This document shows positions 1 to 30,161 of a stretch of 30,161 nucleotides of DNA, piece after piece. The notes under the pieces were generated by a model. That model had not been told where the DNA came from. It saw only the letters and a program-made list of their open reading frames with translations, and did not search any database. Where the stretch lies: IMG/VR virus record IMGVR_UViG_3300032164_000053, positions 1-30,161 of that record; one strand, given 5' to 3'. This stretch comes from a virus. A program made the translations under genes and the position numbers. Within the stretch, counting starts at the first letter, position 1, and each line of letters opens with the position of its first letter.

Positions 1-1
1 A

Positions 2-154
2 GGCCCCAGTGGCCCCAGTGGGCCGACAGGTCCAACAGGCCCCAGTGGGCCGAGTGGGCCGAGCGGCCCTAGCGGGCCGAGTGGCCCAACAGGCCCGACA
101 GGCCCCAGTGGTCCCAGCGGGCCGACAGGCCCCAGTGGTCCCAGTGGACCATTA
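2..154 (+). repeat. Gly-Pro-Ser/Thr collagen-like coding repeat
   Basis: There are seventeen consecutive 9-base units encoding GPS, GPT and finally GPL. Synonymous codons vary between units (ggc/ggg/ggt/gga, ccc/ccg/cca/cct), so the protein repeat is kept while the DNA is diversified. The repeat runs off the left edge. Confidence 0.95.
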
Positions 155-1699
155 GGTAGTAGTGTCACCATTACAAACAATAGTGGCGGGGCGGCGGCCA
201 TTGGCACCCCAGTTTATACCAGTGCTGCAAGTCAGTTTTCTCTTGCAAAGGCGGATAGCGCAACAACAACGTATGTTGACGGGCTGGTTCAGGATACAAG
301 CATTGCAAATGGCGCACCAGGGAAAATCCAAACCAATGGAGTCTTAACAGCGACTACTGGACAATGGGATGCGGTTACTGGGGATACAGGCGGCTTGACT
401 GCGGGTAGTATGTATTATCTGAGCGCAGCGACCGCAGGACGGCTAACAAAAACGGCTCCGAGTACCGATGGTCAATTTGTCGCTCAAATTGGCATTGCTA
501 TCAGCACTACTGAGTTGGATATTATTCTTGGCCCCGCGATCAAGTTAGAGGCAATAAGTGGTGCCAGTGGGCCTGCGCCAAGCATTGGTCTTATGATTGC
601 GGCTGATGTCACTTTGCATCTTGCAACGACTGGTAATGATGTAACCGGTGACGGAACAAGTGGAAATCCGTGGGCGACCATTCAACACGCATTTGACTAT
701 CTACGGGATAAATGGATTCCGAGTAATGTGGTGGTCAATATCTCTTTGTACGCGGGTACTTATACATTTACTGCAACTCAAGTTTGCGGGCATCCGTGTG
801 GTGAGCAAATCCAAATCATAGGTGCAGTAACGTATACAAAGACTTTGACATCAATCCGATCCACGGGTGGTCCACCGTATCAAAATTATGTCCTCAATTT
901 GAACAACGTCACTAACATTGCAGTCGGCGATTATGTGATTATTACGGGTACGACCGGGGGGACATATCCTGAACTTTTACTCGGATGCTGGCCGGTGACA
1001 AACGTGGATGCAGTAAATAGTCGCATCACAATTGATCCAGTGACTACGTCTCCAAGTGCCGGGCAACTTGCCAGTGGGAATGTAACTACAACTTCATTGG
1101 TGGTTCTAAAAGCAATTTGCTATTTTTCCGGCGGTGTTAATGGGATAACTGCTAACTACGCTACAATACGTGCTATTGGGAATGTGGCACTTGTGGGAAA
1201 TACCCGTGCGAGCGGTTCCGGTCTCGTAGCTGCCAACCAAGGTTACATTATCCTAGCGGCTAATGTCGGTGTATCGGGTTTCAACACTGGTTTCAGTGCA
1301 ACAAATCAGTCTGGCATTGTAAATAATGCGCCTTCTATTGCAGTTAGCAACTGTTATCATGGCGTTGTGTGTCATGATGGAAGTTTTATAAACTTCAACT
1401 ATGGAGTTTCAAGTGGACACCAGCAGACATATTCAGTCGGAATTTATGTATACAATAAGTCGTATGTTACGTGTTATGCCTCATACGTTATTGCATGTGT
1501 AAATATTGGCGTCTATGCCTATGAGGATTCGATGATTGCTGCAAATGGCAGTAGTTTAGTTGCTTGGGTGGCGACAGGCATCTTGTCGTCAGTTGGCAGC
1601 ACTATTGATTCAGTAACAACTACCGTGTCACACTATATCAGTCAGTATTCTCCGGCGCTTAACACAATTGGCAATTCTAACTCGACCATCACAGGGTAA
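2..1699 (+). CDS. Collagen-like tail fibre / tailspike protein, 5' end missing
   Basis: The reading frame is open from the window edge, so the N-terminus is missing; 565 residues remain. The first 51 residues are 17 Gly-Pro-X triplets (16 GPS/GPT, then GPL), a collagen-like triple-helix stalk. A short beta-rich segment follows, and then a domain opening with [18 protein letters not shown] (near base 632), the pattern that begins many pectate-lyase-like beta-helix tailspikes. The C-terminal half is rich in Gly, Ser, Asn, Val and Ile in short repeating strands, as expected of a beta-helix. The same opening module recurs in the next gene, so the two are partly paralogous. In phages such proteins form trimeric fibres that bind or degrade host surface polysaccharide. 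No catalytic residues can be assigned. Fibre identity is firm; enzyme activity is not shown. Confidence 0.82.
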
Positions 1700-1705
1700 A
1701 TCATA

Positions 1706-3679
1706 ATGGCTGCAAAACGCCCTTTAGTCTTGACGAGCGGTAAGATCGAAGAATTGCAATCTTCGGATACGCTTGATCCCGGTGTATTCGTCACTGGCGG
1801 CGGTGTCATTAGTGGTCTAACTGCCGGGCGGGTGCCCTATGCGTCCAGTTCAACAACATTGGCGGACAGTGCAAATCTAACATTTAATGGGACCACTTTA
1901 ACTGTATCAGCGATCACTGTAACGGCTGGTTTTTCAGGCGGATTCACAAATGTAACAGGTGGAACTGCAACGGCCTTTACCCACATCTGTATGCCACGCA
2001 ATCAGTATGTCACGGATACTTGTATCTTGGATTATCAGGATGCGTTTGCGTTCATTGATAAGAGCGGTACGACTGTAACATTAACACCTGTTCAGGATTC
2101 GGGTTACGCATTGAGTATGTTTCGGGATGATGACCTGGGACCATATTGGGGTACTGGTACGTCACCTGGAACGTCTGTTGTTGTTGTGATTGATCCTGGG
2201 TTTGCGATTGAGAACAGTCTTGTCTTCAATTTGGGTGTGACTTTTAGCAATACGGCGACCACAAGACCCACTCACATCAAGATTGAGAACTGGGATAATA
2301 GTGGCAGTCACTATCATACTGTCTATGATGCGGATGTAACACCGGGGGAGTCGTGGATCAGTCCGAGTTTTGCCGGTCAAGGTAATCTACCGTTGCTCGG
2401 AAAAGTTAAAGTTACGTTTACGATTCCCAATCCATTGCCAGATGCCTTTTCTATTGTGCGGTTGTGTCTGTACTCGCATGATTCAACCTTTGACCCGTGG
2501 CATCTGCATACAGGTGGCGGTACAGTATGGGGTGGTGTTGGGATCAACAAGGCATGTGGCGCATTTGATCTGGATGTAGCCGGTGCCATCAACTGTGATT
2601 CAACGATCACGGCTGTCGGTATCAATGTGGGAACTTGTCCTGTCCTACCCCGCATCAATGTTGACACCAATTTCTACATTGATCCTGCGGGAAGTGATGT
2701 GACGGGGAATGGTAGTAGCGGTACTCCGTGGGCGACGATTGGTAAATTTCTGACGTACCTTGACGGCTTTTACATTCCTCGTGGTATCACTGTTACACTT
2801 TACGTCAACGATGGTCACTACACCAACTTGGCTGCGATTACTATTAACCATGCGTGTAGTACACAGGTCAAGATTACGGGTGTTCATACGTATGACAAAA
2901 CAATGTCGTCGGTGCAAAGTTCAAGTGGGGGTAGTGCTGCATGGGCCATCATTATCAATCTTAATACAGTTACCAACATTGCGGTTGGTGATTATGTGCT
3001 GATTAAGACAGCCTCGGGTGGAACATTGCCATTGTTGATGGCGGGGTGTCATCAAGTGACGAATGTTGATACAGGTAACAACCGCATCACTATAACCAGT
3101 CTGAATCGGCATACGGCGGCTCCCAGTGGCGCTGTAACTTGCACAGTTCGGGTTATCAAGAGCATACTGAGTTTTACGGGGGCGGCTTTTACAATTTTGT
3201 CTTCAATTGCAATTGGAGATTTTGTTGCCGTTGTCCCAACTGCCAATCCTGCCTTCTATTCGAGTGTGGGTAATGACCAAGTTGGTGGCAACATTCCATA
3301 TTGTCGGTGCCGTAATTTGGGGATTTCAGGTGGCAGCATCGGTCTTTATTGGGGACGTGGAAGTTTTTCTGTTGTGGACGCTGCTAATGACATCGTATGT
3401 ATAAGTGGTTCGGTAACGGGCATCTATTGTTTTGGCAGTGGTGCCAACTTATACCTGCGCTATCAAGTATTAAGTGGTTGCAGTTCATCTGGGACCAATT
3501 GTTACTTTGGCGCGGTGTACCTTGACGGTGGTGTAATTACCGGCAACAATATAGGTGCTTGGGCAGCCCAGAAAGGTATCAATTGTTTCATAGGTGCTTC
3601 TTTCCAAAGCAACGGAACGAATTGTACCCCGGCGCTGGATACTCAGGGGAATGGTTTTGCTGTGAACACGTCGGTATAG
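1706..3679 (+). CDS. Tail fibre / tailspike protein, paralogous to the upstream fibre
   Basis: 657 residues. The N-terminus (MAAKRPLVLTSGKIEELQ) and the following GRVPYASSSTTLADSANL to FNGTTLTV segment are typical of phage tail-fibre N-terminal regions that attach to the virion. The middle part (about 90-320) is beta-rich. From about residue 325 comes GSDVTGNGSSGTPWATIG, then [12 protein letters not shown] and NNRITIT, closely matching [30 protein letters not shown] and NSRITID in the upstream gene. The end is a glycine- and serine-rich beta-helix-like region. It starts 6 bases after the upstream stop with only a weak ribosome site. Probably a second receptor-binding or glycan-degrading spike. 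No lyase catalytic residues can be named. Confidence 0.82.
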   Translation: MAAKRPLVLTSGKIEELQSSDTLDPGVFVTGGGVISGLTAGRVPYASSSTTLADSANLTFNGTTLTVSAITVTAGFSGGFTNVTGGTATAFTHICMPRNQYVTDTCILDYQDAFAFIDKSGTTVTLTPVQDSGYALSMFRDDDLGPYWGTGTSPGTSVVVVIDPGFAIENSLVFNLGVTFSNTATTRPTHIKIENWDNSGSHYHTVYDADVTPGESWISPSFAGQGNLPLLGKVKVTFTIPNPLPDAFSIVRLCLYSHDSTFDPWHLHTGGGTVWGGVGINKACGAFDLDVAGAINCDSTITAVGINVGTCPVLPRINVDTNFYIDPAGSDVTGNGSSGTPWATIGKFLTYLDGFYIPRGITVTLYVNDGHYTNLAAITINHACSTQVKITGVHTYDKTMSSVQSSSGGSAAWAIIINLNTVTNIAVGDYVLIKTASGGTLPLLMAGCHQVTNVDTGNNRITITSLNRHTAAPSGAVTCTVRVIKSILSFTGAAFTILSSIAIGDFVAVVPTANPAFYSSVGNDQVGGNIPYCRCRNLGISGGSIGLYWGRGSFSVVDAANDIVCISGSVTGIYCFGSGANLYLRYQVLSGCSSSGTNCYFGAVYLDGGVITGNNIGAWAAQKGINCFIGASFQSNGTNCTPALDTQGNGFAVNTSV

Positions 3680-3689
3680 GGAGTCTAAC

Positions 3690-3980
3690 ATGCAAATTGT
3701 ACTGAAAAATGGCACCGTACTGGCGACACATGAAGATCATCAGAATGTTGCCAACTTGTATTCTGGTTGCGAGATTCGGTTTACAGCAATACGTTGTCAG
3801 CCAGGCGACCCAGACCCACGCACGGATGCCGAAAAGAATAGCGAGTATCGGGACCAAAGGCAAGTCACGTATCCGTCTTTGACCGATCAACTCGACATGA
3901 TCTACTGGGATCAGGTCAACGGTACTACCACTTGGCGTGATGCCGTTGCTGCAATCAAGGCACAGTATCCGAAGGTGTAA
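3690..3980 (+). CDS. Small fibre-associated tail protein
   Basis: 96 residues, ten bases after the fibre gene. The second half reads YPSLTDQLDMIYWDQVNG, then TTWRDAVAAIKAQYPK. This 'YPxxxDQLDxxYWD...W...I...YP' pattern is a recurrent C-terminal signature in small phage proteins encoded beside fibre genes. Their exact role is unsettled (fibre tip or assembly helper). There is no signal peptide or membrane segment. Position and motif support a tail role; anything more specific is inference. Confidence 0.7.
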   Translation: MQIVLKNGTVLATHEDHQNVANLYSGCEIRFTAIRCQPGDPDPRTDAEKNSEYRDQRQVTYPSLTDQLDMIYWDQVNGTTTWRDAVAAIKAQYPKV

Positions 3981-3981
3981 T

Positions 3982-4380
3982 GTGTTCACACTCCAAGCAC
4001 CATACCCTCGACTGCAAACGACAACACTACTGCCTAATCCGCAGTTTAGTGACGGTGAGAATTTGCAAGTGGCGGTGATGCGCAAGACGGCGATGGATGG
4101 GACACGCTATACTTATGTCAAACGTAAGGAACGGCGTAAATTGAAGTGGTCCTTTCGCCTCTCACGCAACAAGGGGTTGGAGTTGCGGGCATTTGTCTAC
4201 GCTTACTTTGCGTCCAAGATTGTGATTACCGATCATCTTGATCGGGTCTGGATTGGCAACCTTGTCAACAATCCATTCGAGTTTGATACCACGACTCGGG
4301 CGGGACCGGCAATTTCTCCGATGCCTCGTGGTGAAACGCAGATGATTGAACTGGAATTTGAGGGAGTTGAAAATGCGTAG
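3982..4380 (+). CDS. Small tail-associated structural protein
   Basis: 132 residues from a GTG start, chosen because it sits directly after the previous stop and has AAGGTG just upstream. A longer GTG start at 3937 would overlap the previous gene. The protein is basic in the middle (VKRKERRKLKWSFRLSRNKG) and has beta-strand-like segments such as KIVITDHLDRVWIGNLVNNP. The C-terminus is acidic. It overlaps the next gene (start 4373), suggesting coupled translation with the tail-tip protein. Size and position just before the hub gene fit a minor tail or distal-tail component. I do not recognise a named family. Confidence 0.6.
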   Translation: MFTLQAPYPRLQTTTLLPNPQFSDGENLQVAVMRKTAMDGTRYTYVKRKERRKLKWSFRLSRNKGLELRAFVYAYFASKIVITDHLDRVWIGNLVNNPFEFDTTTRAGPAISPMPRGETQMIELEFEGVENA

Positions 4381-7279
4381 CATATCAGTAGCCGGGCTGG
4401 CAAAATTGGCGACTCGGTACGGCAATGAACCCATTACCATCATCGAAGTCGATTGGGTGACGGGGCGTGCGCGTTCGTATGCTGACCGCGATGTGAGCGG
4501 AATCCCTGGGAGGATCGTTGATCTTGGCGACCTTGACAATGTTGTTGGAGTGTCCAACAACAGTTCTTCCCAGTCCCTTGACGTAACCCTAGACGATACG
4601 GATGGCACCATTAAAACCATCTTTGATGGACACGACGTACATAAGCGCGATGTTCGTGTTTACCAATGGTTCGAGGGTCTTGCCCTCACGGATAAGTTTC
4701 TGCTTTTCTCGGGTAAGGTTAGTTCTCCAATTACTTGGAATGAACGCGACCGTACAGTGAAGTTCACGATCATCTCGCAACTTGAGGATAAGGAGATTGG
4801 TTTCTCGGCTGAGGAAGGTCAGTTTCCGTATTTGCCTGCTGAGATGGTTGGCAAGGCGTGGCCGATGATCTTTGGGACCGTGCAAGATAGTCCAGCTTTG
4901 CAAGTGAACCACGCGGTAACAGGAACTACTTTGACGCCCGTAGGGATCGTTGCAGGACAGTCTCACTACAATTCACAACCGTTATTGGGGAACGGTGGCA
5001 ATTCCGATTCGGGTGCCTATAAGCAATTGGCGCAGATTGCGGCCCAGTCTAACGTTCTTTGGTGTGCTAAGGCTTGCTGGGATGCAGCGGGAGATGGTGT
5101 TAAGGCTGCGGACTATCTTGACCAGATCAATAAGTTGGAAGAACAACGTTTCAAGACAAGCGAGCAAATGGCAAGACAAGCTGCTTGTGCGCAGTGGAGT
5201 CGTGGTCAACAACTGGCAACTGCGAGTGCGCATGGTCTCGGTACAAATCCAATTAACATCTTAGGGGGTGAAGACTTCCCTCAGAATCAAACTGTTGTTC
5301 TTGACATCAATGGTGGTTTGTTTACTGGACATTTTATGGGGGCGTATTTCTACATTGAATCCCGCACCAATCCTGATCTTGAACAGACGGCTGCGAATGA
5401 GGCAGCCGACCGGAATGATGCGTGTCCGTATGAGGAACCGTCGTCTGCGGAAGCAACAGAATACGACTATCGAGTTGAAGTTCCGTGCAGTTGTATATGG
5501 GCCAATTTTGGAACGTGTGAGTGTCGTCGGTATGGATTCATCATAACAACGGCCAGCAATAAGCATAATCAACAAACAACCGACCCTATCCTACAGCAGT
5601 TTTGGGCCGAAGCTGGGGCGACTGTCAAATTGAATAGTGCCGAACCTGTGACATACATTGTGTCGATTATTCCTGGCACGGTCTTGGCTGTGAAGGCGTA
5701 CAAGCAGTTTACGGGCGAGCGGCGTCTGGTTGATGTGCCAACGAGTCTTTACACGGTGAGATCAGTGGTGTATGGTACAGTGACGGCAGTGCAAATTGTA
5801 TTCAATAAACCATTGAGTACAATCGCTGACCAAGGATGGAGTGATGACATCTATGTCACATTTCATTCTACGATTGGTCCAAACATTGTGGACATCCTCA
5901 AGCATTTGGTTGACACGTACACGGATTTGGATTGGGATGCAACAACGTTTAATGCTACACGGACGAAGTTGGTTAAGTTCCCGGCTAACTTTCCGATTTT
6001 GGATCGCAAGAATACACTCACTGTGTTACAAGAGATCGCCTTCCAAGCGCGGTGCGCCTTGTGGATCAGCAACGGTAAGTTTTACATCAAGTATCTGCCG
6101 GAAGTTCCAACGATCAATGATACCGTCAGTGTGAGTGACGTGGACGCAGAGAAAGGTGTCGAAGTAGACTTAACGCCGACCGAAGACCTTGTGACGAAAA
6201 TGATTGTCAAGTGGCGGGTAAGTTGGGCACCTGGGCAGACTGACCGTGAGAAGGACAAGTCTGAGAAGACCATTATCCTTCGGCACAATATCAAACGGTA
6301 CGGGACACAGGAAGAAGAGTATGACTTCTACATCTACAATCAACCTGACATCGTGCTCAAGTGTGCGACGTTTTGGTTGATTCGTAAGTCACACACTTGG
6401 AAGCGACTCAAGTTCAAGACGTTCTTGAACAAATTGAACTTGGAGACATTTGATTGTGTGAACCTTGATTTTGCCGGTGGTTATGTGGCAACTGGGGCGG
6501 TTAAGGCGGTTGTAAATAAGGCATCATACAATTCAACTGACAACACAGTAGACTTTGAGTGTACAGTGCCAGTGCGAGCGGGGACCATGACAACGTTTGA
6601 CTTTTACTGGCCTGCTGCCCTGCCTGTATCGCGGACATGGCCGCCTTCCGAGGATATTGTCAGTGGTGATGCCGGAGGCGGTGGACTTGGCGCGGGTGCG
6701 ACTGGAAATTTGCCAATTGGGGACACGACCGGCATTGAAACTGGGGATACTGTATTTGTGGGTGGGCCAAATGTGGTCTTCCGGGGACAAAGTGACCGAG
6801 GAGACCGGCATCCAACGGATGTTGGTTTTACAGCCCAGACTATTATCAATTTGAGCGTCTATGGTGAGTTGGACACGACACCCCGACCACACTTGAATCT
6901 ACGGATGTACGTGGGACGCTTATTGCAACTTGATCCACTTAAACAACTCAAAGGTGCGATCAGCATTGACATTAGTGAGACGAAGGTATTTGATTCCAAG
7001 GGGGATGATCCATCGAAACACTCACATCTATCGACACTGCTTCATGGCATCAGTGAAGACGGTGATCTTGTCGTGAAAGAAGGCATGTTAATTGGCAACG
7101 ACGATAACCCGGATGGCACGCCACTGACGGATGCGTTGAAGATCGGTGAGAGCGGGTATCTTTGTTTAATGGCTGACGTGTGGATCACAGAAGGTGACGG
7201 GGAGGAAACTAACTTCGACTTCAAGTATGATTCTGACGGCGAAGTTTATGGTGCAGGGACGGCTTTCTTGCAAGACTAA
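4373..7279 (+). CDS. Tail tip / central hub protein (J-like)
   Basis: 968 residues. The ATG at 4373 has GGGAG 8 bases upstream and overlaps the preceding stop; an in-frame ATG at 4346 lacks a good ribosome site. Residues 1-170 resemble the N-terminal domain of phage hub proteins, ending in GKAWPMIFGTVQDSPAL, a GKxWPxxFG motif. The region around 500-740 follows the layout of tip-attachment proteins: IVDILKHLVDTYTDL, LTVLQEIAFQARCALWISNG, FYIKYLPEVP. A cysteine cluster near residue 380 (CSCIWANFGTCEC) and a short coiled coil near 255 interrupt it. A glycine-rich linker near 766 separates a C-terminal region of about 190 residues, perhaps receptor binding. Known family role: it sits at the distal tail end and contacts the host. 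The hub assignment rests on architecture. Confidence 0.72.
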   Translation: MRSISVAGLAKLATRYGNEPITIIEVDWVTGRARSYADRDVSGIPGRIVDLGDLDNVVGVSNNSSSQSLDVTLDDTDGTIKTIFDGHDVHKRDVRVYQWFEGLALTDKFLLFSGKVSSPITWNERDRTVKFTIISQLEDKEIGFSAEEGQFPYLPAEMVGKAWPMIFGTVQDSPALQVNHAVTGTTLTPVGIVAGQSHYNSQPLLGNGGNSDSGAYKQLAQIAAQSNVLWCAKACWDAAGDGVKAADYLDQINKLEEQRFKTSEQMARQAACAQWSRGQQLATASAHGLGTNPINILGGEDFPQNQTVVLDINGGLFTGHFMGAYFYIESRTNPDLEQTAANEAADRNDACPYEEPSSAEATEYDYRVEVPCSCIWANFGTCECRRYGFIITTASNKHNQQTTDPILQQFWAEAGATVKLNSAEPVTYIVSIIPGTVLAVKAYKQFTGERRLVDVPTSLYTVRSVVYGTVTAVQIVFNKPLSTIADQGWSDDIYVTFHSTIGPNIVDILKHLVDTYTDLDWDATTFNATRTKLVKFPANFPILDRKNTLTVLQEIAFQARCALWISNGKFYIKYLPEVPTINDTVSVSDVDAEKGVEVDLTPTEDLVTKMIVKWRVSWAPGQTDREKDKSEKTIILRHNIKRYGTQEEEYDFYIYNQPDIVLKCATFWLIRKSHTWKRLKFKTFLNKLNLETFDCVNLDFAGGYVATGAVKAVVNKASYNSTDNTVDFECTVPVRAGTMTTFDFYWPAALPVSRTWPPSEDIVSGDAGGGGLGAGATGNLPIGDTTGIETGDTVFVGGPNVVFRGQSDRGDRHPTDVGFTAQTIINLSVYGELDTTPRPHLNLRMYVGRLLQLDPLKQLKGAISIDISETKVFDSKGDDPSKHSHLSTLLHGISEDGDLVVKEGMLIGNDDNPDGTPLTDALKIGESGYLCLMADVWITEGDGEETNFDFKYDSDGEVYGAGTAFLQD

Positions 7280-7299
7280 CTTTTGAGAGGAGTGTTCCA

Positions 7300-7485
7300 A
7301 TGGCAAAGAAGTGGATTGCCGGGGCGATTAAACACCCCGGCGCGTTGACGCGAAAAGCAAAGGCAGCGGGCATGTCGGTGAGTTCCTTCATGGCCCATCC
7401 GCCAAAGAACGTTACAACGCAGACGACACGCCAGATCAATCTGGCAAAGACACTTGCTTCCTTCCACAAGGGACGTAGCAAGTAG
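7300..7485 (+). CDS. Small basic phage protein (WIxGAIKxPGAL type)
   Basis: 61 residues, strongly basic, with a GAGAGGAG ribosome site before ATG 7300. The pattern WIAGAIKHPGALTRKAKAAG then TTQTTRQINLAKTLA matches a widespread small phage protein of unknown function, often encoded near structural genes. The family keeps the 'KxPGALxxKAKxxGxSxxxF' start and the 'TxxxRxxNLAKTL' helix. It could bind nucleic acid or be packaged in the virion, but neither is shown. It is the last gene of the plus-strand tail block, followed by a terminator. Confidence 0.8.
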   Translation: MAKKWIAGAIKHPGALTRKAKAAGMSVSSFMAHPPKNVTTQTTRQINLAKTLASFHKGRSK

Positions 7486-7508
7486 AAATTGGCGGCGGCG
7501 ATGCTGCG

Positions 7509-7536
7509 GCGGGCACCCGATCTGGGTGCCCGCTTT
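7509..7536 (+). terminator. Rho-independent terminator ending the tail gene block
   Basis: Perfect 10-bp GC-rich stem (gcgggcaccc / gggtgcccgc) with a 5-base loop, then TTTC. It lies 23 bases after the last tail gene and just past the end of the convergent minus-strand run, so the hairpin may serve both. The T-run is short. Confidence 0.75.
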
Positions 7537-7549
7537 CATGCGCAGTGTG

Positions 7550-7948
7550 CTAATCAGTGCGTTTGGAGCAGGTTTGGCAGAAAGTGTTAGTCACACATAT
7601 ATCGCTACGCACGCCCGAGGCGGAATTGGCACACTTACCCGTGATTTCGAGGTAGCCTTCCTCATGGAGTCGAACACAGTAGAGGCGGAAGGAACAAAAG
7701 ACCCAAGTAGGTTTTAAGACCCATTGAGTCAAGGCTTGGTAGCCTTCGGGAACTGGGGGAACTGGCCCCTCGGGGTATTCAATGCGACCATCTGCATGAA
7801 TCGTCGGGTAGGTAAAGCGGCGGATGACATCTTTGTCTGGCTTCGGAAGTGCTCGCATTGCGGCAAAGGGTGCATGTGCTGGGCCGCCAGTATAGACGAT
7901 GTAATGTATACCGTCACTGTGTAATTCAGGGCAACCTTCGCAACTCAT
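7550..7948 (-). CDS. Cysteine-rich protein with one copy of a WxxCxxR repeat domain
   Basis: 132 residues. The start is the ATG at 7948, which forms an ATGA overlap with the upstream gene's stop and has GGAG upstream; an in-frame ATG at 7975 is less likely. Residues 46-127 carry the same pattern as two domains in the upstream gene: DG (53-54), GY (69-70), W82-x-x-C85-x-x-R88, a lone Cys (106) and C124-x-x-C127. The N-terminus also has CEGC at 3-6. No membrane segment or signal peptide is seen. The CxxC pairs suggest metal binding or disulfides. Function is unknown; it is the last gene of the minus-strand run. Confidence 0.65.
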   Translation of the reverse strand: MSCEGCPELHSDGIHYIVYTGGPAHAPFAAMRALPKPDKDVIRRFTYPTIHADGRIEYPEGPVPPVPEGYQALTQWVLKPTWVFCSFRLYCVRLHEEGYLEITGKCANSASGVRSDICVTNTFCQTCSKRTD

Positions 7949-8655
7949 ATTTTTCTCCGTTGACAAGCACGACATTGCTCGTGGCCGATGCGGTCTCCGA
8001 ATTGGATGGCATCAGGGTTGTTGCAACGCATGATGATGCCGATGCACCCACAGTTTGCATACCGCACGCCAACACCATGCCGTAAACTGCACTCAGGCCA
8101 CAGTGGAATAAAGTGCCACGGATTGTTGGGGTCGCGTTCATAACCGTTGATGTCGCGCGGTGATTCCCAACCTTCTTCTTGTTCATAGGTGATACTACCG
8201 TCTGTCTCGAAGCGAACTTTTCGGTCACGTTTTTCAACGTAAACTGGCAACGTGTGTTCGATGTCGGCTAACGGCGACCGTTTAATTGATTCCGGTTGCC
8301 ATACTCCATGTCTTGCAACTTGTGTGTCGCTAACTGGATATACAGTGACAGTTTGAGTCCCCTGTGAATTACCGTGTTCATCTTCGAGGGGTAGAGTTTG
8401 TGTTGTTCCACTACTCTGTGCGTGCGGGCAAGATGTGCAACAATCAGCGGTTGTATTCTGGCGTGTGCGGTCACAATGGGGTGTGATTATGATTTCGACG
8501 TGGTTTGTGTGTTTGGACACCATCCGAAAACGACAAGGTTTCCAAGGCGGCACGTACCGTCCTGGTGTGTTAGGGTCGGGTATCCAACCCACGGGAATCG
8601 TGGGTGATCCTCGTGTGATTGTAAAGGCTCCATCTGGTTCAAATTTGACCGACAT
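7945..8655 (-). CDS. Cysteine-rich protein with two copies of a WxxCxxR repeat domain
   Basis: 236 residues. ATG 8655 is chosen because GGAG lies 5 bases upstream and it follows the previous stop closely; an in-frame ATG at 8694 would overlap the upstream gene. Two related domains, about residues 2-76 and 147-231, share: DG, a turn ending GW or GY, W-x-x-C-x-x-R (W38/C41/R44 and W186/C189/R192), a further Cys, and a closing CxxC (73-76, 228-231). A low-complexity Thr/Gln/Ser linker joins them. A third copy lies in the next gene. No known family is recognised. A small metal-binding or disulfide-stabilised fold is plausible. Confidence 0.65.
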   Translation of the reverse strand: MSVKFEPDGAFTITRGSPTIPVGWIPDPNTPGRYVPPWKPCRFRMVSKHTNHVEIIITPHCDRTRQNTTADCCTSCPHAQSSGTTQTLPLEDEHGNSQGTQTVTVYPVSDTQVARHGVWQPESIKRSPLADIEHTLPVYVEKRDRKVRFETDGSITYEQEEGWESPRDINGYERDPNNPWHFIPLWPECSLRHGVGVRYANCGCIGIIMRCNNPDAIQFGDRIGHEQCRACQRRKI

Positions 8656-8663
8656 GACATCTC

Positions 8664-9827
8664 CTATGGCGGACACGGTACGGCATCTTTGCACTCTCGG
8701 TCACAGGCAGGTTTGGTGAGATAGGTTCGCATGTAGTAGGTTGTATCACAGCAATAGGGATGATCTGTGTCACATCTGTCGGCCCATTCGCAACCGCCAA
8801 AGCAAGAATACGGACTGCGACTTAAACATTCGTATCCATGATAAAGGCGCGTGCGTGTATACGGTGTTCCATCAGGACTATATGCACCGCCGCCAACTGT
8901 GGTGTAGTTTAATACTTGTACGTCACCCCAGGGATAGTGGGTGACTTGGCGTATTTGTGCCACGAGCCACCCGTCACGACATTCACGCGGATCGGCAATA
9001 GCCCATGAAGGGAAATGTTCACACTCAAAATCAACCCAAGGGTGGGCACCGATGTTATTTACCAGAGAGATGCCCGGCAGATTGTGAATGATCGCCCAAC
9101 AAGCTGCGGCCTTTGCGTTACAGATGTCTCGTTGTTCCGTAGCTTCTTCTTCGTGTTGGTCACGGTCTTCTTCTGCTTGATCTAGTGCTTCATTGGCGGC
9201 ATCAAGTTCACTCTGTTTCGCATCTACAGCATCTTGCGCTGCCTCACAAGCACTCGGAGGACCGTCAGCACACGCCTGGTCTCGATGGGTTTCCAACACA
9301 GTTAATTGTTGCGTCAGGTGCTCAATTTTTTTATTGAGACAGTCAATATGCCACAGATCAGTACAGTAGAGTTCCCACTTCACACTATACGTATACGCGG
9401 CTGCATCGGCTTGGTCGCCAAGATTAGCAGCATCATTTTGTGCGGTGCAAGGAGTGGCTGCTTCTGTACAACCGTGTGTAGTAAAATTCCACTCAAGTAT
9501 ATCCATATCGCCACAATTTGAGCACTCTTCCAGACATTCTTCTGTGGGTTCACAGTCACACCAGGCTTGCACTATTGCGGCATTGATTTCATCAATGATG
9601 GATTGTTTCCATAGGTCTGGGATGTTGTCGAAGGTAATGCCGTCGCAAGTTTGTTGGAGGGCGTCTTGGATTGATTGCACGTCACTCTTGGTCCAGATGT
9701 GGTCTGGATCAACTTCGTCGATTGAATCAATAGGATTGCAGTCAGTATCCTCGGGAGGATTCTGTAATACATCGTTCACGTCTCCAATGAGACTATTCCA
9801 ATCTGTGCGTTTGTAGACATCACCCAT
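8664..9827 (-). CDS. Large cysteine-rich protein with central coiled coil, function unknown
   Basis: 387 residues with about 26 cysteines. Residues 1-95 are acidic and helical and end with CDCEPTEECLEECSNC. Residues about 160-245 form a probable coiled coil rich in Gln, Glu, Asp and Ala, with several cysteines set in it. The C-terminal 130 residues are rich in Cys, Tyr and Trp (for example CFGGCEWADRC and YCCDTTYYMRT). There is no signal peptide. It starts 2 bases after the exonuclease stop. Long helical stalk plus cysteine-rich ends would suit a virion-surface or fibre-like protein, but the position on the minus strand with replication genes argues neither way. Family not recognised. Confidence 0.6.
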   Translation of the reverse strand: MGDVYKRTDWNSLIGDVNDVLQNPPEDTDCNPIDSIDEVDPDHIWTKSDVQSIQDALQQTCDGITFDNIPDLWKQSIIDEINAAIVQAWCDCEPTEECLEECSNCGDMDILEWNFTTHGCTEAATPCTAQNDAANLGDQADAAAYTYSVKWELYCTDLWHIDCLNKKIEHLTQQLTVLETHRDQACADGPPSACEAAQDAVDAKQSELDAANEALDQAEEDRDQHEEEATEQRDICNAKAAACWAIIHNLPGISLVNNIGAHPWVDFECEHFPSWAIADPRECRDGWLVAQIRQVTHYPWGDVQVLNYTTVGGGAYSPDGTPYTRTRLYHGYECLSRSPYSCFGGCEWADRCDTDHPYCCDTTYYMRTYLTKPACDRECKDAVPCPP

Positions 9828-9829
9828 GA

Positions 9830-10447
9830 CTATACCAGATTCAGAGTAAGGAGTGCGCGGTAAACCTCAGCTTCCGCGATGCAATCTGACAGGGCATCGT
9901 GAGGATTCGTGTTGACAATGCCTAGTTTGTTGCAGAGTGCGCCAAGATTCATGTATGCAAAGGGCTTCTTGAGTCCGCTGAAAACTGCGCGATCATTGAG
10001 TGAGACTGCATACAACATGGAGTCGCGGGCGTGCGAATGGAACATTTGATCGACCATTGGAACACCGAGCCACGCCTTGAGGAATGACGACTCAAAGGCC
10101 CAGTTGTGGGCCAAAGGAATCAGACAACGCTTGAAAGGCAATTTTAGGTTCTCAAACCATTCCACGAGCCAGTCGGCCACCCGATCTTGTTCCGGGGCGT
10201 GAAGCATCAGTTCTACCATTGGAATCTTGTGCTTGGCGGTGGCGGCTGGTGTCTCTCGTTCAGGATGAAGCGGCCGGATGTGGGTATAGAATGGTAACAC
10301 GCCATCCAGCGGCCGGAGGTTGGAATCCAACGGCAGGACGGCGATTTGCACAATTTCGTGAAATCCTGGTTGTGTACCGGTAGTTTCCAGGTCTACGGCA
10401 GCCATGAGATTTCCATCCAAGTAGGGTGGTAAGGGAATTGTGGTCAT
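9830..10447 (-). CDS. DnaQ-like 3'-5' exonuclease
   Basis: 205 residues. Start at ATG 10447, overlapping the upstream stop as ATGA. The DEDD exonuclease motifs are visible: Exo I AVDLETTGTQPG (D19, E21), Exo II LAHNWAFESSFL (H114, N115, with Glu at the place where Asp is common), and Exo III NPHDALSDC (H183, D188). The family removes 3' nucleotides from DNA or RNA using two metal ions. It sits in an operon with a primase-helicase, so proofreading or DNA processing in phage replication is likely. No polymerase domain is attached and none is seen in the window. The Glu in Exo II is the only deviation noticed. Confidence 0.85.
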   Translation of the reverse strand: MTTIPLPPYLDGNLMAAVDLETTGTQPGFHEIVQIAVLPLDSNLRPLDGVLPFYTHIRPLHPERETPAATAKHKIPMVELMLHAPEQDRVADWLVEWFENLKLPFKRCLIPLAHNWAFESSFLKAWLGVPMVDQMFHSHARDSMLYAVSLNDRAVFSGLKKPFAYMNLGALCNKLGIVNTNPHDALSDCIAEAEVYRALLTLNLV

Positions 10448-10935
10448 TCGGTGGACTCCGGGAAGTTGAGGCAAGCAAATGCGCCGTAGAGTTTCTTTGC
10501 TGCGTCGTCGTAAAGTTGCGCAGCGACTTTTTCATCAATTCGCAAACCAAGATAACGCCTTCTGATAAATACTTGCCACTTTTCTGTCTTTTGTGACCAA
10601 CTTACTCCCTTAAAACGACTTGTAGTGTGTTGTCGTTTACGACAATTTTGGAGTTGTTGCGAACGGGTGGCTGAACGTAGATTACTTAGTTGATTGTCAC
10701 AACCATTGTGATTTTGATGGTCAAGTTCCCGCGTGGGTTTACGATTAGCAAGTTTCCATACAAGACTGTGCATGTAGATAGTGTGTTTCTTGTTTGTTGA
10801 ATCAACTTCTGTTCGGGATGCGTACCAAATTTGATGTTGTCGTTCAGCGTGCCACGCGCCACGACGCTGCAATGCTACATAGAATTTATCGTCTACGTAG
10901 GCGACCTTGCCTTGAGTCAAGGGGATTTCTTTCAC
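10444..10935 (-). CDS. HNH homing endonuclease with AP2 DNA-binding domain
   Basis: 163 residues from a GTG start at 10935, in a GTGA overlap with the upstream stop. The HNH core is visible as MHSLVW (H56), LDHQNHNGCDNQLSNLR (D72, H73, N81). Residues about 107-158 form an AP2-type domain: RFKGVSWSQKTEKWQVFI, then a YLGLRIDEKVAAQLYD stretch. HNH-AP2 proteins are free-standing homing endonucleases common in phages; they cut a target site and promote their own spread. It sits cleanly between two replication genes with 4-base overlaps on both sides, so it is transcribed with them. Confidence 0.9.
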   Translation of the reverse strand: MKEIPLTQGKVAYVDDKFYVALQRRGAWHAERQHQIWYASRTEVDSTNKKHTIYMHSLVWKLANRKPTRELDHQNHNGCDNQLSNLRSATRSQQLQNCRKRQHTTSRFKGVSWSQKTEKWQVFIRRRYLGLRIDEKVAAQLYDDAAKKLYGAFACLNFPESTE

Positions 10936-11393
10936 TTACGTTCTCGTGTCTTTCGACTCGTGATCGTCTTTGCACGCCGAAGGCGGCGCGCCTCTTTCTT
11001 CATGGCTGCAAGGGCGGCTTCGCCCTCGGCGGTCAGCTTGATTGGATTGCGGGGCAGATCATTCAATCCTGTTGGCAACAAACCGTTTGCGATGCGTTCC
11101 TGGGTGTCCAGGAGGCAAAGGAAGTTCCAAGCGGCCATTGCCAGGTGCGGTTCATCTCGGTCGCCACGCAGATGTTTCATGGCGTGGCGTAGGCCGCTAT
11201 CCATGAAACGGCTGAGGGGGATGCCCTTTTCCCAATTACGCGCCGCATACTTGATGGCTCCCGCCTCGAAGATTTTGGCGACTTCGATTAGGGCCGAAAC
11301 CGGCAACAGGTCCATACGTCCTTTGCCTTCTTGCCCATCGCGGACTGCACCTGTCTTGAAGTTGGTTCGCTTCCCGGAATCTTTGATCTTCAT
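10932..11393 (-). CDS. dATP/dGTP diphosphohydrolase-like protein (MazG-related, DUF5664 type)
   Basis: 153 residues. ATG 11393 overlaps the primase-helicase stop as ATGA; the longer in-frame start at 11585 would sit deep inside that gene. The core reads RMDLLPVSALIEVAKIFEAG, then IKYAARNWEKGIPLSRFMD, then LRHAMKHLRGDRDEPHLAMA and AWNFLCLLDT. This matches the phage dATP/dGTP diphosphohydrolase N-terminal family, all-alpha relatives of MazG that hydrolyse dNTPs to dNMP and pyrophosphate. The C-terminus is a basic tail. In phages such enzymes shape the nucleotide pool, sometimes with modified-base synthesis; no partner PurZ-like gene is seen here. Confidence 0.78.
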   Translation of the reverse strand: MKIKDSGKRTNFKTGAVRDGQEGKGRMDLLPVSALIEVAKIFEAGAIKYAARNWEKGIPLSRFMDSGLRHAMKHLRGDRDEPHLAMAAWNFLCLLDTQERIANGLLPTGLNDLPRNPIKLTAEGEAALAAMKKEARRLRRAKTITSRKTRERK

Positions 11394-14026
11394 GCTTTGT
11401 CCTTGAATACGAGATTTGATACGTACCGTAATCCGGCGTGACCGGTGACGAGAAGATGTCCCATTGGAAGACGCCGTTGGATCATACTGCGGGGCCATTG
11501 GTGTTTCTCTTCGGCAGGCACCCAGGCAAAGAACCGCTCGTAGAAATCCTTGAATGGCAACTTGGCTCCAATCTCTCGGATACAAAACTCGTCGATGAAC
11601 CGTTCAAGATCATCTTTGGATATTTCTTCCGAATGAATCTTGTTGGCTGTGGTAATCACAGGTAGCCGCAAACGTCCTTTTACTGGTGGCATTTGCATCG
11701 TCAATAACGTGTGCATGAAATGCGGTGCTTCGTTTTCCAGATGCACCATCATTTCTTTCTTCGGGATTTCCTGGTCCGGCAACAGGTCATCAACGTAGAT
11801 GACGGTGATACGAGTGTCACCGGGGAACACAGGACAGTTGTGTTGTTTGTTGGCGCACTGAACCCAATGCGTCGTATTCGGTTGCGAGTAGGCATCCGTC
11901 CGCATTTTGCGGATCGACAACATGCGGGCCGTCACCCACTCTTTCATTCGAGCGTTGGCGTGTTTCGATTGCGACAAATCTTTCTCTTCAACGTAACAGA
12001 CAACGGCTCCCGCCAACTCACCATTGAAGTCACTGTTGTTGGAGAGTGCCCGGTCGGCTGATACGACGCCCTTTGTGACCAGGGCCGCCAGGGATTCGTG
12101 GAAGATGCTCTTACCACTATTCTCGGGGCCAAAGAGAAACAGGTAGGGCAATGGCTCGAAGGGGTCACGGAACGCACAGGCAACCCAGGCGCGCAAGTAA
12201 TCGGCACCTGTCTTGATGTTGCACATAGCAGCGATTGTTGATTCACGGATGGCGGGTGTCAAGTCAGCGCCGACATGCTCGAAGATCATATCCCAATGCG
12301 GATGAATTGGCACTTCGTCCCCCAACTCGGCAGGCTTGAAACGAAACTGCGGGGCGTCTAGGTTCCATTGTCGCCCGCCTGGATACTCCGGTTGGAAGGG
12401 AAGGTTGACCAGTTTCCACGTCTTGGCGATGGCAACGCCCATCGTCTCTTCGCACGCTGTCTTGTCGTTGCCCATGCCTTGGAGGGTTAGTTTAATGCGG
12501 CTGTCGGTTTGCCGGACCCATTCGCCGCCTTCATGCAGAACAAATCCGGCACCTTCTTTGGCGGGTGTCTTGAGCGCACGGATCAAGTTGTCATAGACAG
12601 ATTGGTCAAGTTCCTCTTCGGGTGCCGTCTTGACATCGAAGATGCGAACCCATTTGTTCTTCTTCTCAAGCCAGTCGTCAAGTGGAACGTCGCCCTTCTC
12701 GCGTTTGATTTGAACGATCAACCGGCCATCTTTGTGTGCTTTGAGTAGGATTTCACGTCCATCAAACTGTTCGTCCAATTTGATTTCTTGACCGAGAATC
12801 TTGGCAACTTCCCGAACCTGCAAGACGCTCTTAAACACGTAACCATTCTGATCCGGGTCTTCGATACCGCCCAGGGCTTTGCACAACGATGGAAGATCGG
12901 GTGCCTTGTTGAAGAGGCAGGTGGTCCAACCTTCACCATCTTGTGTCCAACTCTCGGCTTCGGCTACACCTGGCGAAAAGCGATAGACTCGCCAGCCGCC
13001 TTTCGGCAAGGGAAACAAGAAGCAATTTGGTGAGCCGGGATCGCGTCCCTCAGAGTTTGTCTTGAAGAGACCAGTCAGTCCCAGTTCCTTCTTTGATGCT
13101 GGCTCCATGAGACCTTGCAGCGCGCAGGTATGTGTCTGTAGCAGGTGGTGGTCCGTGATCCACAATGACGTGTAACCTGACCGCATGAGGGCTTCAATCT
13201 GTGCTTTGTGACTGTCATCCAGAGGAATCATCTTTCGACTGGATGCCAACGCCTCGAAGGGGTCCAGGTCGTCTTCGGCGACTTCATTGATGCGAACTTT
13301 GGTTCGGCGACGTGTGACAACTTCGATATGGTCACGCCAGTTGGCCGGAAGATCAGTGACGCCAAGAATCTTGGTGGCCGGTTTGGTTACTTGAAGTCCC
13401 AGGTTGCCCAGGTTCATTTTCCGGTGCCAAATCCACATGATGCCACCGCAACAGTCGATTTGGTTGGCGAAGTCGAATCCCGTATCGTTCGACATCATTC
13501 CCAGGATACAACGGGCCAGAGCGGCGTGCTCGGTGTGGTTGGCAGTGGGGATTCGGTCAAGATAGACGTAGAGATGGATGCCGCCGCCGCCAGTGCTCTT
13601 GCGGACTTCGACGTAGGGTAGGGCTTCGGCGGCTGTCTTGACACGCGCCAATTCAGCGTCAGCAATGCCGACGCCCTTGGCGTGACTGGTGAGGGCGTCA
13701 AAGTCGTACCCCACCCAACGGGAACAGAGTTCTCCCCAGTCCCAACCGGTGCAACCAATCCCCTCCGCATGGAGGTCCAAGGGGAAAGGAAGGGTGTAGT
13801 CATTCCAGGTGGGATCGGTTGCCGCGTTTTTGGGGATGCGGATATTGAACCACTCGTTTACACCGTCCGACCAGGTTGTCCGTTTACCAGCGACCGGCTC
13901 TCCATTCCCGGCGGCAACGTTCACCTGTGTTTCCAGGTGGGTTCCCCAACGGTCCACTAGATCAGTGTTCTGAGGCGTCTTTCGGGCTTGTAGGAAGCTG
14001 CGAAGAGCTTCACTGACCTTTATCAT
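11390..14026 (-). CDS. Primase-helicase (AEP-type primase plus SF3 helicase)
   Basis: 878 residues. The N-terminal part has the archaeo-eukaryotic primase layout: WVGYDFDALTSH (D108, D110) and STGGGGIHLYV (144-154, with H151). Around residue 635 begins an SF3 (D5-like) helicase: Walker A FGPENSGKS, Walker B AVVCYVEEKDL, and motif C region THWVQCANKQHNCPVF followed by PGDTRITVIYVDDL with the arginine-bearing end. Combined primase and replicative helicase proteins start DNA synthesis and unwind the fork in many phages and plasmids. The ATG has GAGG upstream and overlaps the HNH gene by 17 bases. This is the main replication gene of the window. Confidence 0.88.
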   Translation of the reverse strand: MIKVSEALRSFLQARKTPQNTDLVDRWGTHLETQVNVAAGNGEPVAGKRTTWSDGVNEWFNIRIPKNAATDPTWNDYTLPFPLDLHAEGIGCTGWDWGELCSRWVGYDFDALTSHAKGVGIADAELARVKTAAEALPYVEVRKSTGGGGIHLYVYLDRIPTANHTEHAALARCILGMMSNDTGFDFANQIDCCGGIMWIWHRKMNLGNLGLQVTKPATKILGVTDLPANWRDHIEVVTRRRTKVRINEVAEDDLDPFEALASSRKMIPLDDSHKAQIEALMRSGYTSLWITDHHLLQTHTCALQGLMEPASKKELGLTGLFKTNSEGRDPGSPNCFLFPLPKGGWRVYRFSPGVAEAESWTQDGEGWTTCLFNKAPDLPSLCKALGGIEDPDQNGYVFKSVLQVREVAKILGQEIKLDEQFDGREILLKAHKDGRLIVQIKREKGDVPLDDWLEKKNKWVRIFDVKTAPEEELDQSVYDNLIRALKTPAKEGAGFVLHEGGEWVRQTDSRIKLTLQGMGNDKTACEETMGVAIAKTWKLVNLPFQPEYPGGRQWNLDAPQFRFKPAELGDEVPIHPHWDMIFEHVGADLTPAIRESTIAAMCNIKTGADYLRAWVACAFRDPFEPLPYLFLFGPENSGKSIFHESLAALVTKGVVSADRALSNNSDFNGELAGAVVCYVEEKDLSQSKHANARMKEWVTARMLSIRKMRTDAYSQPNTTHWVQCANKQHNCPVFPGDTRITVIYVDDLLPDQEIPKKEMMVHLENEAPHFMHTLLTMQMPPVKGRLRLPVITTANKIHSEEISKDDLERFIDEFCIREIGAKLPFKDFYERFFAWVPAEEKHQWPRSMIQRRLPMGHLLVTGHAGLRYVSNLVFKDKA

Positions 14027-14324
14027 GGGTCATCCTCAGATACAGGTGAAGTGGATTGCAACAACAGGGATTCTTGCAAGAGTGCAAGACGTTCGAGAGT
14101 CCCGGTTGAACGCCGTACCAGAGCCAGTATGCAATTCGAGCGGCGTTTACATCACCATGATGGCATAGATAGAATGTAGGCAATGGTTCAATAATCGGTT
14201 GCCATGTCGGCCACGGCCAGCAAGCGTCGTCGTCGCCACGGGTGACGTGTCGCCAGAAGTCGTTTTCTTGTGCGGCAGTGAGAACCGGATAGAACCGGCG
14301 GCGTTGGCATCGGGTCAACTGCAT
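14010..14324 (-). CDS. Small HNH endonuclease
   Basis: 104 residues, ATG 14324 with GAGGGA upstream. The protein shows the common phage HNH layout: CWPWPTW near residue 35, ARIAYWLWYGVQPG, then VLHSCKNPCCCNPLHLYL, giving the first catalytic His (VLH), zinc-type cysteines, and the Asn and last His (NPLH). The usual Asp of 'HxCDNP' is Lys here. It is the first gene of the minus-strand run, next to the divergent palindrome. Probably a free-standing homing endonuclease. Activity is not certain because of the altered residue. Confidence 0.78.
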   Translation of the reverse strand: MQLTRCQRRRFYPVLTAAQENDFWRHVTRGDDDACWPWPTWQPIIEPLPTFYLCHHGDVNAARIAYWLWYGVQPGLSNVLHSCKNPCCCNPLHLYLRMTHDKGQ

Positions 14325-14341
14325 AGATTTTCCCTCTACAA

Positions 14342-14422
14342 TACAATATCGGCCAATCGAACAAAAACCTGCATGGATTCTTACTTTTGATGCAGGATTT
14401 TGCTGTTTTGGCCGATATTGTA
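14342..14422. promoter_or_regulatory. 81-base imperfect palindrome in the divergent control region
   Basis: A perfect 15-bp inverted repeat (tacaatatcggccaa at 14342-14356 and its complement at 14408-14422) encloses a second repeat with the same centre (cctgcat 14368-14374 / atgcagg 14390-14396, plus 5 further pairs). About 30 of 40 position pairs are complementary around base 14382. It lies between the start of the minus-strand replication run and the ParB-like gene. It could be an operator, a ParB-like binding site, or an origin hairpin. Promoter boxes cannot be fixed, though TACAAT-like -10 sequences lie at its edges. Confidence 0.8.
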
Positions 14423-14443
14423 GTTAGACGCGGAGACGTTGTT

Positions 14444-15400
14444 GTGCAAGATGAAACTCGCCCAATCCCATTACGCCAATTGATCGAACCGTGGGTCATT
14501 CTGCGGTTGGTCAACCGAGAATCGGTTGCGTACTTGGAACTGCGGGACTCGATTGCTGACAAGGGTTTCCTCAATTCTATCTGTGTGCGCCCAGCGCAGA
14601 AGTCTGGCTTCTATGAAGTAGTAGATGGACTTTATCGTTGGTCAGCCGCGAAGGAACTTGAATTGCGAGTTGTGCCGTGCATCGTCAAATACAACTTGAC
14701 TGAGGATGACGTAATCGCGCTTCAGATTCAAGCCAATGCGATTCGACCTGAGACGACGCCGGTGGAGTTTGCGCGACAAATCAAAAAGATAATTGACGCC
14801 CGGCCACAAATTACATTGGCACAGTTGCAAGCGATTGTCCACAAAAGCCCCGCTTGGATCAATCAGATTCTTGGTCTGCTTGATTTGTCGCCACGGAATC
14901 AGAAACGGTTGGAACGGGGCGAAATGCCGGTAGATAATGCTATCAAGTTGGCATTGATTCCATTTCGACACCAACCTCGATTTGCACCGCTGGCGATGAC
15001 AATGCCGCGCAATGAGTTTCGAGTTCTTGTTTCGGCGTACTTGAAACGTTACCGTGAAGCAGCAATTCAAGGTACACTTGATGTTGCTGAATTGAATGAA
15101 TTTGAGCCAGTCCCACATTGCCGATCCGTGAAAGAGTTGCAACGGGAAGCAACGATGTGCGATGCCGGAGCCGTGGTTACAATGGATTGCACGCCACTTG
15201 ATGCTTGGAAACGTTGTCTGCAATGGATGCTACATCTTGATTCAGAAAGTATTGCCGTTCAGAAAGAGAAATTCCGCGAACGTGCGTACACGGCTTTAAT
15301 AACACGAAAGGAACCTGATGATGCCCTAGACTGCCCATTCCTACCTCCACATCTCGATCCCCTAACTCCTGAATCCACCATCCAGAATCCACTTTCCTGA
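14444..15400 (+). CDS. ParB-like DNA-binding protein
   Basis: 318 residues from GTG 14444, preferred because GGAG lies 8 bases upstream and it leaves the palindrome non-coding. An in-frame ATG at 14390 would add 18 residues but has no ribosome site. The ParB N-terminal domain is clear: IPLRQLIEP, SIADKGFLNSICVRP, YEVVDGLYRWSAAKELELRV, then ALQIQANAIRPETTPVEFA. A helix-turn-helix follows (ITLAQLQAIVHKSPAWINQ). ParB-family proteins bind palindromic DNA in segregation or act as regulators; phage members may control transcription or replication. No ParA partner is seen. The adjacent palindrome is a natural candidate target. Confidence 0.82.
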   Translation: MQDETRPIPLRQLIEPWVILRLVNRESVAYLELRDSIADKGFLNSICVRPAQKSGFYEVVDGLYRWSAAKELELRVVPCIVKYNLTEDDVIALQIQANAIRPETTPVEFARQIKKIIDARPQITLAQLQAIVHKSPAWINQILGLLDLSPRNQKRLERGEMPVDNAIKLALIPFRHQPRFAPLAMTMPRNEFRVLVSAYLKRYREAAIQGTLDVAELNEFEPVPHCRSVKELQREATMCDAGAVVTMDCTPLDAWKRCLQWMLHLDSESIAVQKEKFRERAYTALITRKEPDDALDCPFLPPHLDPLTPESTIQNPLS

Positions 15401-15430
15401 TCCCAACAACAACAACAACGAGGTACAACA

Positions 15431-16165
15431 ATGTCCGACAACGCTTTGGTTCCTGTCAACCTGAATCAACTTCCGTCCACCCAGATCGGCACCGACGACC
15501 AGTTCGCGGAACTGGCGAAGGGTGGCGACTATATTGGCCGGATGCAACTGTTCACCAAGGGTAAGGCCATCAACAAGGAATTGATCCGGCCCGGCCACTA
15601 TGGCATCCCGGAATCCGACGAGGAAGTCTACGACCTGGGAGTGACGGTGAACATTCTTCCATTGGCCCGCCGACCCAAGGCCATCGACATGACGGACCTG
15701 GAAGCACTCGTCATCGTGTACGACATGGAGACGCCGGAGTTCAAGCGGATTGCGGCCAAATCGGTTGAGGCGGAATCACACTGCCAGTTTGGTCCGTCCT
15801 TCTTGGTCTACGAGCAATCCACTCGTCGCTTCTTGGAGTTCTTCTGCGGCACGAAGACCAACCGCATTGAAGCCAAGAAGATTTACCCCTTCCTTCCGCT
15901 ATCCGAAGGCGACATTCGGCGTCTGGCCGAAGCCGGGACGGATGTGACTGGCCTGGAACCGCACGGCCCGATTCCCTTGACGCTCAAGGTGAAGTTGGCT
16001 GAGAACCGCAAAGGTTCGTGGCACGCTCCGGTTGTCGTGATGTGCAGCACGCCCTTTGTGGCACTGCCGTCTGAGGAAGTCTTCGTCAAGGAAATCATGC
16101 GGTTCTTGACGATTCGTGATAACGGTGTCGAGAAGGTCGAAGAGAAGACCACTCGCGCCCGGTAA
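15431..16165 (+). CDS. Probable highly expressed protein of unknown function, ssDNA-binding candidate
   Basis: 244 residues; ATG 15431 has GAGG upstream after a CAA-rich, unstructured leader. I do not recognise a family. The protein mixes beta-strand segments (LGVTVNILPLARRP, ALVIVYDM, LKVKLAEN, APVVVMCSTPFVALP) with aromatic residues and a Lys/Arg-rich C-terminus; there is no membrane segment. Codons are more biased to C/G endings than in most neighbours, and a 13-bp terminator-like hairpin follows, both suggesting abundant expression. Abundance and position beside replication genes make a single-stranded DNA-binding role possible, but no OB-fold motif can be shown. Confidence 0.6.
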   Translation: MSDNALVPVNLNQLPSTQIGTDDQFAELAKGGDYIGRMQLFTKGKAINKELIRPGHYGIPESDEEVYDLGVTVNILPLARRPKAIDMTDLEALVIVYDMETPEFKRIAAKSVEAESHCQFGPSFLVYEQSTRRFLEFFCGTKTNRIEAKKIYPFLPLSEGDIRRLAEAGTDVTGLEPHGPIPLTLKVKLAENRKGSWHAPVVVMCSTPFVALPSEEVFVKEIMRFLTIRDNGVEKVEEKTTRAR

Positions 16166-16173
16166 ACATCAAT

Positions 16174-16213
16174 TAGCCGAGGGCGGCGACGGCGACCGCC
16201 CTCGGCTATCTTT
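16174..16213 (+). terminator. Strong hairpin terminator
   Basis: A perfect 13-bp stem (tagccgagggcgg / ccgccctcggcta) with a 9-base loop, followed by TCTTTC, starts 8 bases after the 244-residue gene. The T-run is interrupted, so some read-through into the next gene is likely. Confidence 0.8.
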
Positions 16214-16229
16214 CAGAAAGGTATTGACT

Positions 16230-16562
16230 ATGACTCAACAAATCGTGTTCGAGGGCGACGTGAAGTTGGAATACTCGGCGGGTGATACCGACCGGGAAAT
16301 CATCATCACGGAACCACCCACTCCTGAAACCATGACTGCGGATGTGGTGACAGGCGGCTACCAACCGGAAGCCTTGGCTAACTACATTGCGCGGCAATTG
16401 GGTTTTCCAAGCAATGCTGAGTTCGACGAGATGTTGCAAAAGATACGAGCGCAACAGGCGTCGGGTACATATAACTGTGAGGAACGGGACGCCACACGCG
16501 AAGGTGTCCGGCTTCGGGTCACGGTTGAAGTGCTCAATCCCGGCATCGGGATTCAGCAGTAG
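16230..16562 (+). CDS. Small protein of unknown function
   Basis: 110 residues; ATG 16230 follows the hairpin, with AAAGG upstream. Its frame extends upstream into the preceding gene, but that part is a shadow. The N-terminal half is acidic and beta-like (FEGDVKLEYSAG, REIIITEPP), the middle is helical (YQPEALANYIARQLG, EFDEMLQKIRAQQ), and the end is VRLRVTVEVLNPG. No cysteine cluster, signal peptide or membrane segment is apparent. I know no family. It is probably transcribed by read-through from the upstream gene. Confidence 0.6.
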   Translation: MTQQIVFEGDVKLEYSAGDTDREIIITEPPTPETMTADVVTGGYQPEALANYIARQLGFPSNAEFDEMLQKIRAQQASGTYNCEERDATREGVRLRVTVEVLNPGIGIQQ

Positions 16563-16593
16563 AAACGATCTTGCCGCTCGGCTATCGGCCTGA

Positions 16594-16657
16594 CCGTGGG
16601 GAACTGAACTAGGTGTGCCACGGCCTCAACCAGACTGTTGGTGAAGGGGAGTTCAGT
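16594..16657 (+). ncRNA. Possible H-type pseudoknot upstream of the tmRNA
   Basis: Two interleaved complementary pairs occur in a gene-free stretch: ccgtgg (16594-16599) with ccacgg (16618-16623), and actgaact (16603-16610) with agttcagt (16650-16657). The second left arm lies in the loop of the first, as in an H-type pseudoknot. It could be part of a small RNA, a precursor leader of the tmRNA, or chance. Confidence 0.4.
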
Positions 16658-16668
16658 GAGCGGACTTT

Positions 16669-16904
16669 GGGGACGAATTGGATTCGATCAGACGGATGAT
16701 GTGTTTGGTTGCGTGTCGTGGTTGATCGGTGGGCCACGTTAAAAGCCGATTAAAACCTTAATTGCCAAACCGCAATTTGCTATGGCAGCCTAGCGACTGA
16801 CTGCTTGTTTGTTTCGAGTTTGTGTTGAGTTCGAGTTTCGATTACACACGTAGACACCGGCATAGAAACGTCCTGACACGAGGGTTCGATTCCCTCCGTC
16901 TCCA
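16669..16904 (+). ncRNA. ssrA: tmRNA (compact, phage-encoded), tag AKPQFAMAA
   Basis: The 5' end GGGGACGAATTGGATTCGA and the 3' end GAGGGTTCGATTCCCTC then CGTCTCC match the tRNA-like half of tmRNA. GGGGACG (16669-16675) pairs with CGTCTCC (16897-16903), and the T-arm stem is 5 bp. The tag frame is 16764-16793: Ala-Lys-Pro-Gln-Phe-Ala-Met-Ala-Ala, then TAG, ending in the usual hydrophobic-Ala-Ala degradation signal. A pseudoknot precedes it: cgtgg/ccacg (16717-16721, 16734-16738) interleaved with ttgatcgg/ccgattaa (16722-16729, 16746-16753). The terminal CCA is not encoded (the genome reads CTA). At about 236 bases it is shorter than typical bacterial tmRNAs. tmRNA with SmpB frees stalled ribosomes and tags proteins; no SmpB gene is seen here. 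Confidence 0.9.
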
Positions 16905-16935
16905 CTAATCACAAGGAAACCAAAAGGAAACTACC

Positions 16936-18606
16936 ATGCGTTTTCATCTCTTCGGATTGGCGAATATCCCGACATGCAAGGCGAATACGTATGAACCAAT
17001 GACACCATTGATTTGGAACATGGCGAAGATGCTCAAGGATAATGGGCATCATGTGACGTTTTACGGAGCCGAAGGAAGCGATGCTCCGTGCGACGAGATG
17101 GTCGTCATTGTTCCTAAACATCTTTTGCCTGATGGTTTGGTGATGGGAAGTCATGGAGTTCCGGCGGCAGCATGGAAGAACGATGGGGCAAGTGCCACTT
17201 GGCAAACGTTTATAGCGTTAGGACGCATGGCACTGCGCCGACGTTATCGGACGGGCGACATCTCGCTTATCAGTTTCGGACGGTATCAAAAGTTCGTCGC
17301 TGACGTGTCAACGCTGGCTTGTGAGTTTATCGTCGGATATTCCGGCATTTTCAGTTATCATAAGGTGTTCCCATCCTATGCGTGGATGCACTACCTTTAT
17401 GGTGAGTTGAAAATGGAGCGAAACCCGAATTGGATTGATGCTGTCATTCCACACTACCTGGATTTGGATGACTTCCAAGTGCAGGAAAAGAAGGGTGACT
17501 ATCTACTTTGTCTCGGGAGGTTGGATCGAGACAAGGGCACCGATATTGCGATTGACATTGCCAATCGGAGTGGATCAAAAATCATCGTGGCAGGCGTTGA
17601 TATGGTAACTCACGACGTTCCTGATTGGCTCAAACAACTGCCCGGTAACGTTGAGTTTACAGGGTACGTGAACTTGGAACAGCGTCTCGAATTGTTGCGG
17701 GGGGCGAAAGCACTTTTGCATCCATGCCGTTGGTTGGAACCCTTTGGCATGGTTCTCATTGAAGCCTTGGCGTGTGGGACGCCGATCATTGCAAGCGACT
17801 GGGGTGCGTTACCTGAGATCATTCAACAGGGAGTGACAGGATTTTGTTGTCGTGACATGGAAGAGTTCGTGAGTGCTGTGAATAGTATAAAATGGATTGA
17901 CCCTCTTGACTGTCGCCGTGCTGTGGAAGAACGTCACAGTCTACCTGTCGCATATCAGCAATACATGCGTTACTTTAGGCGACTCGAAAAGTTGCTTGGT
18001 GGCGGATGGTATGAAACTCGCGGGTTGTGGCGTGGGCCGGATGTCGTTGAGCGTGTGAAGTCCTTACAACATGACGGCATGTTGAAGGGTGTAGAAATCG
18101 GTGTTGACCGTGGGGCACTTTCAGGTTACTTACTGACTGAATTGCCGACCTTACAACTTGGCATGGTTGATACCTGGGGTGTCTTTGCGGAAGATTCCTC
18201 GTATGCTAAATCAGGGGACGGCATCGTTGCCCGTACACAGGAACAACGTGAAGAAGACTTGGCGGAAGCGTTGCGCGTGACAGACCACGCACGGGATCGT
18301 CGCCAAATTCTGCGAATGACTTCGGAAGAAGCAACACGGATGTTCGCACCTTGGGAATCTGCCGTTGAAGAAGGTTCACTTGATTTCGTTTTTCTCGATG
18401 CAGACCATTCATACGCAGGCATTGCTGCCGACATACAATTGTGGGCACCAAAAGTGCGAAGCGGCGGTCTGTTGTGCGGCCACGACTACGGCATGGAAGT
18501 GTTTTATCCGCAGTGGGGTGTGACACGGGCTGTGGACGAATATGCCGCCAAGATTGGTCAGACTGTACAACGAGGCGCAGATTGGACTTGGTTCATTCAA
18601 GTATAA
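16936..18606 (+). CDS. Fusion of GT4-type glycosyltransferase and class I SAM methyltransferase
   Basis: 556 residues; ATG 16936 with AAGGA upstream, directly after the tmRNA. Residues 1 to about 355 form a GT-B glycosyltransferase: LCLGRLDRDKGTDIAIDIA, then LLHPCRWLEPFGMVLIEALA (the E-x7-E motif near 268-276) and GTPIIASDWGALPEII. About 370-556 is a methyltransferase of the Methyltransf_24 kind: GVEIGVDRGALSG (SAM loop, near 385), LGMVDTWG and LDFVFLDADHSYAGIAADI, ending SGGLLCGHDYG. The first half would transfer a sugar from a nucleotide-sugar; the second would methylate a small or sugar-like substrate. Phages use such enzymes on DNA, virion proteins or host surface glycans; the target is unknown. 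Confidence 0.85.
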   Translation: MRFHLFGLANIPTCKANTYEPMTPLIWNMAKMLKDNGHHVTFYGAEGSDAPCDEMVVIVPKHLLPDGLVMGSHGVPAAAWKNDGASATWQTFIALGRMALRRRYRTGDISLISFGRYQKFVADVSTLACEFIVGYSGIFSYHKVFPSYAWMHYLYGELKMERNPNWIDAVIPHYLDLDDFQVQEKKGDYLLCLGRLDRDKGTDIAIDIANRSGSKIIVAGVDMVTHDVPDWLKQLPGNVEFTGYVNLEQRLELLRGAKALLHPCRWLEPFGMVLIEALACGTPIIASDWGALPEIIQQGVTGFCCRDMEEFVSAVNSIKWIDPLDCRRAVEERHSLPVAYQQYMRYFRRLEKLLGGGWYETRGLWRGPDVVERVKSLQHDGMLKGVEIGVDRGALSGYLLTELPTLQLGMVDTWGVFAEDSSYAKSGDGIVARTQEQREEDLAEALRVTDHARDRRQILRMTSEEATRMFAPWESAVEEGSLDFVFLDADHSYAGIAADIQLWAPKVRSGGLLCGHDYGMEVFYPQWGVTRAVDEYAAKIGQTVQRGADWTWFIQV

Positions 18607-18607
18607 C

Positions 18608-19126
18608 ATGCTTCCAGCCGTCATCATTATTCAACGTCCGACCGTGGATATGGCAGCCTTCATCGGCATCAGCCACAAGGTTCTTGGTCGCAGTCCGGCT
18701 GCCGCCATTGATGCGTGCCCGCGCAAGATGTCGGAAGCGGAACGTTTCCTAAGCTGCCTTGCGGCTTTGCGCGATCCCGAGGCTCGGGCGGGGTTGCAAC
18801 CGAACTTGTTAGCGCATACAACATTCAGTTTGTTTATGGTTGCGGATGAGCGCGACCTACTCGACATCATTGAGTGCGCCGCCGGGATGCCAGTCGTTTT
18901 CACAGAGACACTGGGGCGAGGCGTCATGGCCGCCGTATTCACGGGGACATTGAATCAGTGGCGGGATGCCGTCAAGGCAGGATCAAATCCCGATGCTGAA
19001 CATACGATTCGCCATTGCTTCAATCAGATTTACGGTCTGTTTTACAACGAAGGATTGAACGTATGGAGCGAGTTTAAGCAACGTCCTGGACCGGAACAAA
19101 CATTTTACCTAGAAGATAAGAGATGA
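18608..19126 (+). CDS. Phage protein of unknown function
   Basis: 172 residues from ATG 18608, two bases after the preceding stop; an in-frame ATG at 18542 lies inside the fusion gene and is less likely. Its stop overlaps the next start as ATGA, so it is coupled to the methyltransferase. The protein looks soluble and mixed alpha/beta: LPAVIIIQRPTVDMAAFIGI, EAERFLSCLAALRDPEA, FVFTETLG-like beta segment near residue 98, and AVFTGTLNQWRDAVKAG. I recognise no domain or catalytic motif. Confidence 0.65.
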   Translation: MLPAVIIIQRPTVDMAAFIGISHKVLGRSPAAAIDACPRKMSEAERFLSCLAALRDPEARAGLQPNLLAHTTFSLFMVADERDLLDIIECAAGMPVVFTETLGRGVMAAVFTGTLNQWRDAVKAGSNPDAEHTIRHCFNQIYGLFYNEGLNVWSEFKQRPGPEQTFYLEDKR

Positions 19127-20706
19127 AAGACATCACGTTGTATCAAGGTGATTGCCGGGATGTTCTTGCTACGTTGCCTGAGTCATGCGTGGATTATGTA
19201 GTTACGGACCCGCCCTACGGGATAAATTTCATGGGAGAAGGTTGGGATCATGTGGTTCCAGGACCGGAGTATTGGCGGGCAATCTTGCGTGTCTGCAAAC
19301 CTGGTGCGTTACTCTTGGCGTTCGGTGGCACACGAACCTATCATCGGCTGACTTGTGCGATTGAAGATGCGGGGTGGGAGATTCGAGACACCTTAATGTG
19401 GCTTTATGGGCAGGGGATGCCAAAGTGTGGTGACATCGGAAAGATGATCGACAAGTCAAAGGGAGCCAAACGCGAGATTATAGGCACCAAGTTAGGTCAA
19501 CCTGGTTATTCGCTCGCCAATAATGGCCGCACGAACGAAGTCTATGGCGACCTACATAATCCCGAGGCTGAGTGCGCTATCACGGCCCCGGCCACACCCG
19601 AGGCAGCAAAGTGGACTGGTTGGGCTATGGCCCTGAAACCGGCTTGGGAACCAATCGTCCTGGCGATGAAACCGATGGACGGGACGATTGCTCACAATGC
19701 TTTGACTTGGGACGTGGCGGGGATGAACATTGAAGCCAGTCGGGTTGGCACCGAGAGTACCGTGCGCACGCGCGGGGACAGTTTGACCGTGGCTGGTTGG
19801 GCGAGTACGAAGCGCTCACCCGTAGGCGGGTCCGAGTGCGGCCGGTGGCCTGCGAACGTGTTGTTGGATGAAGAGGCTGCCGCGCAGTTGGACGAGCAGA
19901 CTGGGCGGCTTAGTGTCACTGGGAAACGATCCGAGCGGAGTAAGAACGCAGTCGTGGAGGGTACGACTTGGGGTATCAACAATCATCTCAGCCGTGAATA
20001 TCCCAATGATTCTGGCGGGGCAAGTCGATTTTTTTATTGTGCTAAAGCAACAACCAACGAGCGAAATAAAGGTTGTGAAAAGGTGGTGACATGGGAAGAT
20101 GTGGACCTAAGCCAAGAGACGGACGAGTTGCTGAAACAGATCAGGGATATATCCGTTATTGGCACACACCGTCTGGCCGACGCCGCATGGAACACGATGT
20201 TGTCTGGGAGCAACATTACGGACCAATCCCGGATGGCTATTGCATCCATCATGTCAATTTTAATAAGATTGACAATCGAATTGAGAACCTGCAACTTCTC
20301 ACCTTCCTCGAACACAAACGCATCCATTCTGGGTGCTACAGAGATGTTGCTGGCGGCTGGATTAAACCTTGTCGCCGTTGCGGACGACATCGACCGATTG
20401 CGGACTTCTACAAGCGGCACGATGGCGTCACTGCTGAGTGCCGTCAGTGCAGCATCGCGCGTGTTGTCGCGGATAAGCGCAAAAGGAAGGCGCGGCAACA
20501 CGCACAGCACTGTTAAGCCCCTGACTCTGATGGAGTATTTGTTGGGTTTGCTTTCAACCCCGGATGGGGGACTTATCCTGGACCCATTTGCTGGCAGTGG
20601 TTCGACACTCGTGGCCGCCCGGCGACTAGGTCGCAGGTGCATCGGGATTGAACTGGACCCCCATAACTACGAGATTGCCACCCGAAGGATTCAATGCGAA
20701 AGTTGA
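19123..20706 (+). CDS. DNA methyltransferase (N4/N6, beta class) with an internal 140-residue interruption
   Basis: 527 residues. Motif IV TDPPYG is at 28-33 (YVVTDPPYGINFMGEGWD) and motif I, DPFAGSGST, is near 487, the IV-then-I order of beta-class amino-methyltransferases that modify adenine N6 or cytosine N4. FFYCAKATTNERNKGCE and NTHSTVKPLTLMEYLLGLL are the conserved segments that normally lie 30-60 residues apart. Here about 140 residues separate them, exactly where a 426-base HNH endonuclease gene sits in another frame. The methyltransferase frame stays open through it, giving a Ser/Leu/Ile-rich stretch with no resemblance to the family. The enzyme may tolerate the insert, be inactive, or need RNA removal of it. 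It probably protects phage DNA from restriction. Confidence 0.85.
   Translation: MKDITLYQGDCRDVLATLPESCVDYVVTDPPYGINFMGEGWDHVVPGPEYWRAILRVCKPGALLLAFGGTRTYHRLTCAIEDAGWEIRDTLMWLYGQGMPKCGDIGKMIDKSKGAKREIIGTKLGQPGYSLANNGRTNEVYGDLHNPEAECAITAPATPEAAKWTGWAMALKPAWEPIVLAMKPMDGTIAHNALTWDVAGMNIEASRVGTESTVRTRGDSLTVAGWASTKRSPVGGSECGRWPANVLLDEEAAAQLDEQTGRLSVTGKRSERSKNAVVEGTTWGINNHLSREYPNDSGGASRFFYCAKATTNERNKGCEKVVTWEDVDLSQETDELLKQIRDISVIGTHRLADAAWNTMLSGSNITDQSRMAIASIMSILIRLTIELRTCNFSPSSNTNASILGATEMLLAAGLNLVAVADDIDRLRTSTSGTMASLLSAVSAASRVLSRISAKGRRGNTHSTVKPLTLMEYLLGLLSTPDGGLILDPFAGSGSTLVAARRLGRRCIGIELDPHNYEIATRRIQCES
20091..20516 (+). CDS. HNH homing endonuclease nested within the methyltransferase gene
   Basis: 141 residues in a frame different from the surrounding gene. 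ATG 20091 has AAGGTGG just upstream. The HNH_3-type core is clear: YIRYWHTPSGRRRMEHDVVW, then PIPDGYCIHHVNFNKIDNRI, ENLQLLTFLEHKRIH, giving His-His, Asn and His. A zinc-ribbon-like part follows (CRRCGRHRPIADFYKRHDG, then ECRQC), and a basic tail. The stop overlaps codons for the methyltransferase HSTVKP motif. Such enzymes cut DNA at target sites to spread their own gene. Clean family match and own ribosome site argue strongly that it is expressed. Confidence 0.88.
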   Translation: MGRCGPKPRDGRVAETDQGYIRYWHTPSGRRRMEHDVVWEQHYGPIPDGYCIHHVNFNKIDNRIENLQLLTFLEHKRIHSGCYRDVAGGWIKPCRRCGRHRPIADFYKRHDGVTAECRQCSIARVVADKRKRKARQHAQHC

Positions 20707-20768
20707 TTCTCGCCAGTTTACTGTTGCTTATTGGTTGCCGACCGCCCGTGTCCATGCCGCAGCCGTAG
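20694..20768 (+). CDS. Short lipoprotein, apparently cut by an amber codon
   Basis: ATG 20694 overlaps the methyltransferase end and has GAAGGA 7 bases upstream. The product MRKLILASLLLLIGC then RPPVSMPQP has a textbook lipoprotein signal (hydrophobic core and lipobox LIGC), with mature Cys at 15, but only 24 residues before TAG. In the same frame after TAG the sequence continues open as PQPQPQPQPRSPRPPRSPRP and on to TAA at 20858. A single CAG-to-TAG change in the ccgcag repeat would explain the break. A proline-rich small lipoprotein of about 54 residues would resemble an outer-membrane spanin (Rz1 type), but no inner spanin partner is seen. Confidence 0.6.
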   Translation: MRKLILASLLLLIGCRPPVSMPQP

Positions 20769-20830
20769 CCGCAGCCGCAGCCGCAGCCGCAACCACGGTC
20801 GCCACGGCCGCCACGGTCGCCACGGCCCGA
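20757..20830 (+). repeat. ccgcag / cacggtcgc low-complexity repeats
   Basis: Tandem ccgcag hexamers are followed by ccacggtcg/ccacggccg nonamers, coding for a Pro-Gln then Pro-Arg-Ser repeat in the lipoprotein frame. All frames are open over much of it. Such tracts mutate readily, which may account for the in-frame TAG at 20766. Confidence 0.8.
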
Positions 20831-20871
20831 ACCTCGACCTGAGCCTCTACACAGATAATTGGAATACAGTC

Positions 20872-21048
20872 ATGCAGTTTCCGATGTCATTGTTGATTGA
20901 ACCCCCGTTGGTGGTAATTGAGAGCGAGCGTGTAAACGAACGTATCCGGCTTGCAACGGCACTGCGGCAACGAGCGATGACCCGAACGCCGCCCGAGGCA
21001 TACGTCTTGATGATGGTGGCGGATTGGATCGAAAAGGACGAGATTTAG
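20872..21048 (+). CDS. Small protein of unknown function
   Basis: 58 residues from ATG 20872; the upstream extension of this frame is the low-complexity repeat and unlikely to be real. The ribosome site is weak. The protein starts with a hydrophobic stretch (MSLLIEPPLVVIE), too short and too interrupted for a clear membrane helix, followed by charged helices (NERIRLATALRQRAMTR, AYVLMMVADWIEKDEI). No family recognised; a small regulatory or accessory protein is possible. Confidence 0.5.
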   Translation: MQFPMSLLIEPPLVVIESERVNERIRLATALRQRAMTRTPPEAYVLMMVADWIEKDEI

Positions 21049-21104
21049 GGAAATTCATGGTCCAAAGGTGCTTGAATATCGCTTAGGTGTGTGGGAGATA
21101 CCGG

Positions 21105-23063
21105 ATGATTGAGAATATCAAAATGACCGTCCGCACGTCGAGCGGCACCCTAGTTCGGGTGCCTGCTTTGATTGAGCGAAAGGACGGTCGTATTTTCTTC
21201 GTCAAGTCTCCTTTCGCCTTGAAGGACGAGATCAAGGCCATGCGCGGCTCGAAATGGCACGGCTATGACGAGGAAGACCCGCGCAAGATGTGGTCGGTTG
21301 ATGACTGCCAGCGCAACAACTTCCAACTCGCGTTCCTATGTGGTGAGGATGTCTATGCTTGGTTCGACCGGCCGTTGATCCAGCATGAGTACGAACGTCC
21401 GTTGATGCCGCACCAGTGCGATATGTCGGACAGCGGTCTCACCTATCACTATCAAATCTTTGCGGCCGAGATGGGCACCGGCAAGACACTTTCGGCCCAA
21501 GAGGTCATGGAACGGTCGGGGATTCCAGTGTGGTGGTGGGCCGGGCCGAAGACCAGTATCCCGAATATCAAACGTGAATTGAAGAAATGGCAGTTTCCCT
21601 TCGACCGGATTCAGGTGGAGTTCTTCACCTATGAAGGTCTTGTTCGCGTTATGGACGAGTGGGCACCCGACGCCATTCCGCCATTGGGTTTTATCGAGGA
21701 TGAATCAAGCCGAACCAAGAATAGCACATCGCAACGTTCGCGTGCGTGCCAACGTCTTGCAGACTTGATTCGGCAGCATCATGGCTTCAAGGGTTACGTG
21801 ATTGAGATGTCGGGAACGCCGTCACCGAAGACACCCGTGGACTGGTGGAGCCAATGTGAAATTGCCTGGCCTGGTTTTCTTCGAGAAGGCAGCCAACGGG
21901 CGATGGAAGAGCGCATGGCTTTCATGGTCCAGCAATCCTATGATTCTGGCACCTTCAAGAAACGTACTGGCTGGAAGGATGACGAAAAGAAGTGCGCGGA
22001 GTGCGGCGAATTGGAAGCCGAAGGTCCACACCAACTCGACGAGTGCGCAGACCCCGAAGATTACCACGCCTACAAGCCAAGCAAGAACGAAGTGGCGTAC
22101 TTGAATGACCGCCTCAAAGGCTTGGTCATCGTTAAACATAAGAAAGATTGCCTCAGCTTGCCTGATAAGCGCTACCGCAAGATTGTTTGCAAACCGACTG
22201 CCAGTGCATTGCGTGTTGCCGAAGCCATCGTGCAATCGGCTCCGAACGCTATCACCGGCATGACGCTTCTGCGAGAATTGAGCGATGGGTTTCAATATCG
22301 TGAAGAGCAAGACGGTATGGTGGCGTGTCGGCAATGTACTGATGGCACGATTGCGGAGTGGAGTGATCCTGACTCACCCGAACGTACTTATCAGGCCATC
22401 GACCTTCTTGACCCGGATACCATTGCTCGACTGCAAAAGCAGTCGATCACTTGCCCGACGTGTGGTGGCACGAAGGAAGTAGTGAAGATGATTCGGGTCA
22501 CCCGTGAAGTTCCATGCCCGAAGGATGCCGCTCTCAGGATGTTGCTTGACGAGAATGAGGAAGTTGGGCGGCTTGTAGTTTTTGCTGGCTTTACAGGGTC
22601 CGTTGACCGCATCGTGCGACTTTGCCTCAAGGATAAATGGAATGTTGTGCGGTGTGACCAGGGCAACTTCCAAGTGCTCACGGATGAAGGTGTGAATACC
22701 GTTGAGGAACCATTGGATTATTGGGCGAATATGGACCATCCTCGCGTGGTGTTCGCAGCAAACCCGGAATCCGGCGGCATGAGTCTCACGTTGGTCGAGG
22801 CTAGGATGTCGGTGTACTGGTCCAATAGTTGGAAACCCGAATACCGGGTTCAATCTGAGGATCGGATTCACCGAATCGGAATGGACTTGAACAAGGGTTG
22901 TACCATCGTTGACTTGATTCACTTGCCTAGCGATGAGCGCGTCTTGCAGGTGATCCGGGAGAATCGAAAGTTGGAGTTGATGACGATGGGCGAAATCATG
23001 GCGGATGTTAATTGGATGGATTCCAGTGAAGATGGCGAATTAGTAGTCATGGAGGCAACGTGA
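21105..23063 (+). CDS. SNF2/SWI2-type helicase-like ATPase
   Basis: 652 residues. ATG 21105 has GGAG 8 bases upstream; an earlier GTG at 21087 has none. The core motifs are in order: Walker A AAEMGTGKT (about 120-128), Walker B-type IEDESSRTKN (DEx(x) near 198), SGTPSPKTP, and the C-terminal ATPase motifs VVFAGFTG, NPESGGMSLTLVEA and QSEDRIHRIG (near 583). Two cysteine clusters (CAECGE near 300 and CRQC with CPTCGG near 410-455) look like a zinc-binding insert between the two lobes. The family remodels DNA-bound proteins or moves along duplex DNA; phage members are associated with replication or recombination. The stop overlaps the next gene. Confidence 0.87.
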   Translation: MIENIKMTVRTSSGTLVRVPALIERKDGRIFFVKSPFALKDEIKAMRGSKWHGYDEEDPRKMWSVDDCQRNNFQLAFLCGEDVYAWFDRPLIQHEYERPLMPHQCDMSDSGLTYHYQIFAAEMGTGKTLSAQEVMERSGIPVWWWAGPKTSIPNIKRELKKWQFPFDRIQVEFFTYEGLVRVMDEWAPDAIPPLGFIEDESSRTKNSTSQRSRACQRLADLIRQHHGFKGYVIEMSGTPSPKTPVDWWSQCEIAWPGFLREGSQRAMEERMAFMVQQSYDSGTFKKRTGWKDDEKKCAECGELEAEGPHQLDECADPEDYHAYKPSKNEVAYLNDRLKGLVIVKHKKDCLSLPDKRYRKIVCKPTASALRVAEAIVQSAPNAITGMTLLRELSDGFQYREEQDGMVACRQCTDGTIAEWSDPDSPERTYQAIDLLDPDTIARLQKQSITCPTCGGTKEVVKMIRVTREVPCPKDAALRMLLDENEEVGRLVVFAGFTGSVDRIVRLCLKDKWNVVRCDQGNFQVLTDEGVNTVEEPLDYWANMDHPRVVFAANPESGGMSLTLVEARMSVYWSNSWKPEYRVQSEDRIHRIGMDLNKGCTIVDLIHLPSDERVLQVIRENRKLELMTMGEIMADVNWMDSSEDGELVVMEAT

Positions 23064-23362
23064 GAGTTATTCGGTTACACATTGTTCTAGCCAGAGGCCA
23101 CTGGGGACGCCGCCTTACAGGTGCCTACCTCAAGATGCTTTTGGATGATGGGACAGTGACCGACGTGGAAGTCCAAACGCCCGATGCGGATACGTTATAC
23201 GATTTCATTCTCTCGTATCTACGAGAAGAAGACGATAACGATGATCCTGCTGGGGACGTGTGTTGGGCTTTGGTTTGTCGCTTTCAACCTGAGTATGAAA
23301 GTATGGTAGACGTGTCGGTGGAGGAGGATTGTACCTCACCCCTTAATTTGTTGCTTCGGTAA
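23060..23362 (+). CDS. Small protein of unknown function
   Basis: 100 residues from GTG 23060, which overlaps the helicase stop as GTGA and has GGAGG 4 bases upstream, so translation is coupled. Mostly acidic in the second half (EEDDNDDPAGDVCW). Beta-like segments such as VIRLHIVLARG and LVCRFQPEYESMVDVSV are visible. No motifs suggest an enzymatic role and no family is recognised. Its place suggests a helper of the helicase, but that is inference. Confidence 0.6.
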   Translation: MRVIRLHIVLARGHWGRRLTGAYLKMLLDDGTVTDVEVQTPDADTLYDFILSYLREEDDNDDPAGDVCWALVCRFQPEYESMVDVSVEEDCTSPLNLLLR

Positions 23363-23390
23363 CTTACTCTTTTCATGTGGAGTCCAAACA

Positions 23391-24338
23391 ATGAAGTACG
23401 TGTTGTTGGTTCTTATTCTGATCGCTCTTGCCGTTCCCACGGCGGCGCTGGCTGGTGTCCCTGATGACTTGCAAGCCGTCAGTGTCACGATTAAGGCTGA
23501 TCGTGCCCAAGGTTCGGGTACACTTGTCACTCGGAAGGTTGGCGATGAAACCATTACCTTCGTCTGGACGGCGGGCCACGTCGTTGACGGTCTCCGCACT
23601 ACGCGGACGGTGATTTCGTCTACAGGTACTCCGAAGATTCTCATTGAATACAAAGACGCTGAAATCGTTCAAGAGCGACAACAGAACGGCCGCGCGGTTG
23701 GCGAGGTCAAGTATGCTTGCAAGGTGGTTAAAGTCAGCGGTGCTGATTACGGCGAAGACTTGGCCGTATTGATGGTTCGTTGCAAGAGCGCCTATCCCCT
23801 TTCCATCTGTGCCAAGTTCCAGCAAGACATCAACTACATCCCGCCTATCGGTATCGAGTTGAGCCATTGCGGTAGTCTCCTCGGTCAATTCGGGGCCAAT
23901 AGCTATACCACCGGCGTCTTGAGCCAGACGGGTCGTATGCTCCCGATGAAGGGTGCCAATGTCAAGGTTTTCGATCAAGTGACGGCGGTTGCTTTCCCTG
24001 GGTCGTCTGGCGGCGGCATGTTCTTGAAGGCAGACGGTGCCTATGTCGGCATGTTGACGCAAGGTGTGATGCAGTTGCAAGGTTTCAACTTCATCGTCCC
24101 TGTGCGGCGCATCCATACGTTTGCCAGGGACGCGAAGATGGAGTGGGCCATCAATCCGACCGTTGAGATGCCAACGATGAAAGAGATTGACGCGATTCCG
24201 GTCGAGGATGAAGGTTCATCGCCGGGTGGCTATCCACAACGCGCCTCGGGTGGCGGGGAGGAACCGGGTGCTCCGGCTTTCAAGCCGCCGTTCAACTTCG
24301 ACAATGCCATCAACTGGGTCAAGCAATTCATTCGCTAA
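23391..24338 (+). CDS. Secreted trypsin-like serine protease
   Basis: 315 residues; ATG 23391 with GGAG upstream. A Sec signal peptide (MKYVLLVLILIALAVPTAALA, cleavage after ALA at 21) is clear. The chymotrypsin-like triad is readable: VWTAGHVVDG (H63), GADYGEDLAVLMV (D123) and AFPGSSGGGMF (S206). QGFNFIVPVRRI matches the last strand of such proteases. About 70 C-terminal residues are Pro/Gly-rich and then NFDNAINWVKQFIR. No PDZ domain is present. It would act outside the cytoplasm, in the periplasm or on the cell surface. Codon use is C/G-ending and a strong hairpin follows, suggesting good expression. Substrate unknown; S1/DegP-like kinship inferred from motifs. Confidence 0.85.
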   Translation: MKYVLLVLILIALAVPTAALAGVPDDLQAVSVTIKADRAQGSGTLVTRKVGDETITFVWTAGHVVDGLRTTRTVISSTGTPKILIEYKDAEIVQERQQNGRAVGEVKYACKVVKVSGADYGEDLAVLMVRCKSAYPLSICAKFQQDINYIPPIGIELSHCGSLLGQFGANSYTTGVLSQTGRMLPMKGANVKVFDQVTAVAFPGSSGGGMFLKADGAYVGMLTQGVMQLQGFNFIVPVRRIHTFARDAKMEWAINPTVEMPTMKEIDAIPVEDEGSSPGGYPQRASGGGEEPGAPAFKPPFNFDNAINWVKQFIR

Positions 24339-24349
24339 ACCCCTGTTGG

Positions 24350-24384
24350 GCCGGGCGGGGAGTTTACGCCACTCCCCGCCCGGC
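24350..24384 (+). terminator. Hairpin terminator after the protease gene
   Basis: A perfect 13-bp GC-rich stem (gccgggcggggag / ctccccgcccggc), 9-base loop, 12 bases after the protease stop. No T-run follows, so it may be a barrier or mRNA-stabilising hairpin rather than a full rho-independent terminator. Confidence 0.6.
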
Positions 24385-24398
24385 ACGCGGAGATTGTC

Positions 24399-25241
24399 AT
24401 GCACATTGTCCCAACTGATGCTTTGACGTTTTTACGGGGTCTGCCGGAGAAGTCTGTAGACTTGTTCTTGACAGACCCGCCCTTCTTTGGCATCGTCAAA
24501 GATGAATGGGATAATCAATGGCGCACGGCGGACGAGTTTGTGGACTGGCTCTTTGGCGTCTTTCAAGCGGCTCACTCTTGTCTCAAAGACACGGGGAGCC
24601 TGGTGTTCTTTGGGGGCATCGGGAAACACGGCGCACATCCGCTGTTGAATCTGATGCAGCGGCTTGAAAGTCTCTACACGTATCGCAACTGGATTACTTG
24701 GGGCAAACGTCGGGCATACGGTAAACAACGTGATTACCTCTTTTGCCGTGAGGAAATTCTGTGGTACACTTGCTCGGATCAATGGACCTTCAACATTCCC
24801 TACCTAGCCGAGAAGCGTGGCTATGCGGGTTTCAATCCGAAGTACCCGGCCAAGTCTGAGTACAAGCGAGTCTCTAATGTTTGGACGGATATTACTGAAT
24901 TGTTCCGGCCTGAGAGATCGTGTCAGAAGCCGGACCCACTTATGACCCGGCTGGTGGCGACCCACTCGAATCCGGGCGACCTAGTAGTGGACCCGTTTGC
25001 AGGAATGGGGACAACGGGAGTGGCTGCCTTGCGACTGGGGCGACGGTTTCAGGGTTGTGAGATCGAAGTGGCAACTGCAATACTTGCGGAGGGACGGTGC
25101 AATGGGGCGACTCAGCAAGTCCAACAGTTGGAAACGAACGGCGCAGATGCTCGATGCACCAACGCTGAAACGTTGGTACAAGAAATTGGTGCGCCGTCAG
25201 AATCGACGGAAAGCCAAACAAAACCCGGATGCCAAGGATAA
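24399..25241 (+). CDS. DNA methyltransferase (N4/N6, beta class)
   Basis: 280 residues; ATG 24399 with GGAG 7 bases upstream. Motif IV TDPPFFG is at 25-31 and motif I VDPFAGMGTTGVAALRLGRR near 197-216, the beta-class order. The middle (YTYRNWITWGKRRAYGKQRD and REEILWYT) is typical of this class. It likely modifies adenine or cytosine amino groups in phage DNA against restriction. The last 40 residues after CEIEVATAILAEGR look unlike the family and overlap another gene in a different frame. No cognate restriction enzyme is seen. Catalytic DPPF rather than DPPY or NPPY is a normal variant. Confidence 0.88.
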   Translation: MHIVPTDALTFLRGLPEKSVDLFLTDPPFFGIVKDEWDNQWRTADEFVDWLFGVFQAAHSCLKDTGSLVFFGGIGKHGAHPLLNLMQRLESLYTYRNWITWGKRRAYGKQRDYLFCREEILWYTCSDQWTFNIPYLAEKRGYAGFNPKYPAKSEYKRVSNVWTDITELFRPERSCQKPDPLMTRLVATHSNPGDLVVDPFAGMGTTGVAALRLGRRFQGCEIEVATAILAEGRCNGATQQVQQLETNGADARCTNAETLVQEIGAPSESTESQTKPGCQG

Positions 25242-25269
25242 GCCCCTTGATCCCTGGGCCATAGACTAG
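25102..25269 (+). CDS. Small basic protein overlapping the methyltransferase 3' end
   Basis: 55 residues; ATG 25102 has a strong GGAGGG 8 bases upstream, and overlaps the methyltransferase gene by 140 bases in another frame. It is very basic: SWKRTAQMLDAPTLKRWYKK then LVRRQNRRKAKQNPD, ending LDPWAID. The ribosome site and biased composition suggest it is expressed; the overlapped part of the methyltransferase is the unconserved tail. Role unknown, perhaps nucleic-acid binding. Confidence 0.68.
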   Translation: MGRLSKSNSWKRTAQMLDAPTLKRWYKKLVRRQNRRKAKQNPDAKDKPLDPWAID

Positions 25270-25280
25270 GAGATGAACGG

Positions 25281-26588
25281 ATGAAGAAACTTAGCAACGA
25301 GCAGGTTACACAGATCAAGGTGCAGATAGGCAAGATACCCCAACCGGAAATCGCCAAACAATTTGGTGTCAGCCGGTCCATCATTTCAGATATTGCGACA
25401 GGGCGTGTTCACAAAGACATCGCATGGCCGGATGGGCAGCCGACACCGAAGTCCGCAGGCGGGCAACATAAACCAATTCCTGACTTTGACCCAACTGATG
25501 CCAAGGTCATGGAATTGGAAGCCGAGATCGTTCACTTGACTGACGAGCGCAACCGCGAACGGCAGAAGGTTAAGGCGGGGGCGAAGATTGCCGGGTTGTT
25601 CAAGGCCATCACCACTGAGATGGGACAACGGATTAAACCATTTGCAGCCTTGCCGACCATCTATCAACCTCACGCAAAGGCACAGATTGTGGAAGATTGC
25701 GTCATGCACCTTTCCGACGGCCATCACGATCAAGTTGTGCGGCCGGAGGCGGTAGGCGGTTTGGAAGAGTACAATTTTCCAATTTCATGTGTCCGTGCCG
25801 AACGGTACGTGGACACTGTGATTGATTGGACGCAGAAAACGCTTGCGCCCACGTTTTCGTTTCCGACACTTTGGATTTTGGCGTATGGCGACCACACTAG
25901 CGGCGAGATTCATCGCGCGGCTGAGCGGTCTTATTACCGCAACCAATTCCGTAACTGTCTCGCCATCGGGCAACTCCACGCTTTGATGGTGCGTGATTTA
26001 GCTCCATACTTCGGACGAGTCCAGGTCTTGTATCTGGCTGGCAATCATGGACGCCGTTCAGTGAAGAAGGATTACAATGGGGCGTTGGAGAATTGGGATT
26101 ACCTTGTCGCTGAGGTCGCCCGGCTTCATTGCCAAGACCTTGAAAATGTGAATTTCACCATTCCTGATGCCTGGTCAGCAAACGTCGAAATCAACGGTAT
26201 CGGTTTCTCGGTCAGTCATGGCGATGATGTACGGGGCAACCTTGGTATTCCTTGGTATGGAATGGTTCGGCGGCAGAAAGGACTGATTGCGTTAGGTGCG
26301 ATGACAGGACAGCGGCCTCGATACTTCGTCATGGGTCATCAGCACACGCTCAGTACATTATCCGACATGGATGGTGAGATGTTGGTCAATGGAAGTTGGG
26401 TGGGCACTGATGCCTTTGCGTACAATGCTCTGGCCGGTTATAGGGAACCATCTCAACTCTTCCACGGTGTTAATCCTAAGTATGGTGTGTCATGGCGTTT
26501 GCATGTGAAACTGAAAGACGTGAATGAACGGAAGCAACCCACTCGGTATCTGATTGATGGCGGACGTGAAGTGGGGCCGTTGTTTTGA
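25281..26588 (+). CDS. Metallophosphoesterase with N-terminal helix-turn-helix
   Basis: 435 residues; ATG 25281 with AGGAG upstream. Residues 20-45 are a helix-turn-helix (IPQPEIAKQFGVSRSIISDI) of resolvase type, followed by a short coiled coil (75-105). The calcineurin-like phosphoesterase motifs are in order: LSDGHHD (D145, H147), YGDH (D203), AGNHGRR (N254, H255), SVSHGDD (H312) and MGHQHT (H352, H354). The family uses two metals to cleave phosphodiesters or phosphate esters. HTH plus nuclease-like core suggests action on DNA. Its stop overlaps the HNH start as TTGA. Confidence 0.85.
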   Translation: MKKLSNEQVTQIKVQIGKIPQPEIAKQFGVSRSIISDIATGRVHKDIAWPDGQPTPKSAGGQHKPIPDFDPTDAKVMELEAEIVHLTDERNRERQKVKAGAKIAGLFKAITTEMGQRIKPFAALPTIYQPHAKAQIVEDCVMHLSDGHHDQVVRPEAVGGLEEYNFPISCVRAERYVDTVIDWTQKTLAPTFSFPTLWILAYGDHTSGEIHRAAERSYYRNQFRNCLAIGQLHALMVRDLAPYFGRVQVLYLAGNHGRRSVKKDYNGALENWDYLVAEVARLHCQDLENVNFTIPDAWSANVEINGIGFSVSHGDDVRGNLGIPWYGMVRRQKGLIALGAMTGQRPRYFVMGHQHTLSTLSDMDGEMLVNGSWVGTDAFAYNALAGYREPSQLFHGVNPKYGVSWRLHVKLKDVNERKQPTRYLIDGGREVGPLF

Positions 26589-27226
26589 GACGTTACGCAA
26601 AGAGACAGTGCCGATTTTGCAAGAGGTTGTTTGCACCTTACCGCGATAATGCTTACCTTTGTTCGTATGCCTGTCGGATGGCTTATTGGAATTATCAACA
26701 ACCTAGAAAGCAGTTCAAGAAGAGGCGCTGTACGACGTGTGGAGGATGGTTTCGACCAGACCGCGAAAGTGCGAAGTTTTGCAGCAAAAAGTGCAGGTAT
26801 ACAGCATATCGCACGCTAACAGTACAAACTAAGAAACAAAGAGCCATTGAATATAAGGGTGGCAAGTGTGTTCGTTGCGGGTACGGCTGGTGCATAGCGG
26901 CATTGGAGTTTCATCATCGCGCCCGTCGTTATAAGCAAGTTGTTGGCCGCGCTGTTACTTGCATGGGTTGGAAAAGATTGAAACGCGAATTGGACAAATG
27001 TGATCTCCTTTGTGCCAATTGTCACCGAGAACTTCATAGTCAGGAGAACAACATGCCTGTAAAACGTGTGGTTGTCAATGAGAAACCAGCTTACCGTTGG
27101 GGTAAACAAGGAAAAGCATACATTTATGTTCCCGGCAACAAAGCAAGTCGGGAGGCTGCGAAGAAGAAAGCCATTCGGCAAGGTTTGGCCGCCGCGCGTG
27201 CGATGGGGGTAAAACCAGAATTGTAA
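26585..27226 (+). CDS. HNH endonuclease with zinc fingers, fused to a small phage protein
   Basis: 213 residues from TTG 26585, coupled to the previous stop (TTGA); later ATGs would lose the first zinc finger. Two zinc fingers are seen at 9-31 (CRFCKRLFAPYRDNAYLCSYAC-like) and about 48-70 (CTTCGGWF with FCSKKC). The HNH core is KCVRCGYGWCIAALEFHHRA to DLLCANCHRELH. From residue 157 (MPVKRVVVNEKPAYRWGKQG) the sequence matches a separate small phage protein with its own ribosome site (see 27053). The first part is a probable mobile nuclease; the fusion looks like the result of its insertion in frame upstream. Confidence 0.82.
   Translation: MRRYAKRQCRFCKRLFAPYRDNAYLCSYACRMAYWNYQQPRKQFKKRRCTTCGGWFRPDRESAKFCSKKCRYTAYRTLTVQTKKQRAIEYKGGKCVRCGYGWCIAALEFHHRARRYKQVVGRAVTCMGWKRLKRELDKCDLLCANCHRELHSQENNMPVKRVVVNEKPAYRWGKQGKAYIYVPGNKASREAAKKKAIRQGLAAARAMGVKPEL
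27053..27226 (+). CDS. Small phage protein, internal start within the HNH reading frame
   Basis: 57 residues in the same frame as the HNH gene. ATG 27053 has AGGAG 6 bases upstream. The pattern VNEKPAYRWGKQGKAYIYVP then GNKASREAAKKKAIRQGLAA recalls small basic phage proteins (pattern K-P-G/A-Y-x-W-G-x-x-G-K, then KKKAxxQGxA) known as separate genes; their function is not known. It is probably translated independently as well as fused. Confidence 0.6.
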   Translation: MPVKRVVVNEKPAYRWGKQGKAYIYVPGNKASREAAKKKAIRQGLAAARAMGVKPEL

Positions 27227-27235
27227 GGTGCCACC

Positions 27236-27433
27236 ATGAAGTCGCATACAATTGAACACTGGCGGGACGGCGAAAAGATCGGGCAATTTGAGATTACTCA
27301 TTTTGCTACTAGCCCCGATGGTTCGGTTCGTATTGTGATGCCGCCCGGTGGCATCTCATTGGCTAGTTTCGACGAGTTACGTTTCAACATTAGTGGTCTC
27401 ATTGAGGCATTGACGATTGCGGAGAAAACATGA
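27236..27433 (+). CDS. Small protein of unknown function
   Basis: 65 residues; ATG 27236 with AAGGTG upstream. Beta-like front half (TIEHWRDGEKIGQFEITHF, VRIVMPPGGISL) and a helical end (LRFNISGLIEALTIAEK). Overlaps the next start as ATGA, so translation is coupled. No family is recognised. Confidence 0.65.
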   Translation: MKSHTIEHWRDGEKIGQFEITHFATSPDGSVRIVMPPGGISLASFDELRFNISGLIEALTIAEKT

Positions 27434-27660
27434 AGTATCGTGCGCTTTTCATTGGTGGTGTGTTGGATGGACAGGAAAAGGTTTTGGATGCGTGCCCACC
27501 ACGCATTGATGTCCTGCAACCATCTTGTATTGCGCGCGGACGCATTGGGTGCTATGCTCTTGTTCTGGCTACAGGGGCAACGGTTGTGTATTCAATTGGC
27601 GATGTTGCTGAGACTCTGAATCGACTGTGGCACCAGTACACCGGAGGTCGGTATGCGTAA
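27430..27660 (+). CDS. Small GGxxDGQ-type phage protein
   Basis: 76 residues, ATG 27430 overlapping the previous stop. The start ALFIGGVLDGQEKVLDACPP has the 'GGxLDG' pattern seen in many small phage proteins of unknown role. The rest is compact alpha/beta (YALVLATGATVVYSIGDVAE). Part of a chain of small coupled genes. Confidence 0.65.
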   Translation: MKYRALFIGGVLDGQEKVLDACPPRIDVLQPSCIARGRIGCYALVLATGATVVYSIGDVAETLNRLWHQYTGGRYA

Positions 27661-27703
27661 TTTGCCTGACATGCGGAGACTTGTTTTCGAGGAGACACCA
27701 TGA
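27653..27703 (+). CDS. Possible 16-residue mini-ORF
   Basis: ATG 27653 has GGAGG 5 bases upstream; the product is MRNLPDMRRLVFEETP. It overlaps the previous gene by 8 bases and the next start as ATGA. Could be a tiny gene or only a coupling leader for the next gene. Confidence 0.35.
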   Translation: MRNLPDMRRLVFEETP

Positions 27704-28113
27704 AGACATTGCTAGTGTTGCTTCTATTGGTCACGGCACCTTGTTTCGGGCAGGTCACGATCAGTGACCAATTGCCACCGCCAGTGACATATCCGGTCGA
27801 AGTCCACGGTATGACGGACGCCCAATTCTTTCAATGGGCAACCGAGTTCAACAAGAAACAGGAAGTCGATCTGGAAAAGCGCCGAGAAAAGTTGCCCGAA
27901 CCTCAGCATATTTTCGGCACAGAGACAATCACAGAACGTAACTGGAACGGCTACAATGGTCGTGTCTATGGTTACGGTAGGTTCAACAGCGGTGATTACT
28001 ACGGTAATGGCAACCAACGGACTGCAACCTACACACGTCGCTGGCTTAATTCGTATTACACGGGGCCAGGACCACTTGTGATCGTGAATCCTTATTGCAA
28101 ACCGAGGCCATGA
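27700..28113 (+). CDS. Secreted protein of unknown function
   Basis: 137 residues; GAGGAG lies 6 bases before ATG 27700. A Sec signal peptide (MKTLLVLLLLVTAPCFG, likely cleaved before Q18) is clear; the Cys is not in a good lipobox. The mature part has a charged helix (EFNKKQEVDLEKRREKLPE) and a Tyr/Gly/Asn-rich end (YNGRVYGYGRFNSGDYYG). No catalytic motif. It would act in the periplasm or outside the cell. Overlaps the next gene start as ATGA. Confidence 0.7.
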   Translation: MKTLLVLLLLVTAPCFGQVTISDQLPPPVTYPVEVHGMTDAQFFQWATEFNKKQEVDLEKRREKLPEPQHIFGTETITERNWNGYNGRVYGYGRFNSGDYYGNGNQRTATYTRRWLNSYYTGPGPLVIVNPYCKPRP

Positions 28114-28532
28114 TGGATGAAAACCCCCGCTACCTTAACGCTCTTCAAGCCGCCAAGGCTGCTGAATTGGCAGGTGATATGGTCTGTGCCGTTGCCGCAT
28201 TGGAACGGGCTACACACTTGACTCGTGACGATGACGAGTTACATCATCTGAACGTGTGGCAGACACGCTTGAAGCGACAAACTCTGAAACTGAAACCTGT
28301 TATCCAACCCATTAACCCGTGGAGAATCGCCATGCCTGAGTATCCCGAACTGCCCGAAGAGCACGACGACTTTGATCTCGATGAAGATGAAGACTTCGAC
28401 GACGACGACGAAGACGACGACGACGACGACTGGGACGAAGACGAAGACGAAGACGACTGGGACGACGAAGATGAAGATGAAGATGAAGATGAAGATGACG
28501 ACTATGACGAAGACGACGACGAGGAAGAGTAA
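28110..28532 (+). CDS. Protein with extremely acidic Asp/Glu C-terminal tail
   Basis: 140 residues; starts at ATG 28110 (or 28113, better spaced from GAGG), coupled to the previous stop. The first 55 residues are helical, TPR-like in look (YLNALQAAKAAELAGDMVCA then VAALERATHL). The last 60 are almost only Asp and Glu with a few Trp, Phe and Tyr. Such tails mimic DNA or bind basic proteins in known DNA-mimic inhibitors; that role here is an inference. A second ATG (28332) with its own ribosome site may make the tail alone. Confidence 0.65.
   Translation: MMDENPRYLNALQAAKAAELAGDMVCAVAALERATHLTRDDDELHHLNVWQTRLKRQTLKLKPVIQPINPWRIAMPEYPELPEEHDDFDLDEDEDFDDDDEDDDDDDWDEDEDEDDWDDEDEDEDEDEDDDYDEDDDEEE
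28332..28532 (+). CDS. Possible separate acidic protein from internal start
   Basis: ATG 28332 has GGAG 7 bases upstream, in frame with the acidic gene, giving 66 residues starting MPEYPELPEEHDDFDLDEDE. This start would yield the acidic tail alone. Whether both forms are made cannot be told from sequence. Confidence 0.4.
   Translation: MPEYPELPEEHDDFDLDEDEDFDDDDEDDDDDDWDEDEDEDDWDDEDEDEDEDEDDDYDEDDDEEE
28372..28525 (+). repeat. gac/gaa/gat triplet-rich tract
   Basis: The coding strand is a purine-rich run of GAC, GAA and GAT codons with few interruptions; on the other strand it makes Val/Ile or Leu/Arg-rich shadow frames. Imperfect triplet repeats like this can expand or contract. Confidence 0.8.
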
Positions 28533-28563
28533 TAGCTGACCCACCATGCGTGGGCACAGTACC

Positions 28564-28589
28564 CTCACCGTGGCGTAGGCGACGGTGAG
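28564..28589 (+). terminator. Hairpin between the acidic gene and the tRNA cluster
   Basis: A perfect 8-bp stem (ctcaccgt / acggtgag) with a 10-base loop lies 7 bases before tRNA-Tyr. No T-run follows, so it may be a processing or weak termination structure. Confidence 0.35.
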
Positions 28590-28595
28590 AGACGT

Positions 28596-28677
28596 GGGGT
28601 AGATGCTCGATGGACGGGCAGCGGGCTGTAAACCCGCCGGTCACACGACCAATAGGGTTCGATTCCCTACTGCCCCA
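28596..28677 (+). tRNA. tRNA-Tyr (GUA)
   Basis: Cloverleaf drawn by hand: acceptor ggggtag/ctgcccc (one G-U), D stem gctc/gggc, anticodon stem gcggg/cccgc with loop ctGTAaa, a long variable arm with ggtc/gacc stem (as in bacterial tRNA-Tyr), T-arm taggg-ttcgatt-cccta. The CCA end is not encoded. Confidence 0.92.
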
Positions 28678-28680
28678 TAT

Positions 28681-28751
28681 AGCGGGTTCGAGAAGTGGCA
28701 TCTCAACGGTCTCATACGCCGTTCACAGTGGTTCGAGTCCACTACCCGCCA
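28681..28751 (+). tRNA. tRNA with CAU anticodon (Met)
   Basis: Acceptor agcgggt/acccgcc (first pair A-C unpaired), D stem gaga/tctc, anticodon stem acggt/gccgt with loop ctCATac, T-arm agtgg-ttcgagt-ccact. CCA is not encoded. The unpaired 1-72 position recalls initiator tRNA, but the three G-C pairs of an initiator anticodon stem are missing. Could be elongator Met or Ile-lysidine type. Confidence 0.85.
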
Positions 28752-28753
28752 CT

Positions 28754-29533
28754 ATGAACATTGATGAATACGCTCAACAACGTCTCTGTGATACCCGCCT
28801 ATTTTGGCTGGCAAAGAACTACCTTGCGCGCAAGGGGTGGTTTCTTTCGTTATCAGGCGAACCCCAGGATGCAAATGGTCCAATACCTTGGATCACGTAT
28901 CCTGCGGTGTCGATGTTGTTGAGGATCATACGGCCGGACTTCAAGGTTTTTGAGTTTGGTTGTGGATCGTCTACGGTATGGTGGAGCAAGTTGGTCCGGG
29001 CAGTTATTGCCGTGGATCACAACCAGCAATGGGTCGAGAAGGTTCGCACTAACGCGACTGAACGGGCGGTCGTGATACATCGCGCGATGAATTGTCCAAC
29101 GGCATACACAACGGTCCTAGAGGAGTTCTTTCAGAAGAACTATGAGTTGCCCACATCGGGGAATGTTGCGCACGACATCGAACATGGTCTACTTTGCAAA
29201 GAGTTTGCGGGATATGCCTCAGAGATTCTGACCTACCCAGTAGGTTATTTCGACCTTGTTGTTGTGGACGGCATGGCGCGGATTCTTACCGCTTGGTTGG
29301 CGGCGCGTCAACTTGGACCGAATGGAATTGTCCTATTTGACAACTCGGAACGTTGGCAGTATAATGCCGCCTATCAACTGTTGGTCGATGCTGGGTTTGT
29401 CCGACTTGACTTTTGGGGAGTGGGTCCGGTACAGAGATACGAATGGTGTACTTCGATCTTTGTACGGAATCCTGAAATCTTGAAACAGAATCCCCTTATT
29501 CCCTGCGGACAGAGGGCGGATTTGGGGTGGTGA
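28754..29533 (+). CDS. Class I SAM-dependent methyltransferase
   Basis: 259 residues; ATG 28754 is two bases after tRNA-Met, and the frame's upstream extension only crosses the tRNAs. No ribosome site is seen. The SAM-binding loop is VFEFGCGSSTVWW (near 67), then VIAVDHNQQWVEKV, and later FDLVVVDGMAR and GPNGIVLFDNSERW, typical of Rossmann methyltransferases acting on small molecules or sugars. Target unknown; might modify surface glycans or nucleotides. Ends 4 bases before tRNA-Asn. Translation may be leaderless after tRNA processing. Confidence 0.8.
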   Translation: MNIDEYAQQRLCDTRLFWLAKNYLARKGWFLSLSGEPQDANGPIPWITYPAVSMLLRIIRPDFKVFEFGCGSSTVWWSKLVRAVIAVDHNQQWVEKVRTNATERAVVIHRAMNCPTAYTTVLEEFFQKNYELPTSGNVAHDIEHGLLCKEFAGYASEILTYPVGYFDLVVVDGMARILTAWLAARQLGPNGIVLFDNSERWQYNAAYQLLVDAGFVRLDFWGVGPVQRYEWCTSIFVRNPEILKQNPLIPCGQRADLGW

Positions 29534-29537
29534 CATT

Positions 29538-29611
29538 TGCACGGTAGCTCAGCGTGGCAGAGCAACGGCCCGTTAAGCCGATGGTCCCAGGTTCGAGTCC
29601 TGGCCGTGCAG
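29538..29611 (+). tRNA. tRNA-Asn (GUU)
   Basis: Acceptor tgcacgg/ccgtgca, D stem gctc/gagc, anticodon loop ccGTTaa on stem cggc/gccg (the outermost pair is A-A), T-arm ccagg-ttcgagt-cctgg. Position 33 is C instead of the near-universal U. CCA not encoded. Confidence 0.82.
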
Positions 29612-29627
29612 TTAAGGAGACTTTGAT

Positions 29628-29732
29628 ACGACAACAACAACTGCGATCATCCTTTCGATTTGTGCTCCGGCTATCACCTACTTGGCGATGTCGTTGGCTC
29701 AAATGATCGTTGCTAAACTGCAAGGCAAATGA
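29628..29732 (+). CDS. Possible small membrane peptide without standard start codon
   Basis: An open frame reads TTTTTAIILSICAPAI then TYLAMSLAQMIVAKLQGK, one membrane helix, ending at TGA 29730-29732 in an ATGA overlap with the next ORF. AAGGAG lies upstream (29614-29619), but the frame has only ACG (29628) at the right place. An ACG start, a lost start codon or a sequencing error are all possible. Confidence 0.35.
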   Translation, partial: TTTTTAIILSICAPAITYLAMSLAQMIVAKLQGK

Positions 29733-29884
29733 ACATTCAGATCATTCTGAATCTTGCCGAGATGCCCGACGACTCCAACTTGGAGGAAGTCGCCCGCGTC
29801 ATGCGCTGCTGCGCGTGCGAGTGGCTTGACATGGATCGGCACCCGCAAGATTTAACAGTGGAGGTTTCCGATGCCAGTGAGTAA
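29729..29884 (+). CDS. Small protein with cysteine cluster
   Basis: 51 residues; ATG 29729 overlaps the preceding stop as ATGA. The product starts MNIQIILNLAEMPDD and contains VMRCCACEWLDMD, and ends acidic. It overlaps the next gene by 14 bases. Coupling to both neighbours supports it; no family is recognised. Confidence 0.5.
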   Translation: MNIQIILNLAEMPDDSNLEEVARVMRCCACEWLDMDRHPQDLTVEVSDASE

Positions 29885-30161
29885 TTTCCCGCAACAAATA
29901 TGGAATGGCATCTGGCCGCCAATTGTGAATCTTGACGTGGCATCTATTAACACGCAGTTTCTTGCTGAGGAGATTGTAGCAATTGAACATGGGATTCTCG
30001 ATTTGCACACCTTTATCAGTCGTGTGGATACCGAAGTCCAAACATTGGTGGATCAGACAACCGGCCCGCCAGGCGACCCCGGCCCGCCAGGCGACCCCGG
30101 CCCGCCAGGCGACCCCGGCCCGCCAGGCGACCCCGGCCCGCCAGGCGATCCCGGCCCGCCA
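29871..30161 (+). CDS. Collagen-like fibre protein, 3' end missing
   Basis: ATG 29871 has GGAGG 6 bases upstream. The first 64 residues (MPVSNFPQQIWNGIWPPIVN then helical IEHGILDLHTFISRVDTEVQ) form a likely attachment or trimerisation head, followed from 30063 by a perfectly regular GPPGDP collagen-like repeat running off the edge. Likely a trimeric phage fibre. The left window edge also stops inside a collagen-like repeat, but of GPS/GPT type and in a frame that does not join directly. Confidence 0.75.
   Translation, partial: MPVSNFPQQIWNGIWPPIVNLDVASINTQFLAEEIVAIEHGILDLHTFISRVDTEVQTLVDQTTGPPGDPGPPGDPGPPGDPGPPGDPGPPGDPGPP
30063..30161 (+). repeat. Perfect 18-base GPPGDP repeat
   Basis: Five and a half copies of ggcccgccaggcgacccc (one with gat for gac) encode Gly-Pro-Pro-Gly-Asp-Pro. 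Unlike the left-edge repeat, the DNA is almost identical from copy to copy, indicating recent expansion and making assembly through it hard. Confidence 0.95.

Follow-up and report, generated by a model that had tools for sequence, protein, structure and literature searches.

The DNA examined here is a stretch of 30,161 nucleotides (positions 1 to 30,161 of the IMG/VR viral record IMGVR_UViG_3300032164_000053, hereafter the window), and, in a comparison spanning 11.5 kb, its contig proved identical to IMGVR_UViG_3300032053_000140. Two of the genes in the window, both on the plus strand, lie one within the other. The outer, host gene (19123..20706) encodes a beta-class N6/N4 DNA methyltransferase of 527 aa, read through the insert described below and assigned by profile searches (PF01555, 1.3e-26; phrog_67, 5e-63) and by DPPY and FxGxG motifs flanking the insert. 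In the translation, the catalytic motif DPPY (residues 29-32; 19207..19218) is nearly invariant in A2, and the conserved motif DPFAGSGS (20581..20604) marks the methylase resuming 3′ of the insert. The inner gene (20091..20516), identified as an ORF, by alignment and by a profile match to PF13392 HNH_3 (5.4e-16), encodes an HNH endonuclease of 141 aa followed by a TAA stop. Its HNH_3 core covers residues 35-77 (20193..20321), and a C-terminal zinc ribbon is formed by C94-C97 and C117-C120 (20370..20450); the catalytic and zinc residues, including these cysteines, are invariant in a 10-sequence alignment. The HNH sequence profile gave no match to solved structures at E<=0.1. Directly 5′ of the HNH ATG lies a Shine-Dalgarno-like sequence, AAGGTGGTGA (20080..20089), recognized by its duplex energy.

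The two reading frames differ, with each host codon starting one base after an HNH codon (+1 offset). Over the length of the HNH gene (141 codons), the host frame is free of stops and the third frame has nine; together with the ORFs and family matches, this confirms the original prediction of an HNH gene nested within a methylase gene whose frame remains open. The HNH stop is supplied by the host motif HSTVKP (20503..20520), the insertion landmark of the family, through its V-K codons (GT TAA G), and it falls at the same place in L003, L088-L092, L095, L098, and L100. An antisense ORF (20034-20642) had no family match and was taken as a by-product of composition.

Elsewhere in the window, a tmRNA gene (16669-16905; tag AKPQFAMAA; Rfam E 4e-36) is present on this viral contig, and tRNA-Tyr, tRNA-Met, and tRNA-Asn genes lie at 28595-29612. 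A single ORF (16936-18606) fuses a GT4-like glycosyltransferase to a Methyltransf_24 domain, tandem repeats of GCCGCA and CCACGGTCG occur directly 3′ of the methylase gene (20756-20827), and a second DNA methylase gene of the contig (24399-25241) encodes 280 aa (phrog_67, 6e-49).

Alignment to uninterrupted homologues defined the approximate ends of the insert. The left flank (20025..20079), with host residues ..RFFYCAKATTNERNKGCE, is common to insert-free homologues up to about ERN. Close insert-free relatives read FFYCAKATKKERGPGNDHPTVKP, with 14 residues from FFY to the H of HxTVKP, and this linker measures 17, 20 or 61 residues in a few other insert-free homologues. The same linker is 155 residues long in the window and in three relatives that bear the insert. 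As it is 14-20 residues in close homologues, we place the insert at about 20080..20496, or ~139 codons in the host frame, with the left edge uncertain by several codons. The HNH gene fills nearly all of this ~417-base insert. One homologue, L044 (ERNAGCEHLGGNAHPCVKP), resembles the insert-free counterpart of the window's ERNKGCE...GNTHSTVKP, and insert-free alleles at the same site, as expected for a homing endonuclease, exist in L017-L033 and others. The insert length is thus a multiple of three, as had been proposed; the normal linker is shorter than the 30-60 residues assumed at that time, being 14-20 residues in the nearest insert-free homologues (61 in two). A different insertion is found in the same methylase family, where L003:138-2231 has an in-frame LAGLIDADG endonuclease domain (PF00961, 3e-6) after TDPPYLLNFMEK, spanning near residues 58-156 of the host methylase. 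LAGLIDADG-like sequence also occurs in L035 and L041, L037 has an insertion of the same length, and L003 carries both the LAGLIDADG domain and a nested HNH.

Scanning IMG/VR and GTDB genomes with the HNH alignment yielded a set of 64 loci, including the window. At 45 of these, the HNH gene lies within a methylase ORF at the same +1 offset and with zero host-frame stops. The remaining 19 are free-standing: most are directly 3′ of an intact methylase gene, in Planctomycetota genomes and viral contigs, and no adjacent methylase was detected for the rest. Known phage systems include free-standing HNH genes beside their target gene, a position that these relatives recall, and insertions that split a gene (for example, mobE in nrdA); the window HNH sits inside a gene whose frame is not split. 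At one locus with a nested HNH, L142, the host frame is broken by a frameshift, reflecting either decay or sequencing error.

Expected stop numbers were obtained by shuffling synonymous codons within each gene or from host codon usage. For the window alone, a stop-free host frame has a probability of 0.76 when the gene's own synonymous codons are shuffled and ~0.01 under host codon usage, so that stop exclusion was tested family-wide. The 45 nested genes contain 0 host-frame stops against 46 (own codons) or 142 (host usage) expected, and 24-80 are still expected in nested genes when one gene is taken per lineage (21 lineages). The 19 free-standing genes contain 67 stops against 67.6 expected. 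Circularity of the "nested" label was checked through the methylase neighbors of the free-standing genes. An open host frame is therefore only moderately unusual in the window itself; it is across the relatives that the evidence is overwhelming. That the frame is open by chance, merely because stops are few at this offset in an HNH gene of moderately high GC, would agree with the 76% of window shuffles that leave it open. Chance nevertheless fails across the family, including at loci of 34-38% GC (L091, L095, L124, and L131), where the third frame is stopped 7-23 times and the host frame never, and the free-standing relatives show the stop number expected; we give it almost no credence. The proposal that selection keeps the host frame stop-free is thus borne out by the family statistics and not by the window sequence alone.

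Selection was then measured on both frames by classing changes according to their effect on each, in an OLGenie-like count with bootstrapping over codons. This measure makes no correction for transition bias or multiple hits and takes non-independent pairs together, but its controls were clean. Host-frame dNN/dNS was 0.39 (0.25-0.61) for the clade of the window, 0.40 (0.18-0.74) for that of L090, and 0.60 (0.39-0.91) for a clade nested in inteins. The corresponding frame of two free-standing groups gave 0.91 (0.65-1.38) and 1.09 (0.76-1.63), and the unused third frame gave ratios near 1 in all groups. As the ratio is below 1 in nested clades and about 1 in free-standing ones, the host frame is constrained only where the HNH is nested. 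In the HNH frame, dNN/dSN was 0.22 (0.13-0.33) in the window clade and 0.16-0.27 in all groups. Purifying selection therefore acts on both frames of the window clade.

Constraint on the host frame might also be expected if the insert were now an ordinary methylase domain, for example, in target recognition, with the HNH frame a decaying relic. The AlphaFold2 model of the window could be read in the same way, as the insert there forms a helical bundle predicted with confidence (pLDDT ~83-96 for most of the segment), although this fold is covered by three alignment rows only and helices are easily over-predicted. Similarly, the nested HNH frame of L111:4001-4375 is stopped at codon 99 with the host/intein frame open, a pattern as expected for a decaying endonuclease. 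Against a relic, conservation is stronger for the HNH amino acids than for those of the host frame (0.22 vs 0.39), the HNH catalytic and zinc residues are the invariant positions described above, and close homologues do without the insert. We regard an ordinary domain as very unlikely and retain the reading of a probably functional HNH gene overlapped by a host frame that is kept readable.

In the intein branch described below, AlphaFold2 predicts the shadow stretch to be disordered (pLDDT ~21-27), and this contrast in predicted fold agrees with the tighter constraint on the host frame in cases where the segment would stay in the protein. Relative to synonymous shuffles, shadow frames of direct inserts showed weak trends toward helical moment (mean z +0.8) and hydrophobicity (mean z +1.0); as these are weak, we do not claim a selected fold. 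Foldseek matched the methylase part of the window host and returned no clear match for the helical insert.

The distribution of the insert indicates mobility. With the insert removed, the window methylase body is 78-82% identical to its closest insert-free homologues and 68-71% identical to the three insert-bearing ones, the HNHs of which are 72-81% identical to that of the window. A single clade of insert-bearing hosts was rejected (AU test, p=2.5e-9). Since insert-bearing hosts are not a clade and close homologues lack the insert, the insert moves, in support of the mobile insertion originally suggested. Judging from these comparisons, the patchy distribution would fit homing between diverged methylases; recombination within the gene, without cutting, could also be its source. 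In every nested locus with complete right-hand sequence, the insertion lies no more than ~60 bases from an [HN]xTxKP motif. In the HNH tree, the nested genes and the non-nested L101, L114, and L126 fall on one side with full support and 14 free-standing genes fall opposite, and the direct and intein types each tend to group together (four label changes).

HNH ORFs are frequent in phage group I introns, so an intron of group I or II carrying the HNH ORF and spliced as RNA has to be weighed. Rfam intron families gave no match in the window at gathering score and none in 19900-20706 at E<=10, settling in the negative the covariance search proposed for this region. The ~417-base insert, being nearly all HNH ORF, leaves no room for an intron core, and an intron would need neither the exclusion of host-frame stops nor the conservation of host-frame amino acids that we observe. 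As far as computation allows, an intron is excluded, and we hold it to be very unlikely.

The relationship to inteins is closer. The window host frame has no match to a Hint, intein or splicing-domain family. However, a second branch of the window HNH lineage (L104, L106, L115, L124, L128, L131, L136-L139, L143, L145, and others) lies, out of frame and at the same offset, inside methylase inteins. Many of these hosts are ParB-methylases, and the host frames show CLCPGxEVLT, TGNHPFLV, VWNLSV or VYNLTI, and SHN followed by the T of TMKP. Pfam reports Hint_2 or Intein_splicing for the branch, partly below the curated cut-off, with a splicing domain detected in L104, L124, L128, and L138, and Foldseek matched the gp41-1, AceL NrdHF, and Mja TFIIB inteins. 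L104:3995-4492 is an example of an HNH out of frame in a true methylase intein, whose host frame retains intact splicing motifs. Several intein-nested HNH loci are in bacterial genomes, including Accumulibacter, Janthinobacterium, and Iodobacter.

The original prediction had called the arrangement distinct from inteins. This holds for the window itself, which lacks a splicing domain, and does not hold for its HNH lineage, members of which are out of frame inside inteins at the same motif and the same methylase site (CLCPG..., TGNHPFLV, SHN|T). Like an intein with a homing endonuclease domain, the window arrangement keeps the host protein intact; in usual inteins, though, the endonuclease is a domain of the intein protein, whereas the HNH of the intein branch is encoded out of frame. 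Our literature search found no out-of-frame HNH in inteins, although a preprint on non-canonical intein architecture (10.1101/2025.01.02.630785) may overlap. On balance, we lean toward a dual-frame HNH lineage whose second frame is harmless, and possibly folded in direct insertions, and which is also found out of frame in inteins.

We next considered how the HNH protein might be translated. Its ATG is preceded by AAGGTGGTGAC (SD-like, AAGGTGG), with a duplex energy of -7.8 compared with a mean of -3.3 at the other start codons of the host gene (rank 0.034). With near-copies removed, SD-like pairing at HNH starts exceeds that at other starts in the same genes (median rank 0.06, KS p=0.009). The site is weak or missing in L091, L098, L102, L123, L124, L130, L131, and L133. 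As the frames overlap, a methylase-HNH fusion produced by programmed ribosomal frameshifting from the methylase frame is possible in place of internal initiation. An HNH-frame stop at 20076-20078, 12 bases before the ATG, leaves almost no window for entry, though, and the ATG is preceded by the SD-like site, making frameshifting highly improbable.

We can postulate the following model, in which a homing gene has inserted into a phage methylase at HxTVKP and spares its host through a readable overlapping frame; we put its probability at roughly 85%. A homing endonuclease gene would have entered the DNA methylase gene adjoining the conserved HxTVKP, and the host gene would survive because the +1 frame of the insert is free of stops and joins the methylase frame at both ends. 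Ribosomes reading through would produce a methylase with an extra segment of ~140 residues, which may still be active, and a separate start at the internal ATG that follows AAGGTGG would yield the HNH endonuclease. The HNH would probably cut methylase genes lacking the insert, within or close to the sequence coding for TVKP, and repair would then copy the insert into the cut allele, which constitutes homing.

The idea of such an arrangement is not new and has a published precedent. The ShiLan domain is an HNH encoded out of frame within methylases of mycobacteriophages, the frame of which stays open, and the same paper describes a second case, Pacc40 (Arsenault, Gosselin, Gogarten 2025, PMC11855218); a single clade for ShiLan hosts was also rejected (Gosselin et al. 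2023, PMC9957025). In our literature search, the ShiLan papers alone describe this arrangement. As in the window, ShiLan combines an out-of-frame HNH in a phage methylase, an open host frame, the lack of an intron or intein, and patchy horizontal spread, and the ShiLan-type insert of the Murica methylase (L151) has the same frame offset. The window HNH, however, belongs to a different HNH_3 lineage; its zinc ribbon is C-terminal, it lacks an N-terminal finger, and only the HNH core aligns with the Murica copy (35% over 100 residues). The insertion sites also differ, at HxTVKP in the window and between TALKP and FEPIV in Murica, as do the HNH starts, with an SD-like site in the window and leaderless GTG initiation proposed for ShiLan (PMC11855218). 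Nesting with an open frame and mobility are thus shared, while HNH family and site, as represented by the Murica copy, are not; the window is an arrangement of the ShiLan kind and not the same element. A more ShiLan-like nested HNH (L082:460-1059) has the opposite (+2) offset, and its host frame runs for 200 codons without a stop, against 5-10 expected (P 0.0014). It is apparently an independent case, so that open host frames have arisen more than once.

The general view is that a homing gene residing in a protein gene needs an intron or intein as a hiding place. New here are the size of the family, the stop statistics, selection in both frames with free-standing genes as controls, and the intein-nested branch. 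A family this large, in which selection can be measured on both frames, constitutes a third route besides intron and intein and makes a testable general mechanism of what was one oddity in the literature, and the locus offers a natural, repeatedly sampled case of overlapping-gene evolution with free-standing relatives as controls. If the dual-frame reading is true, a homing gene can reside in a protein gene that has neither intron nor intein, and the endonucleases of inteins need not belong to the intein protein. The intein-nested relatives, finally, suggest how endonucleases might enter or leave inteins.
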